Shown one piece after another: positions 1 to 64,000 of a stretch of 64,000 nucleotides of DNA. The notes beneath the pieces are model-generated. The model searched no databases. It saw only the letters and a program-made list of their open reading frames with translations, and was not told the origin of the DNA. Source of the stretch: Aggregatilinea lenta (lineage in GTDB: Bacteria > Chloroflexota > Anaerolineae > Aggregatilineales > Aggregatilineaceae); assembly GCF_003569045.1 (NCBI RefSeq), contig NZ_BFCB01000001.1, forward strand, positions 62,001 to 126,000, given 5' to 3'. Position 1 is the stretch's first letter. Each line of letters opens with the position of its first letter. A program made the translations under genes and the position numbers.

Positions 1-677
1 CGCAAGTTTGAGGGCATGCTGGGCGCGACGACGCCCGCCACTTCCTGCTGTTCCGCGATGGCAAGGTCGCGCTTGGTGAGCGGATCGGGGCTGATGACCA
101 CCACGCGACGGTATTCCGAAATACGCATGTCGATCTGGTTCAGACCGGTGAAGCCGTCTTCCGGCAGAAAGCGGAACGTCTCGAACCCCAGGCGGCCATT
201 CCCCCACGCGCACTGGATCAGCGCGCCCGTGGTGGAGATGAGCACGGTGTTATTTTCCGCCTGCTCGACCTGCCCCGGAATGCCCGCGAACACCTCGACC
301 GAGCGCTCGATCGTCTGCAGCACGATCTCCGCGCCCTCGACGCGCGTCACCTGCCCGTCGACGGGCGAGACGACCGTCTTCATACGGCGGCCCCGGCCTC
401 GCTGGGCGAGCACCTGCCCCGTCTCGACGTGCTGGCCCTCACGGACCTGCATATAGCTCGCCAGTTGGACCGGATCGGTGACGTTCTTGGCGATGCCGCT
501 GATGTCGACCGTGTGCAGCGCGCCCAATACCTCGCCTTGCAGCACGGCCTGGAACGCCTCGACGTTCATGCGCGGGGTCGCCTGCATCTCGCGCAGAACG
601 ACGCCCGGCGGCAGCCTGCGCTCGCGCTGCACCCGCGCGAGGCCCATCACGATCGACGTTTCAGGATAGTACGGCAT
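1..677 (-). CDS. Biotinyl/lipoyl-like domain protein, 3' end beyond window
   Basis: This is an open frame read leftward from ATG at 677 with no stop before the window edge, so about 225 residues are visible. It starts MPYYPETSIVMGLARVQ. Residues about 60-120 have the spacing of a biotinyl/lipoyl hammerhead fold (VREGQHVETGQVLAQ, then VVSPVDGQVTRVEG), but no MKM biotinylation motif is present, so covalent modification is doubtful. The start codon lies inside the last codons of the MutL-like gene, a 17-base overlap that implies translational coupling. It is the last visible member of the leftward operon. The role is unknown; a periplasmic-adaptor-like or assembly role is only a guess. Confidence 0.75.
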   Translation of the reverse strand, partial: MPYYPETSIVMGLARVQRERRLPPGVVLREMQATPRMNVEAFQAVLQGEVLGALHTVDISGIAKNVTDPVQLASYMQVREGQHVETGQVLAQRGRGRRMKTVVSPVDGQVTRVEGAEIVLQTIERSVEVFAGIPGQVEQAENNTVLISTTGALIQCAWGNGRLGFETFRFLPEDGFTGLNQIDMRISEYRRVVVISPDPLTKRDLAIAEQQEVAGVVAPSMPSNL

Positions 678-2460
678 GGGCCGCGTCCTCCTGGGGCGCC
701 AGCACTTCTTCACCCGGCTCGTCCGGGGCGACATCGCCGCCGGTCATGGCCGCCAGCCAGCGCTCGAAGCGCGCCACCCGCTCTTTGGGGCGCGGCAGCG
801 CCAGTGGACGTCCGCGCGCGTCGAAGATGATGCCCGCCGCGCCCGCCACCACGTGCAGCTTGAGCCGCCGCTTGCCGTTGATCGACAGGCCGCGCCGCAG
901 CTTGATCGACACATTGCAGACCATGCCGGGCGACACGGGAGCCATCCAGATCTCGCCGCCGCGCACGGTGTGCGTGATCGTCCGGCCCGACGCCGGGCGG
1001 ATCTGCACGGTCATCGCGCTCTGGCCGTTCCGCGCCGCGCCCAGCGGACTGAACGCCGTCGCCAGCGGCAGCAGCGCGTCGCCGTCCAGCATCTGCACGG
1101 TGATGATCGGCTTGAGATAGGCCGCCACACCCAGACCGGACAGCAGGTTGTACGGGTCCAGCCGCAGCTCGGTGATACCCACCGGCTGGAGCGCGTCCAG
1201 CAGCAACATGGCCGACACGCCGGGATGCTGCGCGTCGGTCAGCACCGCACCCGCCGCGATCACCGGGCTAAACGCGGGCGGCAGGTCGCCGCGTCCCAGG
1301 CCCCACTCGGCGCGCGACCCGCGCACCATGCGCCGCACGATCTCGCGCGCGACCGCCTGCTCGATCATCAGATCGCGCGGGCTGCCGGGCACGGTCGCCG
1401 GGCGCAGCGCCTTGTTATGCGCGTAATCCCACAGCTCGTCGTCGGTCACGTCCGGCGGCAGCCACTTACGCAGCGTGTCGAGCTTGAGCGTGTCGAGGGT
1501 ATCAACGAGGCTGTGGCCGATGCCCAGCCCGGTATGGACCGAAAAGCGTGTCTCTTTGTGCACGCCCGCGACGAGCGCGCTGTTGGTGCTGCCAATGTCC
1601 ACCACCAGCGGGCCAACACCGCGCCGGGGCAGCTCCGTGAGGTAGCGCACCGCGCTGATCGTGCCCTGCACCGTCGGCACGATGCCGATTGGGCTATAGC
1701 GCGCGACCTCGGCAAAGCCGCCGGGCTGGTGGCTGCGGAAATCGTCGTAGGCCAGGGACAGTTCGATCTGCGCGGGGAACACCTGCTCCTCGCGCATGTC
1801 AGGGCGCACGTTAGGCGCGTAGAACATCGCCGCGCGCGTCGAGAGCAGGCGTTTGATCTGCGGGCGCAGCGCGCGGTTGCCCGCGTACAGCACGCTCGGC
1901 GGCTGGCCGCGCATCGCCATCAGCGCGTCACGTACGGTCCCGGCCATGTCGAGCACGAGCGATTCCGTGCCCTCGTCGGTGCCGCCCGCGATCAGGATCA
2001 GGTCGGGGTGGGCGCTGAGGATAGCGCTGATACGCTGGTCGGGTGTGCGGCCATCGTAGGGGCTGATCGTGTCGACCACGGTCACGGGGCTGCCCGCCAG
2101 GACGTGCCGGGCGCTGGCGAGGCTCATTTCGGGCGTGAGGCCCGCCACCAGCACGCGTCCGGGTCGCCCCGCGCTGGCCGTCGCCAGGAACTGATCGACG
2201 CCGTGGCCGTTGGCTTCGGGCATCAGGAAGGGACTTTCGGAGCCGGGCACGATCAGGGTGCGCCCGGTCGCGGCGGTAATCTGCTGCGCCGCGCGGTCCA
2301 GGCCGATGCCGACGCTGCCCAGGGGCGCTTCCGCCGTGGTGCGCACGCGCGCCCCGGCCACGAAGCGATACTGTCCTTCGACCACGTCGACCAGCGCCAG
2401 GCGCGTATGCACGCTGCCGATGTCGGCCAACAGGATCGAGTTGACGTGCTCAAACGCCAT
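661..2460 (-). CDS. Glutamate mutase L (MutL)-like ASKHA protein
   Basis: The 599-residue product has two ASKHA-type phosphate loops, LLADIGSVHTR near residue 10 and LVVDIGSTNSA near residue 290, and an internal LIAGGTDEGTES stretch typical of the MutL family. That family is named after a gene next to clostridial glutamate mutase and is thought to act as an ATPase or reactivating chaperone. No B12 mutase subunits (MutS, MutE) are visible here, so the mutase role is not supported by context. It instead sits in an operon of membrane proteins, 6 bases after a polytopic one and overlapping the lipoyl-like gene by 17 bases. Family assignment is fairly firm; function is open. Confidence 0.8.
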   Translation of the reverse strand: MAFEHVNSILLADIGSVHTRLALVDVVEGQYRFVAGARVRTTAEAPLGSVGIGLDRAAQQITAATGRTLIVPGSESPFLMPEANGHGVDQFLATASAGRPGRVLVAGLTPEMSLASARHVLAGSPVTVVDTISPYDGRTPDQRISAILSAHPDLILIAGGTDEGTESLVLDMAGTVRDALMAMRGQPPSVLYAGNRALRPQIKRLLSTRAAMFYAPNVRPDMREEQVFPAQIELSLAYDDFRSHQPGGFAEVARYSPIGIVPTVQGTISAVRYLTELPRRGVGPLVVDIGSTNSALVAGVHKETRFSVHTGLGIGHSLVDTLDTLKLDTLRKWLPPDVTDDELWDYAHNKALRPATVPGSPRDLMIEQAVAREIVRRMVRGSRAEWGLGRGDLPPAFSPVIAAGAVLTDAQHPGVSAMLLLDALQPVGITELRLDPYNLLSGLGVAAYLKPIITVQMLDGDALLPLATAFSPLGAARNGQSAMTVQIRPASGRTITHTVRGGEIWMAPVSPGMVCNVSIKLRRGLSINGKRRLKLHVVAGAAGIIFDARGRPLALPRPKERVARFERWLAAMTGGDVAPDEPGEEVLAPQEDAAHAVLS

Positions 2461-2466
2461 GCGCGC

Positions 2467-3144
2467 CTATCCCCCTATCCGGTCGAGAATGAATTGGAGC
2501 TGCTCGCGGATCACGTCGCCGAAGACGGTCATACTGGTCAGGATCACCCCGCCGTAGAGCACGCCGAGCGTCACCGTGACGAACAACTGGCCGACCGCGC
2601 CCAACGCGCGGAACGGCCACGGACGCTGCCCGGTGCTCGCGCGGCGCGCGCCCAGGTACTGAAACGCCAGCAGCGTGGTGATCACGCCGACCAGCAGCAC
2701 CACGCCATCCACTGCATCGTCGCCGAGCGTGGCGCTCGTGTCGCGCGCGAGCGGGATGATCGTGCCCGCCACCGCGCCAACCAGCGCGACCGCCGTGCCG
2801 ACGCCGATCACCACCGCCAGCCCCAGGTTGCCCACCGGGGCGAGGCGCGGCGAGAACTTGAACAGCAGCAGCGCGCCAAACAGCAGCGGCAACGCGCCCG
2901 CGAGACGCACCGCAGTGATTTCGACAGAGGTAAGGTCGCCCTGCACGGCGAACAGCGTGTGGTCGAACCAGGGGATCAGCACCGTCTCGACCGCGACGAC
3001 GGCCACGTAGCCCGCCGCCACGCCGACCAGCACGTGCACCGCCAGCCGGTACAGCACGTTGTCGCCCAGCAGATAGCTGAACACCAGCACGGTCAGCACG
3101 AGCGAAACCCACCCGGCGATGAGATCGAGGTCCCCAGGCGTCAC
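2467..3144 (-). CDS. Polytopic membrane protein, unknown function
   Basis: The 225-residue product is mostly hydrophobic, with about six predicted membrane segments (for example LDLIAGWVSLVLTVLVFSYL near the N terminus and FVTVTLGVLYGGVILTSM near the C terminus). It starts at GTG 3144, whose bases overlap the TGA of the upstream acidic protein in a GTGA arrangement, so the two are translationally coupled. I recognise no family. The operon context suggests it is part of a membrane assembly with the acidic tryptophan-motif protein and the DUF6754-like protein. Confidence 0.8.
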   Translation of the reverse strand: MTPGDLDLIAGWVSLVLTVLVFSYLLGDNVLYRLAVHVLVGVAAGYVAVVAVETVLIPWFDHTLFAVQGDLTSVEITAVRLAGALPLLFGALLLFKFSPRLAPVGNLGLAVVIGVGTAVALVGAVAGTIIPLARDTSATLGDDAVDGVVLLVGVITTLLAFQYLGARRASTGQRPWPFRALGAVGQLFVTVTLGVLYGGVILTSMTVFGDVIREQLQFILDRIGG

Positions 3145-6100
3145 GAGCGTCCCCTCCGAACGAGCGCACGGAACAGGTTAATGATGAGGCCCAGCGCGAT
3201 CAGCCCGGCAGCCAGCGCCGCGCCTAACGCGGTGCTGTTCCACCGTGCCGCGTCGAGGTCGGGCAGGTCGAAGCCGAGGTCGTCGGGCGGCGAATAGGGC
3301 GTGCGCGTCTCGGCGTTCTGCGCCGCGTCGTAGCTGCGTGTGTCGCGGTACCCGGCCAGATAGCCCAGGTAGCCGTCGTCGTTGACGTAGCTGGACGCCA
3401 GCGGCTCGATGGCCGCCGTCACCAGCGCGACCATCGGCACTCTCGCGTCGCCCATCTGCTCGGCCCAGCGCCGCACGTCGTCGGACGACTCGCCCACGAC
3501 CACGATCAGCGCGACGTCATCCGCCACGTCCAGATTCAGGCCGGTCGCCTCGCCGTCGATGTCGGTCACGAACGGCGACGGCAGCGCCAGCGGATGGTCC
3601 TCATCCGCGCCACGCAGGGCACGCACGCCGGTCGCGTCGCCGGGAATATAGCCGAGCAGGTAATAGTCCTGGCCCGCTTCCAGCGCCGTTTCGTTCTTGT
3701 CGCGCACGTCCAGCAGCCGCTCGTCCGTCGCCAGCGGCGCGATTACGGCGCGGGCATGCAGCGCGCCCGCGATGTCCGTGCCGGTCGTCAGCGGGATGGC
3801 GCGGTGTGCCAGCACGTCGCGCAACACGGCCTCCAGCAGCGGATCGAGTTCCCCGGCGGCAGTCGGGCCATATTCCAGCGCGACCAGCACGGTGTCGCCC
3901 GCGTCCAGCGCGGCGACGGCATCCGCGACGGCCTGCCGGTCCCCGCTGAGCGCGGGCGGATCGGCGGCGAAGTGCAGGGCGTCGGTGGCAAAGGGCGCGA
4001 TCAGCCCGGCCAGCAGCACCAGCACGATCAGTACACGGTCGAGCTTGAAGCGGCGCACCCGGCGGCGGTGTGCGCGCGGCGCGACTTCTTCCAGCGCGGC
4101 GGCCTCCTCCTCCAGGCTCGTGAACATTTCCGGCTCGCGCAGGTCCTCGTCGATGACGTCGTCGCCCGCCGCCGCATCGAGCATACGCCGCAGGCGGTCG
4201 GCGCGCGTCTGTTGGTCGCGCGTGACGGCCAAACCCATCACCGGGGGCACGGTGCGCGGAATCGCCAGATCGAACGGCGACAGCGCGCCCGCGATCCCGG
4301 CCAGCGGCCCCGATTCGGACGCGGGCGCAGGCTTCGGCGGCTGGCTCAGGTCGCGCAGCGTCGTCTCGCGGAAAACCTGAAGCTGGTCCGGCAGGTCGAT
4401 CACCGGGAGCTGCTCGACATCCACGGACACGCCGCCCGCGCGCACCGTTACCGGCACCTCGGACGGGCGCAGCTCCGCGACCCAGTCCGGCTGGAACGCT
4501 GCGTCGGCGGAAGTACCCACCTCGGCCAGCGGCGTCTCGGTCGGTGGGGCGGCTTCAAAGGCGGACTGGGGGTCGGGCGGGAACAGGTCGTCCACGCCCG
4601 GCGCGGCCTGCGCGTCGTGCCCCGGCGGCAGCGGGAACAGGTCGTCGACCGTCGGCAGCGCCGCGTCGTCGAGCAGCGCTTCGAAGTCCGGCTCGACGCC
4701 CTCTTCGGCTTCATGGGGATCGGGCGTGCCGAAGATTTCCCACACGTCGGCGGGTTCTTCAAGCCGCAGTTCCGGCGGCAGCTCGTCTTCTTCGACCGGC
4801 TCCGGTTCGGGCAGCGGCGCAGGCTCCGGCGGCGGCGTATACAGGCTCAGCAGGCTGTCGATGTCCACCTCGTCGCCGGCCTGCGGCGCTTCGGACGCGC
4901 GGGTCTCGGTCGCCTGCGGCGTTTCGGGTTCCGTTCCCGGCTCCGGCACGACGTCCTCGGACGAAATGCCGGACAGCCAGTCCAGGCCGCCTTCGTCGCC
5001 GCCCCGTGGCGCGGAGGCCATCGGCTGCTCGCTCGTCACGCGGGATGGTTCTTCGCCCTCATTGAGCGTACGGAGCCAGTCGGGCGCGTTCTCGTCCAGC
5101 GGCGTGGCCGCCTGCGGATCGAAGCGCTCCACAAAATCGCTGGCCGGTTCTTCCTCGGACTCTGCCGGTGGGACGAAGTCGGCCATCCACGCTTCGAGTT
5201 CTTCCTCGGTGTCGCCGGTGGGCATCTCCTGGTCCAGTTCAAGCTCTGGGAAGGGGATGTCTTCCGGCCCGGCGATCGCGTCCGCACCGGGGAACACCGG
5301 TTCTTCCTCGTCGATGAGTTCCGGCTCGATCTCCACGCCAAACTGCGCGGCGAGGCTTTCCTCCTTGGGAGGTTCGGCCACCGACAGCTCGCTGGCAGCG
5401 AGTTGGTCGCCAAACAGCGCATCGAAGTCCAGTTCAGCAGCGAGTTCAGGCTCCGCCGCTTCTTCCGGCGCGGCCCCGAACAGCGCTTCAAGATCCATTT
5501 CGGGAATCTCACCGGCGGGCGCGAACTCGGCTTCCGGCTCGACGTGGAACAGCTCGGACAGATCCGGCTGCGGTTCCTCGGCAGTGGGCGCTTCGGCCTC
5601 GGCTTCCGGCGCGGGCGGCTCAATACCGAACGGCAGCGGCACCTCCGGCTCTGAAGCAGGCGGCTTGATGTCGAACGGCAGCGGCAGCTCCGGTTCGGGC
5701 GTCTCGGGCGCGGCGGGGGCAGGCTCGTGCTCGGCCTGCTCGGACAGACGCTTGAGCGGGGACGTCCCCGCGACCTCTTGCTCGGCGGGCGCTTCGAAAG
5801 CCGACCAATCGATCTGGTCCGCATCTGGCGGGTTCAGACCCATGAACCAGTCGGGCAGCTCGCTGCCGGACGAGGGTAGATCGGTGGGCGCGGCGGGCAC
5901 GTCGGGCGCAGGCTGCGCCAGATCGCCGCCGGAGTAGTCGATCTCCTGGAACCAATCCGGCGCTTCCTCGACGCTCTGCTCTTCGAGGCCCATGAACCAG
6001 CCGGGCACGAACTCCTGCTCGGCCTGTTCGTCCGGCGCGGCAGGGGCTTCGGACTGCGGCGGCTGGCCTTCCAGCCCGGAAAACCAGTCCGGCACCTCTT

Positions 6101-7169
6101 CCAACATGCGTTCTTCGGGCGTCTTCTGCGCCTCGCGCGCTGCCTCGGATTGTTCTTCTTCCCATGCGTCGAAGGTCAGGCCCGGCGCAGCGGGCGCTTC
6201 CGGCTCTTCGTCCGCAGACAGCACCCATTCCGGTAGGTGCTCCCCGGCGGACGGCTCCTCAACCGGCGCGTCGCTGACGGGCGGCTCGGCAGGGGGCTGC
6301 ACCCAGCCGGGAATCTCCGGCTCGGCGAGCGGTTCGCCGCTGCCCTGCATCCAATCCGGCAGCGATTCGCCGTCCGTGACGTTGAGCTGCTGGGCCTCGC
6401 GCAGCCAGTCGGGCAGCACACCGGGCGCGGGAACGTCCGCTTCTTCGGCGGCGTCTTCGGTTCCGGCACCGTGCAGCGCATCCAGCAGGCCGAAATCAGC
6501 TTCGTCCGGCCAGGACAATTCGCCCTCGCCGGAAAGCGCCTCTAAATCGCCGGACGGCGGCGTCAGGTCGCCCGGCTGAAACTCCGGCACGGCGTTGAAC
6601 GTGTCTTCCTGAAGCCATGCGCCCAGCAGATCGTGCACGGGCGTTTCGGGTTCAGGCGTGGTGGGCGTCTCCGGTGCGAATTCGGGCGCTGCGGATTCAG
6701 GCGGCGGGGCCATCTCGGCCAGCCAGTCGGGTAGGCCGCTGGGCGCGGGGATGCCGGGCTTGTCGTCCGCTTCCGGTTCTGCTGCCATCTCGGAGAGCCA
6801 ATCGAGGTCGCCCTCCGTGGCCGCAGGCACGGCGGGCGTCGGGGTCGGCGTGCCGCTCAGCCGCTCGTCGAAAAAGGCCGCGTCGCTGCTCCACTCCTCC
6901 AGCAGATCGTCCAGGGGCGTGTCGCCGGGTTCCGGCTCGCCGGAGAGATCGTCGTCCAGCCAGGGCAAATCGGAAAGCGCGTCGCGTCGCAGGTCCTCTT
7001 CGGCGCTGCTCGATGGACGGGTCCGGCCCGGCTCGCGCGCCCATTCCGAGGCAGGCGGCAGCCCTTGATCGGTGTCCGATGTCTCGCCCGGTGCGCTCTC
7101 GTCCGGATCGTCTTTCATCCAATCCGGGAGGAGGCTGTCGTCGTCAAAAGGATTAAAGTCGTCCGGCAT
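3141..7169 (-). CDS. Giant acidic protein with tryptophan short-motif repeats and C-terminal membrane anchor
   Basis: The 1342-residue product starts MPDDFNPFDDDSLLPDWMKDD. Residues 1 to about 900 are Glu/Asp/Pro/Ala-rich and look disordered. They carry about eighteen short motifs of the form (L/V/I/A)-(P/D)-(D/G/E)-W-(L/M/F/V), such as LPDWM, LPDWL, VPDWF, IPGWV, LPEWV and LDWLS. A basic stretch (RAHRRRVRRFK) precedes a membrane segment near residue 1050. About 250 residues of a mixed alpha/beta-looking domain follow, then a second membrane segment near 1310-1330 and RRGRS at the end. The topology therefore suggests a cytoplasmic acidic tail and an outside domain between two helices. I recognise no function. 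The repeated motifs look like docking sites for a partner. Confidence 0.85.
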   Translation of the reverse strand: MPDDFNPFDDDSLLPDWMKDDPDESAPGETSDTDQGLPPASEWAREPGRTRPSSSAEEDLRRDALSDLPWLDDDLSGEPEPGDTPLDDLLEEWSSDAAFFDERLSGTPTPTPAVPAATEGDLDWLSEMAAEPEADDKPGIPAPSGLPDWLAEMAPPPESAAPEFAPETPTTPEPETPVHDLLGAWLQEDTFNAVPEFQPGDLTPPSGDLEALSGEGELSWPDEADFGLLDALHGAGTEDAAEEADVPAPGVLPDWLREAQQLNVTDGESLPDWMQGSGEPLAEPEIPGWVQPPAEPPVSDAPVEEPSAGEHLPEWVLSADEEPEAPAAPGLTFDAWEEEQSEAAREAQKTPEERMLEEVPDWFSGLEGQPPQSEAPAAPDEQAEQEFVPGWFMGLEEQSVEEAPDWFQEIDYSGGDLAQPAPDVPAAPTDLPSSGSELPDWFMGLNPPDADQIDWSAFEAPAEQEVAGTSPLKRLSEQAEHEPAPAAPETPEPELPLPFDIKPPASEPEVPLPFGIEPPAPEAEAEAPTAEEPQPDLSELFHVEPEAEFAPAGEIPEMDLEALFGAAPEEAAEPELAAELDFDALFGDQLAASELSVAEPPKEESLAAQFGVEIEPELIDEEEPVFPGADAIAGPEDIPFPELELDQEMPTGDTEEELEAWMADFVPPAESEEEPASDFVERFDPQAATPLDENAPDWLRTLNEGEEPSRVTSEQPMASAPRGGDEGGLDWLSGISSEDVVPEPGTEPETPQATETRASEAPQAGDEVDIDSLLSLYTPPPEPAPLPEPEPVEEDELPPELRLEEPADVWEIFGTPDPHEAEEGVEPDFEALLDDAALPTVDDLFPLPPGHDAQAAPGVDDLFPPDPQSAFEAAPPTETPLAEVGTSADAAFQPDWVAELRPSEVPVTVRAGGVSVDVEQLPVIDLPDQLQVFRETTLRDLSQPPKPAPASESGPLAGIAGALSPFDLAIPRTVPPVMGLAVTRDQQTRADRLRRMLDAAAGDDVIDEDLREPEMFTSLEEEAAALEEVAPRAHRRRVRRFKLDRVLIVLVLLAGLIAPFATDALHFAADPPALSGDRQAVADAVAALDAGDTVLVALEYGPTAAGELDPLLEAVLRDVLAHRAIPLTTGTDIAGALHARAVIAPLATDERLLDVRDKNETALEAGQDYYLLGYIPGDATGVRALRGADEDHPLALPSPFVTDIDGEATGLNLDVADDVALIVVVGESSDDVRRWAEQMGDARVPMVALVTAAIEPLASSYVNDDGYLGYLAGYRDTRSYDAAQNAETRTPYSPPDDLGFDLPDLDAARWNSTALGAALAAGLIALGLIINLFRALVRRGRS

Positions 7170-7201
7170 AAAGTCCTGCTCTCAAATCGGACAACGCCCG
7201 A

Positions 7202-7855
7202 TTAACTGCGGTATGAGCGATCCTGGCCGACCAGGACCCGCACGCCGACCGCCAGCGTGCCCAGCGCGACGCCGATCAAAATACCGCGCACGCCGGCGCC
7301 CGCAGGCACGCGCACCAGCCAGTCGTGCACGTCGGCCAGCGTATCGGCGTCTTCCAGCGGAATCCACGTCACCAGCACGGCGATCACCGCGAGGCTGAAG
7401 ATCACGCTCCAGATCGTCACGCGGCGGCGCATCAGGCGATAGGCGGCATACACCAGGAAGAACAGCAGCAGCGCGGCCAGCGCCGATTCCAGGCTGACCT
7501 GGACCGACTCGAACACGCGCAGGCTCATGCGCTCGCCTTCCAGATCGCCGGACCACACGTCCAGGCGATCCAGCACGCGCAGCGCGATCACGCCCGCCGC
7601 CGACAGCACCACGATCACGCTGTAGAACCAGCCGCGCCCGCGCCCGCCCACGCGCGCCAGGTGCACCACTAATAAATTGAGCACGCCGATCAGCACGGCC
7701 ACCGCCGCCACGACCGCCACGATCTGCACCAGGAACGACGCGACGCTCGCTTCCGCCGATCCCGGCTCACTGAGCAGCCCGACCAGCGTCACGATCCCAG
7801 CGCTGATCACGGTGACAGTCGCCAGCAGGTTCAGCAAGCAGTGGGGTTTCCTCAC
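7202..7855 (-). CDS. Polytopic membrane protein, unknown function
   Basis: The product is about 217 residues with about five or six membrane segments. I chose GTG 7855 (VRKPHCLLNLLATVTVIS) because a GAGGTCAG ribosome-binding site lies just upstream. The open frame continues further upstream only through the neighbouring gene in another frame. A hydrophilic loop (DVWSGDLEGERMSLRVFES) between segments may be outside the cytoplasm. The gene lies 44 bases after the DUF6754-like gene and 32 bases before the acidic tryptophan-motif gene, so it is most likely in the same transcript. No family is recognised. Confidence 0.7.
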   Translation of the reverse strand: MRKPHCLLNLLATVTVISAGIVTLVGLLSEPGSAEASVASFLVQIVAVVAAVAVLIGVLNLLVVHLARVGGRGRGWFYSVIVVLSAAGVIALRVLDRLDVWSGDLEGERMSLRVFESVQVSLESALAALLLFFLVYAAYRLMRRRVTIWSVIFSLAVIAVLVTWIPLEDADTLADVHDWLVRVPAGAGVRGILIGVALGTLAVGVRVLVGQDRSYRS

Positions 7856-7899
7856 ACCTGACCTCTTGTCTTTTTTGTCGTTACATCTGGCGTGCGGCG

Positions 7900-8646
7900 C
7901 TACAGGGCTTCTTGCAGCGCGGCGACCACGATCGCGATGATAACCGCCCAACGCAGCACGTCCAGCGCGACCACGCCGCCCACATCCACGGGACGTCCGT
8001 CGATGTAGGCCGCCCCAGCATATAACTCTTCCCCGATCAGCACGCGGTCGGCCTGGGCAAACGCCACCGCCTGCCCCTCGACCAGATCGCTGTGCGCGAT
8101 CAATCGCTGGTCGTGGCGCACCGCGCTCGCGCCGAACAACGCCAGCTCCGCGCCAAACTGGCCCAGCAGCACCGACGTGCTCACGTCCGCGTCCGCCGCC
8201 AGGCTGCTTGCGCCTGCCGCAAATGCCAGTGAGCGCCGCCCCTGCGGGAACCATGCCGCCGCGCGCAGCCGGTAGGCATCCTGGCGCTGGCGATAGGTGT
8301 ACGCGCGGCGCAGCGTATCCTGCGCGAGCGGCAGAGTCAGCGGTGCGCTGAGCGTGATCAGCGGCGATCGCGCGCCGACCGCCAACCGCGACGACAGGCG
8401 ATAAATCAAGTCGGCAGAAGCCAGGGCGCTGACAGTGCTCAACTGGCCGAGCGCCGCGCTGCCGGTCGAAAAGTGCACGGCGTGATCGCTTTCGACCGCG
8501 TCCGCGATCAGGTCGGGCAGCAGGCTGTAAGCCGCGATGGGGCGCAGCACGGGCGTACGCCGCCGCGCCAGCAGCGCGCCGATCAGCGTCGCGGCCAGTG
8601 TCACGGCCAGGAGGACCCAGGTGATCTCGCTATTCGTCATCGTCAT
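7900..8646 (-). CDS. DUF6754-like membrane protein
   Basis: The 248-residue product has one N-terminal membrane helix (ITWVLLAVTLAATLIGALLA) followed by RRR, a soluble middle domain of about 180 residues, and a C-terminal hydrophobic helix (LRWAVIIAIVVAALQ). The middle domain (DLIADAVESDHAVHFSTGSAAL, then SADLIYRLSSRLAVGARSPLI) resembles the uncharacterised DUF6754 family as I remember it, which a profile search should confirm. Its start overlaps the 3' end of the upstream small gene by 17 bases. Nothing in the sequence reveals a catalytic motif. Confidence 0.75.
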   Translation of the reverse strand: MTMTNSEITWVLLAVTLAATLIGALLARRRTPVLRPIAAYSLLPDLIADAVESDHAVHFSTGSAALGQLSTVSALASADLIYRLSSRLAVGARSPLITLSAPLTLPLAQDTLRRAYTYRQRQDAYRLRAAAWFPQGRRSLAFAAGASSLAADADVSTSVLLGQFGAELALFGASAVRHDQRLIAHSDLVEGQAVAFAQADRVLIGEELYAGAAYIDGRPVDVGGVVALDVLRWAVIIAIVVAALQEAL

Positions 8647-8920
8647 CCGGCCCCATCAACAAATGGTGGCGAACCTGCTCCAGGCCGCCCGGCTGCTCCA
8701 GGACGCGCGCCAGCGCCGCCACGTCGTCGCGCGGGACGAACAGCCCCAGCGCCGGCTGCGCGATCCACAGCAGGTGCGCCCCCAACGGCGCAAGCGGTGC
8801 GCCCGCGTCCAGCAGCGCATCCACAACTCCGTCGAGACGCAAACGACGCAGGTCGCCGGACCACTGTTCCCAGCGGCGCGACCAGCGTTCGTCGGTGAGC
8901 GGCGCGTTTATTGGTTCCAT
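8630..8920 (-). CDS. Small conserved-looking protein, first gene of the leftward operon
   Basis: The product is 96 residues from ATG 8920 (MEPINAPLTDERWSRRW), ending in an acidic tail (GPDDDDE). I prefer this start over the longer frame from 8944 because a TATACT element sits between the two, so the longer form would begin upstream of the likely transcript start. The 3' end overlaps the DUF6754-like start by 17 bases, which suggests coupled translation. It is soluble and I recognise no family. Confidence 0.6.
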   Translation of the reverse strand: MEPINAPLTDERWSRRWEQWSGDLRRLRLDGVVDALLDAGAPLAPLGAHLLWIAQPALGLFVPRDDVAALARVLEQPGGLEQVRHHLLMGPDDDDE

Positions 8921-8928
8921 GTGGGTCA

Positions 8929-8934
8929 GTATAG
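8929..8934 (-). promoter_or_regulatory. Candidate -10 box of the leftward operon
   Basis: Read leftward, TATACT lies 8 bases before ATG 8920, which would place the transcript start about one base before the start codon. No good -35 is seen; TTTCCG at an 18-base spacing is the best match. The mRNA may therefore be leaderless. Confidence 0.4.
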
Positions 8935-9016
8935 CACAGCGCATTTATGGGCGGAAATCGTACAGATAGGCTATCCGCTGCGGGGGGATTCGCCGCCTGC
9001 CTGGCCCGATCCAGCC

Positions 9017-9045
9017 TTGACACCGCTCCCCCATTGCGCTATGCT
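9017..9045 (+). promoter_or_regulatory. Promoter of the T-box transcript
   Basis: TTGACA at 9017-9022 and TATGCT at 9040-9045 are separated by 17 bases. The start of transcription would be near 9052, just before the T-box leader. Confidence 0.7.
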
Positions 9046-9054
9046 GTGCAACGT

Positions 9055-9336
9055 CAGTTAAACGATTTAATAAGCGTTGATCGGGACATATTCTGGCTCG
9101 ATAGCCATCTCAGGGAGAGCGGGTCCCAGACTGCAAGCCCGCTTGATCGGCAGCCCCAGACTACCCCCCGAGAGCGCGCCGCCGAACGGCCCTGATTCGG
9201 CCCGGTAAGCAGCGACGGTTGGCCCCGTTATCGGCCCCATGAGGATGCCGCGACACAGCGTGGGGCGGCGTCGAATTTGGGTGGAACCGCGTGGACTTAA
9301 CAGCCCTCGCCCCAGGTTTTGGGGCAGGGCTTTTTT
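9055..9336 (+). promoter_or_regulatory. T-box leader (probably threonine-specific) with intrinsic terminator
   Basis: The conserved T-box sequence GGGTGGAACCGCG is at 9279-9291. It is followed by a terminator hairpin at 9302-9331 (AGCCCT and CGCCCC against GGGGC and AGGGCT) with a T-run at 9331-9336. A Stem I-like region lies at about 9070-9180. A plausible specifier is ACC (Thr) at 9163-9165; UAC (Tyr), one base earlier, is an alternative. The antiterminator bulge reads UGGA, which would pair with a tRNA ending UCCA, and that fits Thr better than Tyr. The next synthetase gene is thrS. Uncharged tRNA should stop termination and raise expression. Confidence 0.88.
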
Positions 9337-9400
9337 ATTGGAATAAGAATTTTGGGCCAAATCCGTTGTAAGATGTGTGTAGTTGTAGAAGAAGGACACT

Positions 9401-9778
9401 ATGTCAGAGGAATTTGCCGTGTTCGTCAAACGTGTGTGGATCGAGGAGGAGCCGTTCTCTGACTTCGCCCCCAATACTGACAGCGCCGATGTACTGGTCG
9501 AAATGGACGATGGACAGTTGTGGCAGGCGCAGTTCGTGACGCCTGCGTACCTCCGGCGCGAGCTGGAGATGAGCCTGAGCGTCGCCCGTGACTATAACCG
9601 GGCGCTGGCGCCAACCCCGTTTCTGACGATGGAAACACCGCACATCATCGTCGAGAACTTGCAGCAAGACACCATCGAGGACGTGGTCGATAACCTCGTG
9701 GTGCTGGGCACTTTCGAAAGCGCCTTTTCCGTCTGTGCGGCTGAGAACGAGCTGCTGGCGCAGCATATGGAGGTTTGA
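9401..9778 (+). CDS. Hypothetical protein between T-box and thrS
   Basis: The 125-residue product starts MSEEFAVFVKRVW at ATG 9401 with a GAAGGA ribosome-binding site 5 bases upstream. It is soluble, acidic and has no membrane segment. No family or catalytic motif is recognised. It is the first gene after the T-box terminator, so read-through should control it. It is separated from thrS by about 530 bases that hold a stable hairpin, a small ORF and a terminator-like stem. A role linked to threonine or translation can only be guessed from position. Confidence 0.75.
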   Translation: MSEEFAVFVKRVWIEEEPFSDFAPNTDSADVLVEMDDGQLWQAQFVTPAYLRRELEMSLSVARDYNRALAPTPFLTMETPHIIVENLQQDTIEDVVDNLVVLGTFESAFSVCAAENELLAQHMEV

Positions 9779-9839
9779 TGCACGAAACAGTCCCTGATAC
9801 GGCAACCGGAGGCACTACCGGGCGGCACTGGTAGGGACG

Positions 9840-9898
9840 ATCTGCGCTGGTCCCTGCCCGGATGCCGCGCATCTGAGGCGGCAGGGATCGGCGCAGAT
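9840..9898 (+). other. Long RNA hairpin upstream of thrS
   Basis: Bases 9840-9858 pair with 9880-9898 over 19 continuous positions, including two G-U wobbles that pair only in a rightward transcript. The 21-base loop contains a second small stem (GATGC against GCATC). No T-run follows, so it is not an ordinary terminator. A smaller stem (TCCCT at 9791 with AGGGA at 9833) precedes it. Confidence 0.55.
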
Positions 9899-9981
9899 TG
9901 CCCCTGCTGGCCGCTTGCATCGTTCGTCTCCGTCGCTCCGGCGACCCGTTACACGCAAGCTGACAACAGGAGGAATCCGCT

Positions 9982-10176
9982 ATGGCTTCCGCGATCAAGG
10001 CGCTGTCTGCCGACGAGCAGGCGCGCCGCGAACGGATCGAAGCAGAATGGGCTAACGCAGGTTGGTGCGTGGGGGCGGTACGTCCCCCACACCCCCACAG
10101 CGCGGCGCGCCCCCCGCACGCTGTTCCCCAGGTGGACCAGGACAACTGGCAGCCCAATAAGCGCTGCTGCCCGTAA
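9982..10176 (+). CDS. Small ORF (64 aa), possible leader peptide upstream of thrS
   Basis: The frame starts MASAIKALSADEQARRERIE at ATG 9982, 8 bases after a perfect AGGAGG, which argues that it is translated. The first 30 residues look like a normal short helix. The second half runs through GC-rich inverted repeats (such as GTGGGGG against CCCCCAC) and is rich in Pro, His and Cys, ending NWQPNKRCCP. A terminator-like stem follows before thrS. It could be a real small protein or a regulatory leader peptide. There is no threonine run. Confidence 0.45.
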   Translation: MASAIKALSADEQARRERIEAEWANAGWCVGAVRPPHPHSAARPPHAVPQVDQDNWQPNKRCCP

Positions 10177-10203
10177 GGGCCACCGCACGCACATGGCATG
10201 TCA

Positions 10204-10236
10204 GGGCGGCAGCCCACCGTGGCTGCCCCCTTTGTT
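10204..10236 (+). terminator. Terminator-like hairpin before thrS
   Basis: GGCAGCC at 10208-10214 pairs with GGCTGCC at 10221-10227 with a six-base loop, extended by two further G-C pairs, and is followed by CCCTTTGTT. The T-tract is imperfect, so it may be a weak terminator or attenuator. Confidence 0.45.
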
Positions 10237-10310
10237 GAGACATTGAGCATAGCATCGAACACATCGCCGGTCCGGCTGCGCAGCAGCCAAGGAGTCACAC
10301 GGTACGGAAT

Positions 10311-12110
10311 ATGGAACGCTATCAGGACAGCAAGCTCTATCGCATCCGGCATACGGCGTCGCACGTCATGGCGCAGGCCATGCTGGAAAAATTTCCCGAA
10401 GCGAAGATCGCCATCGGGCCGCCCATCGAGGACGGATTCTACTACGATTTCGACTTGCCCCGCCCGCTGACCGAAGAGGACGTGGTTGAGGTCGAACAGC
10501 GCATGCGCGAGATCATTCGCGAAGGGCACGATCTTGTCTGCCGCGACGTCAGCGCCGACGAAGCGCGCGCCCTTTTCAAGGACCAGCCCTACAAGCTGGA
10601 ACTGATCGATGGGCTGGAACATGGCGGCGAAGACGAGTACGGCGAAAAGACCTTCGAACCGATCAAGATCACGACCTACCGCCAGGATACCTTCGAGGAC
10701 CTGTGCCGGGGGCCGCACGTCGCCAACACGAAGGAAATCAACCCCGATGCGCTGAACATCACCTTCAAGGCGCCGGCGGGCGCGTACTGGCGCGGCGACG
10801 AGCACCGCCAGATGCTGACCCGCATCTACGGCACGGCCTGGGAGACGCCTGAGCAGCTTCAGGAATACCTGGACCTGCTCGAAGAAGCTAAGAAGCGCGA
10901 TCACCGCGTGCTCGGCCCGAAGCTGGGCCTGTTCGTGATCGAGCCGCTGGTGGGCAAGGGGCTGCCGCTGTGGAAGCCCAAGGGCGCCACAGTGCGCGAA
11001 ACGCTGGAGCGCTTCCTGCGGCAGGCACAGTCGGACCGGGGCTACGAGCCGGTGGTGACGCCGCACATCGGGCGGCTGGAGCTGTACCGCACGTCCGGGC
11101 ACTATCCGTATTATAAGGACAGCCAGTTCACGCCCATCGACGTGGAAGGCGAAGAGTACCTGCTCAAGCCGATGAACTGCCCGCACCACATCATGATCTA
11201 CAAGAGCGAGATGCACTCCTACCGCGACCTGCCGATCCGCTACGCGGAATTCGGCACGGTTTACCGCTACGAAAAGAGCGGCGAGCTGACGGGCCTGACC
11301 CGTGTGCGCGGCTTCACCGTGGACGACTCGCACCTGTTCGTGACGCCGGAGCAGCTTCAGGACGAATTCATCGAGGTCGTCAAGCTGATCCAGTACGTGT
11401 TTGGCAGCCTGGGCCTGAACGACTTCCGCGCGCGTGTCGGCACGCGTGACCCGGAGTCGGACAAGTATGCAGGCTCGGACGAGATCTGGGAGAAATCGAC
11501 CGAGGCGATCATCCAGGCGTGCGAGACGCTCGGCCTGAACTACACGGTCGAAGCGGGCGAAGCGGCCTTCTATGGCCCCAAGCTCGACTTCATCTTCCGC
11601 GACGTGCTCAAGCGCGAATGGCAGCTCGGCACGGTGCAGGTGGACTATAACCTGCCGGAGCGCTTCGAGCTGGAATACGTGGGCGATGACAACGAGCGTC
11701 ACCGTCCGGTGATGATCCACCGCGCGCCGTTTGGCTCGCTGGAGCGCTTCGTCGCCATCCTGATCGAGCACTACAACGGCGCGTTCCCGGCGTGGCTGGC
11801 TCCCGTGCAGGCCGTGCTGATCCCCATCGCGGACCGGCACGTGCCCTACGCGCAGGAAGTCGCGGACATGCTGAAGGCCGAGGGCCTGCGTGTGACCGTG
11901 GACAACTCGCAGGGGCGCATGGGCGCGAAGGTGCGCGAAGCCTCGCAGCAGCGCATCCCCTGGCTGCTGGTCGTGGGCGACCGCGACATCGAAAAGAGCG
12001 CGGTCAGTGTACGCCTGCGCACGGGCGAAGACCTGGGCGCGATCCACGTGGCCGAGTTCATCAACCAGGCCAAGCTGATCGTGGACAGCAAGTCCACCGA
12101 ACTGGCGTAA
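10311..12110 (+). CDS. thrS: Threonyl-tRNA synthetase lacking the TGS domain
   Basis: This cytoplasmic enzyme charges tRNA-Thr. The 599-residue product begins directly with the editing domain: HTASH at residues 14-18 and CRGPH at 132-136 form the proofreading zinc-like site. The class II core follows, with zinc ligands C290 (KPMNCPHH), H341 and a later His (IHRAPFGSLERF), motif 2 RYEKSGELTGLTRVRGF, and a C-terminal anticodon-binding domain from about residue 490. The usual N-terminal TGS domain of about 60 residues is absent, and no such reading frame lies upstream. AAGGAG at 10289 is 16 bases from ATG 10311, an unusually long spacing. Expression is probably under the T-box. Confidence 0.96.
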   Translation: MERYQDSKLYRIRHTASHVMAQAMLEKFPEAKIAIGPPIEDGFYYDFDLPRPLTEEDVVEVEQRMREIIREGHDLVCRDVSADEARALFKDQPYKLELIDGLEHGGEDEYGEKTFEPIKITTYRQDTFEDLCRGPHVANTKEINPDALNITFKAPAGAYWRGDEHRQMLTRIYGTAWETPEQLQEYLDLLEEAKKRDHRVLGPKLGLFVIEPLVGKGLPLWKPKGATVRETLERFLRQAQSDRGYEPVVTPHIGRLELYRTSGHYPYYKDSQFTPIDVEGEEYLLKPMNCPHHIMIYKSEMHSYRDLPIRYAEFGTVYRYEKSGELTGLTRVRGFTVDDSHLFVTPEQLQDEFIEVVKLIQYVFGSLGLNDFRARVGTRDPESDKYAGSDEIWEKSTEAIIQACETLGLNYTVEAGEAAFYGPKLDFIFRDVLKREWQLGTVQVDYNLPERFELEYVGDDNERHRPVMIHRAPFGSLERFVAILIEHYNGAFPAWLAPVQAVLIPIADRHVPYAQEVADMLKAEGLRVTVDNSQGRMGAKVREASQQRIPWLLVVGDRDIEKSAVSVRLRTGEDLGAIHVAEFINQAKLIVDSKSTELA

Positions 12111-12160
12111 GCTGCACGCCACGCGCCCTTACTGGCGCGGGGGAATCACCCACGAGATCG

Positions 12161-12190
12161 TGTAGGGGCGTAGTGCGATACGCCCCTACA
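12161..12190 (+). terminator. Palindromic repeat (family A) acting as thrS terminator
   Basis: The stem TGTAGGGGCGTA/GTGCGA/TACGCCCCTACA is followed by CTGTTTTTCC, so it can serve as an intrinsic terminator. The same palindrome recurs elsewhere in the window. Confidence 0.6.
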
Positions 12191-12314
12191 CTGTTTTTCC
12201 GGTTTGCGTTACGAAATCCGCCCGCGCTGCGTATAAGAGTGCTGACGGTGCTGGAGTCCGGTTTTGCGCCGCGCATGCGGACGCGTTCCCCTCACCAAAT
12301 AAGGATGCAACCCA

Positions 12315-13226
12315 GTGGGCGATTACATCGGAGAGCTGGCAGCCCTCGGAACCTCGGTGTGTTGGAGCTTCACTTCGATCCTGTTTGCGATGTCCGGGCG
12401 GCAGGTCGGCTCGCCGGTGGTCAACCGGACGCGCCTGCTGTTCGCGGTGATCATGGTCACCGTGCTGCATTGGATGCTGGAAGGGACGCTGCTGCCGGTC
12501 CACGCCGAACGCTGGCGCTGGGGCTGGATGGCGCTGTCCGGCCTGATCGGCTTCGTGCTGGGGGATGCATGCCTGTTCCAGGCGTTCGTGCTGATCGGCC
12601 CGCGACTGTCGATGCTGCTGATGGCGCTCAGCCCGGTGATGGGGGCGTTCATGGGCTGGGTGCTGCTGGGCGAGACGCTGGCCGCTGCCGAGATCGCAGG
12701 CATCCTGCTGGCTGTGTCCGGGGTCGCGTGGGTCGTCGCGGACCGGACCAACACGCCCGCCGCCGCGCCAGATGCGCCGCCGCGCCAGTTTTTGCTGGGC
12801 ATCCTGCTCGGCGTGGGCGGGGCGCTGGGTCAGGCCGGGGGGTTGGTTGCGTCGAAGCAGGGGCTTCAGGGCGACTTCCCCGCGCTCACCGGCAACCTGA
12901 TGCGGCTGGTCGTGTCCACGCTGGCGATCTGGCTGATCGCGGCGATGAGCGGCAAGGTGCGCAGCAACTTCGTCGCACTGCGCGCGCAGCCGAAAGCCGT
13001 GCTGATCATCCTGGGCGGCTCGGTCGCGGGGCCGCTGTTAGGTGTGTGGCTGTCGCTAATCGCCGTGCAGAATGCGGAGGTCGGCATCGCCTCGACGCTG
13101 ACCAGCCTCAGCCCGATCTTCCTGCTGCCGCTGACCTACGTGCTGTTCCGCGAGCGCATAACGCCGCGCGCCATCGCCGGGACGCTGCTGGCCATCGCGG
13201 GCACAGCGGTGATTTTCCTCAGCTAG
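12315..13226 (+). CDS. EamA/DMT-family transporter
   Basis: The 303-residue integral membrane protein has about ten hydrophobic helices arranged as two EamA repeats of about 140 residues. The second repeat begins near FLLGILLGVGGALGQAGGLVASK, and the end resembles typical EamA sequence (SLSPIFLLPLTYVLFRERI, then GTLLAIAGTAVIFLS). Members export amino acids, nucleotides or other metabolites; the substrate cannot be told here. The GTG start at 12315 has AAGGATG about 9 bases upstream. It stands alone between repeat-filled gaps. Confidence 0.88.
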   Translation: MGDYIGELAALGTSVCWSFTSILFAMSGRQVGSPVVNRTRLLFAVIMVTVLHWMLEGTLLPVHAERWRWGWMALSGLIGFVLGDACLFQAFVLIGPRLSMLLMALSPVMGAFMGWVLLGETLAAAEIAGILLAVSGVAWVVADRTNTPAAAPDAPPRQFLLGILLGVGGALGQAGGLVASKQGLQGDFPALTGNLMRLVVSTLAIWLIAAMSGKVRSNFVALRAQPKAVLIILGGSVAGPLLGVWLSLIAVQNAEVGIASTLTSLSPIFLLPLTYVLFRERITPRAIAGTLLAIAGTAVIFLS

Positions 13227-13265
13227 CGCACGGATCGGGCATGGGGTTTGGTCGGGGCGCAGAGC

Positions 13266-13355
13266 ACCTCACCTCCGGCCCCTCTCCAATCTGGGTTGGA
13301 GAGGGGAGACAAGCACGCTTACACGTGATCCGTAGGGGTAACACTTGCCCTACCC
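13266..13355. repeat. Dispersed repeats: family B then family A-like palindrome
   Basis: Positions 13266-13310 carry the family B repeat (CACCTCCGGCCCCTCTCC with an inverted GGAGAGGGG). Positions 13332-13355 carry a GTAGGGG...CCCTAC palindrome. The rest of the 13227-13646 gap shows only recurring CTAA/GACTAA words and no gene. Confidence 0.6.
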
Positions 13356-13646
13356 GGCTTTTCGAGCAGCGTGCGCGGCAAGCCCCACCCCTATCCCATA
13401 TGCCCACCCGCGCCCCTGGCTAATCGCTCGCCGCTGACGGCTAATGGCTGTCCCTGCCGCGTTCAATTCGCGCCCAGGTGCGGCGCGCGGTAGACTTGTG
13501 ACGGTCCGGCATCCCCCGGACGTGCAGAATCGTTTGTAAGTTATTGGTTATCAGTCGTTAGCCGTGCGCGCTCGTCCACCACCGGACCCTTCACCGCATG
13601 ACTACCAACTCATAACGACTAACTGCTAGGGCAAAGGCCATCAAAG

Positions 13647-14861
13647 TTGGTGCATGAACATCCCATGGAATTCATCCGCGCAGCCCACAACCTGACGATT
13701 GAGTTAAGCCCAACCACCTGGCGACTGTTCAATGGGTCGCTCAAGTCTGATCCGCCGGATGCCGTCATCGCGCTGATGGAAGCGCACGACGGACACCTTA
13801 CCTGCTCGCCCGCCTTCGCCAAGGCGCGCCGCCTGCCCGGCGACGGGCAGTTGCAGCCGGGAGACGTCGCGCGGATTGTGGTTGGTTGGGCGCCCGAAAG
13901 CGGCAACTGGCACCTGGGCCTGCTGCTCAACGCCGACGCCGAGGCTGGTGCAAAGGTCCGCTGGTGCGGTCTGGCAAGCTGGCCGAGCGGCCCGGCGAGC
14001 GAATCCGTAACGCAGGCCAAGCTGGCCGGGCAGTCGCTGGCGCGCATCATCGACCGTCCCTTCCGGCTGGTCCCGCCCAAGGGCATGGACGGCACATTGC
14101 AGCGCACGCAGCCGGTCCAGCCGACGGATCGGATGGAGCCGTCCGAAGTGCGCGCCGTCACGCCGATTGCGCCGCAGAACCCGCCGTTCCGGTTCGACGG
14201 CTGGCGCATGGTGACCGGCAAGCAGGGCTACCTGTGGCTGCGTCCCGACCGCTGGATCGTCACCGCGGCGGCCAAGATCGTCGGCTATTTCGTGCTGGCG
14301 GCGCTGTTCGTCTTCATGGGCGTCGAGACGCAGACCAGCGGGCTGGCGGCGGTCAACCCCGGCTGGCTGCCGTGGGCCGGGATCGTCGTCGGGCTGGTGC
14401 TGGTCGGGCTGGTGATACGCCAGATCTGGCAGTTGTTCACGCTGACGGACGTGCTGGTCAACACGACCGCGCGTGAGGTGTTGTGCCGCAGCCGTTTGCT
14501 GGGGCGTAAGCGCTGGCGCGTGCCGTTCGACGCGGTGCAGTCCGTGCTGGTGTCGCAAACTCCCGCCCATCCTGAAGGCCGCGTCAAGTCGCAGCCCGGC
14601 GTGGAATACGATCCCGTCGATATGCCGATGCGCACGTCGCAAGATGTGTGGATTCATGTGTACGACGGACAAACATTCCGCCAGATAGCCGCCCTGGAGC
14701 ACGTCGAGGGTCTGAGCCACGACTGGGCAGGCGTTCAAGCCGCGCAGAAGTCGCCGGGCCGCCGCGCGTTATCCCTGGCGGACTACGACACCCCGGCGCA
14801 TCACGCCGCCCGGCTGCTGGCGACCACGGTGGATGCAGATCTCTGGCTAGACATCGTCTGA
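13647..14861 (+). CDS. Membrane protein with large soluble N-terminal domain, unknown
   Basis: The product is up to 404 residues. The possible starts are TTG 13647, GTG 13650 and ATG 13665 (MEFIRAAHNLTIEL); none has a strong ribosome-binding site. Residues 1 to about 215 are soluble. Two membrane helices follow (KIVGYFVLAALFVFMGVE and LPWAGIVVGLVLVGLVI), then about 130 residues with a PH-like feel (DVLVNTTAREVLCRSRLLGRK). The order soluble domain, two helices, small beta domain resembles PH-domain membrane proteins, but this is weak. No enzyme motif is seen. Confidence 0.65.
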   Translation: MVHEHPMEFIRAAHNLTIELSPTTWRLFNGSLKSDPPDAVIALMEAHDGHLTCSPAFAKARRLPGDGQLQPGDVARIVVGWAPESGNWHLGLLLNADAEAGAKVRWCGLASWPSGPASESVTQAKLAGQSLARIIDRPFRLVPPKGMDGTLQRTQPVQPTDRMEPSEVRAVTPIAPQNPPFRFDGWRMVTGKQGYLWLRPDRWIVTAAAKIVGYFVLAALFVFMGVETQTSGLAAVNPGWLPWAGIVVGLVLVGLVIRQIWQLFTLTDVLVNTTAREVLCRSRLLGRKRWRVPFDAVQSVLVSQTPAHPEGRVKSQPGVEYDPVDMPMRTSQDVWIHVYDGQTFRQIAALEHVEGLSHDWAGVQAAQKSPGRRALSLADYDTPAHHAARLLATTVDADLWLDIV

Positions 14862-14925
14862 TCGCTTTGACAGCGTCCGGGGGTCCATGCTAGGATGAGG
14901 CGCGAAGAAGGGGGCGGGCGAGGCG

Positions 14926-15465
14926 ATGATGGGGTTTGATCCCTTTGCTAAATTGACCGATCAGCAGCGCACGACCCGCATCGTTCTGCTGGCGATCATT
15001 TTGCTGACCCTGCCGTGTTACTGCCTGGGCGCGATTTTGTTGGCGTCCGCGCCGGACAGCCCCTCCGCGACCAGCGAAGCCCGCTCGACGCTGAGCGCCC
15101 TGACCGCCTCACCGAACCGCACGTCCACCATTACGCCGTTCTTCACCGCGACGCCGACGCGCGCCGGGTCGCCGCTCCAGCCAACGCCGATTCAGATCCA
15201 GTTCCCGACCCAGGCGCCGATCATTCTGCCCACCTCGACGCTCACACAGACGCCGACCAATACCGATCTCCCCGCGCCGACGCAGGCTCCGACGATCACG
15301 CCCATCCCGACCAACACGCTGCCGCCGTCCCCGCCGCCGACCACGCCGCCTGCGCCCACGCTGCCACCGCCTCCAACCGATGTTCCGGCCCCGACCGACG
15401 CGCCCACCGTCGCGCCAGCGCCAACCGACGCACCCATGCCAACGCCCACCCAGGAAACACTCTAG
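14926..15465 (+). CDS. Membrane-anchored Pro/Thr-rich surface protein
   Basis: The 179-residue product has a short basic N terminus, one membrane helix at about residues 19-40 (IVLLAIILLTLPCYCLGAILLA) and then about 130 residues composed almost only of Pro, Thr, Ala and Ser, in runs such as APTQAPTITPIPTN and PTDAPTVAPAPTDAP. Such low-complexity tails usually span the cell wall or carry glycans. The GTPs and repeats show no enzymatic domain. It precedes the aminopeptidase cluster by 33 bases. Confidence 0.65.
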   Translation: MMGFDPFAKLTDQQRTTRIVLLAIILLTLPCYCLGAILLASAPDSPSATSEARSTLSALTASPNRTSTITPFFTATPTRAGSPLQPTPIQIQFPTQAPIILPTSTLTQTPTNTDLPAPTQAPTITPIPTNTLPPSPPPTTPPAPTLPPPPTDVPAPTDAPTVAPAPTDAPMPTPTQETL

Positions 15466-15498
15466 CCTGGGGCGTTCACCGAAAGCGATACGCACGAC

Positions 15499-16590
15499 AT
15501 GCCGCTGGAATTAAAATCGTTCGTCAAACAACTGAGTGAAATCCCGGCGCCGTCCGGTCACGAAGCGCCCGCACGCACCGCGATCCGCGCGGCGTGGGCC
15601 GGGCTGGTCGACCGCTTCGAGACGGACGGCCTGGGCAGCCTGATCGCCGTCAAGCACGGCACGGGCGACGATCCGCGCCGCCGGATCATGCTCTGCGCCC
15701 ACATGGACGAGATCGGCCTGATCGCCGCCGAGATCAACGACGGCTTCATCCGCGCCGACAAGCTGGGCGGGATCGATACGCGCGTGCTGCTCAGCCAGCC
15801 GGTGCTGGTTCACGGACGGCGCGTGCTGCAGGGCGTCTTCGGGGCCGCGCCGCCCCATATGGCGCGCAGCCGGAAGACATACCCGGAGCTGGCAGACCTA
15901 TGGATCGACGTGGGCCTGCCCGCGGACGAGGTCGCCGCGCTGGTGCGCGTGGGGGACATCATCACCTTCGACGCGCCCGCCACCGACCTCAAGGGCCGCC
16001 GCATCGCGGGCAAGTCGCTCGACAACCGCGCGTCCATCGCCGCGCTGACGCTGTGCCTGGACGAGCTGTCGCGCCGCGCGCACCGCTGGGACGTGGTCGC
16101 GGTGGCATCCGTGCAGGAGGAAGTGCACCTGCTGGGCGCGATGACCTCCGCCTACCGCGTCGCGCCCGATCTCGCCATCGCCATCGACACGACCTTTGGC
16201 ATGCAGCCGGGCGTCGGCGACGACGAGGGCTTCGCGCTGGGGGGCGGTCCGACTCTGGGCCTGGGGCCGAACTTCCACCCGCGCCTATTCGACGGGCTGC
16301 GCAAGACCGCCCGCACCCACGAGATCAAGCTGCAAACCGAGGTGCTGCCTTCTAACAGCGGCACCGACGCCTGGATGATCCAGGTCAGCCGGACGGGCGT
16401 GCCCACCGCGCTGCTCAGTATTCCAATTCGCAACATGCACACGCCGTCCGAAGTCGTGGACCTGCGCGACATCGAGCGTACCGGGCGGCTGATGGCTGCG
16501 TTCATCACGGAGATCGGGCCGGACTTTCTGGACGAGATCTCGCTGGAACTGGCGGGCTGTGCCGACGACGAAGGGGACGACGACGAATGA
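15499..16590 (+). CDS. M42 family aminopeptidase 1
   Basis: The 363-residue product is an M42 (cellulase M/glutamyl aminopeptidase-like) cytoplasmic dimetal peptidase. Visible ligand motifs are CAHMDEIGLI near residue 70, SLDNRAS, VQEEVHLLGA (catalytic Glu pair), AIDTT and MHTPSEVV at the C terminus. It ends in an acidic tail (CADDEGDDDE). Its TGA overlaps the ATG of the next M42 gene by four bases, so the two are coupled. These enzymes trim N-terminal residues from short peptides, usually as 12-subunit assemblies. Confidence 0.9.
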   Translation: MPLELKSFVKQLSEIPAPSGHEAPARTAIRAAWAGLVDRFETDGLGSLIAVKHGTGDDPRRRIMLCAHMDEIGLIAAEINDGFIRADKLGGIDTRVLLSQPVLVHGRRVLQGVFGAAPPHMARSRKTYPELADLWIDVGLPADEVAALVRVGDIITFDAPATDLKGRRIAGKSLDNRASIAALTLCLDELSRRAHRWDVVAVASVQEEVHLLGAMTSAYRVAPDLAIAIDTTFGMQPGVGDDEGFALGGGPTLGLGPNFHPRLFDGLRKTARTHEIKLQTEVLPSNSGTDAWMIQVSRTGVPTALLSIPIRNMHTPSEVVDLRDIERTGRLMAAFITEIGPDFLDEISLELAGCADDEGDDDE

Positions 16591-17618
16591 TCCTGCGCGA
16601 GCTTTCGGAAGCCATCGGCCTGTCGGGCGCAGAGGATGACGTGCGTGCGCTGATCGTCAGCCACATCTGCGACCATGTGGACGACCTCCAGGTAGACACC
16701 ATCGGGAACTTGCTCGCCGTGCGGCGCGGCACCGGCCAGAGCAATCTGCGCATCATGGCAGCGGCGCACATGGACGAAGTGGGTATGATCGTCATGGGCG
16801 TGGACGGTGACGGGTTCCTCCGCTTCGACCAGATCGGCGGGCTGGACGACCGCATCCTGCCCGGCCTGCGCGTGCTGGTCGGCCCGGACCGCATCCCCGG
16901 CGTGGTGGGCTGGAAGCCGATCCACCTGAGCACGGACGATAACACCGTGCCTAAGAAGCGCCTACGGATCGACATCGGCGCGACGAGCAAAGCCTCGGCG
17001 GAGGCGGCGGTCAAACCCGGCGATCATATCGCGTTCGACAGCCCGTTCGTGGAACTCGGCCCGACGGTGCGCGGGAAAGCCTTCGACGACCGCGCCGGGT
17101 GCGCCTCGCTGATCGCGCTGATCCAGGGCGAGCGCTTCCCGTTCGACCTGTACGTAGCCTTCACCGTGCAGGAGGAAGTGGGCACGCGCGGCGCGCAGAT
17201 CGCGGCGCAGCGCTTCGAGCCGGACGCGGCCTTCGTGCTGGAAACGACCGCCTGCCACGACCTGCCCCAGGACCCAAACGAGCCAGATCAGACGACCATC
17301 ACCCGTCTGGGTGGCGGCCCCGCGATCACGGTTATGGACCACTCGATGGTCAGCGATCCGCGTCTGGTGCGCCATCTGACGCGCGTCGCGGAGGCAGAAG
17401 GGATCCCGCACCAGTTCCGCTCGCCGCTGCACGCGGGCGGCACGGACGCCGGGATCATTCACCTCACCGGGATCGGCGTGCCGAGCGTCGTCGTCGCCAA
17501 CCCGTGCCGCTACATTCACGGCCCGAACTCGATCATGAATCTGGCCGATTTCGAAAACCAAAGCCGCCTGCTGCGCGCCGCATGGATGGCGCTGACACCC
17601 GCTGTACTGGAAAGGTAA
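16587..17618 (+). CDS. M42 family aminopeptidase 2 (divergent metal site)
   Basis: The 343-residue paralogue keeps AAHMDEVGMI, AFDDRAGC and VQEEVGTRGAQ. It differs from its neighbours at two metal-site positions: the usual Asp is Glu (VLETTACHD) and the C-terminal HTPSE is HGPNS. Both changes occur in parts of the family and need not abolish activity, but they suggest a different specificity. It starts inside the stop of paralogue 1 (ATGA) and ends 7 bases before paralogue 3, so all three are probably one transcript. Confidence 0.9.
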   Translation: MILRELSEAIGLSGAEDDVRALIVSHICDHVDDLQVDTIGNLLAVRRGTGQSNLRIMAAAHMDEVGMIVMGVDGDGFLRFDQIGGLDDRILPGLRVLVGPDRIPGVVGWKPIHLSTDDNTVPKKRLRIDIGATSKASAEAAVKPGDHIAFDSPFVELGPTVRGKAFDDRAGCASLIALIQGERFPFDLYVAFTVQEEVGTRGAQIAAQRFEPDAAFVLETTACHDLPQDPNEPDQTTITRLGGGPAITVMDHSMVSDPRLVRHLTRVAEAEGIPHQFRSPLHAGGTDAGIIHLTGIGVPSVVVANPCRYIHGPNSIMNLADFENQSRLLRAAWMALTPAVLER

Positions 17619-17625
17619 ACGCACT

Positions 17626-18630
17626 GTGGAAGCCTTAATCAAGCGCCTCGCCGAAGCCTGGGGCCCCTCCGGCTACGAGCACCACGTCCGCGACCTGATC
17701 CGCGCCGAAGTCGAGCCGCTGGCCGACGAGCTGTGGGTCGATCCACTGGGCAACCTGATCTGCCGCATCGGGCAGGGCGACCTGCGCATCATGACCGCCG
17801 CGCACATGGACGAGATCGGCCTGATCGTCGGGCACCTGGATCGCCAGGGCTACGTGCGCTTCAGCGCCATCGGTGGGCTGTTCCCGGCGATGTTGTTCGG
17901 GGCGCGCGTGCGTTTCGAAAACGGCGTGACCGGCACGATCGGCGTGGAGAACCAGTTCAGCAAGCGGCACGCGGTCTATAACGTCAACGACTTTTTCGTA
18001 GACGTGAGCACCAGTACGGACGCCAACGCCGAGGTGCGCGTGGGCGACCCGGCGGGCTTCGTGGGCGAGGTCGTCACGCGCGGCGAGCGCATCATCGGCA
18101 AGAGCCTGGACGACCGCATCGGCTGCGCGATCCAGATCGAAGCCATGCGGCGCATCAAGGAAACGGGCACGCCGCACAGCGTCTACTTCGCGTTTACCGT
18201 GCAGGAAGAAGTCGGCTCGCGCGGGGCGCAAACCGCCGCCTACGCCATCGAGCCGCACCTGGGCATCGCGCTCGACGTGACCGGCGCGGGCGATCCACCC
18301 AACGGCGAGCGGATCGGGATTCACCTGGGCAAGGGCGTGGCGATCAAAACGCGCGACACGGGGCTGATCGTCCCGGCAGCCATCCGCGACCTGTTCGTGA
18401 CGCGCGCGGAAGAAGCGGGCATTCCCTACCAGTTGGAAGTGCTCGAAGGCGGCAGCACCGATGGCCGCGTGATCCAGCTCGCACGGGCGGGCGTGCCGAC
18501 CGGCGCGCTGTCGGTCCCGCTGCGCTACGTGCACACGCCGAGCGAGACGGCGGACCGGGGCGACGTGCAGGCGACGCTCGATCTGCTGGTAGCGATCCTC
18601 ACCGGCCCGGTGGAGCTGGGCGAGGAATAG
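17626..18630 (+). CDS. M42 family aminopeptidase 3
   Basis: The 334-residue product starts at GTG 17626 and carries the complete family set: AAHMDEIGLIV, SLDDRIGC, VQEEVGSRGAQ, ALDVTGAGD and YVHTPSET. It is closer to paralogue 1 at the metal site. It ends the three-gene cluster; a palindromic terminator-like repeat begins 39 bases downstream. Different specificities of the three enzymes could let them work together on mixed peptides, or they could form mixed assemblies; this is inference. Confidence 0.9.
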   Translation: MEALIKRLAEAWGPSGYEHHVRDLIRAEVEPLADELWVDPLGNLICRIGQGDLRIMTAAHMDEIGLIVGHLDRQGYVRFSAIGGLFPAMLFGARVRFENGVTGTIGVENQFSKRHAVYNVNDFFVDVSTSTDANAEVRVGDPAGFVGEVVTRGERIIGKSLDDRIGCAIQIEAMRRIKETGTPHSVYFAFTVQEEVGSRGAQTAAYAIEPHLGIALDVTGAGDPPNGERIGIHLGKGVAIKTRDTGLIVPAAIRDLFVTRAEEAGIPYQLEVLEGGSTDGRVIQLARAGVPTGALSVPLRYVHTPSETADRGDVQATLDLLVAILTGPVELGEE

Positions 18631-18669
18631 ACACAGATCCGATTTTCATCACCAAACAGAAACATTTGC

Positions 18670-18694
18670 GTAGGGGCGTATTGCGATACGCCCC
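18670..18694 (+). terminator. Family A palindrome acting as terminator of the M42 cluster
   Basis: GTAGGGGCGTATTGCGATACG plus CCCC forms a stem and is followed by GATTTTTTACC, giving a good intrinsic terminator shape. Confidence 0.6.
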
Positions 18695-18722
18695 GATTTT
18701 TTACCGTGCGATGGCCCCCATC

Positions 18723-18866
18723 CCCGGCCCTTCCCCCGCAAGGAGGGAAGGGATAAAAGGCAAAAGAGCCGGGCGGAGCAAGCCCCGCCCCTACGAAGCC
18801 GCGTGATCGTGCTTGTCTCCCCTCTCCAGCCCAGATTGGAGAGGGGCTGGGGGTGAGGTGCTCTGC
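18723..18866. repeat. Mosaic of dispersed repeats
   Basis: A CCGGCCCTTCCCCCGCAAGG/GAGGGAAGGG unit is at 18723-18752. A family A-like GGGCGGAGCAAGCCCCGCCC palindrome is at 18769-18795. A reversed family B unit is at 18811-18866 and runs up to the stop codon of the methyltransferase. Confidence 0.6.
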
Positions 18867-19667
18867 CTACCCCGCCTCGACCGTGATGATGTGCGCCGGA
18901 GCCGCAAACGCGACGCTGCCGCCGTCGGTGACGAAGGGCGCGAGCGCTCCCTGCGCCTCAGCCAGCAGCCGCGTGATGTCCGCATCGGTCAGTGCGTCGG
19001 ACAGCACCCAGCCCTTGATGTCGGTGTAGACCCACGACGCAATCGAGGGAAAGCGCGCGGTGCCCATCTGCGTGTCGATCGCTGCATGCGGGACGCCCGC
19101 CTCGGCCAGCAGCGATCGCAGCGCCGCCAGGTCACCCAGTATGTACGGCGACCGCAGGCCATCCGCGATCCTATCCCCGAACAACTGCGCCAACAGGTTG
19201 ACCATCGTGGCGTAGCCAGGCGTATTGTCGAGCGTGTCCCATACCGCGATCGCCAGCGTGCCACCCGGCTTCAGCACGCGCAGCATCTCGCGAATCGCCT
19301 GGACGCGGTCCTCGAAAAACATCAAACCAAACTGGCTCACCACTGCGTCGAAACTCGCGTCGTCGAAAGGCAGCGCTTCCGCCTGCCCGTGCCACCACTC
19401 GATCTGCGGCGCTTTCGCTTCGGCCACGGCCAGCATGCCCTCGTTCACGTCCAGCCCGACCACCGACCCGCCCGGCCCAACACGATCCGCCGCCTCGCGG
19501 GCCAGAACGCCGGTTCCGCAGGCCACGTCCAACACGCGCTGGCCGGGCTGGAGGTGCGCCGCTTCCGCCACACGCGCGGCCCATGCCTGGAACAGGGCGG
19601 GAATGAAAAACTCCTCGTAGATATCCGCCGCGCTGCGGGTGATCTGTCCGCGATTGTTGGGGGTCAT
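18867..19667 (-). CDS. Class I SAM-dependent methyltransferase
   Basis: The 266-residue product starts at ATG 19667 (MTPNNRGQIT), chosen because a strong AGGAGG sits 6 bases upstream; the longer frame from 19685 would put that site inside the gene. The SAM-binding motif I is VLDVACGTGVLAREAA near residue 50, followed by VVGLDVNEGML and a motif like FDAVVSQFGLMFF. It most resembles UbiE/Methyltransf_11 proteins. The substrate is unknown. It is divergent from an HxlR regulator that probably controls both. Confidence 0.88.
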   Translation of the reverse strand: MTPNNRGQITRSAADIYEEFFIPALFQAWAARVAEAAHLQPGQRVLDVACGTGVLAREAADRVGPGGSVVGLDVNEGMLAVAEAKAPQIEWWHGQAEALPFDDASFDAVVSQFGLMFFEDRVQAIREMLRVLKPGGTLAIAVWDTLDNTPGYATMVNLLAQLFGDRIADGLRSPYILGDLAALRSLLAEAGVPHAAIDTQMGTARFPSIASWVYTDIKGWVLSDALTDADITRLLAEAQGALAPFVTDGGSVAFAAPAHIITVEAG

Positions 19668-19685
19668 TGGAGCCTCCTGCATCAC

Positions 19686-19746
19686 TTGACTTTCTTTTTT
19701 GTACGGTATGCTATTCTTAGCATGCAGGCTAGTTCAACAACCGTAC
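19686..19746. promoter_or_regulatory. Shared divergent promoter with nested inverted repeats
   Basis: The inner repeat ATGCTA (19708-19713), spacer TTCT, TAGCAT (19718-19723) lies within the outer repeat GTACGGT (19701-19707) and ACCGTAC (19740-19746). Leftward, TTGAAC (19732-19737) and TAGCAT (19708-19713) are separated by 18 bases. Rightward, TTGACT is at 19686-19691. The repeats overlap these elements and are good operator candidates for the HxlR protein. Confidence 0.6.
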
Positions 19747-19774
19747 CGGCACGGCGCACAGGGGAGGTCAATCC

Positions 19775-20491
19775 ATGTCAACTTACGGCCAGTACTGCCC
19801 GATCGCACAGGCGTTGGACGTTGTGGGAGATCGCTGGACGCTGCTGATCATCCGCGACATGCTTACCGGCACGCAGCACTTCAACCACCTGGAACGCGGG
19901 CTGCCGGGCATCTCGCGGGGGCTGCTGTCACAGCGGCTGCGGCAGCTTCAGCAGAGCGGGATCGTGGAAAAAGAGGAACACTGGGAAGGCCGCCAGCGCT
20001 TCACGTCCTATCACCTGACCGACGCAGGGCTGGCGCTGAACAACGTCATTCGCTCGCTGATGTATTGGGGCGTGGCGTGGTCATTCGGCGATCCGTCGCC
20101 GGAGGTGCTCGATCCGCTGCTGCTGCTGTGGTGGATGCACGACCGCACCAACCGCACGCTACTGCCTGAGCAGTGGATCGTCGTGCAGTTCGATTTTTAT
20201 GGGGCGCAAACGGCGACGTACTGGCTGCTGCTTTCAAGCGAGGATGTGACGCTGTGCCAGACGCATCCCGGCTTCGACGCCGATTTGCTGGTCACGGCGG
20301 ATCTGGCGACGCTGTACCAGGTGTGGTTGGGGCGCATGGAGTATGGCGAGGCGCTGGACGCGGGTACGCTGCGGCTGGAGGGGATTCCGCGCTACGCGCG
20401 CGCCTTCCCGACGTGGTTCAAGTGGAGTCCGGCGGCGCCTGCGGTCCGCGCGACACGGCTGGAAGCCGCCGGGGGCGACTTTGGCACCTAG
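19775..20491 (+). CDS. HxlR-family transcriptional regulator with C-terminal ligand-like domain
   Basis: The 238-residue product has an N-terminal HxlR winged helix at residues 1-105: YCPIAQALDVVGDRWTLLII, then ISRGLLSQRLRQLQQSGIVE and the wing GRQRFTSYHLT. HxlR proteins usually have 100-130 residues; here an extra 120 residues (LLTADLATLYQVWLGRMEYG, read as an SCP2-like fold) may bind a lipophilic ligand. The start ATG 19775 has GGGAGG upstream. It is divergent from the methyltransferase across 107 bases holding nested inverted repeats, so it probably regulates itself and that gene. Confidence 0.88.
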   Translation: MSTYGQYCPIAQALDVVGDRWTLLIIRDMLTGTQHFNHLERGLPGISRGLLSQRLRQLQQSGIVEKEEHWEGRQRFTSYHLTDAGLALNNVIRSLMYWGVAWSFGDPSPEVLDPLLLLWWMHDRTNRTLLPEQWIVVQFDFYGAQTATYWLLLSSEDVTLCQTHPGFDADLLVTADLATLYQVWLGRMEYGEALDAGTLRLEGIPRYARAFPTWFKWSPAAPAVRATRLEAAGGDFGT

Positions 20492-20511
20492 AGACGGATC
20501 CGAGCGGCGGG

Positions 20512-20880
20512 CTACTCGACCCACACCTCGACGTGCTCGCCGCTTTCGACGTCTTCCACGTCCACGATCTTGCCGCTCGCGCCGCTCTTGATCGCGTCCA
20601 TGATCTCGTCGTAGTTCACGTCAGCGTTAGACGGGGTGAAGCGCGCGCCGAGCTTGACGCCGACGTTCACCAGCCCCATCGGAATGTTGACGTTCACCTT
20701 CGTTTTGCCGCTGGACAGATCGGTGATGCGCACGCGCAGCAGGCGCGGATCGCGCGCGGGAGGCGCGGGCGTCTTGGGCGTGGTGCCGAGCGCCTGAAGC
20801 AGATTCGCGCCTTCCTCGGCGGTGATCTTGCCTTCCTGGATCATTTGCAGAATACGCATGCGTTCTTCGGCGGTGGTCAT
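20512..20880 (-). CDS. SHOCT-like domain protein
   Basis: The 122-residue product begins with the helical SHOCT-like/YvlB N-terminal motif (EERMRILQMIQEGKITAEEG, then NLLQALG at about residues 5-32). A Pro-rich linker and a conserved domain follow (LRVRITDLSSGKTKVNVNIP, then GLVNVGVKLGARF), ending with acidic VDVEDVESGEHVEVWVE. The same two-part design occurs in the gene at 23285-23704. In Firmicutes, related proteins (YvlB, LiaX) act in envelope stress. Here it closes the leftward SHOCT cluster, 73 bases after the GNAT gene. Confidence 0.82.
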   Translation of the reverse strand: MTTAEERMRILQMIQEGKITAEEGANLLQALGTTPKTPAPPARDPRLLRVRITDLSSGKTKVNVNIPMGLVNVGVKLGARFTPSNADVNYDEIMDAIKSGASGKIVDVEDVESGEHVEVWVE

Positions 20881-20953
20881 AACGGGTCGATGGTCCTCTC
20901 AGCGTGAAACGGCTGCCCCTGTGAGTGGCAAACATGTGACTGGAAACAGGTCC

Positions 20954-21946
20954 TTACGGTTTGGGCGGCACACGCCAGATCATGTGAACCAGCGTGCGCT
21001 CTGGCATAAAGTGGTTGTAGCGAAAGGCGGCGTTGGCGACCTCGTCGTCGGACGGGTGCTCGGCCACGACAGGCCGGTGCCGCGCGCCCAGGCGTCGCAG
21101 CGCGCCGTTGAGCAGGCCGCTTTCCAGGCCCTGGCGTTCGGGCCGCACGTACAGATCGATCAACGCCGTGCGCAGCCCCAGCCGCACCTCGGCAGTCAGC
21201 GCCGCGTCGATTGCGTTCCCTGCGCCCGGCAGCACCCAGTGCTGCACGTTGCGCCCGGTCGCCAGCGGCTTGAGGCCCATCCATTGCGACGCGTTGAACT
21301 CGCGTTTTTCCGTCTGGCGCAGCCAGCCCAGCCCACCCCGCTCGTTGGGGCGGATCTGCGCCGCCAGTGCATAGAGCGCGGCAGCGTGAACCGCTGTCAG
21401 CGATTGCAGCTCTGGCGATTCCGGGGGCGCGGCGGGCACAAAGTGATGTGTCGCATGCCGCCAGCGCGTGAACGTGCGCAGCTCGGTGAAGCCAAGCTCC
21501 TCGTACAGCTCGCGCGCGTGCATATTGTCCGCCTCGACTTGCAGCACGGCGAACCGGCCCCGCGTCGCAACCTCGTCCATCGTCGCCCGCATCAACTGGC
21601 GGGCGATGCCATGTCGCCGGTGGTCGGGCGAGACGGCGACGTTGGCGATCACCCAGCCCTGGCCGTAACCCGCTGGCGTCAGCGACACGTTGCCGATCAC
21701 ATGGTCGCGCTCCACCCACACGTAGCCGCGCATCGCGGCGGGGATGGCGCTGCCCACCCGGCCTAACGCCCACAGCAGCGGCCCGGCCCGGCCCATCGAG
21801 CGCATCTCCTGAATGGCGGAGCGCCCTGCCGTGTCGAGCGTGGACGCGAAACACGTTTCGATCAGGTCGGCGATCTCCAACAGGTCGTGCCGCAGGTGTA
21901 CCGGACGCAACCCGTCGGTCCGCAACTTTTGTGATAGAACGGCCAT
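20954..21946 (-). CDS. GNAT-family N-acetyltransferase
   Basis: The 330-residue product has an acetyl-CoA-binding GNAT core at about residues 60-165, with VIANVAVSPDHRRHGIARQL (motif A) and ADNMHARELYEELGFTELRT (motif B). The remaining 165 residues (LHAAALYALAAQIRPNERG onwards) may be a second, degenerate GNAT domain. The substrate is unknown. It sits within the SHOCT-like cluster, 115 bases downstream of the DUF4097-like gene. Confidence 0.85.
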   Translation of the reverse strand: MAVLSQKLRTDGLRPVHLRHDLLEIADLIETCFASTLDTAGRSAIQEMRSMGRAGPLLWALGRVGSAIPAAMRGYVWVERDHVIGNVSLTPAGYGQGWVIANVAVSPDHRRHGIARQLMRATMDEVATRGRFAVLQVEADNMHARELYEELGFTELRTFTRWRHATHHFVPAAPPESPELQSLTAVHAAALYALAAQIRPNERGGLGWLRQTEKREFNASQWMGLKPLATGRNVQHWVLPGAGNAIDAALTAEVRLGLRTALIDLYVRPERQGLESGLLNGALRRLGARHRPVVAEHPSDDEVANAAFRYNHFMPERTLVHMIWRVPPKP

Positions 21947-22061
21947 GGCTCCCTCACGCGCATCTGCTGTGGTTTCTGCCCCGGTAAGGGCACACAGAGG
22001 CGACGAGATCGTTAGCCCTATTGTAACGTAGCCATGCCAGGTTAGGCGACGAGGAGTTGGG

Positions 22062-23228
22062 TCAGTCCTGAGCGTCCAGCGCCGCCAGCAGCCGCTCGGC
22101 CTCGTCGAGCGAAATTTTGCCCTCTTGCAGCATGCGCAGGATCATCAGCCGCTCTTCTTCGGTGATCGGCTCGGCGTTGGGACGCGCTGCCGCCGCTGGC
22201 CCGGACGACGATCCCCACGAGAACTCAAAGCTGCGCGTGCCCGAGGCGCGCTTGCGCTTGCCCTTCTGGCGCTCCATGTTGCGGCGGAAGCGATCCAGCG
22301 CGCGCTCAGCCTGACGCTGCGCCCGGTCGGCATAGTGCTCGGCCTGCGGCGCGAACTGCCCGGCCCACGCCTGAATGCGCTCGTCCAGCCCGCTGAGCTG
22401 GCGGTTGAGCTGCTCTTCCAGCGTAGACATGCGCGCTTCGATTTCCTCCTCGATTTGAATGCCCAGGTTGATCACGTAGTCTTCGGTTTCGCCAACCAGT
22501 CGCATCTCGTTTGCCTCCTCGACGACGATCACCGCGCGGCCCTCGCGAATCTGCACGATCTGGTGCTCGCCATCCTCACTGTCGAATACGTTCGCTTCGA
22601 CGTCCAGCTCGACGGGCATCTCCAGCGGTACGATGAAGCGCGCGTTGGCTTCGGCCCGTACGCGGCACAGAATGTCGCCCTCGACGTTGAAGTGGTACTC
22701 GTTCTCAGGCGAAAAATCCATGTTCAGCACGAGGTCTGCGCCGACGCGATCGACGTCGCAACTGCCCTCGACGTTGTGCAGGTACAGGTCCGCGCCAACC
22801 GCCGCGATCTGCACGCTGCCGCTGATCTCGCGGATCGCGGCATCCGCGCCGATGGCTTTGATCGTCACGTCGCCTTCGACCCACTTCAGGCGCAGATCGC
22901 CGCCGACGGCCCCAAGCTGCACGGTCTGCACGCTGCGGAGCACCAGATCGCCGCCTACCGCGCCCAGGTCGAGCGCGTCGCCCAGCTCGCTGATCTTGGC
23001 GTCGCCGCCCACCTGCTGCACGACCAGCGGCACATCCTGCGGCACGGACATCCGGCAGTCACCGCTGCAGCGGATGAGATAGGGCTGTTCCGCGCCCATC
23101 TGCTCGACCTTCACGCCGTCGCCATCGATGGTCAGGTCACTCCCCACGCGACCGCGCACGGTCAGGTCGCCGCCGACCTGCTGCACGATGATCGTAGCGG
23201 TCACATTTCGCCGTTCAATCCGAGGCAT
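22062..23228 (-). CDS. DUF4097-like beta-repeat protein with C-terminal SHOCT-like motif
   Basis: The 388-residue product has no signal peptide. Residues 10-230 contain repeated VGGDL/VGADL units (VQQVGGDLTVRGRVGSDL, LGAVGGDLVLRSV, IAAVGADLYLHNV) that predict a stacked beta structure like DUF4097 or bactofilin. Residues about 245-330 form a charged coiled-coil region rich in Glu, Arg and Gln. The last 35 residues are a SHOCT-like motif (EERLMILRMLQEGKISLDEA, then ERLLAAL). AGGAGG lies just before the ATG. The layout suggests a cytoplasmic scaffold or sensor of envelope stress (inference). Confidence 0.82.
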   Translation of the reverse strand: MPRIERRNVTATIIVQQVGGDLTVRGRVGSDLTIDGDGVKVEQMGAEQPYLIRCSGDCRMSVPQDVPLVVQQVGGDAKISELGDALDLGAVGGDLVLRSVQTVQLGAVGGDLRLKWVEGDVTIKAIGADAAIREISGSVQIAAVGADLYLHNVEGSCDVDRVGADLVLNMDFSPENEYHFNVEGDILCRVRAEANARFIVPLEMPVELDVEANVFDSEDGEHQIVQIREGRAVIVVEEANEMRLVGETEDYVINLGIQIEEEIEARMSTLEEQLNRQLSGLDERIQAWAGQFAPQAEHYADRAQRQAERALDRFRRNMERQKGKRKRASGTRSFEFSWGSSSGPAAAARPNAEPITEEERLMILRMLQEGKISLDEAERLLAALDAQD

Positions 23229-23284
23229 AGCTGCCTCCTCTCCCTTGCATCACTCTCCGGCCCAAATTCCAATACACCGCGCGC

Positions 23285-23704
23285 TCAATCCACAAAGATG
23301 TGCACGCGCTCGTTGTCGTCCGCATCCTCGACCTCGACCAGCGTGCCGCTCAGCGACTGCTCGTGCAGCGCCTGGACGAGATTGTCGATCATCTCCTGGT
23401 TCACCTCGTCGGTGAAGCGCGCGCCGACCTTCATGCCAAACTGGAGCAGGCCCAACGGCACGTTGACCTTCACCCGGCTGCGGCCCGTTTCCATGTCGCT
23501 GACGTGGATGTGCAGCCAGCGCCGCCCGCCGTTCCTGGCTTTGGGCGCGTCGTGCGTCTCCACCGGCGCTTCCGCGCGCACGGGTTCCGGCTGCGGTTCA
23601 GGTTCCGGTTCGGGATCGTGCGCCTGGGCCAGCATCTCTGCGGCGCGGTCCACATCGATCTCGCCTGCCGACAGCATCTCAAGCACTTCTTTTCGCGTGG
23701 TCAT
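23285..23704 (-). CDS. SHOCT-like domain protein, paralogue
   Basis: The 139-residue product starts TTRKEVLEMLSAGEIDVDRA (SHOCT-like), continues with a Pro/Glu linker (EPEPEPQPEPV) and ends with the same domain as the 20512-20880 protein: VNVPLGLLQFGMKVGARFTD and VEVEDADDNERVHIFVD. A good AGGAGC site precedes the ATG. It is 32 bases after the DUF2089 gene and 56 bases before the DUF4097-like gene, so it is in the same operon. Confidence 0.82.
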   Translation of the reverse strand: MTTRKEVLEMLSAGEIDVDRAAEMLAQAHDPEPEPEPQPEPVRAEAPVETHDAPKARNGGRRWLHIHVSDMETGRSRVKVNVPLGLLQFGMKVGARFTDEVNQEMIDNLVQALHEQSLSGTLVEVEDADDNERVHIFVD

Positions 23705-23736
23705 TATGCTGCTCCTGTCTTCACCTTGCCGCGCCG

Positions 23737-24135
23737 TTAGCCGCGCAGCAGCTCAATCGCTTCTTCGGATGTAATCGTGCCGGATGCCAGGTCGTCCAGC
23801 ACCTGGCGGCGTGACTCGGGGGACGGCCCATCAGGCGCGCCGTCCGCGGCGTGCGGTACTTCATACCCCATTGTTTCGATGATCTCATTCAGGCGGCTGC
23901 GCACGGTGGGGTAGGAGATGCTGAGTTCCTTCTCCACGCGCGTAATTTTGCCTTCGCAGCGCAGGAAGACCTCCACAAACTCCAGTTGTTCCGGCGACAG
24001 CAGCGCCAGCCGCCCCAACGAGAAGCGCCCCTCGACCGTCACGTCGCATTCGGGGCAATGCAGCCGCGTGATATTCATCGCCTCGCCGCAAACCGGGCAG
24101 TGACCAGGAACCGGAAAGACCGCAAACATAGGCAT
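23737..24135 (-). CDS. DUF2089-type zinc-ribbon/HTH regulator with SHOCT-like tail
   Basis: The 132-residue product starts with a zinc ribbon (CPVCGE, then CPECDV), followed by a helix-turn-helix-like region (SPEQLEFVEVFLRCEGKI, then EKELSISYPTVRSRLNEII) typical of DUF2089. It ends with the same SHOCT-like motif as its neighbours (RRQVLDDLASGTITSEEAIE). As first gene of the cluster and the only DNA-binding candidate, it is probably the regulator. A good promoter lies upstream. Confidence 0.88.
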   Translation of the reverse strand: MPMFAVFPVPGHCPVCGEAMNITRLHCPECDVTVEGRFSLGRLALLSPEQLEFVEVFLRCEGKITRVEKELSISYPTVRSRLNEIIETMGYEVPHAADGAPDGPSPESRRQVLDDLASGTITSEEAIELLRG

Positions 24136-24171
24136 CCGTCCTCATGACATTCAGCCGACTCAACTACGCAA

Positions 24172-24200
24172 ATCGTAGCAGAGACTCCTTCAATAGTCAA
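24172..24200 (-). promoter_or_regulatory. Promoter of the DUF2089/SHOCT operon
   Basis: Read leftward, TTGACT (24195-24200) and TACGAT (24172-24177) are 17 bases apart, about 40 bases before the DUF2089 start. The region 24200-24400 is AT-rich and holds no gene. Confidence 0.7.
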
Positions 24201-24355
24201 TCGATTTGTTCAGTTTTTTTATGGATCACCTTGAGATTATTGATATTCAGGTTAGGAGAGTGTCCCAGACACGGGGCAACGCTGCATCAGACAAGACCGA
24301 ACAAAAACCAAACAAAATTACAGCCTGCCGAATAGGGCACGAGAGAAAAGTCATG

Positions 24356-24361
24356 TATAAT
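24356..24361 (+). promoter_or_regulatory. -10 box of the Flp pilin gene
   Basis: A perfect TATAAT lies 51 bases before the pilin ATG in an AT-rich region. No clear -35 is seen. Confidence 0.5.
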
Positions 24362-24412
24362 GAAAACTAGGACTATCGTCCTATGCCAGAGAAAAATGAG
24401 AGGAGGGGTGCT

Positions 24413-24604
24413 ATGAAGTACTATTGGTGGCTGCGTGCATCACCCGCAGTGCGCCGCTGGGACGAGGGCCAGGGACTGGTGGAGTATGCTCTGATTCTGA
24501 TCTTGGTCGCCGCGGTTGTGATCATCGGCGTGCTGGCCTTCGGCTCGGAGCTGAAGGACTACTACGACTATGCAATCGATGAACTAAAAGCGGTCATGTC
24601 ATAG
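24413..24604 (+). CDS. Flp/Fap-type IVb pilin
   Basis: The 63-residue product starts at ATG 24413 (MKYYWWLRASPAVRRW); GGAGGGG precedes it by 5 bases, which rules out the longer frame from 24383. The processing motif is GQG-LVEYALILILVAAVVII, the classic Flp pilin G/XXXXEY site with Glu at +4 or +5 followed by a hydrophobic helix. The mature pilin would be about 45 residues. No tad assembly genes (prepilin peptidase, TadA, secretin) are within the window, so it is an orphan here. Confidence 0.92.
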   Translation: MKYYWWLRASPAVRRWDEGQGLVEYALILILVAAVVIIGVLAFGSELKDYYDYAIDELKAVMS

Positions 24605-24654
24605 CCCGCACTTATCGTAGTTCCCGCGCTTATCTCGCGGTGGTATCATCCGTG

Positions 24655-24676
24655 AGGCCCCAAATCTGGGGCCTTT
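24655..24676 (+). terminator. Terminator of the pilin gene
   Basis: AGGCCCC (24655-24661) pairs with GGGGCCT (24668-24674) with a six-base loop, followed by TTTCC. Confidence 0.65.
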
Positions 24677-24685
24677 CCGGTTTTA

Positions 24686-24723
24686 AATAGCGGCAGCCCG
24701 GCCTTGCGGGAGCTGCCGCTATT
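24686..24723 (-). terminator. Hairpin terminator of the SPFH gene
   Basis: AATAGCGGCAGC (24686-24697) pairs perfectly with GCTGCCGCTATT (24712-24723). Leftward it continues into TTTAAAACC. It is just downstream of the SPFH stop codon. Confidence 0.6.
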
Positions 24724-24742
24724 GCGTGTCTGGTCTGCCGGG

Positions 24743-25804
24743 TTAGTTGGCGTTCGAGCCGGTTTCCTCGGCTTCGGGCGTGGGCGACGGCGTCGGCGTG
24801 ACGTCGGTCGAGGGCATCTGGATGCCCGCCTGATCGGTCAGGCTTTGGATATCGAACAGGAACGGGCTGTTCGACGGCAGCAGGATCAGCTGCACGTTGT
24901 CGCTCAGCGTCTCAACGTAACGCCACTGGATCAGCAGCGGGTTCTGCGACAACTGCTGGTTGATCAGCTCCAGCGCGGCGGTTTCGCCTTCGGCGCGGAT
25001 GCGGGCGGCGTCGGCGTCACCACGCGCCAGGGCGCGCTCCTGCTCGGCTTCCTGCTCACGCTCCTGGACGCGGAATTCGGCTTCCTGCGCCTCCTGCTGA
25101 GCGACCTGCTTCTGCTCGATGGCCGCGACGTATTCCGCCGAGAACGTGATGTTGCGGATCAGCACGTCGATCACGTCCAGGCCGTCGTCTTCGACCAACC
25201 GGCGCACGCCATCTTCGATCTGGGTTTCCAGGCGGTCATGTTCCGCGCCGTAGATTTCTTCCACGCGGAACTGTGTCAGCGCGCCGCGCACCTGATTGCG
25301 CACGGTCGCGCGCACCAGTCCATCCTGGTAGCGATTCTGCCAGCTCAGGTGCAGTTCGTTCACACTCGTCGGATCGATGCGGTACAGGACCGTGACATCG
25401 ATTCGCACCTGCTGGCCGTCCTGGGTCAGCGCGGTAACCGCGTCATCTCCCTGGAGTGCGCCTTCATTCGTTTCCCCGGACATGGTGTATTCCTGTTGGG
25501 CGGTGGAGTAGACCGTCACCTCCTGCAAGCCCGGAATGACCACGTGCAGGCCGGGGCCGATCGGCGTTTCGGCCAGATCACCACTGAGCACGTTGAACAC
25601 GACGCCGACCTCGTTGGCTTTCACTTCGACCAGACCGGCGTTGAGCATGAAGAACACAATGGCGACCAGCAACCCGACCACGGTCAGGAACACGCCCGAC
25701 CGCGCCGCCTGGTTGTGCTGAATCGCCTGCACGATCATGAAGACGCCGAACCCGGCCAGCGCCAGGCCAGCAATTGCAACCACACTTAAAATGGGACCAA
25801 TCAT
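24743..25804 (-). CDS. SPFH/prohibitin (band 7) family membrane protein
   Basis: The 353-residue product starts at ATG 25804 (MIGPILSVVAIAGLA) with AGAGGAG upstream. It has two N-terminal membrane helices (residues 1-25 and 40-60), an SPFH domain at about 65-240 (VKANEVGVVFNVLSGDLAET, then IDVTVLYRIDP), a Glu/Gln/Arg-rich coiled coil (EAQEAEFRVQEREQEAEQE) and a Pro/Thr tail (TDVTPTPSPTPEAEETG). Such proteins form large rings in membrane microdomains and modulate proteases such as FtsH. No partner NfeD gene is adjacent. Confidence 0.92.
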   Translation of the reverse strand: MIGPILSVVAIAGLALAGFGVFMIVQAIQHNQAARSGVFLTVVGLLVAIVFFMLNAGLVEVKANEVGVVFNVLSGDLAETPIGPGLHVVIPGLQEVTVYSTAQQEYTMSGETNEGALQGDDAVTALTQDGQQVRIDVTVLYRIDPTSVNELHLSWQNRYQDGLVRATVRNQVRGALTQFRVEEIYGAEHDRLETQIEDGVRRLVEDDGLDVIDVLIRNITFSAEYVAAIEQKQVAQQEAQEAEFRVQEREQEAEQERALARGDADAARIRAEGETAALELINQQLSQNPLLIQWRYVETLSDNVQLILLPSNSPFLFDIQSLTDQAGIQMPSTDVTPTPSPTPEAEETGSNAN

Positions 25805-26033
25805 GTGCAACTCCTCTGCTTCTCTACGAAGCTGCCCCTCAGGACAGCACGATAGCGGCCAGAATTAAGGACTACGTTCGACTTAGTATAACAGGCCCTG
25901 CCACACTTCTGTGATTTTAAGCTGACATTCCGCTCCCAAATCCGAGGCGGGTAGGCGCACATTGACAGAACGACGTTTTCGCTCTACCGTTGGAACCTGA
26001 TCCTTTCGCGCCTATTATCATCTACGGCAAACC

Positions 26034-26831
26034 GTGAATCCGGTTGCACTGGACCTGGGTCCGCTGACGATTTCTACCTATACCGCCTGGCTGGGCGCGG
26101 GCATTCTGCTCGCGCTGGGCCTGCTGCTGTGGCGCGCCTACCGCGAGCGCCCCGGCGCGGCCCTGCCCTGGCTCGACGTGGCGCTGGTGGCGCTGGCCGC
26201 CGGGCTGATCGGCGCGCGGCTGCTGCACGTGTGGCTCAACTGGACCTATTTCGCCGATCACACCGGCGAAATCGCGCGCGTGTCGTCCGGCGGGCTGGAC
26301 TGGCACGGCGCGCTGCTGGTGGGCCTGCCTGCCGCGTGGCTGGCGGCGCAGATCCGGCGCGTGCCGTTCGCGCGCTGGACGGATGCTGCCGCGATGGGCT
26401 GGCCGCTGGCGATGATCGCGGCGTGGCTGGCGTGCCGCCGCGCGGGGACCGCCTACGGCTACGAGGTGCGCACCCTGGCCGACTATCCCGGCTGGCTGGT
26501 GACCGAGCTGCCGGATATTTACGGCATCATCGCGCCGCGCCTGGAAGTTCAGCGGGCGGGGGCCGCGTTCGGCCTCGTGCTGCTGGCGCTGATCCTGCTA
26601 ATCGCGTGGCGCGGCTGGCTGCCCGGCCTGCGCCTGTGGCTGATCCTCGCGCTGACCGGAACCGGGCTGTTTTTCCTCGGCTTCTTCCGCGCCGATCCCA
26701 CGCCCATGCTGCTCGATCACCGCGCCGATCAGGTCTTCGACCTCGCCCTGCTGGGGATCAGCACCGCGACCGGCGGGCTGATCTGGCTGCGCGGACGGCG
26801 GGAGAATCAAGAACAAAATACAGAGGCATAG
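26034..26831 (+). CDS. lgt: Prolipoprotein diacylglyceryl transferase-like protein
   Basis: The 265-residue integral membrane protein matches the Lgt layout: PLTISTYTAWLGAGILLALG for helix 1, GARLLHVWLNW, and the signature SSGGLDWHGALLVG, which aligns with the family loop holding the essential His. The end is RADQVFDLALLGISTATGG. The GRxGNFxN motif is degenerate (ACRRAGTAYGYEV), so it is a divergent member. Lgt transfers diacylglycerol from phosphatidylglycerol onto the lipobox Cys, for example of the TolB-like lipoprotein at 51933. The start ATG 26034 has only a weak ribosome-binding site. Confidence 0.78.
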   Translation: MNPVALDLGPLTISTYTAWLGAGILLALGLLLWRAYRERPGAALPWLDVALVALAAGLIGARLLHVWLNWTYFADHTGEIARVSSGGLDWHGALLVGLPAAWLAAQIRRVPFARWTDAAAMGWPLAMIAAWLACRRAGTAYGYEVRTLADYPGWLVTELPDIYGIIAPRLEVQRAGAAFGLVLLALILLIAWRGWLPGLRLWLILALTGTGLFFLGFFRADPTPMLLDHRADQVFDLALLGISTATGGLIWLRGRRENQEQNTEA

Positions 26832-26857
26832 TCGCTTTCTTTCGGGAAAGAAAGCGA
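26832..26857. other. Perfect 12-bp palindrome after lgt
   Basis: TCGCTTTCTTTC (26832-26843) and GAAAGAAAGCGA (26846-26857) are perfect inverted arms with a two-base centre, starting right at the lgt stop. There is no T-run, so its role as a terminator is uncertain. Confidence 0.5.
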
Positions 26858-26973
26858 CGCAAAGAAAGCCGCAGGGGCGGCAGGTCGCCGGGCGGACCGG
26901 TATAATCGCAGAGTGTCACGGCGATCATCCGCACGCACTCGAAAGGAGATCGCGCCCCTTCCGGCGCGCCGCT

Positions 26974-27846
26974 ATGAAAGTTTCCATCGGACTCGCCCAA
27001 TTTGCGCCCCGGCTGGGCAGCATTCAGGCTAATCTCGACCACCACCTGCGCACGATCGAAGACGCCGCCGCGCAGGGCATCGAACTGCTGGTGTTCCCCG
27101 AACTGTCGCTGACCGGCTACAACCTGCAGGACCTCGTGTCCGAGGTGGCCGCGCATCCCACGCCGGACGATCCGATGTTCGGGCCGCTGCTGGACGCCAG
27201 CCGCGCGACGAACATCGATCTGGTGGTCGGCTTCGTCGAGGAGGACCGCCGCCACCGCTTTTACATTTCGCAGGCGTACCTCAGCGAAGGCAAGACGCTG
27301 CACGTGCATCACAAGGTGTACCTGCCGACCTACACGATGTTCGACGAGGGGCGCTTTTTCGCGTGGGGCGACGAGGTGCGCGCGTTCGAGACACGCTTTG
27401 GCCGCGTGGGCATGCTGATCTGCGAGGACTTCTGGCACGCGTCGCCGCCGTATCTGCTGTGGCTGGACGGCGCGGACCTGATGCTGTTCGCCAGCGCCAG
27501 CCCCGGTCGCGGCCTGGACGAACAGGAACGGCTGGGCAGCGCGCGCTGGGTCGAGCTGGTCAATCAGGCGTACGCGAGCATGTTCACCAACTACGTGGTG
27601 CACTGCAATCGCGTAGGCTTCGAGGGTGGGTTCAACTTCTGGGGCGGCAGCACGGTGGCCGATCCGAACGGGGAATTTTTGGTGCACGCGCCCTATCTGG
27701 ACGAGGCACTGGTCGAGTGCACCATCGACCTCAACGAGCTGCACCGCACGCGCAGCCGCCTGCCGCTGCTGCGCGACGAGCGCACCGGGCTAATGATGCG
27801 CGAGCTGTCGCGGATTCTGACCGAGCAGCCGAACGGGGAACGGTAA
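26974..27846 (+). CDS. Carbon-nitrogen hydrolase (nitrilase superfamily)
   Basis: The 290-residue product carries the Glu-Lys-Cys triad of the superfamily: E43 in LLVFPELSLTGYN, K114 in HHKVYLPTY and C150 in GMLICEDFW. It is close in style to the glutaminase domain of NAD synthetase and to stand-alone amidases. It hydrolyses an unknown amide in the cytoplasm. No NadE domain is attached or adjacent. A GGAG site lies upstream of ATG 26974. Confidence 0.92.
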   Translation: MKVSIGLAQFAPRLGSIQANLDHHLRTIEDAAAQGIELLVFPELSLTGYNLQDLVSEVAAHPTPDDPMFGPLLDASRATNIDLVVGFVEEDRRHRFYISQAYLSEGKTLHVHHKVYLPTYTMFDEGRFFAWGDEVRAFETRFGRVGMLICEDFWHASPPYLLWLDGADLMLFASASPGRGLDEQERLGSARWVELVNQAYASMFTNYVVHCNRVGFEGGFNFWGGSTVADPNGEFLVHAPYLDEALVECTIDLNELHRTRSRLPLLRDERTGLMMRELSRILTEQPNGER

Positions 27847-27868
27847 GAGTTAGGTAGACAGGAGACGA

Positions 27869-28735
27869 ATGCTCATGCCAAGGTCAGCAGATTTACCCGC
27901 TATGCCAGAACCTCAAATTCTACTACGCGATACACCGTTATATGATCGTTTCTCTCCGAATGCGCAGAGGATCAGGCAACTCGAAAGTTTCTCGGAAACA
28001 ATAGACCTATATTGTGTCGAATGTGGAGATAGAAGCATCTTTCGAGATATAAATTTCGTTCAGTACAATGCTCGTCCACTTGCTGCTTCTATGATCCCTG
28101 TTTCCGAGATCCAAGGGATAGAAGATCGTGCCAATGAACGAGCACTGAGTTCACATTTCTTTAGTGTCGAACTCGAATGTACGAGAAATCGGTCTCATAA
28201 AACCTATTTTGTCTTTAATGTTGGGGAAGGTTTCATCTGTAAAGTTGGTCAATATCCTTCACTAGCGGATCTTGAGATCGCTGAGCTAGGTAAGTATCGA
28301 GCAGTTCTTGGCTCTAGTTATGGTGAACTCACTAGAGCTGTTGGACTTGCAGCCCATGGTATTGGTATTGGGTCTTTTATTTATCTCAGAAGAATCTTTG
28401 AGAATCTTGTCTTTGAAGCAGCGCAAGAGAAGTCGGAGTCCGATTCAGCCTGGAGTATTGAACAGTGGAAACATAAGCGAATGGAAGATAAGATTAAGGA
28501 GTTGGAGGGTATACTTCCTGAGGATTTAATAGCGAATCGAGCAATTTATGCTATTCTGAGCAAGGGAGTACATGAACTCGGCGAAAACGAGTGCTTAGAG
28601 TATTTTGCAACTATACAGAGTGGTATCGAGTTAATACTTGATGAAAAGCTAACCAAAATCCAGAGGCAAAAGAAACAAAAGTCACTACAACAAGCAATTT
28701 CCAAAATAACGGGAAAACTATCGTCAGACAGTTAA
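27869..28735 (+). CDS. AT-rich unknown gene, possible DUF4145/HEPN-like
   Basis: The 288-residue product starts at ATG 27869 with AGGAG at good distance. It is markedly more AT-rich than both neighbours and uses A/T-ending codons, a sign of transfer. Residues 48-51 (CVEC) and a later Cys/His-containing stretch (ELECTRNRSHKTYF) may form a zinc ribbon. The C-terminal part (YAILSKGVHELGENECLEYF) resembles the helical end of DUF4145/HEPN-type proteins, but no clear RxxxxH motif is present. The function is unknown. Confidence 0.72.
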   Translation: MLMPRSADLPAMPEPQILLRDTPLYDRFSPNAQRIRQLESFSETIDLYCVECGDRSIFRDINFVQYNARPLAASMIPVSEIQGIEDRANERALSSHFFSVELECTRNRSHKTYFVFNVGEGFICKVGQYPSLADLEIAELGKYRAVLGSSYGELTRAVGLAAHGIGIGSFIYLRRIFENLVFEAAQEKSESDSAWSIEQWKHKRMEDKIKELEGILPEDLIANRAIYAILSKGVHELGENECLEYFATIQSGIELILDEKLTKIQRQKKQKSLQQAISKITGKLSSDS

Positions 28736-28759
28736 TTGCCTAAAGTCATGTACGGACAC

Positions 28760-28902
28760 ATTCTGTTCAACCGCTCGAATACGCATAATAATCAGCAGCG
28801 CCATAACGGAGCGCCTGCTGCCTGCACGTCCTGACGGTAACCCTCAGCTTTCCAGCACGTTCAGCCCACCTTGCAGCGGCGACAGCAAGGTGGGCTTTTT
28901 TT
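28760..28902 (+). ncRNA. Candidate structured leader RNA with strong terminator before lysE-like gene
   Basis: The terminator AGCCCACCTTGC (28863-28874) against GCAAGGTGGGCT (28885-28896) has a T7 run at 28896-28902. Before it lie a CAGCA/GCGC hairpin near 28795-28830 and a GGTAACC/CTCAGC region. The terminator is 27 bases from the LysE start and about 130 bases from the preceding stop, which is a layout typical of a riboswitch or attenuator. I match it to no known class. Confidence 0.4.
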
Positions 28903-28928
28903 GTGTCGCGCACGAGGACGAAGACAGG

Positions 28929-29543
28929 ATGCTGTTTCTGCGAGGATTGATCATCGGCTTTTCAATTGCGGCCCCGGTCGGCCCGATTGGGGTGCTGTGC
29001 ATCCGGCGCACGCTGGCCGACGGACGCGCGCACGGGCTGGTCTCCGGGCTGGGGGCGGCGACCGCCGACGCGATGTACGGGGCCATCGCGGCGTTCGGGC
29101 TGACGGCGGTGTCGGGCTTTCTGGTCGATCAGCAGACGGCGCTGCGACTGATCGGCGGCGCGTTTTTGATCTTCCTGGGTGTGCGGACCCTGCGCGCGCG
29201 TCCCGCCGAGAACGCCGCAGTTGTTGCCACACCAAACGGAAGTCTGCGCGCCGCGTACCTCTCCACCGTCGCGCTGACGCTGACCAATCCCGCGACGATC
29301 CTGTCGTTCGTGGCGATCTTCGCCGGGCTGGGCCTTAGCGAAACAGGCGGCGACGCGCTGGCCGCGCTGGGACTGGTCGCGGGCGTGTTCGCAGGATCGG
29401 CGGCGTGGTGGCTGCTGCTGAGCGGCGGCGTCAGTTTGCTGCGCACGTCGTTTACGCCGCGCCGCCTGCGCTGGGTGAACTGGGCCTCCGGCGCGATCCT
29501 GGCCGGGTTCGGGCTGCTGGCGATGCTGTCGGCGCTGAGCTGA
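28929..29543 (+). CDS. LysE/RhtB family exporter
   Basis: The product is 204 residues from ATG 28929 (MLFLRGLIIGFSIAAPVGPI), with the family hallmark APVGPIGVLCIRRTLADGRA followed by GLGAATADAMYG and a proline-containing TLTNPATILSF. It has about six membrane helices. Members export amino acids such as lysine, arginine, threonine or homoserine. The longer frame from 28890 would overlap the terminator and is unlikely. Regulation through the upstream leader is possible. Confidence 0.9.
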   Translation: MLFLRGLIIGFSIAAPVGPIGVLCIRRTLADGRAHGLVSGLGAATADAMYGAIAAFGLTAVSGFLVDQQTALRLIGGAFLIFLGVRTLRARPAENAAVVATPNGSLRAAYLSTVALTLTNPATILSFVAIFAGLGLSETGGDALAALGLVAGVFAGSAAWWLLLSGGVSLLRTSFTPRRLRWVNWASGAILAGFGLLAMLSALS

Positions 29544-29549
29544 AGTCAC

Positions 29550-29577
29550 CCCGCGCAGCATGGTCGCGCGGGTTTCC
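29550..29577 (+). terminator. Terminator of the LysE gene
   Basis: CCCGCGC (29550-29556) pairs with GCGCGGG (29566-29572), followed by TTTCCCC. It lies just after the stop codon. Confidence 0.5.
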
Positions 29578-29580
29578 CCA

Positions 29581-29621
29581 AAAAAGGAACAGCCGGGCCG
29601 GGGTGACTCTGGTCCGGCTGC
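29581..29621 (-). terminator. Terminator of the SdrD B-like gene
   Basis: Read leftward, CAGCCGGACC and GGCCCGGCTG form a ten-pair stem with one wobble (29591-29621), followed by TTCCTTTTTT. Confidence 0.75.
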
Positions 29622-29637
29622 CCCGCGAACGGTCCCA

Positions 29638-31185
29638 TTATCCGGCGTATTCCGCCGTCAGGTGGCGGAAGACGTCACACGTCCCTGCCGAGGACACCAC
29701 CTCTGACGTGATGTACCCGATCATGCTGCGCCCGGTCACCACCTGCATCACGTAGTTCAGGGTCATCGACCCGTCTGTTACGTCGATTGACAGCGAGCCT
29801 TCGTAGCGGCCCAGGACGGCGTCGCTGCGGGTAAACGCGATGCTGATCGTCTGCGTCTCATCGACGTTGATGCCCTCGATCACGAACCCGGCGCCGTCGG
29901 GCTGCATCACCAGCGTAAACTGGTCCGGCGCGCTTTCGGGAATCTCCATGCTGAAGCTGTCGCAGGTCATGGTCCCGGTGAGGTTGTACCCGATCCACGG
30001 CCCGGCCTGCGGATCGGCGTGCGTTCCGGCGTCCGCGGGCAGGTCGGCGGGCACGGGCAGGTTCTCGTCGGGTGCGTCAAAGGCGTTGGTCAGCGCGCCG
30101 GTCCCACCGCCGCCGCCCGCCTGCAGCGGCACGTCCGACGCGCGCGGGGCGTAGCCAAAGGTCACGTGAGGGGCCTCATAGCCCGGCGGCAAGCTGAACC
30201 AGAGCATTTCATAGCTTGTCGTCAGTTCCAGGTCGGGGAACGGAAGCGTAGCGATATCCACGGAGACCCGGTGATAGAGGCGTGCTGCTTCGATCCGGTA
30301 GTGGCCCGCCGCGTCGGTGAACGCTTCCAGGGAAGATACTTCGTCCGAGCGCGGCGCGGCGACCATGCGCACGTTCGCCAGCCCCTCCTCGCCCTCATCC
30401 TGCGTGCCGTTGCGGTTCGCGTCGAGGAAGACTGTGCCCTCCACCGCCGCCGGGTCCAGCGCGCGGTAGCCAAAGTTGAGGAAGGTGATGTGATGACCGG
30501 GCAGGTTACCCAGGTTGATCGCCGCATAGTAGGTCGTGCGCTGGGCGGAAGGCCAGGGCAGCGTGGCGACGTTGACCGACAGACGACGCTGATCAAACGT
30601 GTCCGCTTCGAGATAGTACGCGCCGTCCGCATCGGTAACCGTGCTGAGAAGCGCATCCGCTGCCGCGCCGTCGTCGGCTTCGATGATCACTTCGACGCCA
30701 GGGATGCCCCTTTCGCCCGCGTCCCGCTGGCCGTTGCCGTCGGTGTCTTCAAACACGATACCGGCCACGGACGCCATAGGCGGCTCCAGGTAGCCAAAAT
30801 CGATGCTGGGCGAAAAGTTGCCAGGAGGGACGCTCAGCACGTAGGCTTCGATCCCGGTCGTCAGCTCGAATTCCTGCCAGGGCAGCGTGGTCGTATCCAC
30901 CGACACCTGCACGCGGGACTGCTCGATCTCCAGCTCGTACCGTCCGGTGCTGGTGGTCACCGCCGTATGTACGTCCGGCGCCTGGGCGGTGCCCAGATCG
31001 ATCAGAACGCTGACGTTGGCAAGGCCTGGCTCCGCCCCATCTTGCAGGCCGTTGCCGTTCAGATCCTCGAAAACAGTTCCGACCACGAGAGAAGTAGGCG
31101 TCTGAGCATGGGCCATGAACGGCGCGACAATCAGGAGTGTCAGGAGCAAGCCGGTACCAGCTGCGAAAGAAAGGGGTCGTCGCAT
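29638..31185 (-). CDS. Secreted protein with SdrD B-like repeats
   Basis: The product is 515 residues from ATG 31185 (MRRPLSFAAGTGLLLTLLIV), which gives a clean signal peptide ending near AHAQ; the longer frame lacks one. Three repeats of about 120 residues each begin with a Ca-binding-like motif: VFEDLNGNGLQDGAEPG, VFEDTDGNGQRDAGERG and VFLDANRNGTQDEGEEG. These match SdrD B/Cna B-type domains. A Gly-rich linker leads to a distinct C-terminal domain of about 120 residues (TGTMTCDSFSMEIPESAP). There is no LPXTG motif, so it is probably released or bound otherwise. Confidence 0.85.
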   Translation of the reverse strand: MRRPLSFAAGTGLLLTLLIVAPFMAHAQTPTSLVVGTVFEDLNGNGLQDGAEPGLANVSVLIDLGTAQAPDVHTAVTTSTGRYELEIEQSRVQVSVDTTTLPWQEFELTTGIEAYVLSVPPGNFSPSIDFGYLEPPMASVAGIVFEDTDGNGQRDAGERGIPGVEVIIEADDGAAADALLSTVTDADGAYYLEADTFDQRRLSVNVATLPWPSAQRTTYYAAINLGNLPGHHITFLNFGYRALDPAAVEGTVFLDANRNGTQDEGEEGLANVRMVAAPRSDEVSSLEAFTDAAGHYRIEAARLYHRVSVDIATLPFPDLELTTSYEMLWFSLPPGYEAPHVTFGYAPRASDVPLQAGGGGGTGALTNAFDAPDENLPVPADLPADAGTHADPQAGPWIGYNLTGTMTCDSFSMEIPESAPDQFTLVMQPDGAGFVIEGINVDETQTISIAFTRSDAVLGRYEGSLSIDVTDGSMTLNYVMQVVTGRSMIGYITSEVVSSAGTCDVFRHLTAEYAG

Positions 31186-31307
31186 GAAGTTGTATCCTAA
31201 GGTTGTGGAAGCGGCGCAAGTAAGAATAACCTCAATATAACACACCTTAATAAATAAAATGAACGGTGGGATATATAAACCTATCAAAACTTTCGACGCA
31301 CTTCTTA

Positions 31308-31346
31308 CGCGGTGTAGACGCGCTTCTTACACCGCGCAGGTACACT
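31308..31346 (+). promoter_or_regulatory. Inverted repeat and -10 box upstream of clpB
   Basis: CGCGGTGTA (31308-31316) and TACACCGCG (31328-31336) are perfect nine-base arms 11 bases apart, with centres two helical turns apart. TACACT at 31341-31346 is a likely -10, so the repeat covers the -35 area. CTTCTTAC also occurs as a direct repeat. It is not a CIRCE element. Confidence 0.6.
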
Positions 31347-31403
31347 AACAGCGTCATCATCAGGCGCATAATTCTTAACGGTTAAGCGAGGTATTGGAAC
31401 CCT

Positions 31404-34010
<2,607 letters not shown>

Positions 34011-34026
34011 GTCAGCGCACAAAATC

Positions 34027-34055
34027 GTAGGGGGCGTATAGTAATACGCTCCTAC
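34027..34055. repeat. Family A palindrome
   Basis: GTAGGGGGCGTATA is followed by its imperfect complement TAATACGCTCCTAC, between the clpB stop and its terminator. Confidence 0.6.
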
Positions 34056-34057
34056 AC

Positions 34058-34092
34058 AATCCCCGGTGTGGTTCGTCACATCGGGGATTTTT
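34058..34092 (+). terminator. Terminator of clpB
   Basis: AATCCCCGGTGTG pairs with CACATCGGGGATT over 13 positions with one wobble, followed by TTTTTGA. Confidence 0.8.
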
Positions 34093-34094
34093 GA

Positions 34095-34562
34095 TCAGGC
34101 CGTGAACAGCAGCCGGAAGCGCTCGCATACGATGGGCATGGCCTCGTCCGGCGTGCGCCAGATTCGCGTGCAGCTGCGTGTGAAGAAGCGCCAATGCCCA
34201 TCGCGCCAATCGGCCAGGGAGCGATCCCCTTCGCCTTCGGAATAGGCGTGCTCGGCGCTGACCGCGTTAAACGGCGTGATTTCCACCGCCACCGTCTCGA
34301 TCACGGCGACCGGCGTTTTGCTGCCGTCGAGGATCACACTCAGCTCGCCAGGCTCCGGCACCGGCTCGTCGTCGAACTCGTATTCCCACAGCAGGCCCGC
34401 CGTGCCGGTTTTAGCGCCCTGGCAGACCAGCCCTGCCAGCTCATCGGCCAGTTCGGAACTGTCGCCAAACGCCCACGCGGTATACGCCGCCACACGGTGC
34501 GGATGATCGGGCGGCAGGGTCGCAAGATAGCTCTGCCAGAAGGAGTCGATTGTCTCAGACAC
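34095..34562 (-). CDS. ASCH domain protein
   Basis: The 155-residue product matches ASCH-domain proteins of the bacterial RNA-binding-like type: AFGDSSELADELAGLVCQGA, KTGTAGLLWEYE, VILDGSKTPVAVIETVAVEI, then SEGEGDRSLADWRDGHWRFF. The conserved GAKTGT and EGEGD stretches line the putative ligand cleft. Some members hydrolyse acetylcytidine; whether this one does is not known. It converges on clpB across a shared terminator region. Confidence 0.9.
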   Translation of the reverse strand: MSETIDSFWQSYLATLPPDHPHRVAAYTAWAFGDSSELADELAGLVCQGAKTGTAGLLWEYEFDDEPVPEPGELSVILDGSKTPVAVIETVAVEITPFNAVSAEHAYSEGEGDRSLADWRDGHWRFFTRSCTRIWRTPDEAMPIVCERFRLLFTA

Positions 34563-34664
34563 GGGTCACTTATCCTGATAGAATGCAATTTCCGGTTGTT
34601 GTACCACAGGTCGGGACGGTAAGATAGGGTGCACAACGACGCCGCATCTTGGAAAGGACCCCTC

Positions 34665-34862
34665 ATGACCGACATCACCACGACGCCGCACTGCCTCGTC
34701 TGCGAGCAAGACAGCCAGGCGGTTCCCCTGATCGAGCTGCGCTACCAGGACCATGTGTACTGGATCTGCCCACAGCACCTGCCGATCCTGATTCACAAGC
34801 CGTCGCAGTTGGCGGATAAGCTGCCCGGCGCGGACAACCTGACGGACGCCGGGGAACACTGA
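34665..34862 (+). CDS. Small zinc-binding-like protein
   Basis: The product is 65 residues from ATG 34665 (MTDITTTPHCLVCEQDS), with AAAGGA upstream; the longer frame from 34629 lacks a ribosome-binding site. CLVC near residue 10 and WICPQHLP near residue 36 give a C-x2-C...C-x2-H zinc-site pattern. The protein is divergent from the ASCH gene. The role is unknown. Confidence 0.7.
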   Translation: MTDITTTPHCLVCEQDSQAVPLIELRYQDHVYWICPQHLPILIHKPSQLADKLPGADNLTDAGEH

Positions 34863-34886
34863 TTCGCTCGATTCCGTGCGGGAGTG

Positions 34887-34918
34887 GTAGGGGCGCACAG
34901 GGTGGCGACAGCGCCCCT
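34887..34918. repeat. Family A-like palindrome
   Basis: GTAGGGGCGCACAGGG is followed by an imperfect inverted copy ending AGCGCCCCT. Confidence 0.45.
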
Positions 34919-34959
34919 CAACACCCTGTTTTACCTGGTGTGAAACCCGATTTTTGCCC

Positions 34960-34988
34960 TTGTCAAATCCGATCCAGTGGGCTATACT
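34960..34988 (+). promoter_or_regulatory. Promoter of tRNA-Gly
   Basis: TTGTCA (34960-34965) and TATACT (34983-34988) are 17 bases apart, with the tRNA starting 19 bases later. Confidence 0.75.
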
Positions 34989-35007
34989 TTTTGCATTAGA
35001 TGACCAT

Positions 35008-35079
<72 letters not shown>

Positions 35080-35087
35080 CACAAAAA

Positions 35088-35118
35088 ACGCCGGATTTCC
35101 CCTGAATCTGGCGTTTTT
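35088..35118 (+). terminator. Terminator of tRNA-Gly
   Basis: ACGCCGGATT pairs with AATCTGGCGT with a seven-base loop, followed by TTTTTGA. Confidence 0.8.
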
Positions 35119-35168
35119 GATTCTCAGAGCGGGGTTGGAAATCGGTGTTATCGGGGCCATTTTTGCGG

Positions 35169-35415
35169 CGTAATTCGCTGCTGATGCTGTATGGATGCTG
35201 TACGGCATGTTGTACAACAATCGGGGGCGACAACGACCTGAATCTCGCCAAGGCTATGCGGTTGGTAAGGTAGTCGAAGTCTACACCTCAACTGACTATT
35301 TTTGACGGGAATTCTCTATTGATGCTGTACGGATGCTGTACAGCAACAGTCCGAAATAAAACCACAGCCAGGGATATAAGGTTGTTAAAGTAAGTCAAGT
35401 TTACAATACGAATGA
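35169..35415. repeat. Diverged tandem duplication downstream of tRNA-Gly
   Basis: Copy 1 (35169-35294) and copy 2 (35306-35415) align along their length. Shared landmarks are AATTC, TGATGCTGTA-GGATGCTGTAC, and CCA-GG-TAT-GGTTG-TAA-GTA-GTC-AAGT-TACA. No convincing coding frame is present between 35119 and 35504. Confidence 0.55.
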
Positions 35416-35504
35416 GGATAGACTACTTCCTCTCCTACCGCTGACCTCACCGCGCCCAGATCATCACAAAGTACCGTCAAGAGTGGCGACTGGAGTTTTC
35501 GCAG

Positions 35505-36044
35505 ATGAATCATGCCGACCACGTTCAACTGCTCCGTGACGGTATTGACTCCCCGGGCGGGCAATGGGCCGATTTTGGGTCAGGCTCCGGCGCGTTCACC
35601 CTGGCACTCGCCGATTTGCTCGGCACGAAAGGGCAGATCTATTCCATCGACAGGGATGCGGGCGCGCTGCAGACGCAACGGCGCGCGATGGAAGCACGCT
35701 TTTCGAACGTAACGGTCCACTACCACGTGGCGGACTTCACCGAGCGGCTTGATCTGCAGCCACTGGATGGCATCGTCATGGCAAACGCGCTGCACTTTGT
35801 GCGCCGCAAAGATCCCGTGCTCCAACACCTGCGGCACTATCTGAAAGACGAGGGGCGATTGATCCTCGTCGAGTACGACACCGACCACGGCAACCGCTGG
35901 GTGCCTTATCCGTTGAGCTACCCAAGCTGGGAGCGGTTGGCCGCGCACAACGGCTTTACCGCGACGCGGCGGCTGCACACGGTCCCCAGCAGCTTTCTGG
36001 GCCATATCTATTCGGCGGTCAGTATCAGCCGCAGCAGCGGATGA
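35505..36044 (+). CDS. Class I SAM-dependent methyltransferase
   Basis: The 179-residue product has motif I WADFGSGSGAFTLALADLLG near residue 20, IYSIDRDAGALQTQ (motif II acidic residue) and IVMANALHFVRRKDPVLQHL. It resembles UbiE/Methyltransf_25 proteins acting on small molecules. GGAG lies about 10 bases before ATG 35505. The substrate is unknown. Confidence 0.9.
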   Translation: MNHADHVQLLRDGIDSPGGQWADFGSGSGAFTLALADLLGTKGQIYSIDRDAGALQTQRRAMEARFSNVTVHYHVADFTERLDLQPLDGIVMANALHFVRRKDPVLQHLRHYLKDEGRLILVEYDTDHGNRWVPYPLSYPSWERLAAHNGFTATRRLHTVPSSFLGHIYSAVSISRSSG

Positions 36045-36069
36045 CGGGAGAAAAACGCCGCGCAGACCC

Positions 36070-36099
36070 TTGACAGCGCCGCGCGAGTCGTCGTACACT
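36070..36099 (+). promoter_or_regulatory. Promoter of the ABC-F leader
   Basis: TTGACA (36070-36075) and TACACT (36094-36099) are 18 bases apart. The leader before the ABC-F gene would be about 280 bases. Confidence 0.72.
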
Positions 36100-36173
36100 A
36101 CGGGCGGCTTTGGCGGATGCGGGCCGTAAACGGCAGCGTCCCCCGGGTTTTCGTCCAAAAATCAGAAGGGGTC

Positions 36174-36203
36174 ATGATGGAGAACCGCAGTAACAATCGC
36201 TAG
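36174..36203 (+). CDS. Nine-codon leader peptide (uORF) of the ABC-F gene
   Basis: The frame ATG ATG ... TAG encodes MMENRSNNR and is preceded by AGAAGGGG. It lies between the promoter and an intrinsic terminator. Such short uORFs upstream of antibiotic-resistance ABC-F genes let stalled ribosomes change leader folding. The function here is inferred from layout. Confidence 0.55.
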   Translation: MMENRSNNR

Positions 36204-36281
36204 TCCCATCTGGAGACTGCTCTGTTGCTGCGCGCCATCTCGCGGCCCGTCAAGCCGCACCCTGTTGACTGTGCTGTCATG

Positions 36282-36313
36282 CGCCACGCAGAGTTGTCTC
36301 TGGTGGCGTTTTT
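36282..36313 (+). terminator. Attenuator terminator upstream of the ABC-F gene
   Basis: CGCCAC and CAGAG pair with CTCTG and GTGGCG around loop TTGT, with one bulged G, followed by five T. It ends 73 bases before the ABC-F start, so it lies inside the transcript. Confidence 0.82.
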
Positions 36314-36386
36314 GCTTCTCTGGCAGAAACGCTGCGCCGCCTTATGACTTTTTCGTTCGACCATAAGCGGAACAAAGAGGCGCTCT

Positions 36387-38036
36387 ATGTTATTGACCCT
36401 CGATCACCTTTCGAAATTCTACGGCGACCGTCAGGTGCTGGACGACGTCTCGCTGACCCTGGACGCCAGGCAGCGCGTCGGGCTGGTCGGCGCGAACGGC
36501 GCCGGCAAATCGACGCTGCTCAAGATCGCGGCGGGCGCGGTCGAGCCGGACGGCGGCAGCGTGTCGCTGGCGTCCGGCGTGCGGCTGGGATACCTGCCTC
36601 AAACGCTGGACGCCCCCGGCGACCAGACGATCGCGGACTTGCTGGACGCCGCCCTGGGCGATCTGCGCGCGCTGGAAGCGTATCTGCGCGACCTGGAAGC
36701 GCGCATGGCGACGGATGACGGCCTGGACGGCATCATGGCGGCCTACGGCGAGGCGCTGGAGCGCTTCGAGCGCCAGGGCGGGTACGACCTCGATCATCAC
36801 CAGGAGCGGGTGCTGCAAGGCCTGAAGCTCGACCACCTGCCGCGCACGCGCACGGTCGGCAGCCTGTCCGGCGGCGAACAGTCGCGGCTGGGGCTGGCGG
36901 TGCTGCTGCTGCAAGCGCCGGACCTGCTGCTGCTCGACGAACCGACCAATCACCTGGATCTGGCCGCATTGACCTGGCTGGAAACGACGTTGGCCGCGTG
37001 GCGTGGGGCGCTGCTGGTCGTCTCGCACGACCGCGCGTTCCTGAACCGCACGGTGAACGTCATCGTGGAGATCGACGAGCACACGCATGCTGCCGTGCGC
37101 TACACGGGCGACTACGACGCCTATCTACGCGCCAAGGCGCAGGCGCGCCGCCGCTGGGAAGAGGACTACGCCCGCCAGCAGGAGGAAATCCGCGCACTGC
37201 GCCTGGAAATGAACACGACCGCGCGCAGCGTAGGCCACAACCGTCCAATGGACGGCGACAAATTCCTGCGCTTTCACAAGAAGACGCGCGTGCAGATCAC
37301 GGTTGCGCGGCGGATGAACAGCGCGGAGGAAAAGCTGCGGCGCATCGAAGAAAACCCTATCCCGGAGCCGCCGGAGCCGCTGCGCTTTGACCCGGACTTC
37401 GACCCGCAGGATCTGAAAAGTCACTGGCCGCTGGCCGTATCGGGGCTGGGCAGGCACTTTGGCGCGCGCTGGGTCCTGCGCGACGTGACGTTCGCGCTCG
37501 GTCCGCGCAGCCGGATCGTGCTCACCGGGCCGAACGGCGCGGGTAAATCGACGCTGCTGCGACTGCTGGCCGGGATCGATGCGCCCGACGAGGGCAGCGT
37601 CACGGTCAACCCGCAGGTGCGCGTCGGCTACCTGGACCAGGGCCAGCCGTTCGCGGAGACGGATCGCAGCGTGCTGGACGTCTACCGCGATGGGACACCC
37701 GGCGAGGAGCAACACGCGATTACCGATCTGCTGGCTTCGGGGCTGTTCCGCTACGAGGAGCTGCGCCAGCCGGTCCGCGAACTGAGCAGCGGCCAGCAGC
37801 GAAAGCTCCAGATCGCGCGGCTGATCGCGGCGCGCGCCAACCTGCTGCTGCTCGACGAGCCAACCAATACAGTCAGTTTCGACGTGCTCGAAGCGCTGGA
37901 AGACGCGCTGCGCGCTTTCCCCGGCCCGGTGATCGCCGCCTCGCACGACCGGCGTTTCATCGAGCGGTTTGGCGGCGAGGTCTGGGCGCTGGATGAGGGG
38001 CGGCTGGTGATGCAGGCGGCAGCGATCTCGACGTGA
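36387..38036 (+). CDS. ABC-F family ATPase (ribosome protection/translation factor type)
   Basis: The 549-residue product has two ABC domains and no membrane helices. Walker A sites are GANGAGKST near residue 35 and GPNGAGKST near 381. Signatures are LSGGEQSRLGLA with LLLLDEPTNHLD, and LSSGQQRKLQIA with LLLLDEPTNTVS. The linker (RRRWEEDYARQQEEIRALRL) is the charged ABC-F linker that reaches the ribosome. The attenuated leader with uORF suggests an antibiotic-inducible resistance-type factor rather than a housekeeping EttA. The second LDEPTN lacks the usual HLD. Confidence 0.93.
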   Translation: MLLTLDHLSKFYGDRQVLDDVSLTLDARQRVGLVGANGAGKSTLLKIAAGAVEPDGGSVSLASGVRLGYLPQTLDAPGDQTIADLLDAALGDLRALEAYLRDLEARMATDDGLDGIMAAYGEALERFERQGGYDLDHHQERVLQGLKLDHLPRTRTVGSLSGGEQSRLGLAVLLLQAPDLLLLDEPTNHLDLAALTWLETTLAAWRGALLVVSHDRAFLNRTVNVIVEIDEHTHAAVRYTGDYDAYLRAKAQARRRWEEDYARQQEEIRALRLEMNTTARSVGHNRPMDGDKFLRFHKKTRVQITVARRMNSAEEKLRRIEENPIPEPPEPLRFDPDFDPQDLKSHWPLAVSGLGRHFGARWVLRDVTFALGPRSRIVLTGPNGAGKSTLLRLLAGIDAPDEGSVTVNPQVRVGYLDQGQPFAETDRSVLDVYRDGTPGEEQHAITDLLASGLFRYEELRQPVRELSSGQQRKLQIARLIAARANLLLLDEPTNTVSFDVLEALEDALRAFPGPVIAASHDRRFIERFGGEVWALDEGRLVMQAAAIST

Positions 38037-38089
38037 CAAACGGGTGAATCGTGCATTTTGGGCAGACCTCACCCCCGGCCCCCTTTCAG

Positions 38090-38307
38090 GGGTAGGTTTT
38101 TAATTCTTGGGAATCGCACGCCAATGCTTAAGCGAGTGATTCACTTTCCAGCGGTTGAAAATCGAGGGTTTCATGCTCTGGTCTTGCCAGTGCTTAAGAC
38201 GGAACCGACCTTAGACCACCCACGATTTCACCGTACTGGAACAACCGCAGGCCCTTGAAAACTCGTGAAAGCTTAAGCCTTCTAGGGCTTCCATAAAAAA
38301 CCTACCC
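38090..38307. mobile_element. MITE-like element
   Basis: GGGTAGGTTTTT (38090-38101) is matched by its inverted copy AAAAACCTACCC (38296-38307). GCTTAAGC words recur about 35 bases inside each end. The 218-base interior codes for nothing. It interrupts a zone of family B repeats (CCCCCGGCCCC on both sides). No clear target duplication is visible. Confidence 0.6.
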
Positions 38308-38310
38308 TTG

Positions 38311-38513
38311 TAAACCCCCGGCCCCTCTCCAATCTGGGTTGGAGAGGGGAGACAAGCACGATCAAGCGAGATCCGTAGGGGCGGGGCTTGCTCCGCCCGT
38401 TTTTCGCCTGTGCGCCGCGAAAAATATGCAGGGGCGTACCGCAATAGGCCCCTACGGGGGATATCAGGGGATTTATAAAAAAGGCAGGGCGGGTTAGAAA
38501 GCCGCCCCTACAA
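38311..38513. repeat. Cluster of dispersed repeats
   Basis: A family B unit is at 38311-38357. A CGTAGGGGCGGGGCTTGCTC palindrome starts at 38374, a family A unit is at 38430-38453, and a GGCAGGGCGGG/CCGCCCCTAC unit is at 38483-38511. No gene is seen. Confidence 0.6.
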
Positions 38514-38556
38514 AGCCTGCGAGAGAGGCCGAGGTGAGGTTTCGACGGAAACCCGG

Positions 38557-39345
38557 TTACCGCAGCCCGCCGTCCTGCACCATCCAGCGCCAGACCCACG
38601 CCATCGACTCGACGTCGGCGCGCTGGTACATGCAGGCGCGTGTCAGCGCGTCGAGGCTCCCGGTGTGCAACCACTCGCGGTAATCCAGAAACGCCGCGAA
38701 CCAGTCGTTGTATCCCGGCCACGGATAGCCCAGATAGGCCGCTACGACCTTGATCGACGTGCTCCCTAGCGGGAAGCTCACACTGCGCTTGACCGTGCCG
38801 TGCAGGTCGTGCAAACGCGCATGGAGGCGGTCGATCACGTCCTGGGGCGCGGTGCTGCGCATGATGGCCGAATCGTAGCCGGTCCAATGGTAGATCGGGC
38901 CAGGGCGCACGGCGGCGGATTCGGCGAAGACCGTCCACACGCTGTCGCTGTCGGGCGCGAGCGTCACGGTTTGGCCATCCAGCAGGGTCACGACCTGCGG
39001 TTCCTCAACGGGCGCGACCAGCGCGATCTGCGTATTGCCATGCTCGTCGCACCAGCCCAGGCACCACGGCGTGCCGTCCTGAAGCGTTTCCAGGTCGAAC
39101 ATCCAGCCGCACTGATCGCAGATCTCCGGCAGCGGGTTGTACCACACCGGCTCGCGAGCCAGCCACGCTCGCGCATTGGCGCGGATCATCGGCGCGGTGA
39201 CCCTGCCGATGCCCCGGACGCGCTGAAGCTCCTCGGCGCTCAAGGCCGCGACCTGCGCCAGCGACGTGATCCCGGCTTCGCGCAGGCCCTCGCGCGTCTT
39301 GCGCGAAACGTTGTAGAGCAGTTCCAGGTGCAGATCGTGTTCCAT
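38557..39345 (-). CDS. RNase H-like (YprB/TM0106-type) nuclease with helix-hairpin-helix
   Basis: The 262-residue product starts with two helix-hairpin-helix units at residues 10-60 (AGITSLAQVAALSAEELQRV, then GIGRVTAPMI). A RecB/RNase H-like exonuclease fold follows: IYHWTGYDSAIMRS, LHGTVKRSVSFPLGSTSIK and the terminal YQRADVESMAWVWRWM typical of the YprB family. CDQCGW may bind metal. Full-length relatives carry an N-terminal PD-(D/E)XK part and helicase, which are absent here. It probably acts on DNA or RNA ends in the cytoplasm. Confidence 0.72.
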   Translation of the reverse strand: MEHDLHLELLYNVSRKTREGLREAGITSLAQVAALSAEELQRVRGIGRVTAPMIRANARAWLAREPVWYNPLPEICDQCGWMFDLETLQDGTPWCLGWCDEHGNTQIALVAPVEEPQVVTLLDGQTVTLAPDSDSVWTVFAESAAVRPGPIYHWTGYDSAIMRSTAPQDVIDRLHARLHDLHGTVKRSVSFPLGSTSIKVVAAYLGYPWPGYNDWFAAFLDYREWLHTGSLDALTRACMYQRADVESMAWVWRWMVQDGGLR

Positions 39346-39356
39346 GTTCTGTCCGT

Positions 39357-40202
39357 TCAGGTGCGCTGGTCGCGCAGGTAGACGAACCAGTAGATCAGCG
39401 CGACGAGCACCGTGCCGCCAATGATGTTGCCGATGGTCACCGGCAGCAGGTTATTGACCAGGAAGTGCTCCCACGTCAGCGAAGACAGGTCCACGCCGCT
39501 GGCCGTCGCCCACGTCACGTCGAACGCCTTGATGAACAGGCCCAGCGGGATGAAATACATATTGGCGACGCTGTGCTCGAAGCCCGCCGCGACGAAGGCC
39601 GTGATCGGAAACACGATCGCCATGATCTTGTCGGTGGTGCTGCGCGCGCTGTAGGTCAGCCACACCGCGAGGCACACCAGCCCGTTGCATAGGATGCCGA
39701 GCGCGACGGCCTGCACGAAGCCATATTGCATTTTGGCCGTGGCGATGCTCAGCACCGTCTTGCCGACCGCGCCGCCGCCAAAGGTGTACTGTTTGCTGAG
39801 CAGCACCAGCACTGCCGTGCCAATCGATCCGGCGAAGTTGCCCGCGTAGACGATGCCCCAGTTGCGCAGGAGCGCGCGCGTGGACACCTTACCGCTGGCC
39901 CACGCCATCACGATCAGGTTGTTGCCCGTGAACAGCTCCGCGCCGCCCACGACGACCAGGATCAGGCCGAGACAGAACACCAGCCCCGTCAGCAGTTTGG
40001 CAACCCCAAACGGCAGCACGCCGGACGTCCCGGCGGCAGTGGTCGTGGCGAACAGCGCCCCCAGGCTGATAAACGCCCCGGCCAGCACCGCCAGCGCGAA
40101 CATGGTGGCCGCACCCATGACGGCCTTTGCCGCGCCGATCGTCTCGGCACGCTGGGCCATTTCGGAGGGCAGCAAAGCATCGATACGAATCTGGTTTTCC
40201 AT
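39357..40202 (-). CDS. focA: Formate/nitrite transporter family channel
   Basis: The 281-residue product has six membrane helices and the FNT signature: KLLTGLVFCLGLILVVVGGA, ELFTGNNLIVMAWASGK, AVALGILCNGLVCLAVW and AAGFEHSVANMYFIPLG. The pore His is in GFEHSVANM. Members form pentamers that conduct formate, nitrite or hydrosulfide. No pflB or nitrite reductase gene lies near, so the substrate is open. It follows the nuclease gene tail to head with 11 bases between. Confidence 0.92.
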   Translation of the reverse strand: MENQIRIDALLPSEMAQRAETIGAAKAVMGAATMFALAVLAGAFISLGALFATTTAAGTSGVLPFGVAKLLTGLVFCLGLILVVVGGAELFTGNNLIVMAWASGKVSTRALLRNWGIVYAGNFAGSIGTAVLVLLSKQYTFGGGAVGKTVLSIATAKMQYGFVQAVALGILCNGLVCLAVWLTYSARSTTDKIMAIVFPITAFVAAGFEHSVANMYFIPLGLFIKAFDVTWATASGVDLSSLTWEHFLVNNLLPVTIGNIIGGTVLVALIYWFVYLRDQRT

Positions 40203-40324
40203 GAAATCCCTTCTTTAAACGGTTTCTTAAGAGACTCAACAGCATCATTATAGGCTGCATAAGCGCCATTCTAGCGCCCCACCAAAGTTTAGAAAATTTT
40301 TACATCCCCTTCATCATTTTATCC

Positions 40325-40353
40325 TTTACACGGGTACCTAAGCGTGGTATAAC
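40325..40353 (+). promoter_or_regulatory. Promoter of the 6S-like RNA
   Basis: TTTACA (40325-40330) and TATAAC (40348-40353) are 17 bases apart, with the predicted start near 40360. Confidence 0.7.
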
Positions 40354-40359
40354 GGGTGT

Positions 40360-40571
40360 CAACCTGCTGTGCCCGTGATCCGCACAGTGTTTTGAGCCAA
40401 CACCCAACCTTTGGGCGTCTAAGTGTTGGCATGGACGCACTAGGATTCGTTCCAAAGCTGATGTGCCAAACGGGCGGCCCACCTGCGAAAGCAGGTTCAA
40501 AAACGTAGCGGCACACGGCATAGCGGGAGGTCTTATCGAGCGCCTTGTTCAATCGAGCAGGGCGCTTTTTT
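40360..40571 (+). ncRNA. ssrS: Non-coding RNA, 6S-like
   Basis: The transcript has its own promoter and ends in a terminator (40539-40571: AGCGCCTTGTTC against GAGCAGGGCGCT, then T6). The two ends pair over 11 positions, 40363-40373 with 40517-40527. Inside are a strong stem GCCAACAC/GTGTTGGC (40396-40430) and a small hairpin ACCTGC-GAAA-GCAGGT on the 3' side (40481-40496). Size, closing stem and 3'-side hairpin next to an open region fit 6S RNA, which sequesters sigma-70 polymerase. The assignment to 6S is inference; the RNA gene itself is better supported. Confidence 0.6.
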
Positions 40572-40730
40572 GCGCGTATCACGCGGAAAAGCACTTGAAA
40601 CTGGTGACTTTCGAGAGCCGATCCGGGCAGGTGACACCGCTACAATGGTAGCGGTAACATCTCTGCAGCCCAACTTCTACGGACGCGTCTCGCCGGCCTC
40701 ATTGTAGTGTGAAGGAATAGATCTGTCGCC

Positions 40731-41837
40731 ATGTCTCGTTCATTTTCCCTGGCCCAAATCGCACGCGAGCACGAAGGCCCCCTGGTCGTCCCGCTGATGG
40801 GCTTCCCCGGCATCCAGATCAACCATTCGTCGCTCAAGCAAAACGAGTTCAACTGGGGCATGCAGTTCTGGACGCTATTCGAGCTGTCGCGCCGCTTCCA
40901 ACCGGACGGTCTGTTCATGTTCATGGATCTCTCCGTCGAAGCCAACGCCTTGGGCCTGCCGGTACGCTTCCCGCTCGACGAGTCGCCGAGCGTCGAATAC
41001 CCGATGGTGCGCACCTCGCAGGACCTCCAGCAGTTTTACATGATCGACGTGCTGACCGACGGGCGGGCACGGGTCTATATCGAGACGATCCGCCTGATGG
41101 CACGCCACCTGAACACCATGCGCGGCGCGTACGTGATCGGGCCGTATACGCTGGCCGGGCTGATGATGGGCGCGACCAACGCGGCGATGGCGACGCTGGA
41201 CGACCCCGACCTGCTGCACGAGGCGCTCAACCTGGCGACGCACGTGATCAACCGCTATGCCAAGGCGCTGGCCGCCGCCGGGGCGGACACGATCGCCATT
41301 CTGGAACCGAGCGGCGTGATGCTTTCCCCGCGCCAGTACCGTGAATTTTCCGGTGAGTACACCCGGCAGATCATCGAGCAGATCGACCAGACGAACGCGC
41401 TGCCGATCCTGCACATCTGCGGCAACACGACGCACCTCGTCAACGAGATGGTCGCCACCGGCGCGCAGGGCCTCAGTCTCGACTCGCTGGTGGACTTCCC
41501 GGCGATTGCCGCGCGCATCCCCTCGGACGTGGTGTTGATCGGCAACGTCAATCCCACGGCGGTCATGGTGGACGAATCGCCCGCAGGCGTCTACGCAACG
41601 ACGCGGACGCTGGTCGAGAGCATGCAGCCGTTCCCCAACTTCATCCTCAGCACCGGCTGCGACCTGCCGCCAGAGACGCCGCTGGCCAACATCCAGGCGT
41701 TTATGGAGGCCGGGCGCGACCTGCCACTGGGCAGCACTACCCCCGCCGACGCGGGCGAGGAAGCCATCGCGGTGATGGACCCCACCCTGTCGGCCATCAT
41801 CCAGGCTGCGGCGGCGCGCGCACTCGAACCGGCGTAA
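40731..41837 (+). CDS. Uroporphyrinogen decarboxylase-superfamily methyltransferase (MtaA/CmuA-like)
   Basis: The 368-residue product keeps the HxCG...C zinc site of corrinoid/CoM methyltransferases: LPILHICGNTTHLVNEM near residue 227 and FILSTGCDLPPETPLANIQ near 308. This marks it as MtaA/CmuA/MtbA-like rather than true HemE. It would transfer methyl groups from or to a corrinoid protein or thiol. No corrinoid protein or methyltransferase partner is in the window. A GCTAC/GTAGC hairpin at 40634-40653 lies in its upstream region. Confidence 0.88.
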   Translation: MSRSFSLAQIAREHEGPLVVPLMGFPGIQINHSSLKQNEFNWGMQFWTLFELSRRFQPDGLFMFMDLSVEANALGLPVRFPLDESPSVEYPMVRTSQDLQQFYMIDVLTDGRARVYIETIRLMARHLNTMRGAYVIGPYTLAGLMMGATNAAMATLDDPDLLHEALNLATHVINRYAKALAAAGADTIAILEPSGVMLSPRQYREFSGEYTRQIIEQIDQTNALPILHICGNTTHLVNEMVATGAQGLSLDSLVDFPAIAARIPSDVVLIGNVNPTAVMVDESPAGVYATTRTLVESMQPFPNFILSTGCDLPPETPLANIQAFMEAGRDLPLGSTTPADAGEEAIAVMDPTLSAIIQAAAARALEPA

Positions 41838-41947
41838 ACACTTTTCGCAGCAATCATTCACAGCGATGTAATATCGAATCGTGAGGATAATCCTCGCGCT
41901 TCGGCTATAGAAGGGATCACAAAAGAAGTGTTTTTAGGGGATGAATT

Positions 41948-42463
41948 ATGGAAGAACTGGGCTTCAAGCATCTAACAGCAGACAATTGGCTACAGATTGA
42001 TGCGGTCACGAAGCTTTTCGTTCGAGGTACTAATGGAGCAAGTATTAAAGGGGAGGAGTGGCTTGAATCTATTCTTCAACCACAGCTGATCGATCCAGTT
42101 CCACATGAAATAGAAAGGCTTTTTGAAGTAGCTCGGGGCGCTCTTGCTTATGGCTATTTCTTTTATCCCATGTATACGCTTGGACTTGAACAGCTATATC
42201 GTGTAGCTGAGTCAGCGGTTGCATATAAATATAAACACTGTGACACGTCTAAGAAAGAGAGGACGTTTAAGAAACGCATCGGATGGCTAACAGAGCAAGG
42301 TTACATATTGGAATGCGATTTCGGATTTTGGGAAGACCTACGTCATGCACGAAATAGTTCTTCTCACCCAGATCGCCAGAGTATTATTATGCCGTTCTCA
42401 GCGATAAAGTTATCGGCGAGAATCGCAGAAAAGATTAATGCTTTGTTCAAAGACGAAATTTAG
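41948..42463 (+). CDS. HEPN-like protein, AT-rich
   Basis: The 171-residue product starts at ATG 41948 with AGGGG upstream. It is helical and ends with LRHARNSSSHPDRQ, which contains R135-N-S-S-S-H140, a match to the RxxxxH active-site motif of HEPN ribonucleases. Base composition is clearly lower in GC than its neighbours, which suggests recent transfer. No MNT partner lies next to it. It may be a lone HEPN/DUF4145-type protein linked to defence, but only the motif and composition support this. Confidence 0.7.
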   Translation: MEELGFKHLTADNWLQIDAVTKLFVRGTNGASIKGEEWLESILQPQLIDPVPHEIERLFEVARGALAYGYFFYPMYTLGLEQLYRVAESAVAYKYKHCDTSKKERTFKKRIGWLTEQGYILECDFGFWEDLRHARNSSSHPDRQSIIMPFSAIKLSARIAEKINALFKDEI

Positions 42464-42524
42464 GCTACTCGATACTCTACTACGAAGAAATGTGTGCTCG
42501 TACTTCGTCAAATTTACGGTTTTC

Positions 42525-42553
42525 TTGATTCCGACTCTGCAAATCGCTATACT
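42525..42553 (+). promoter_or_regulatory. Promoter of the MBL hydrolase gene
   Basis: TTGATT (42525-42530) and TATACT (42548-42553) are 17 bases apart, 47 bases before the ATG. Confidence 0.65.
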
Positions 42554-42600
42554 CACTCTACTCAATACTTTAGAGCCAAATCATCAGGATAGCGCCAGCT

Positions 42601-43446
42601 ATGCAGCGAGAACGTGTCGCAGATGACATCTACGTGTTCACCAGCGAACTCTATGCCCAGGTCACCGCAGGCGCGGTCATCACTTCCGAAGGCGCAATTC
42701 TGATCGATACGCTGGTCTTTCCCGAAGAAGCCCGCGCGATCAAGTCATTTCTTGAAACCCGGCTGAGCTGCCCGGTTCGCTACGTGATCAACACCCACTA
42801 CCACGCCGACCACACCTATGGCACGTGTTTCTTCGAGCACGCCCAGGTTGTCAGTCACGCCAAGTGCTACGACCTGCTGGCAACGCGCGGCCTGGAAGGG
42901 CTGACGCAGGCGCAGCAGAGCACGCCGGAGCTGCGCGACGTCCGGCTTGTGCTGCCGAATCTGGTGTTCGACGCGGGCGTGATGAGCCTTCACCTGGGCA
43001 ACAAGACGCTCGAGCTGTGGCATTCGCCGGGACACAGCCCGGACTCGATCGTGTGTCTGGTCAAGGAAGATCGCGTGCTGTTCGCCGCCGACACACTGAT
43101 GCCCGTGCCGTACTTCGTGGACGGCAGCTACGAGGACTTCATCGCCAGCCTGCACGCGCTGAAGAACGGCGCGTACGAAAACGTCGTGCAGGGGCACGGT
43201 GAAGTGGTGCTACGCGGTGAGGTGGAAGAGAAGATCGACGCGGATCTGGACTATCTGGCGCACATCCGGCGCTACGTCGAGCAGCTCATCGCAGAGCAGC
43301 GCCCGCCCGACGACCTGGACGCACTGACCATCGAAGACTGCGGCAAGAGCCGGATTCCGCTCAACGGGTTAGTGCAGGACCTGCACCGGGGCAATCTGCA
43401 CGCGCTGTATCACCAGCTCCAAACGGAGTGGATCCATACGCTTTAG
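42601..43446 (+). CDS. Metallo-beta-lactamase fold hydrolase
   Basis: The 281-residue product has the MBL metal motif THYHADHTYG with H66, H68, D70 and H71, a later His in SPGHSPDSIVCLV, the bridging Asp in VLFAADTLMPVPYF and a last His in VVQGHGEVV. It resembles the glyoxalase II/SoxH-like group. The substrate is unknown. It is soluble and has no signal peptide. Confidence 0.92.
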   Translation: MQRERVADDIYVFTSELYAQVTAGAVITSEGAILIDTLVFPEEARAIKSFLETRLSCPVRYVINTHYHADHTYGTCFFEHAQVVSHAKCYDLLATRGLEGLTQAQQSTPELRDVRLVLPNLVFDAGVMSLHLGNKTLELWHSPGHSPDSIVCLVKEDRVLFAADTLMPVPYFVDGSYEDFIASLHALKNGAYENVVQGHGEVVLRGEVEEKIDADLDYLAHIRRYVEQLIAEQRPPDDLDALTIEDCGKSRIPLNGLVQDLHRGNLHALYHQLQTEWIHTL

Positions 43447-43487
43447 CGCAGCCCGGCCCCCACATCTCGGACACACGGCAAAAAGAA

Positions 43488-43515
43488 ACGCCCCGTACCG
43501 GATGGTACGGGGCGT
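43488..43515 (-). terminator. Terminator of the cold-shock gene (usable both ways)
   Basis: ACGCCCCGTACC pairs perfectly with GGTACGGGGCGT around loop GGAT. Leftward it is followed by TTTCTTTTT. Confidence 0.85.
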
Positions 43516-43543
43516 TCGATATTCTAGCGGAATAAAGCGTCGG

Positions 43544-43762
43544 TTAGTGACCCTTACGGATCACGCCGCTCGCCTGCGGGCCCTTCTGGCCCTGGGTCAC
43601 GGTGAACTCAACCTGCTCGCCTTCGGTCAGCTCGCGGTAGCCTTCGCCGAGGATCGCGCTGTGGTGCACGAAGACATCTGGTCCACCCTGACGCTCGATG
43701 AACCCAAAACCCTTCTGGGCATTGAACCACTTGACGGTTCCTGTTACACGTTCTTCAGACAT
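43544..43762 (-). CDS. csp: Cold-shock protein (CspA family)
   Basis: The 72-residue single-OB-fold protein carries RNP1 (KGFGFI) and RNP2 (VFVHHSAI). It binds single-stranded RNA/DNA and melts mRNA structure. The promoter lies about 147 bases upstream of the start, giving a long 5' leader such as those that control csp mRNAs by temperature. Confidence 0.97.
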
Positions 43763-43908
43763 TTGGGGTTTCCTTCCCGATCTTAAAAGAGGTGTTAGAG
43801 TTGTAGGGAGGGAGGTGCTTAAGCCACAAAAATCCGAGGAAGTGTTGACCGTGCACCTGGATCGTTATGATGTGTTACTGTAAACAACCTTCACCACTAC
43901 AAGTTAAT

Positions 43909-43937
43909 AAGATACACGGACTTTACTAAACTGTCAA
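43909..43937 (-). promoter_or_regulatory. Promoter of the cold-shock gene
   Basis: Read leftward, TTGACA (43932-43937) and TATCTT (43909-43914) are 17 bases apart. The 5' leader would be about 140 bases (43763-43902). Confidence 0.75.
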
Positions 43938-44028
43938 TAGGGAGTCTCAATCGTGAATTTTCGCCCATTTGTGGTCCCTCAGTTACGAGGCCTACCGCAC
44001 AGAATCCGGGTGCGGCCTGCGGGTGAAT

Positions 44029-44057
44029 CAAAAAAAAAACCCAGCCGGATGACTGGG
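44029..44057 (-). terminator. Terminator of initiator tRNA-Met
   Basis: Read leftward, CCCAGTC and GGCTGGG form a seven-pair stem with one wobble (44040-44057), followed by a run of about ten T. Confidence 0.8.
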
Positions 44058-44069
44058 GTCTCTTTCGTA

Positions 44070-44141
44070 TAGCGGGGGCAGGATTCGAACCTGCGACCTC
44101 CGGGTTATGAGCCCGACGAGCTGCCACTGCTCTACCCCGCA
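44070..44141 (-). tRNA. Initiator tRNA-Met (CAT)
   Basis: The anticodon CAT is at 44107-44109 within loop CTCATAA. The anticodon stem has the CGGG/CCCG run typical of initiator tRNA. Positions 1 and 72 are both T, so the end pair is open, as initiators require, though the usual mismatch is C-A. The CCA is not encoded. Confidence 0.93.
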
Positions 44142-44157
44142 ACGTGTAACGTGGAGT

Positions 44158-44186
44158 ACTATACCACCCGGATAGAGGCGGGTCAA
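44158..44186 (-). promoter_or_regulatory. Promoter of initiator tRNA-Met
   Basis: Read leftward, TTGACC (44181-44186) and TATAGT (44158-44163) are 17 bases apart, 16 bases before the tRNA. Confidence 0.75.
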
Positions 44187-44298
44187 GGGTGAAAGGCCGT
44201 TCTTATCCGTTGCTAATGAAACGTTTTACAACCAGGCAAAGCAGGGCAAACTAACCAATGCAGATGGTTGGTACGGGCGGTAAGATAGGAGCGTGAGC

Positions 44299-44823
44299 AT
44301 GATGGTGGACCTGCCAGACACGCCTCTGCGCGGCGCGTATTGGGTGCGTCCGGGCCGCCTGCTGGCCGGGCCTTACCCCGGCGCGGCGGCGCACGATCGA
44401 GCGATGGAACGGCTGCGCGCGGTGCTGGCAACAGGCGTAACGTTCTTCCTCGATCTGACCGAAGCGGGCGAGCTGCGCGATTACCGGCTCGACGCGCAAA
44501 CCCTCGCGGCGGCGGAGGCACGGCGCGTGCAGCACCGACGCATGCCGATCCAGGACATGGACGTACCGACGCGGGCGCACATGGCCGACACGCTCGACAC
44601 GCTCGACAACGCGCTGGCCGAGGGGCACGTCGTTTATGTACACTGCCTGGGCGGCATAGGCCGGACGGGCACGGTCATCGGGTGCTGGCTGGCCCGGCAC
44701 GGCATGGACGGATCGGCGGCGCTGGCCGCGCTCGTGCAATTGCGCGGGGGCGACACGGGATCGCCGGAAACGGCAGAGCAACGCTTGATGGTCGCCAGTT
44801 GGCAGGAGGATGCAGCCTTATGA
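44299..44823 (+). CDS. Dual-specificity/tyrosine phosphatase-like protein
   Basis: The product is 174 residues from ATG 44299 (AGGA 8 bases upstream; GTG 44293 is too close to it). The active site VHCLGGIGRTGTVIG is the CX5R P-loop, with a general-acid Asp probably in PIQDMDVPTRAH. It resembles the bacterial family of protein-tyrosine phosphatases acting on proteins or phosphoinositols. Its stop codon overlaps the hisH start in an ATGA, so it is coupled to the histidine genes, which is unusual; a metabolite phosphatase role there is speculation. Confidence 0.85.
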   Translation: MMVDLPDTPLRGAYWVRPGRLLAGPYPGAAAHDRAMERLRAVLATGVTFFLDLTEAGELRDYRLDAQTLAAAEARRVQHRRMPIQDMDVPTRAHMADTLDTLDNALAEGHVVYVHCLGGIGRTGTVIGCWLARHGMDGSAALAALVQLRGGDTGSPETAEQRLMVASWQEDAAL

Positions 44824-45428
44824 TTGCCATCATCGACTACGGCGCGGGAAATTTACGCAGTGTCCGCAACGCCTTGACCCACCTGGGCGCGGACGTCACC
44901 ACAGCCAGCACGCCGGATCAGATCGAAGGCGCGGATAAGATCGTACTGCCGGGCGTCGGCGCGTTCGGCGCGGGCATGGCTGCCCTGCGCGCGGCGGGCT
45001 TCGAGGCGCCGCTGCATGAAGCGGTCGCGGCGGGCGTGCCGCTGATCGGGATCTGCCTGGGCATGCAGTACCTGTTCGAGTCCAGCGACGAGATGGGCAT
45101 CCATAAGGGCCTGGGGCTGCTGCCGGGTCGCGTGACGCGCTTCCCCGTGGACGGGCCGAAGGTCCCGCACATCGGCTGGAACCAGCTCCACGCGCGGCAG
45201 GAGACGCCGCTGCTGGCGGGCGTGCAGGACGGCAGCTACGCGTACTTCGTGCATTCCTATTACGTCGAGGCGGACGATCCGGCGGACGTGCTGGCGACGA
45301 CCGATTACGGCATCGAGTACGCGTCGGTGGTGGGGCGCGGCAGTCTGTTCGGCATCCAGCCGCACCCCGAAAAGAGCCAGACGACCGGGCTGCGTATTCT
45401 GAAGAACTTCGTGGAGATGGCCTCATGA
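44820..45428 (+). CDS. hisH: Imidazole glycerol phosphate synthase, glutaminase subunit
   Basis: The 202-residue class I glutamine amidotransferase starts MIAIIDYGAGNLRSVRNAL at ATG 44820, overlapping the phosphatase stop by four bases. Catalytic residues are Cys in GICLGMQYLFE and the His-Glu pair in GIQPHPEKSQ. It makes ammonia for HisF. AGGAGG lies 11 bases upstream. The stop overlaps hisA by four bases. Confidence 0.97.
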   Translation: MIAIIDYGAGNLRSVRNALTHLGADVTTASTPDQIEGADKIVLPGVGAFGAGMAALRAAGFEAPLHEAVAAGVPLIGICLGMQYLFESSDEMGIHKGLGLLPGRVTRFPVDGPKVPHIGWNQLHARQETPLLAGVQDGSYAYFVHSYYVEADDPADVLATTDYGIEYASVVGRGSLFGIQPHPEKSQTTGLRILKNFVEMAS

Positions 45429-46150
45429 TCGTTTATCCCGCGATTGACGTGCGGCGGGGCCGCGTCGTGCGGCTGTTCCACGGCGATCCCGCGCAGGAAA
45501 CGGTGCATGGTGACGATCCGGTGGCGATGGCGGAGCGCTGGAAAGCAGCGGGCGCAGCGTGGCTGCACGTGGTCAACCTGGACGGCACGTTGGGCGAGGC
45601 CGAATTAGCGTTGGATACGCTGCGTGTGATCGCACGCGTCGGACTGCCAGTGCAGTTCGGCGGTGGGCTGCGCACACTCGACGACGCGGCGCGCGCTCTG
45701 GACGAGGGCGCGGCGCGCGTGGTGCTGGGCACACTGGTCGTGCAGAATCCCGCGCTGGCCGGGGAAGCGGTGCGCCGCTTCGGGCCGGAGGCGGTCGCCG
45801 TGGCGCTCGACGCGCGCGACGGGTGGGTCGCCACGCATGGCTGGCAGAAGTTAAGTCAATGGACACCCACCGACCTGGGCCAGCGCTTCGCAGGAGGCGG
45901 CGTGCGCCATGCGCTGTATACGGATGTCGCGCGCGACGGCGATCTGTCCGGCGTGAACGTCGAGGGCACGTCGCTTCTGGCGCGCAACACCGGCCTGGAC
46001 GTGATCGCGTCGGGCGGCGTCGCCTCACTGGACGACCTGACCGGGCTGCGGCTGGCCGGGAACATCGCGGGCGTGGTGATCGGCAAGGCCCTGTACGAGC
46101 ACAAGTTCACGCTGGAAGAGGCGATTCGCCTCGCGTCCGTGCCACACTAG
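45425..46150 (+). CDS. hisA: Phosphoribosylformimino-AICAR-P isomerase
   Basis: The 241-residue TIM barrel starts MIVYPAIDVRRGRVVRLFHG with Asp8 catalytic and ends with TDVARDGDLSGVN holding the second catalytic Asp. The phosphate sites are VQFGGGLRT and VIASGGVASLDD. It feeds PRFAR to HisF/HisH. It overlaps hisH by four bases. The next gene follows after 12 bases. Confidence 0.97.
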   Translation: MIVYPAIDVRRGRVVRLFHGDPAQETVHGDDPVAMAERWKAAGAAWLHVVNLDGTLGEAELALDTLRVIARVGLPVQFGGGLRTLDDAARALDEGAARVVLGTLVVQNPALAGEAVRRFGPEAVAVALDARDGWVATHGWQKLSQWTPTDLGQRFAGGGVRHALYTDVARDGDLSGVNVEGTSLLARNTGLDVIASGGVASLDDLTGLRLAGNIAGVVIGKALYEHKFTLEEAIRLASVPH

Positions 46151-46162
46151 GACACAATACAC

Positions 46163-46468
46163 ATGCCTCAAATTAATGTCATCTGGTACGGGATTCTGCT
46201 GCTCGCGGCGGGCGCGGTGACGCTCGCTACGCCGGAATGGGCGCGCAACCTGTACGTGAAATCGGCCAAAAGTCGCCGCGTGGAACCGCTCAAGCGCCCC
46301 GAATGGCGCGCGAAGGAGCAGACGCTCGGCTATGCGCTGCTGGCGGCGGGCGTGGCGATCGTGGTGCTGCGGCTGGTTGTGTCCGGGCTGGCGGTGGATC
46401 TCGTCGCGTCGCTGGTGCTGTTCGTGATGATCGCGTGGCGTGTGTTCGGATTCGTCGGGGCGTATTAG
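46163..46468 (+). CDS. Small membrane protein between hisA and hisF
   Basis: The 101-residue product has three predicted membrane helices (VIWYGILLLAAGAVTLATPE, LGYALLAAGVAIVVLRLVV and LVASLVLFVMIAWRVFGF) with a basic loop (KSAKSRRVEPLKRPEWR). It begins 12 bases after hisA, so it is probably co-transcribed, but has no obvious link to histidine synthesis. A 258-base repeat-filled gap separates it from hisF. Confidence 0.7.
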   Translation: MPQINVIWYGILLLAAGAVTLATPEWARNLYVKSAKSRRVEPLKRPEWRAKEQTLGYALLAAGVAIVVLRLVVSGLAVDLVASLVLFVMIAWRVFGFVGAY

Positions 46469-46480
46469 GGCAGATCGGCG

Positions 46481-46680
46481 CAGGGCAATTGTGAATTGCT
46501 CCTACGGAACGCATCGCGCATCGCCGTAGGGGCGTATAGCTATACGCCCCTACCCAAAGCCATTGTTGGCCGCAGATCGACAAAAACCGGGCGGAGCAAG
46601 CCCCGCCCCTACGACACACGGCGGGCGCGGTTTTCTCCCCTCTCCAACTTGATTGGAGAGAGGGGTCGGGGGTGAGGTTT
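46481..46680. repeat. Repeat cluster inside the his gene group
   Basis: A GGGCAATTGTGAATTGCTCC palindrome starts near 46487. A perfect family A palindrome is at 46527-46554, a GGGCGGAGCAAGCCCCGCCC unit is at 46589-46608, and a reversed family B unit is at 46633-46680. Confidence 0.65.
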
Positions 46681-46726
46681 CTTTCGCCCTTGCCTTTGCT
46701 AACCGTTAATCGCTCAGGAGCAGCCT

Positions 46727-47500
46727 ATGTTAGCCAAGCGCATTATCCCCTGCCTGGACGTGGCCGAGGGCCGCGTCGTGAAAGGGATCAATTTCGTCAA
46801 CCTGCGCGACGCGGGCGATCCGGTCGAGCAGGCGATGATTTACGACCGCGAAGGCGCGGACGAACTCGTATTCCTCGACATCACCGCCACGCACGAAGGC
46901 CGCGATACCATGCTCGACGTGGTGCGCCGCGTGGCCGACTCGATCTTCATCCCGTTCTGCGTGGGCGGCGGCCTGCGGACCGTGGCCGACATGCGCGCGA
47001 CGCTGCTGGCGGGCGCGGACAAGATCGGCATCAACAGCGCGGCAGTCCGCACCCCGGACCTGATCACCGAGGGCGCGGAGAAATTCGGCTCGCAGTGCAT
47101 CGTGGTCGCCATCGACGCGCGCTGGAACGGCTCGAATTACGAGGTGTTCGTCAGCGGGGGCCGCACGCCGACCGGCCTGGACGCGATCGAGTGGGCGTGC
47201 GAGTGCGAGCAGCGCGGCGCGGGCGAGATCCTGCTGACGAGCATGGACCGCGACGGCACGCGCGATGGCTATGAACTGCGCCTGACGCGCACCATCGCGG
47301 ACGCCGTGACCATCCCGGTGATCGCGTCCGGCGGCGCGGGCAAGCTCGACGACTTCTACACCGCCCTGACCGACGGCGGCGCGAACGCAGCATTGGCCGC
47401 CAGCCTGTTCCACTACAAGGAACTCAGCGTCGGGCAGGTGAAGACGTACCTGGACGAGCGCGGCGTTGCCGTGCGTTTGGTGGAGGCGGCGAATGGTTAA
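46727..47500 (+). CDS. hisF: Imidazole glycerol phosphate synthase, cyclase subunit
   Basis: The 257-residue TIM barrel starts [20 protein letters not shown] with the catalytic Asp11 in CLDV and ends with [15 protein letters not shown] carrying the second catalytic Asp. Phosphate loops are CVGGGLRTV and [13 protein letters not shown]. It joins ammonia from HisH to PRFAR. AGGAGC precedes the ATG. The start of hisI overlaps its 3' end by eight bases. Confidence 0.97.
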
Positions 47501-47840
47501 TCTGGACGCGATTTTGCCCCAGCTCAAGTGGAACGAGGCCGGGCTGCTCCCCGCCGTGATCCAGGACGAGCGGACTCACGACGTGCTGATGGTCGCGTGG
47601 ATGAACGCCGACGCGCTGCGCCTGACGGTCGAGACGCGCGAGACGCATTTTTGGAGCCGCAGCCGCCGCGAGCTGTGGCACAAGGGCCGTACCAGCGGCA
47701 ATACGCAGGTGGTGACGGGCATCTGGATCGACTGCGACGCCGACACCGTGCTGGTCAAGGTCAACCCGGCAGGCCCGGCCTGCCATACCGGCAACGTGAG
47801 CTGTTTTTACCGTACCCTGGAGCAATTCGAGAATGAGTGA
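47493..47840 (+). CDS. hisI: Phosphoribosyl-AMP cyclohydrolase
   Basis: The product is 115 residues from ATG 47493 ([20 protein letters not shown]). It holds the metal-binding set [13 protein letters not shown] and [14 protein letters not shown] with the typical Cys/His/Asp ligands. In many bacteria it is fused to HisE; here hisE is a separate gene overlapping by eight bases, a likely earlier fusion partner or pre-fusion state. Confidence 0.96.
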
Positions 47841-48117
47841 CATGCTGGCGCGCCTATTCGCGCAGATCGAGGATCGCAAGGCGAACCCCAAGCCGGGGTC
47901 GTACACCAACAGCCTGTTCGACGCGGGCGAAGATGAGATCGTGAAGAAGATCGGGGAGGAAGCAATCGAAGTGGTGTTGGCGGTCAAGGGCCAGGGCGAC
48001 GAGCGCGTGATTTCCGAGATGGCCGACCTGACGTATCACTGTCTGGTGCTGCTGGCGCAGCGCGGCCTGACGCCGGACGACATCGCCGCCGAGCTGGAGC
48101 GGCGGCACAAGCCGTAA
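47833..48117 (+). CDS. hisE: Phosphoribosyl-ATP pyrophosphatase
   Basis: The 94-residue product (MazG-like fold) has [20 protein letters not shown] and [14 protein letters not shown] with the metal-binding Glu residues, then [17 protein letters not shown]. It hydrolyses PR-ATP to PR-AMP. It ends the gene group. hisG, hisD, hisC and hisB are not in the window. Confidence 0.96.
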
Positions 48118-48142
48118 CACCACCTGAGCGCGGGAACAAACG

Positions 48143-48754
48143 ATGAGCCAGGATCACGAGGATGCCCGGCGCACGTGGGACGATATGGCGGCTTCCTTCG
48201 ACACGGAGCCGGACCACGGGCTGCGCGATCTGCAGGTGCGGCAGGCGTGGGCGGAACTGCTCCGCATATGGATGCCCGCCGCGCCACGGGCTGTGTTGGA
48301 TGTTGGCTGCGGCACGGGATCGCTCAGTGTGCTCCTGGTGGAACAGGGCCACGCCGTGACCGGGATCGACGTCTCGCCGAACATGATTGCCCAGGCAGAA
48401 GCCAAAGCCCACGCGCTCGGTTACACCGTCCCGTTCCATGTCATGGATGCCGCATCGCCTCGCTTCGCGCCACACACGTTTGACGTGGTGCTGTGCCGCC
48501 ACGTGCTGTGGGCGCTCCCCGCCCCCGCACAGGTACTGCAGCGCTGGGTCAATCTGCTCGCCCCGCAGGGCCGCCTAATTCTGATTGAGGGCTTCTGGCA
48601 TACCGGGGCCGGGCTGCACGCGACAGATGTGGAAGCTGTGCTGCCTGGAACTGTGGCCGTGCGATCCGTGGTGAACCTCGCGGCTGAGCCTGCGTATTGG
48701 GGCAAGCCGGTCGCGGATGAGCGGTATGCGATGATCGCAGATGTGAAGGCTTAA
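48143..48754 (+). CDS. Class I SAM-dependent methyltransferase
   Basis: The 203-residue product has motif I VLDVGCGTGSLSVLLVEQGH near residue 52, TGIDVSPNMIAQAEAKA and FDVVLCRHVLWALPAPAQVL, all typical of Methyltransf_11/25. It lies 25 bases after hisE and converges with the HAD gene, overlapping it by four bases at their 3' ends. The substrate is unknown. Confidence 0.9.
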   Translation: MSQDHEDARRTWDDMAASFDTEPDHGLRDLQVRQAWAELLRIWMPAAPRAVLDVGCGTGSLSVLLVEQGHAVTGIDVSPNMIAQAEAKAHALGYTVPFHVMDAASPRFAPHTFDVVLCRHVLWALPAPAQVLQRWVNLLAPQGRLILIEGFWHTGAGLHATDVEAVLPGTVAVRSVVNLAAEPAYWGKPVADERYAMIADVKA

Positions 48755-49938
48755 TCCCCGATCCCCGCCAGCGCCGCGTTGATGTCGTCCACCACGCGAT
48801 CCGCTACGCCCGCCAGGGCCGCGCGCTTGTCCGGGTGCGGCGAGATGCCCACCGCCTCGAACGTCACGTCCAAACCCGCCGCTTGCAGCCGATCCACCGC
48901 GCCCTGTGCCGCGCGGATGCCGTTGATCGCGTCCTCGCAGACGATCACCCGCGTGTGCCCTTCGCGCAGCAGCGCCAGCGGCCCGCCGATCAGACCGCGC
49001 TCCGCGAAGTCCGCCGCCGCGCACAACGACGCGTGCTCCTCGCCGGACACCGCCGCGCCGATGGCGGCCAGCGCCTGCACCGGGGACGGTTTAATGTAGG
49101 CGGTCGTCTCGCGCCCGTTCTGCTCGGCCAGCCACTTCACGCGCCCCTGCCCCATGAGGATCAGGTTCCCGTCCACCCCCAACAGCTCCATCGCCAGCTC
49201 GCCTTCGGGTGGGTAACCGAGCGTGGGGCGATCGGGCAGATCGACGGGCGGCAGGCTGGGCCGCGCCGTGAATACCACTGCGCCGTGACCCGGCTGGGCG
49301 TGCCAGTCGAGCAGGCGCGCGCGGGACGCATCCGACAGCAGCGGCACGTCGTACACTTTCAAATAGCTGGGACTCTCGAACGCAGCGGGAAATCCGTACG
49401 TCTCCGCGAAGCGCTCGCTGCCGAGCGTATGCGTCTGGAAGACGCGCGTAGTGGGCGTATCGATCGAGTGCACGTCGGCCAGCAGCGCGGAAAACAGCGG
49501 CAGATCCTCGGCGGACAACTGCTCGCCCAGCAGCGCGAGGTAGATCGCAGCGGGATGCAGCCCGTCGGTGAGCCGCTCGCGGATGGATCGCGCCGCGTGC
49601 CGGAAGTCCGGGCGGGTCAAAGTCACCTGCGCCGCCGCGACCGCAGCCAGCGTCTGCTCGAACGTCGCGCGCCGCAGGTGGGGTGCGTCCGCCAGCGCCG
49701 CCGCCACGAGCGCGCTCAGGCACATCGCGCCCGAATCCCACTCGTTGGTGATACCGCACGCCTCGAAGAGCGCGATCTCGTCATCGTCCGGCCCCAGGGC
49801 AGGCAAGCCCATTTGCGCCGCAAAGCGATTGACCGTGTCACGCAGGGCGACCTTATAGCCCGCCGCGTGCAGCAGCACGCCGTCCACGTCGAGCAGCAGG
49901 CATGTCCGGGCGGGAGTGGGGGAGGATGTCATGCGCAC
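48751..49938 (-). CDS. HAD-like hydrolase, large
   Basis: The 395-residue product starts at GTG 49938 or ATG 49932. The HAD nucleophile motif LLLDVDGVLLHAAG is near residue 15, and VVFTARPSLP may be motif II. Motif III/IV is likely in VIVCEDAINGIRAAQGAVD, where the C-terminal Asp/Glu would bind Mg. A helical cap of about 200 residues lies between, which is larger than in most HAD phosphatases. The substrate is unknown. Confidence 0.78.
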   Translation of the reverse strand: MRMTSSPTPARTCLLLDVDGVLLHAAGYKVALRDTVNRFAAQMGLPALGPDDDEIALFEACGITNEWDSGAMCLSALVAAALADAPHLRRATFEQTLAAVAAAQVTLTRPDFRHAARSIRERLTDGLHPAAIYLALLGEQLSAEDLPLFSALLADVHSIDTPTTRVFQTHTLGSERFAETYGFPAAFESPSYLKVYDVPLLSDASRARLLDWHAQPGHGAVVFTARPSLPPVDLPDRPTLGYPPEGELAMELLGVDGNLILMGQGRVKWLAEQNGRETTAYIKPSPVQALAAIGAAVSGEEHASLCAAADFAERGLIGGPLALLREGHTRVIVCEDAINGIRAAQGAVDRLQAAGLDVTFEAVGISPHPDKRAALAGVADRVVDDINAALAGIGD

Positions 49939-49943
49939 CGCCG

Positions 49944-50267
49944 CTAACCTTCGCTGCGTTCGGCCAGGTAGGCCTCGTATTCGTCGCGCCCGACCAGCTT
50001 GCCGCCGGTCACCTGCGCATCCGCGAGCTGACGCTTTTTATCGAACGTGAACGCGATCTCGATGCGGTCGAAGCTCTTGGAGCCGACGGCCACCTTGCGC
50101 GCGAAAAAGCCCGAATCACCGTCGCTCTGTGACAGGTCGTTGTAGCGGTGCAGCCGCACGCGAATCACTTCGTCGGTCTGGTCCGACCGGACGTAATAGT
50201 ACAGTCCGTCCGGATCGCCTTCCGTGCCCTGGCTTCCGCCGCCGAACAGTTTTTTGAGGAAATCCAC
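49944..50267 (-). CDS. Hypothetical protein, small
   Basis: The 107-residue product starts MDFLKKLFGGGSQGTEGDPD, then continues with a beta-looking domain (GLYYYVRSDQTDEVIRVRLH, then FARKVAVGSKSFDRIEIAF) and ends GRDEYEAYLAERSEG. The short amphipathic start may touch the membrane. It is five bases upstream of the HAD gene on the same strand and probably shares its transcript. No family is recognised. Confidence 0.75.
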   Translation of the reverse strand: MDFLKKLFGGGSQGTEGDPDGLYYYVRSDQTDEVIRVRLHRYNDLSQSDGDSGFFARKVAVGSKSFDRIEIAFTFDKKRQLADAQVTGGKLVGRDEYEAYLAERSEG

Positions 50268-50373
50268 GCCGCGCTCTCCTTCTCCGGATCAACTCCTGGC
50301 AAGGATACCATACCGCCCCGCGCAAAGCACGCGGATTCCCGGCGGGACGGGAAGATCGCGCCGCCTGGGTACA

Positions 50374-50403
50374 AAGGCGGGCAGGGCAAGCTCCGCCCTA
50401 CGA
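50374..50403. repeat. Family A-like palindrome
   Basis: AAAGGCGGGCAGGGCAAGCTC and CGCCCTACG form an imperfect palindrome of the GGGCGGAGCAAGCCCCGCCC type. Confidence 0.4.
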
Positions 50404-50502
50404 AGGCATATCTGGGCACGCCTGGGTGACATTGCTCTCCGGTTCAAATTGGGTACACTCAACCTCACTTGTATGGAGATACCCGATCTCGGAGCGCGCA
50501 GT

Positions 50503-51351
50503 ATGGCTGATACCTGGCATAGTCTCTATCTTCCCCTGGCGGACGCCGCGCCGGTCGCGGAAGCCCTCCAATCGCTGCTGAAGGCCGACGGCTACCGCGC
50601 CTACGATCCGTTCCCCGGCGGCATGGGCACGCCGCCCGGCCTGCGCGAGATGATACGCCTGTTCGTCGCGCCGCCGCAGGACGGCTGGGTGCGCGTGCTG
50701 GGCGAAATCCCCGACACCGTGATCGACGCGCTCAGCGCACAGTTGGGCGTACCGGTGCTGCACGGCTGGCTGTCCGCCGAGGACGGCGGCTTTGCGGTGG
50801 TGCAGGACGGCACGCGCCACACCGATCCCGAAGCCGTGGCGAAGATGGTCGCGCCCGGCAAGTCGCCGGACCAACTGCGACGCGCTTTCGCGGGCGAGCT
50901 GCCCGTGCCCGTGCTCGACAGCGACCAGCCGCCCGTGGTCGCGCTTGGCATGGACGCGCTGCCGCCCGACCTGCAAGCGCGCGTCCAGCAGAAAAACGTG
51001 AATCCCGACAAGGCCGCCAGGATGTTCGAGAAGATGAGCGGCGGCTTGCTGCGCAAGGTGAGCGGCGGCGGAGACGACGACGAGCAGGCCCAGGCCCGCG
51101 CGATGATGATGGGGCAGCAGCACAACATCTGGAACAGCCTCGCCGGGCAGCGCATGCGGGCAGCGGCAGAGGTCCTCGGCCTGCTCGCGAGCTGGCGCAC
51201 GCCCGCGTACGAAGCCGTGCGCGACGCCTATCAGGTACACCGCCTGCGCGAACGCAGCCCGCGCCTGATGCTGATGCCCGGCGACAAAGAGGCGATGCAG
51301 GCCGTGCCGGACGCGCTAGCCTATATGCCCGTGTATTTCGGGCGCAAATAG
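50503..51351 (+). CDS. Hypothetical soluble protein
   Basis: The product is 282 residues from ATG 50503 (MADTWHSLYLPLADAAPVAE), preceded by GGAG; an in-frame ATG at 50473 has no ribosome-binding site. A promoter TTGCTC (50430)/TACACT (50452) lies upstream. The N-terminal half may be an alpha/beta domain that reads signals (VRVLGEIPDTVIDALSAQLG). The rest is helical and charged (RVQQKNVNPDKAARMFEKM, then GGGDDDEQAQARAMMMGQQ). No family is recognised. Confidence 0.78.
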   Translation: MADTWHSLYLPLADAAPVAEALQSLLKADGYRAYDPFPGGMGTPPGLREMIRLFVAPPQDGWVRVLGEIPDTVIDALSAQLGVPVLHGWLSAEDGGFAVVQDGTRHTDPEAVAKMVAPGKSPDQLRRAFAGELPVPVLDSDQPPVVALGMDALPPDLQARVQQKNVNPDKAARMFEKMSGGLLRKVSGGGDDDEQAQARAMMMGQQHNIWNSLAGQRMRAAAEVLGLLASWRTPAYEAVRDAYQVHRLRERSPRLMLMPGDKEAMQAVPDALAYMPVYFGRK

Positions 51352-51369
51352 GCGGGCTGGCAGAATTTT

Positions 51370-51936
51370 ATGGCTCTCACCGACCGCCAAAAATGGGAGG
51401 CGCGCTACGGCAAAGCGCCACGCTATCCGCAGGAGCACGAGCCTAACCCGCTGTTGATGCGCTGGGCGCCGCCCGCGCTGCCCGGCAGCCGCGCCCTGGA
51501 ACTGGCGTGCGGCCTGGGCCAGGACGCGCTGTGGCTGGGCGAGCACGGCTACCGGGTGGATGCGTTCGACCTCAGCTTCACGGCGCTGCGGCAGGCGCGG
51601 ACCGAGATGCAGCGCCGGGGGATCAGCGGCGTGCACTTCATCCAGGCCGACCTGGACGATTACCCGCTGCCATGCCGGGCGTATGACCTCGTGTACGTGT
51701 ACCGCTTCCTCGACCGGCGGCTGTTCCCGGCCATCCGCGACCGGGTGCGCCCCGGCGGGCTGGTGATTTACGAGACGCTGAACGTGCGCCGCCGCAAGCG
51801 GCACCCGTCCGCCAGCGCCGCGCATACGCTCGAACTGGGCGAGCTGTCAGGCCACTTCCCCGGCTGGCAGGTCCTCGCCGCCTCAGACGACAGCACGACC
51901 AGCGCCCTCGTCGCGCGCAAGCCGGAAAGCGGGTGA
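51370..51936 (+). CDS. Class I SAM-dependent methyltransferase, TehB-like
   Basis: The 188-residue product starts MALTDRQKWEARYGKAPRYP, followed by motif I ALELACGLGQDALWLGEHGY, RVDAFDLSFTALRQARTEM and YDLVYVYRFLDRRLFPAIRD. This is the TehB/Methyltransf_11-type arrangement. Its stop overlaps the GTG of the next gene by four bases, so they are coupled. Confidence 0.88.
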   Translation: MALTDRQKWEARYGKAPRYPQEHEPNPLLMRWAPPALPGSRALELACGLGQDALWLGEHGYRVDAFDLSFTALRQARTEMQRRGISGVHFIQADLDDYPLPCRAYDLVYVYRFLDRRLFPAIRDRVRPGGLVIYETLNVRRRKRHPSASAAHTLELGELSGHFPGWQVLAASDDSTTSALVARKPESG

Positions 51937-53198
51937 TCGACGTGCGGCGGGTGCTGGCAGCCCTGATTACCGCGCTGCTGCTGGTTGGCTGCTCGTTGAC
52001 CCGTGCTGATCCGCGCCCGACCGCTACGCCGGACACCCGCACACAAGACGCCCCGCTCGTGATCGCCTGGGCCGCGGACGGCGACCTGGCGGTGTGGCGC
52101 AGCGGGGACGACCTGCCGCGCCGGATCGCCAGCGGCGGCGTGATCCGGCCCCTGCTGGCTCCCGACGGCGCATCGGTCGCGTACCTGCGCGGGCCGCAAG
52201 GTGACCCGCGCAGCCTGTGGATCAGCGATACGGCGGGCGCAACCGAGCGGCAGATCGTCGACACCAGTGCTCTGGCCGACGACGGCGAAACGCGCCGCCT
52301 GTCGCAGGTGGTCTGGTCGCCGGACGGCGGGACAATTTACTTCACCACGCTCAGCGGGGACGGCCTGCATATGCGTGACGCGGATGACCTGTGGCGTGTC
52401 GATCCGCGCGGCGGCGCACCGGAGCGTCTGCTGGTGGATGGCGACGGCGGGCTGATCGCCCCGTCGCCGAACGGCGCCACACTCGCACTGGCTTCGGCGG
52501 GCGAGTACGATGCCGCGCCGGGCGCGATCACGCTGTACGTCCCGGCCACAGGCGAGCACCGCCGCGCGCTGGAGTTCCCCGCCGTGGCGACGGGCAGCGA
52601 GCAGCGCTGGCACTCCGATCCGCGCTGGCTGCCGGACGGGTCCGGCCTGCTGGTCGCCGTGCCGCCTGCCGATCTCGTCTACGGCGGCGAGGGCGATCTC
52701 GCGACGGCGCTGTGGTCGATCCCACTCGACGGTGAGGCGCGACAAATCGGGCAGATCGAGGCGGATTTCTTCGGATTACCCATGTTTTCGGCGGACGGGG
52801 CGCACGTCGCCTACTTCGCGCGCCGCACCGCCCCGGACCAGACCGCGTTCCAGTTGATGATCGCCGCACAGGACGGATCGTCGTCTGCGATCTACGCGGA
52901 AGGCGGTCTGGACGCGCTGACATTGGCCGCATGGCTGCCGCAGGGAGATCGCTTCCTGTATGGCAGCGGCGCACCGGGCGAGTGGTGGCGCGGCCAGCCG
53001 GGTGCGGAACCATCGCGCTTTCCCTCGGCAGAAACGTCCATCACCGACATCGTCTGGGCCGACCCAAACACCTACGTCTTCAGCACGCACGGCGAGGACG
53101 GCTTCACGCTCAGCTTCGGCCTGCTCGACGTGCCGGTGCGCCCGCAGACGGTCGCCACGCTGGATGCCTACCCCTTCTTCGATGCCGTGCTGCCCTGA
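51933..53198 (+). CDS. TolB-like beta-propeller lipoprotein
   Basis: The 421-residue product starts at GTG 51933. The signal sequence LAALITALLLVGCSLT contains a lipobox (LVGC), so it is a lipoprotein and a likely Lgt substrate. The rest carries WD40/TolB-like blades: WSPDGGTIYFTTLSGDG, PSPNGATLALASAG, WLPDGSGLLVAVP, FSADGAHVAYFA and WLPQGDRFLYGSG. It probably sits outside the membrane and binds protein or ligand. Its 3' end overlaps the convergent ABC permease by 31 bases. Confidence 0.88.
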   Translation: MIDVRRVLAALITALLLVGCSLTRADPRPTATPDTRTQDAPLVIAWAADGDLAVWRSGDDLPRRIASGGVIRPLLAPDGASVAYLRGPQGDPRSLWISDTAGATERQIVDTSALADDGETRRLSQVVWSPDGGTIYFTTLSGDGLHMRDADDLWRVDPRGGAPERLLVDGDGGLIAPSPNGATLALASAGEYDAAPGAITLYVPATGEHRRALEFPAVATGSEQRWHSDPRWLPDGSGLLVAVPPADLVYGGEGDLATALWSIPLDGEARQIGQIEADFFGLPMFSADGAHVAYFARRTAPDQTAFQLMIAAQDGSSSAIYAEGGLDALTLAAWLPQGDRFLYGSGAPGEWWRGQPGAEPSRFPSAETSITDIVWADPNTYVFSTHGEDGFTLSFGLLDVPVRPQTVATLDAYPFFDAVLP

Positions 53199-55045
53199 GG
53201 TGGATTCGCGGCGCGCCACTGCTGCACGTGCTGGCGAGGAATCCAGATTCCCAGCGTGAGCATGGCCGCGCCCACGACGATCATGGCGAAAATCACCGGC
53301 CATTGGTAGACGGACGGCAGGTACAGCGCCAGGAACCAGCTCCGCACGTCGACACCGAACAGTTTGAAGGCCAGCGGCACGAGTCCCTGCGGAAAGAGCG
53401 GCAGCCAGCACAGGCTCACGCAAATCCAGACGATCACTTTTTTGCCCAACGGCATCTGCTGCCGGGCCTCGTCGTCAAGACTCGGCTCACTCGTCTTGGC
53501 CTTGGGCGTCGATCCGCGCAGCAGCAGGTTGAGCAGTTCCGGTCCCCTGGCTTCGAGCCGCCACGCCGCGATCGCGCCCAGTCCCCAGGCGAACAGCGCG
53601 CCCGTGACGAGGCCCACCGGAACACCCGCCCATTGCAGCGCGAGATTCTCCCGCGTCAGCCCTTGCACGACGACGGCGGCGGTCGGCGCGGCGGTGAGCA
53701 TCACCAGCCAGGGCATGAAGAAGACTTCGTTCATCATTTCACCGGAGGAATCCATCGGGTTCTTGCGCAGACGCGGATCGATGCCCGGCGAGGGAAAAAA
53801 TACCGAAAAGAACGGTGCCAGACCCGCCGCGCCGCCTAACACGGCCAGCAGCAGCGACAGAACCAGCGGCCACAGCCACGCCTCCCCGCTGAGTGCGGTC
53901 AGGATCACCGTCGCGGCCAGGGACACCGGCCCGAAAATCAGCAGCCACGCCCACTGCCTGCCGCGCACGTCGATACGCGCCGCACCGGGCGTCAGCAGCG
54001 TCTGCCACAGCGCACTACCGTCCAGGCCGAGCAGGTTGCCCGACACCACGCCGCCCATAAGGGCGATCAGGATGCCCACGAACGGCAGCGCACCCGCAAA
54101 CCCGATCAGCAGCGGGATCGCGCCCATGAACAGCCCGGTCCACAGCGCGATGCGCAGCTCCAGCGCACGCCAGGGATCGCGGGTCCAGGTGCGCAGCTCC
54201 CGTACGACGACCGCACCGGTCTGTGTGGCGGGCAGTCCCCACGGGCGCGCCACATCACGCGAGACGCGGCGGCGCGGGGGGCGACTCACCGAGCGCGCGG
54301 CCACGCTGCGGGCCAGCAGCGCCGACCACGCCAGCAGCAACCCGGCGATCAGCGCGACAAACGCCAGGAACACCAGCGCCACCAGTCCCCACGCCGCCCG
54401 GCCTGCGGCATCCACCGCGACGATGCCCCAGCCGGAAGGCAGCATGCGGAAAATTTCGGACAGCGGCGAGGGCCAGCCTTCGTCCAGGACGCGATCCGTC
54501 TGCCCGGCGACCGGCTGGATCACGAACCAGCCCACGCTCATCAGAGCGATGAACAGCCCAAATTGCAGCGCGACCAGTTCCATGCCCAGGCGGGTTTGCA
54601 TGGCCGCGCCCATCAGACTGTACACCACGCGCGCCAGCAGGATCGCCACGACGAGCTGCAAGACGCCTGCCAGCGCCCCGACCGTACCCGGCCCTACGCC
54701 AAGCTGAAAGCCGTAGAAGCCCAGTGCCGCGAACGCGATCAGTGCGATCGCCGGGCCGATGCTCACCACCGCCGCGCCCAGCAGTCCGACCGCCAGCCTG
54801 CGCGGTGGAATTGGCAGCAGCGCCAGGTGTTCCGGGCGCAGTCCGCCGCTGCTGCTGAACACCGGGGCCAATGCCAGCAGCAGGGTCCAGCCCGCCGCCG
54901 CCGAGGCGATCAGATCGACCGCAACCTTCGGGCTGTCCGCTTTCCATACGCTCACTGCCACCGTGCCCAGCGCCGCGAGCAGGCCCAGGCCCGCCCAGAA
55001 GAGGCGCGTGCCACTCCACGTATGGCGTTGCATGGCGAGGTTCAT
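53168..55045 (-). CDS. ABC transporter permease
   Basis: The product is 625 residues from ATG 55045 (MNLAMQRHTWSGTRLFWAGL), five bases after the ATPase stop. It has about twelve hydrophobic helices in two halves, joined by a basic stretch (SRPPRRRVSRDVARPWGLP), so it may be a fused or long permease. No large outside domain is visible. It would work with the ATPase encoded just upstream. The substrate is unknown; ABC-2 type exporters of this form often move lipids or peptides. Confidence 0.8.
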   Translation of the reverse strand: MNLAMQRHTWSGTRLFWAGLGLLAALGTVAVSVWKADSPKVAVDLIASAAAGWTLLLALAPVFSSSGGLRPEHLALLPIPPRRLAVGLLGAAVVSIGPAIALIAFAALGFYGFQLGVGPGTVGALAGVLQLVVAILLARVVYSLMGAAMQTRLGMELVALQFGLFIALMSVGWFVIQPVAGQTDRVLDEGWPSPLSEIFRMLPSGWGIVAVDAAGRAAWGLVALVFLAFVALIAGLLLAWSALLARSVAARSVSRPPRRRVSRDVARPWGLPATQTGAVVVRELRTWTRDPWRALELRIALWTGLFMGAIPLLIGFAGALPFVGILIALMGGVVSGNLLGLDGSALWQTLLTPGAARIDVRGRQWAWLLIFGPVSLAATVILTALSGEAWLWPLVLSLLLAVLGGAAGLAPFFSVFFPSPGIDPRLRKNPMDSSGEMMNEVFFMPWLVMLTAAPTAAVVVQGLTRENLALQWAGVPVGLVTGALFAWGLGAIAAWRLEARGPELLNLLLRGSTPKAKTSEPSLDDEARQQMPLGKKVIVWICVSLCWLPLFPQGLVPLAFKLFGVDVRSWFLALYLPSVYQWPVIFAMIVVGAAMLTLGIWIPRQHVQQWRAANPPQGSTASKKG

Positions 55046-55050
55046 GCGGA

Positions 55051-55851
55051 TCAGGACACCAACCACGACAGCCGCTCCCCACTCTCGACGTGCGCGCCGA
55101 CAAGCTCCACAAACGTCGCTTCCAGACTCTGCCCGCCGCGTACCTGCTCCAGAGGCCCTGCCGCCAGGACGCGCCCTTTGGCGATGATCGCGACGTGGTC
55201 GCACAACTGCTCGACCAGCGCCATGACGTGACTGGACATGATCACCGAGCCGCCCGCCGCGACGAAGCGCTGCAGGATCGCTTTGATGGTCGAGGCCGAG
55301 ATCGGATCGACCGCTTCAAACGGTTCGTCCAGGATCAGCAGCCGGGGATTGTGCAGCACGGCCATCGCCAACCCGATCTTTTTGCGCATGCCCGCCGAAT
55401 ACTCGATCAGGAGCGTCTGCTCGCTGCCGTCGAGTTCCAGCACGGCCAGCAGTTCCTGGGTGCGCCCGGCGACCGTCGCGGGGTCTATGCCGCGCAGCAG
55501 CCCCAGGTAAGTCAGGGCCTCGCTGCCGGTCAGGCGCTCCGGCAGCGCCATGCCATCCGGCAGAACGCCGATCAGCGCCTTGGCGCGCGTTGGATCGTCC
55601 CACACGTCGACGCCAAAGATCCGGGCGCGGCCCGTGTTGGGGCGCAGCAGCCCGACGGCCATTGACAGCGCCGTGGTCTTGCCCGCACCGTTTGGCCCCA
55701 CCAGCCCGAAAAACGAGCCGGGCGGTACGGCCAGATTGACGTGATCGACCGCAACCGTTTCGCCAAAGGTTTTGCTGAGGTCGATCAGCTCCAACGCTGC
55801 AGGGCGGTCAGCCGGGACAGCGGCATGTGATGTTGGCGGCATTGCGTTCAT
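55051..55851 (-). CDS. ABC transporter ATP-binding protein
   Basis: The product is 266 residues from ATG 55851, chosen because AAAGGAGG lies directly upstream. Walker A is GPNGAGKTTALS near residue 55, the signature is YSAGMRKKIGLAMAVLHNP and Walker B is RLLILDEPFEAVDP. The D-loop position has EAVDP and the H-loop is MSSHVMALVE. Typical ABC-2 exporter ATPase. The signature reads YSAGM instead of LSGGQ. Confidence 0.93.
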   Translation of the reverse strand: MNAMPPTSHAAVPADRPAALELIDLSKTFGETVAVDHVNLAVPPGSFFGLVGPNGAGKTTALSMAVGLLRPNTGRARIFGVDVWDDPTRAKALIGVLPDGMALPERLTGSEALTYLGLLRGIDPATVAGRTQELLAVLELDGSEQTLLIEYSAGMRKKIGLAMAVLHNPRLLILDEPFEAVDPISASTIKAILQRFVAAGGSVIMSSHVMALVEQLCDHVAIIAKGRVLAAGPLEQVRGGQSLEATFVELVGAHVESGERLSWLVS

Positions 55852-56062
55852 CGAGTCCTCCTTTGGCCGTGTTCCTGGGCGCATGCTTAGCGCAGTGGGA
55901 GTGATGGTTCACCCGTTGGGTCGATACCGGAAGTCGGACGACGCGCCGGGTGGGGCGCTTGGCCCGCATAATCGAATCTTACGGTGAGCGGACGGCGAAT
56001 GACCAGCGTTCCGGCGCGTGTTGCGAGGGAGGGAACAAAATGCGGGCGAAGCGCAAGAGAAG

Positions 56063-56120
56063 ACCTCACCCCGCTCGCATTCGCTCGCTGCCCCTCTCCA
56101 ATCTGGGTTGGAGAGGGGCA
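56063..56120. repeat. Family B repeat
   Basis: ACCTCACCCCGCTCGC is followed by CCCCTCTCCA and the inverted TTGGAGAGGGG. Confidence 0.55.
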
Positions 56121-56192
56121 AAAAACGACCCGTCCACTCGTCTTTCCTTTCCCTCCGCTTGAGTGGCAAAAAACTGAGCGCATCCAAATAAA

Positions 56193-56222
56193 AGGCGGGA
56201 GAAGCCTTCGCTCCTCCCGCCT
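56193..56222 (-). terminator. Terminator of the LCP gene
   Basis: Read leftward, AGGCGGGAG and CTCCCGCCT pair over nine positions and are followed by TTTATTT. Confidence 0.75.
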
Positions 56223-56247
56223 GAAACTCAATCCTTCTGAAGCGGCG

Positions 56248-57429
56248 CTACTCCCCGCGAATGGAGGGCGCGCCCGCCGGGCGGAACAGGTCCTGGATCA
56301 GGATGCCGATGTCGGTCGCAATCGGCAGCAGGATGTCCTCGCCTTCCGGCGACACGCCCGTCTGCACGTCGTCGAACGAGATCTGCCCCTGGCGGATGTT
56401 CTCCGGCGGGATGCTTTCCGCCGTCAGGCCCAGGCTGAGCATGTCCGCAAACGACATGTTGGTGCGCACGTTCTTCTGCATGGCGTCCCATAGGTCGGTC
56501 GCGACGGGCAGCAGGTCGAGGATGCCGCCCAGAGTCAGCACTTTGTCACGCACGGCCATGATCACTTCCTGCTGGCGGCTGGCGCGGTTGATGTCGCTGT
56601 CGCCGTGGCGCGTGCGCGCATATTGCAGCAGGCGCTCGCTCTCAAGCTCCTGGCAGCCCGCGTCGAAGTGAATCGAAATCACGCCGTAACTGCCGTCCGG
56701 GTACTGGTCGTCGTCAATGGGCGCTTCGGGGCACACCTCGACCGGGCCGATGGCGTCGATCAGCGTGGTGAATACATCGAAGTTGATCAACACATAGTAG
56801 TCGATGGTGACGCCCGTCTCCGCCGTGACAGTCTTCATCGCCAGGGCGGGACCGCCACCGCCGGGATAGTTGACCGAATCCCCGACGATGTTCGCCGCAT
56901 TGATCTTGCCCTTCTGACTCAGGCCGGGATAGGTCACCCACAGGTCACGCGGGATGGAGAGGATCGCGGCAGTCTTGCCCGCCGGATCGACCGAGAACAG
57001 GATGATCGTGTCGGTGGGGAACGTGCCCTCTTCGCCCTCGCGCTGGTCGATGCCCAGCAGCAGCACCGTCACACGGCGCGGATCGTTCCAGGGGGAGATG
57101 GCTACCCCGTCCACCGTGGCACCCTCTGCGCTGGCAACCACGGCCTCCGGCGTCACGTCCGCTTCGGCGGCTTCCGTCGCCAGCGGCAGCATTGCATCGG
57201 TCTGCGCCGGTTCCTCGGTGATCACGACCGCGCCCATAGCTGCCGGGACGATCGTCGCCGTAGGGACGCTGCTGCTGTGCGATCCGAGCTGCGGCGGATC
57301 GGGCAAGTCGAGCACGTCGTCCAGCTCTGTCGCGCGGGCGCGCACGAACGTGTAGCTAAAGAACGCACCGGCGACCGCGATCACGCCGAACGCTATCACC
57401 CATACCAACAACCACCGAGGAACTCGCAT
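56248..57429 (-). CDS. LCP (LytR-CpsA-Psr) family wall-polymer ligase
   Basis: The product is 393 residues from ATG 57429 (MRVPRWLLVWVIAFGVIAVA), with GGAG six bases upstream. It has an N-terminal membrane helix, then about 90 variable residues, then the LCP core from about 105: VTVLLLGIDQREGEEGTFPT, DTIILFSVD, LSIPRDLWVTYPG and the late RASRQQEVIMAVRDK. LCP enzymes attach polyprenyl-linked glycopolymers to the cell wall or to proteins outside the membrane. The gene stands alone after the large membrane protein at 57545. Confidence 0.93.
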   Translation of the reverse strand: MRVPRWLLVWVIAFGVIAVAGAFFSYTFVRARATELDDVLDLPDPPQLGSHSSSVPTATIVPAAMGAVVITEEPAQTDAMLPLATEAAEADVTPEAVVASAEGATVDGVAISPWNDPRRVTVLLLGIDQREGEEGTFPTDTIILFSVDPAGKTAAILSIPRDLWVTYPGLSQKGKINAANIVGDSVNYPGGGGPALAMKTVTAETGVTIDYYVLINFDVFTTLIDAIGPVEVCPEAPIDDDQYPDGSYGVISIHFDAGCQELESERLLQYARTRHGDSDINRASRQQEVIMAVRDKVLTLGGILDLLPVATDLWDAMQKNVRTNMSFADMLSLGLTAESIPPENIRQGQISFDDVQTGVSPEGEDILLPIATDIGILIQDLFRPAGAPSIRGE

Positions 57430-57544
57430 GCAACACTCCACTCAAAGCTAGTCGTGAACCATCGCCTGACGGCGCTTCTGATTATAACGTACCGCCGGAG
57501 CGGGGACTCCTCGCTTGCGCGCCGCTTGCCTGACGCCGCGCAGA

Positions 57545-59857
57545 TTACTGCGTCGCCTCTGCGACCGGTTCCACAGCGTACATGTGATAGAGCCGGTTGC
57601 CCGCCACGATGTACAGGCTGTTGTTGGTGATCGCGTCCGAAAACACGCCCGACGCGGCCTGGAACGCAGTCGGGTTGTTACGCGGGCGGTAGCCGCTTTC
57701 GAAGCGCCCGCCCCACGACGTCTGGTAGATCGTCTGCTGCACGGGGTCCGTGATGTACAGGTAGCGCGCCGCCGGGTCATTGTCGATGAACAGCGCCGAT
57801 CCGCCTGCGATCGCGCCTTCCGGCTTCTGGTTATAGTCGAACGCCCGCTGCTCGACGTCATCCTGCGCCGAGCGCTGGTACTTCCGGATCACGCCGTCGC
57901 GGTACAGGATGTACACCGCGCCTTCGTCCGCGCTGATGCCAAAATCGACCGCGCTGCTCAGGTCAGGCAGCGACGCCCCGGTGAAATATTCCTCCGGCGC
58001 GAGGTTGTAGCGGCGGTCGCCCATGCTGGGCACGTACTTCCAGATCTGGTTCGCGCCGGTGTCCATCACGTAGATGTTCTCCTCGAACACGGAGATGGCG
58101 ACCGGGTCCTGCCAGCGGTTTTCCGTCACCAGCGACTGGGATGTCGATCCCCAGGCGGGCGAGTAGGTGTAGAGGATGCCGTCCGTGTCCAGCCCAATCA
58201 GCACGTTGTCGTGCACGGTGCCGCCGCTGCGCAGCCACTCGATGTCGAACACGTCGCCCACCACGAACGAGCCGACCGCCGACCCGGTGCGCAGAACCGG
58301 CGCTTCTTCCACGCCGATCAGGGACGCGCCGCCGTCGTCGAGCGTATCGTGGTAGATCGCGCCATGGGCGCGGTCGAGCGTGTAGATATCCACGCCCAGG
58401 TGCACGATTGGTCCGCGCAGGTCCGCGCCGTCGGGGAACTCGCGCAGCAGCGTGACGTTGTGGCGCTGCACGTCGTCGAAGCAGTCGAGGTAGTTCTGCG
58501 CGTCGGCCTGGATCTGGAGCAGCGTCAGGTCGTCCTGGCGGAACTTGGCGGCTTCGTCGGCCAGCGCCAGCACTTCCTGCCACTGCGGGCGCAGCGTCTT
58601 GTCGTTGCACGTCCCGCCGGACGCGGCCAAGGCGGCCTGGTGCGCGTCTTCGGCGCGGTTCAGGTAGGCCATAAAGTCCGTGCGCCCGCGCTCGGAGAGG
58701 AACAGCCCGACGACCACGACCACGATCACCACCGGGATCAGGATCGCCATGCTGATCGCCAGATTGGTCGGGATGCGCTGCTTGCCCTCTTCGTCGGGAC
58801 CGGGCAGCAGCGTCTCGAACGCGTGCTGCACGCCGTGCGTGATCGCCAGCAGGCCGGTGAGCACGCCGCGCAGACTGCCGCGCAGGGTGCGCCGCCCCGT
58901 GACGGTAGCCGTCTCGATGACCGTCGGCGCGTGCTCGCGCGAGGCGTCGGCGACCTTCGCCGCCGTTTCGCTGGCGCGATCGAGCGCGGTGCGTGCCCGG
59001 TCCGCGACGGCTGCACTCAGCGCCGCCGTGTCGATGTTGATCGAGGGACCGCTGCTCCCCGACTCGGCGGGCGGCGACCCAATCGGGCGCGCGAAGCGAT
59101 CCCCCGCGCTGCCTACCGGCGCGGTCGGCTTCGGGCGCGACGCAGCCGGGGCCGTCATGCGATCGGGGTTCGGTGTGCCGGGCGTCACCAGCCGGACCAG
59201 CGTCGCGGAGGTTTGCACGCCAGCGCAGGTCTTCAACTGGTCCAGCCCGGCGCGTACCTCGCGGCAAGCCAGCGCCTCGCGCAGGACGTCGTCGTCCGCG
59301 TCGAGCAGGCCCACGTCCGCCAGCAGCAGGGATTGGTTCGCGCCGACGATGGTATGGGATAGGTCGATATCCGGCGACTCGGACGCGCCGAGCGGCGGCA
59401 CGGCCATCGCCAGCGGATCGTGGCGGTCGCCGGGGAAGAAGGTCAGGCGACCTTCCTGCCACAGCGCGCCGAAGACGCGCCCGCTGCGCGCAGTGTACAG
59501 CTCCGGGCCACGCAGCGCCGCCGCGATCGCGTTCAGCCGCTGCGGTTGGCCGGTCTGGGCTTCGTAGGCGCGCATGCGCTCGTTGACGGCGATGAGCGCC
59601 TCGCGCAGGCCGCCGGTCACGCCGCCGCTGCTGCCAAAGTAGGTCCCGGCGGCCAGCCGCGCGATCTCTTCGTAAAAGGCCGCGGACGCGTGCGTGCCGT
59701 CCGCAGGTGTCATGAGGACAAAAAACCGATCCCCTTCGCGTGCGCGAGAGGTTTTTTTGGGCGTCGCTTCGGCCAGCGCCCCTGGCGGCGGCATGCTCAC
59801 CGCGCGCCCACCGACCACCAACAGGTGACCTGCAAATGCTTCTAACTCGGTTGTCAT
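57545..59857 (-). CDS. Membrane protein: PP2C-like N domain and propeller-like C domain
   Basis: The 770-residue product has an N-terminal PP2C-like domain at residues about 20-215: GDRFFVLMTP, ALIAVNERMRAYEAQTGQPQ, LLADVGLLDADDD. The metal-binding DGxGG motif of active PP2C is not seen, so this may be a pseudo-phosphatase. A low-complexity linker leads to a membrane helix near 370-392 (LAISMAILIPVVIVVVVVGL). The outside part contains propeller-like blades (YVMDTGANQIWKYVPSMG, VFEENIYVMDT, AVYILYRDGVIRKYQRS). It probably links an outside sensor to a cytoplasmic domain. Confidence 0.78.
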   Translation of the reverse strand: MTTELEAFAGHLLVVGGRAVSMPPPGALAEATPKKTSRAREGDRFFVLMTPADGTHASAAFYEEIARLAAGTYFGSSGGVTGGLREALIAVNERMRAYEAQTGQPQRLNAIAAALRGPELYTARSGRVFGALWQEGRLTFFPGDRHDPLAMAVPPLGASESPDIDLSHTIVGANQSLLLADVGLLDADDDVLREALACREVRAGLDQLKTCAGVQTSATLVRLVTPGTPNPDRMTAPAASRPKPTAPVGSAGDRFARPIGSPPAESGSSGPSINIDTAALSAAVADRARTALDRASETAAKVADASREHAPTVIETATVTGRRTLRGSLRGVLTGLLAITHGVQHAFETLLPGPDEEGKQRIPTNLAISMAILIPVVIVVVVVGLFLSERGRTDFMAYLNRAEDAHQAALAASGGTCNDKTLRPQWQEVLALADEAAKFRQDDLTLLQIQADAQNYLDCFDDVQRHNVTLLREFPDGADLRGPIVHLGVDIYTLDRAHGAIYHDTLDDGGASLIGVEEAPVLRTGSAVGSFVVGDVFDIEWLRSGGTVHDNVLIGLDTDGILYTYSPAWGSTSQSLVTENRWQDPVAISVFEENIYVMDTGANQIWKYVPSMGDRRYNLAPEEYFTGASLPDLSSAVDFGISADEGAVYILYRDGVIRKYQRSAQDDVEQRAFDYNQKPEGAIAGGSALFIDNDPAARYLYITDPVQQTIYQTSWGGRFESGYRPRNNPTAFQAASGVFSDAITNNSLYIVAGNRLYHMYAVEPVAEATQ

Positions 59858-59945
59858 CGCATCTCACCCGCGTGTAATGTCATTTTCTATCCCATTGTAC
59901 CGCATTCGCCGCCGTGGCTGCGTCGCGCACGCCGGGACGAAATTC

Positions 59946-59984
59946 ACCTCACCCCCGGCCCTTCCCCTGCAAGGAGGGAAGGGA
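59946..59984. repeat. Family B-like repeat (C subtype)
   Basis: ACCTCACCCCCGGCCCTTCC is followed by CCTGCAAGG and the inverted GAGGGAAGGG. The rest of 59858-60094 shows only CTAAC/GACTAA words. Confidence 0.55.
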
Positions 59985-60094
59985 GAAATCGAGTTTTTAA
60001 GCCCCTCCCTCTTCTTCACGGGGGTGGGGGATTTCTGCCCGCGCCATCGCATGGTTTGAACTAACAACTAACGACTAATTCACTAACCACTACT

Positions 60095-60850
60095 TTAGTA
60101 CGTATAAAACCCCTTACCCGCTTTTTTGCCGACCTGCCCCGCGAAGATCTTCTGGCGCAGCAGCGGTGCAGGCCGGTAGCGCTCGTCGCCGTACGTACGC
60201 AGCAGCCCGTCGAGCACGCCCGCGACCACGTCCAGCCCGATCTCGTCGGCCCAGCTCAGCGGCCCACGTGGGAAGTTCATGCCCAGGCGCATCGCGGTGT
60301 CGATGTCCTCCACGCTGTTGCCGCTCGCCGCCAGCGTAAAGACCGCCTCGTTGATCAGGTTGCACACGATCCGCGCGCGGACCAGCCCGCTGGTGTCCGG
60401 CACGCGCACCGCCTCGAAGCCAAGCTCCTCCCAGAAGCGGCGCGCCAGGGTCGCCGTCTCGAAATCGGTTTGCAGCGCCGGGGCGAACTCGACCAGCCCT
60501 GCCGTCGCGACGGGCGGCAGCAGCCCATACCCCACCACGCGGCTGGGGTACTCGGCCCAGCTCGCGATCTCGGTGGCGCTGGCCGCCAGCGCGCTAACCA
60601 GCATCGGCGATTCGGGCGGCAGGTTGGCCTCGATGCCTTCCACCAGCCACATCTTGGCCGACTGCGATTCATTCAGGCTTTCGATGGCGATCTGCGCGCG
60701 CGTCGCGGCCTTGACCATCGCGTCGAGCGTGCCCTGCGCTTCGAGGTCCTGGGACAGAAAGAGGTCAACCTTGTGGCTCTTGGCGCGGCACAGCCCGGCC
60801 AGCGTATCCACAAACGGCACTTCCCCCACAATCAGCACGCGCATGCTCAT
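60095..60850 (-). CDS. 3-hydroxyacyl-CoA dehydrogenase-like protein, degenerate nucleotide-binding site
   Basis: The 251-residue product aligns with 3-hydroxyacyl-CoA dehydrogenases. The C-terminal domain is well kept (GLVRARIVCNLINEAVFTLA, then AMRLGMNFPRGPLSWADEIG and KAGKGFYTY). The N-terminal Rossmann part lacks the normal GxGxxG (it reads VLIVGEVPFVDTLAG), so NAD binding is doubtful. It may be a helper or non-catalytic partner of the intact paralogue encoded 16 bases upstream. Confidence 0.82.
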   Translation of the reverse strand: MSMRVLIVGEVPFVDTLAGLCRAKSHKVDLFLSQDLEAQGTLDAMVKAATRAQIAIESLNESQSAKMWLVEGIEANLPPESPMLVSALAASATEIASWAEYPSRVVGYGLLPPVATAGLVEFAPALQTDFETATLARRFWEELGFEAVRVPDTSGLVRARIVCNLINEAVFTLAASGNSVEDIDTAMRLGMNFPRGPLSWADEIGLDVVAGVLDGLLRTYGDERYRPAPLLRQKIFAGQVGKKAGKGFYTY

Positions 60851-60866
60851 CTGCTCCGCTTCCCGC

Positions 60867-61727
60867 TCACGTGGGCGGGTAGAACCCGCGCTGGCCCTTG
60901 CGCCCGGTCAGGCCCGCCTCGACCATGCGCCGCTGGCGGGGGTGCGGGCGGTAGCGTGGGTGCTGGTAGCTGGCGTCCCACAGCATCTGCGCCACGCTGT
61001 ACGCTGTATCGATGCCGAGGAAGTCCATCAGGTGGAACGGCCCCATCGGGAAGTCGATGCCCTCCATCAGCCGGTCGATCGTTTCCAGGTCCAGCGCCTG
61101 CTCGTCCAGCAGGCGCAGCGCCTCGCTCCAATACGCCTGCCCAATGCGGTTGACCAGCAGGCCGGGGTTGTCCTCGACCACAACAGGCGTCTTGCCGATG
61201 GCGCGCACCAGCGACGTGGCGCGCTCCAGGCTGGCGGGATCGGTGTGCTCGGTGCGCACGACTTCGACCAGGGACATGATGTGCGCGGGGTTGCAAAAGT
61301 GCAGGCCGACGACGCGTTCCGGCTGGCGCGTGGACGCGGCCAGCGCGGACGGGGACAGCGTGTTGGAGCTGATCGCGAGAATCGCGCTGCTGCTGATAAC
61401 GCTGTCGATTTCGCGCAGAACCGTCTGCTTGAGGTCGGGATCGTCGAACACAGCTTCGATCGCCACGTCCGCCGTCGCACAACGCGCCACGTCCGTAACC
61501 AGCATAAACGCGCGCTTGGCGCGGCGCGCCTGGGCCGCGTCCACCTTACCCAGCCGCACGCCCTGGTCGATGCCCCGGCTGATGCGCCCCAGTGCCTGCC
61601 GCAGCACTGCCGTGTCGATGTCGTGCAGGATCACCTCGCAGCCGCCCAGCGCAACGGCCTGGGCGATGTTGGCACCCATCGTGCCCGCGCCTACGATAGC
61701 AACCTGCAACGTCTTCGCCGGAACCAT
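60867..61727 (-). CDS. 3-hydroxybutyryl/3-hydroxyacyl-CoA dehydrogenase
   Basis: The 286-residue product has the NAD-binding motif VAIVGAGTMGANIAQAVALG at the N terminus, SSNTLSPSALA and VGLHFCNPAHIMSLVEVV with the catalytic His, then EDNPGLLVNRIGQAYWSEAL and DFPMGPFHLMDFLGIDTAY. It oxidises 3-hydroxyacyl-CoA with NAD(P) in fatty acid or butanoate metabolism. No enoyl-CoA hydratase or thiolase is adjacent. It is followed 16 bases later by a degenerate paralogue. Confidence 0.94.
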   Translation of the reverse strand: MVPAKTLQVAIVGAGTMGANIAQAVALGGCEVILHDIDTAVLRQALGRISRGIDQGVRLGKVDAAQARRAKRAFMLVTDVARCATADVAIEAVFDDPDLKQTVLREIDSVISSSAILAISSNTLSPSALAASTRQPERVVGLHFCNPAHIMSLVEVVRTEHTDPASLERATSLVRAIGKTPVVVEDNPGLLVNRIGQAYWSEALRLLDEQALDLETIDRLMEGIDFPMGPFHLMDFLGIDTAYSVAQMLWDASYQHPRYRPHPRQRRMVEAGLTGRKGQRGFYPPT

Positions 61728-61865
61728 AGTTTGGAGTGACCGCCTGGTATTTGCCGAGGTATGCTGTGCTCATGCCCAACTGCATCATTTAGTGTACCGC
61801 TTGCCGCCGCACGCTCAAAGAGCAGCGACGGGGGAGGGGCGCACATATACGGCAGCCCGGAACGA

Positions 61866-62297
61866 TTACGGCTCGGAGCCGGTCCGCCGCGCCAGCAGCG
61901 CGTCCAGATCGGGCCGCAGCACGACGCGCTCCTGCTCGTTCGGATCGGTCCGCGCCAGAACCGCCACACACGGCTCGGTCGTGCTGCGGTTGGCAGGCAG
62001 ATGCGGCATACCCGCCGGAATATACAGGAAATCACCGGCCCGCACTGTCATGTACTCGCCCAGATCCTCGCCAAACCACATCTCGGCCTCGCCGCCGATC
62101 ACGTAGATCGCCGTTTCATGCGCTTCATGCAGGTGCGCTTTGGCGCGCCCGCCGGGCGGGATCACCAGCATGTGCATGCACAGCCCGGTCGCGCCGGTGC
62201 TCTGCGCCGAGATGCCCTCGAAATAATTGAAGCCCTGCAATCCGTCAAAGGTCGTATCGGGCCGCACACGCCGGCAGGTTGGGGTCGGTGTGGTCAT
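61866..62297 (-). CDS. Cupin domain protein
   Basis: The product is 143 residues from ATG 62297 (MTTPTPTCRRVRPDTTFDGL) with AGGAGC 8 bases upstream; the longer frame is discarded. Cupin motif 1 is GGRAKAHLHEAHETAIYVIGG and motif 2 is AGDFLYIPAGMPHLPANRS, giving the His/Glu metal ligands. It could be an isomerase, oxygenase or small-molecule binder. The substrate is unknown. Confidence 0.88.
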   Translation of the reverse strand: MTTPTPTCRRVRPDTTFDGLQGFNYFEGISAQSTGATGLCMHMLVIPPGGRAKAHLHEAHETAIYVIGGEAEMWFGEDLGEYMTVRAGDFLYIPAGMPHLPANRSTTEPCVAVLARTDPNEQERVVLRPDLDALLARRTGSEP

Positions 62298-62398
62298 GGA
62301 GCCTGCTCCTGTGAAATGTGCCACGCAGCGAATGCCCACAGCATAGCACAGAACGGCAGGCGCGGCGCGTCCTGACACATGCCGCGCTGTTATAAAAA

Positions 62399-62433
62399 AT
62401 CCTCGCCGGGCAGCAAATGCCCAGGGCGAGGAT
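62399..62433 (-). terminator. Terminator of lexA
   Basis: ATCCTCGCC (62399-62407) pairs with GGCGAGGAT (62425-62433), with an inner GGGCA/TGCCC stem. Leftward it ends in TTTTTTATAAC. Confidence 0.8.
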
Positions 62434-62563
62434 CGAATGCGACACAGCGGAGCGGAGACACAGGTCTGCCCATCTCTGCGCACAACACTCTCAGCATTGT
62501 ACTGCGCGGTGAGCAGCCATCCATTGAATCGCTAAATTAAGTCGAGGCCCGGTCCCATGCGTG

Positions 62564-63241
62564 CTAGTGCATGGTACGCAGCACGGCCAGCACACGACCT
62601 TGAATTTCAACTTGCGTCGCGTCGACGTAGATCGGGTCCATCGTCGGGTTGGCAGGCTGAAGGCGAACGCGCTTGCCCTCGTTGTAGTAGTTCTTGAGGG
62701 TCGTCTCGCCACGCTCGCGCAGCCACACCGCGACCATGTCGCCATTGTGTGCGATGTTCTGGCGCTTGAGGACCACGATGTCGCCGTCGGCCACCATCGC
62801 GTCGATCATAGAGTCTCCGTTCACGCGCAGCGCGAACAGATCGTCGCCGGGCATGCTGGCGACCAGGCTCTGCGGCACGTCGATCATGTCGTCCGTGTCG
62901 TAGTAATAGCCGAAGTCCTCGCCGGGCAGCGGCACGGGCGCGCTCGCCACGATTTTACCGACCAGCGGCACCGGCAGCATGCTGGTGATGTCGGCATAGC
63001 GCACCGGCAGCTCCTGCGCACTGTCCTTGACCAACCGTAGCCCGCGCGACACTTCCGGCGAGCGCTCGAGGTAGCCGCGCTCCACCAGCTTGTTCAGGTT
63101 GTAGTTCACCACCGAGGTCGATGCGATGCTGACCGCCTCGCCGATCTCGCGGATGGTGGGGGGATAGCCGTTCTTGTCAAGGAACCGCTCGATAAACGAC
63201 AGGATCTTTTTCTGCCGCGATGATAGAGTTTGTTGTGCCAT
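62564..63241 (-). CDS. lexA: SOS repressor LexA
   Basis: The product is 225 residues from ATG 63241 (MAQQTLSSRQKKILSFIERF), with GGAG seven bases upstream. The winged helix holds PPTIREIGEAVSIASTSVVN. The serine-lysine dyad is S144 (NGDSMIDAM) and K183 (ETTLKNYY). The self-cleavage site appears as A99-S100 in VGKIVASAPVPL where most LexA proteins have Ala-Gly. RecA filaments on damaged DNA trigger cleavage and induction. An SOS box lies inside its own promoter, so it is autoregulated. Confidence 0.97.
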   Translation of the reverse strand: MAQQTLSSRQKKILSFIERFLDKNGYPPTIREIGEAVSIASTSVVNYNLNKLVERGYLERSPEVSRGLRLVKDSAQELPVRYADITSMLPVPLVGKIVASAPVPLPGEDFGYYYDTDDMIDVPQSLVASMPGDDLFALRVNGDSMIDAMVADGDIVVLKRQNIAHNGDMVAVWLRERGETTLKNYYNEGKRVRLQPANPTMDPIYVDATQVEIQGRVLAVLRTMH

Positions 63242-63288
63242 CAGACTCGCTCCGTGCAGTACGCACAATAGTTCGCATTTTACGTTAA

Positions 63289-63318
63289 ATTATAATCCGA
63301 ACCGATGTTCGATGTCAA
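63289..63318 (-). promoter_or_regulatory. lexA promoter with SOS box in the spacer
   Basis: Read leftward, TTGACA (63313-63318) and TATAAT (63289-63294) are 18 bases apart. The palindrome CGAACCGATGTTCG (63298-63311) fills the spacer and matches the CGAAC-N4-GTTCG LexA box. Confidence 0.9.
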
Positions 63319-63447
63319 GTGTTCTACATCAGGTTTATTAATATTGGGCTGACTGATGGACAGTCTTTTATAGTTAAGAGTGGCGGGGAAGAATCGAGCG
63401 GCGTATACTGCCTGATTGAACAGGTAGCAAGGCAAAAGGAGTTAGGA

Positions 63448-64000
63448 ATGACCATTCAGCTAACATGGTTGGGGCATTCTGCATTTGCTCTCAAGATTGG
63501 CACTTATGACCTCCTCATCGATCCCTTCCTGACCGGCAACCCATTGGCCGCCGCCGATCCAACCCAACTTCCCGCCGACTTCATTCTGCTGTCGCACGGG
63601 CACGGCGACCACATCGGGGACGCCCCGGCCATCGCCAGGCGCACCGGCGCGACAGTCGTCGCCAACAACGAGATCGGCAAGTGGTTCCGCAGCAAACACG
63701 GCATCGACAAAGTGCATACGCTCAACCCCGGCGGCGGCATCAAGCTGCCGTTTGGCCGCGTGGAGCTGACCATCGCGCATCACAGCTCGTCCCTGCCCGA
63801 CGGCTCGTACGGGGGAGAGCCGAACGGCATCCTGATCTTCACCGACGAAGGTAAGAAGATCTACCACGCGGGCGACACGAACGCCTTCCTCGACATGCAG
63901 TTGATCGGCGCGCACGGCCTGGACCTCGCCATCCTGCCCATTGGCGACTACTTCACGATGGGTATCGAAGGCTCGCTGAAGGCGATCGATCTGCTCAAGC
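63448..64000 (+). CDS. UPF0173 metal-dependent hydrolase, 3' end beyond window
   Basis: The frame starts at ATG 63448 (MTIQLTWLGHSAFALKIGTY) with AGGAGTTAGGA upstream and is open to the window edge, so about 184 residues are visible. It has the MBL motif LLSHGHGDHIGDAP, GGIKLPFGRVELTIAHHSSS, then KIYHAGDTNAFLDM and LPIGDYFTMG, which mark the UPF0173/YtkL family. It is probably a Zn-dependent cytoplasmic hydrolase of unknown substrate. It is divergent from lexA across 206 bases. Confidence 0.93.
   Translation, partial: MTIQLTWLGHSAFALKIGTYDLLIDPFLTGNPLAAADPTQLPADFILLSHGHGDHIGDAPAIARRTGATVVANNEIGKWFRSKHGIDKVHTLNPGGGIKLPFGRVELTIAHHSSSLPDGSYGGEPNGILIFTDEGKKIYHAGDTNAFLDMQLIGAHGLDLAILPIGDYFTMGIEGSLKAIDLLK

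Follow-up and report, generated by a model that had tools for sequence, protein, structure and literature searches.

The conservation across Chloroflexota of the order of a seven-gene block suggests that these genes encode an unstudied cell-envelope machine. The minus strand of the window, the stretch of 64,000 nucleotides of Aggregatilinea lenta DNA analyzed here, carries this series (g1 to g7, table 1) at its start, and g7 continues past the window edge. Considering the evidence below, we propose, with a probability of roughly 0.5, a single envelope-spanning scaffold built from the operon products, in which g6 and g7 act on the W-motif tail of g4 and which serves an envelope or surface role. 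Seven same-strand genes with overlaps of 17 bases (g1/g2) and 4 bases (g4/g5) had been described in the original prediction; both overlaps were confirmed, and a third of 14 bases (g6/g7) was added. The series extends to the left of the window with g8 and then a conserved AAA/winged-helix gene.

Table 1. Coordinates of the g1 to g8 genes and their features (window positions, unless prefixed with L002)
Feature	Position	Strand	Description
g1	8630..8920	-	96 aa, acidic, soluble; no Pfam family matched
g2	7900..8646	-	248 aa, DUF6754 protein; 2 TM helices and a domain between them (topology prediction, alignment)
g3	7202..7855	-	217 aa, GTG start, polytopic membrane protein, ~6 TM (topology prediction, alignment)
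g4	3141..7169	-	1342 aa, acidic W-motif scaffold
g4 motif array, nine [LVIMF]PxW[LMFIV]	5844..7130	-	residues 14-442, N-terminal third
g4 extracytoplasmic domain	3228..3977	-	between the TM pair (alignment and topology prediction)
g5	2467..3144	-	225 aa, polytopic membrane protein, ~6 TM (topology prediction, alignment)
g6	661..2460	-	599 aa, MutL-branch ASKHA protein, PF13941
g6 C-terminal extra domain	736..1089	-	DARGRPL signature, residues 458-575
g7, 5' part	1..674	-	barrel-sandwich hybrid N-terminal region; full gene L002:9595-10674, 359 aa
g8	L002:7803-9539	same as g1-g7	578 aa surface-type protein, left of the window

The order g1 to g7, which had been expected to hold in relatives, was found to recur in diverse Chloroflexota at identities down to 20-35%, and homologues of g1 occupied the same position in most full operons. 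We found that g6 and g7 occurred together in 165 of 301 genomes, while g6 alone was present in 13 and g7 alone in 5. In genomes of f24, f34, f60, and f63, g7 was kept though unlinked from g6 (0.32 vs. 4.10 Mb in G118), and therefore the association is more than an inherited neighbourhood. At loci without g1-g3 and g5, the gene preceding g6 encoded a zinc-ribbon and/or "LPxWL" protein in most of the loci read; the upstream proteins of L076 and L074 contained no W motif, and in the further core-only loci L063, L064, L066, L067, L070, L071, and L079 this gene is no more than a candidate W-motif protein. The conserved minimal unit is g6, g7, and the W-motif/zinc-ribbon protein, and g1-g3 and g5 are lineage-dependent gains or losses. 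The seven-gene set first put forward as a unit does recur in full order, but the minimal unit is smaller. On the g6 tree, full-operon and core-only genomes were intermixed (7 changes), so the core does not strictly need g1-g3 and g5.

The distribution of the core was also compared with that of the cell wall. None of the 31 genomes without a PBP transpeptidase contained the g6/g7 core, which was present in 165 of the 270 genomes having one. Because many walled genomes are without the core, it is not essential for the wall, and the correlation is phylogenetically confounded, since the wall-less genomes are small and mostly related. In plasmid records outside the phylum, g7 and g2 were unmatched and g6 gave only weak GlmL-type matches. 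Within the reach of the searches, the proposed scaffold appears specific to walled Chloroflexota. A defence or phage system was unsupported: PADLOC gave no match for g2-g8, with only a weak mads_8 match for the neighbouring AAA gene (E=6e-4), and PHROGs gave none for g2, g6, g7, and the g4 external domain.

The W-motif scaffold protein is g4, in which D and E make up 25% of residues 1-1030 and the motif [LVIMF]PxW[LMFIV] occurs nine times, against 0.14 expected from shuffling. Its predicted topology runs from a disordered-looking cytoplasmic part through a TM helix to an extracytoplasmic domain, where a W and a Q are invariant in the alignment, and back through a second TM helix. Among 945 ORFs examined, 52 had at least two "LPxWL" copies, and 51 of these were the W-motif protein or g6 itself; the motif is almost confined to this protein/g6 position and is nearly private to it. 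The g2 protein is a clear member of DUF6754 (PF20539; E=4e-22, 79 bits vs. a gathering score of 27), a family that has no described function and no mention in the literature searched, and the domain between its TM helices was predicted to be cytoplasmic by the positive-inside rule. Matches to g5 fell in g6-bearing genomes in 45 of 46 cases, and the lone exception was marginal (E=8e-4). By topology prediction, parts of the module lie both in the cytoplasm and outside. Profile comparison revealed no relationship between g2 and the g4 external domain, g7 and g2, or g3 and g5. In sequence searches of the PDB, g2, g3, and g6 as a single sequence were unmatched; the external domain of g4, the g5 protein, and a profile of g6 gave nothing better than chance-level matches (E>0.1).

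The other two proteins of the minimal unit are g6 and g7. The g6 protein matched MutL (PF13941) with E=3e-54 and 185 bits (cut-off 27), and motif comparison found its phosphate-1 (DIGSVHT), phosphate-2 (DIGSTNS), and adenosine-like (AAGAVLT) motifs intact. By these three motifs g6 fits the ASKHA nucleotide-binding fold, and nucleotide binding is predicted. In some core-only loci, the ASKHA motifs of g6 are degenerate; therefore, ATP use is not universal. The g7 protein resembles NqrA/RnfC in an N-terminal barrel-sandwich domain (NQRA_N, E=2e-5; residues 57-122 match NQRA_N or RnfC_N), but it scored 12-16 bits against NqrA equivalogs with cut-offs of 321-505, the rest of NqrA/RnfC was unmatched, and unlike them it ends in a KOW domain, which lies past the window edge. 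What had earlier been taken for a lipoyl-like protein combines barrel-sandwich and KOW domains, and its scores against Biotin_lipoyl (13.7 bits, cut-off 22.1) and Biotin_lipoyl_2 (15.4, cut-off 29.8) gave no evidence of a lipoyl site. A profile match of g7 to lysozyme 5i8l (E=7e-10) was set aside, as it seems to stem from a local similarity around WGNG within a motif that is repeated. AlphaFold gave no usable fold for g7 (mean pLDDT 48) or g2 (mean pLDDT 39), because only 6-8 close homologues were available as input. Beside g7, Chloroflexus- and Herpetosiphon-like genomes may encode a Roadblock-like domain, a weak fold hint (PF08923, E=0.057), and a receiver-domain gene adjoins g7 in L077/L078, a weak hint of a motility link.

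In the mechanism that we propose, a cytoplasmic pair, g6 as an ASKHA nucleotide switch and g7 as a barrel-sandwich/KOW adaptor, would act on g4 at its multivalent W-motif tail; g4 itself would cross the membrane and display its folded domain outside. The membrane part would be formed by g2, g3, and g5, with g1 as a putative small cytoplasmic accessory and g8 as a candidate surface-exposed partner in Aggregatilineales, the order of A. lenta. By docking along the W-motif array in a nucleotide-dependent way, g6/g7 may cluster or reset the membrane complex, in a manner resembling the ASKHA proteins FtsA and PilM, which recruit partners at the membrane. This likeness is a functional analogy only, to a soluble ASKHA protein encoded alongside membrane proteins. 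We infer from sequence the physical complex, the use of ATP, the W motif as docking site, and the process served; for the last, the most probable candidates are roles at the envelope or surface, for instance in the surface motility of filaments, in cell-cell connection, or in organizing the wall. Conserved order, co-occurrence, and predicted topology favor a putative single membrane assembly, as in the original prediction.

Given its place in the MutL branch and relatives whose NCBIfam names mark them as helpers of B12 mutases, g6 could instead be a reactivase of an adenosylcobalamin enzyme, as GlmL is for glutamate mutase, with the other operon genes incidental. The GlmL/MutL proteins (PF13941, NF040745, NF040744), accessory to glutamate mutase and Or-4, share with g6 the phosphate and GGTDG motifs. 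However, GlmE (PF06368) had no match in the A. lenta genome (G000) and was found in only 1 of the 165 core genomes (G176); g6 reached 77 bits against the GlmL equivalog (cut-off 475) and 46 bits against the subfamily TIGR01319 (cut-off 204). True GlmL adjoins GlmE in G089 and G176 of the same phylum, forms a separate clade in the tree, and is without the DARGRPL domain, the GlmL of L082/L084 stopping near profile position 455 of 576. GlmL membership was defined by about 460 aa, no C-terminal DARGRPL domain, and placement with GlmL in the tree, and g6 fell outside it. These results rule out a glutamate mutase reactivase and make the broader cobalamin reading highly improbable. They strongly support the earlier view that this protein has another partner, g6 relatives lying beside no mutase subunit and co-occurring instead with g7 and the W-motif membrane scaffold. 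The family assignment stands by PF13941, but not functional equivalence to MutL/GlmL, and the label "MutL" or "glutamate mutase L" would be misleading for g6. Substitution for FtsA was likewise rejected: a Pfam scan of g6 matched neither FtsA (SHS2_FTSA, PF02491) nor PilM, and a separate ftsA gene is present in 282 of 301 genomes, including that of A. lenta.

A co-regulated neighbourhood of two separate units, g6/g7/W-protein and g1-g5, would account for the many families that have the core but lack g1-g3 and g5, and for the unlinked g7 genes. We consider it somewhat unlikely, because g5 is seen only alongside g6, bar the one marginal match, and g4 carries both the W-motif and the membrane/external parts and therefore physically joins the two units. 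It is quite improbable that the operon encodes a membrane-docked nucleic-acid or ribosome-associated factor, a reading prompted by the zinc ribbon with which many W-proteins start and by the C-terminal KOW domain of g7, which is supported by profile (SPT5, E=3e-4; PF00467 in 5 of 16 members) and fold (NusG, Z 8.8, rmsd 1.5 over 53 residues, from a structure list covering the KOW part only). Against it, the KOW region has a net charge of -1, KOW/SH3-like folds are common among proteins with no nucleic-acid binding, and g4 here has no CxxC pair and therefore no zinc ribbon. A narrower form of our envelope scaffold, in which the operon would encode the machinery for gliding or for septal channels in Chloroflexota filaments, fits a membrane-spanning module with a surface-type neighbour, and the operon-bearing genomes include those that we take to be Chloroflexus aurantiacus, Herpetosiphon aurantiacus, and Roseiflexus RS-1. 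Septal channels have been reported while sepJ/fraC/fraD homologues are absent, and most type IV pilus genes are missing in Chloroflexales (PMC7332563). Yet the core extends to what appear to be Ktedonobacteria and further lineages in which gliding is not known, and links to motility genes were limited to weak hints such as the one noted above, so this narrower form is distinctly unlikely.

The envelope-spanning scaffold therefore remains our preferred reading. Tentatively, and below even odds, it may be a new Chloroflexota envelope machine, in which an ASKHA switch and a barrel-sandwich/KOW adaptor work on the private, multivalent LPxWL array carried by a transmembrane scaffold; this might be the gliding/septal-channel apparatus still missing for multicellular filaments. 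If the scaffold reading is true, a large fraction of Chloroflexota (the 165 of 301 sampled genomes with the core) would carry an unstudied envelope assembly, built around a new short linear motif and an ASKHA protein of the B12-reactivase type that has been reused. Concrete gene candidates would also follow for questions of the phylum, for example septal channels without known genes (PMC7332563).

Seven minus-strand genes (g1 to g7) ran from position 8920 past position 1 of the window (G000:C1:62001-126000), which comes from a 6.2 Mb Chloroflexota genome with Anaerolineae and Thermoflexus as its closest named relatives. The original prediction described seven same-strand genes with overlaps of 4 and 17 bases, and both overlaps were present (g4/g5 and g1/g2, respectively), together with one of 14 bases between g6 and g7; overlaps of these lengths suggest that the three pairs are translationally coupled. 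The sequence continuing past the window edge (L002) completed g7 at 359 aa and held further genes (table). The ectodomain of g8 has PPC and SpaA-like matches; the protein also has an acidic N-terminal tail and a transmembrane helix, an LPxTG-like sequence, and at its C-terminus a transmembrane segment with a basic RKLR tail, and is possibly a surface partner of the operon. Shorter look-alikes of g8 come after g7 in L049, L051-L053 and L058. The two genes following g8 were kept there in close relatives (L005-L010), and their products are candidate regulators of the operon.

Coordinates of genes beyond the window edge and of g6 genes carrying tail motifs
Feature	Coordinates	Position	Description
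g8	L002:7803-9539	just left of window edge	578 aa
AAA ATPase	L002:6126-7526	next after g8	with winged-helix domain
1719 aa protein	L002:839-5998	after AAA/winged-helix gene	GAF-rich; reads as putative multi-GAF sensor kinase
g6	L045:2823-4964		LPDWL-type motifs in own C-terminal tail
g6	L048:1939-4116		LPDWL-type motifs in own C-terminal tail

The order g1 to g9 (g8 and g9 being the next genes left of the edge) was the same in eight named contigs, as far as each contig reaches, at 55-65% identity. DUF6754 (the g2 domain) occurred in 67 of the 301 sampled genomes of the phylum, in single copy each. For 20 of these 67 genes, up to 20 kb of surrounding sequence was read, and the order and orientation g2-g3-g4-g5-g6 were kept in every region not cut by a contig end. 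Three of the genomes compared are, we assume, Chloroflexus aurantiacus J-10-fl, Herpetosiphon aurantiacus and Roseiflexus RS-1. Scattering of these genes, named beforehand as the outcome that would contradict a shared machine, was thus not seen in related genomes, since gene order held down to identities of 20-35%.

We found that g6 and g7 form a more widespread core. Their profiles matched 178 and 170 of the 301 genomes, and both matched in 165 (Fisher p about 3e-61, a value ignoring shared ancestry). The two genes were normally adjacent where both were mapped, and they co-occur even without linkage in families f24, f34, f60 and f63, where g7 lies away from g6 (at 0.32 vs 4.10 Mb in G118). 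In the presumed Chloroflexus and Herpetosiphon genomes (L077:5969-9804 and L078:7143-11214), a receiver-domain protein whose C-terminal part may be Roadblock-like is encoded near the unlinked g7, and in L077 so is a YkuD L,D-transpeptidase. The membrane protein g5 matched 46 of 191 genomes, 45 of them also with g6 and the one exception marginal (E=8e-4). Families without the full operon lacked g1-g3 and g5 around g6-g7, and most core-only loci read encoded a zinc-ribbon and/or LPxWL protein directly before g6: with W motifs in L061, L062, L065, L068, L069, L073 and L080, and with a zinc ribbon only in L072 and L076, a tally that leaves out L063, L064, L066, L067, L070, L071 and L079.

The g4 protein of the window genome carried nine copies of the W motif, [LVIMF]PxW[LMFIV], where shuffled sequences predict 0.14; elsewhere the count reached 38. 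Among 945 ORFs (100 aa or longer) from the window and the loci examined, at least two motifs were present in 52, and all but one (L047:14675) were g4, its positional equivalent or the g6 C-terminal tail in L045 and L048; within the DNA examined, the motif is therefore practically private to the module. It may serve as a docking site.

In the window genome g6 retained the ASKHA nucleotide motifs and scored 185 bits against MutL. A GlmL-type mutase accessory was considered and rejected: g6 reached 77 bits against GlmL (cut-off 475), and the true GlmL of G089 and G176, with a G178 protein, formed a clade apart from g6. The earlier statement that no glutamate mutase subunit lies nearby extends to the whole window genome, where no GlmE was found. 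True GlmE matches were confined to four genomes (G089, G137, G176 and G178), one of which has the core; true GlmL adjoins GlmE in G089 and G176 and lacks the C-terminal DARGRPL domain there. G176 (L082) has a true GlmL/GlmE pair besides the module and offers a natural control for telling the two MutL-branch families apart. A separate FtsA was present in 282 of 301 genomes, the window genome included. In several core-only lineages (loci among L061-L080) the aligned ASKHA motifs of g6 were degenerate, phosphate motifs included, which suggests that some core-only modules may be pseudo-ATPase versions.

The N-terminal region of g7 is a barrel-sandwich of the NqrA/RnfC type and its C-terminus a KOW domain, by profile and by Pfam; in the structure prediction the confident KOW part resembled NusG (Z 8.8 over 53 residues), and the middle part had pLDDT below 50. 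From hydropathy and positive charges, the predicted location is inside the cell for the g2 domain and the W-motif part of g4, and outside it for most of g8 and the C-terminal domain of g4; g3 and g5 have about six predicted transmembrane helices each. Under the proposed mechanism, g6 and g7 would act on the W-motif array of the transmembrane scaffold g4; we infer the physical interaction, the use of ATP and the process served. Those parts that have a name, namely the ASKHA/MutL branch, barrel-sandwich, KOW and zinc ribbon, are all of known kinds, and FtsA and PilM are earlier examples of soluble ASKHA proteins that recruit membrane partners. No system matching the gene combination and private motif was found in Pfam, NCBIfam, PADLOC, PHROGs or PDB sequences, and the module is possibly a categorically new machine. 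Outside Chloroflexota, the homologue search covered plasmid records, where g7 and g2 had no match and g6 had weak matches of GlmL type.

The core was present in 0 of 31 genomes without a PBP transpeptidase vs 165 of 270 with one, which points to a tie with the walled envelope, a correlation confounded by kinship and small genome size. The septal channels of filamentous Chloroflexota are without known genes, and their gliding is credited to Tad pili only tentatively (PMC7332563). Septal channels and gliding are the boldest candidates for the process that the module serves, and the presence of the core in other lineages as well argues that its basic role is broader.
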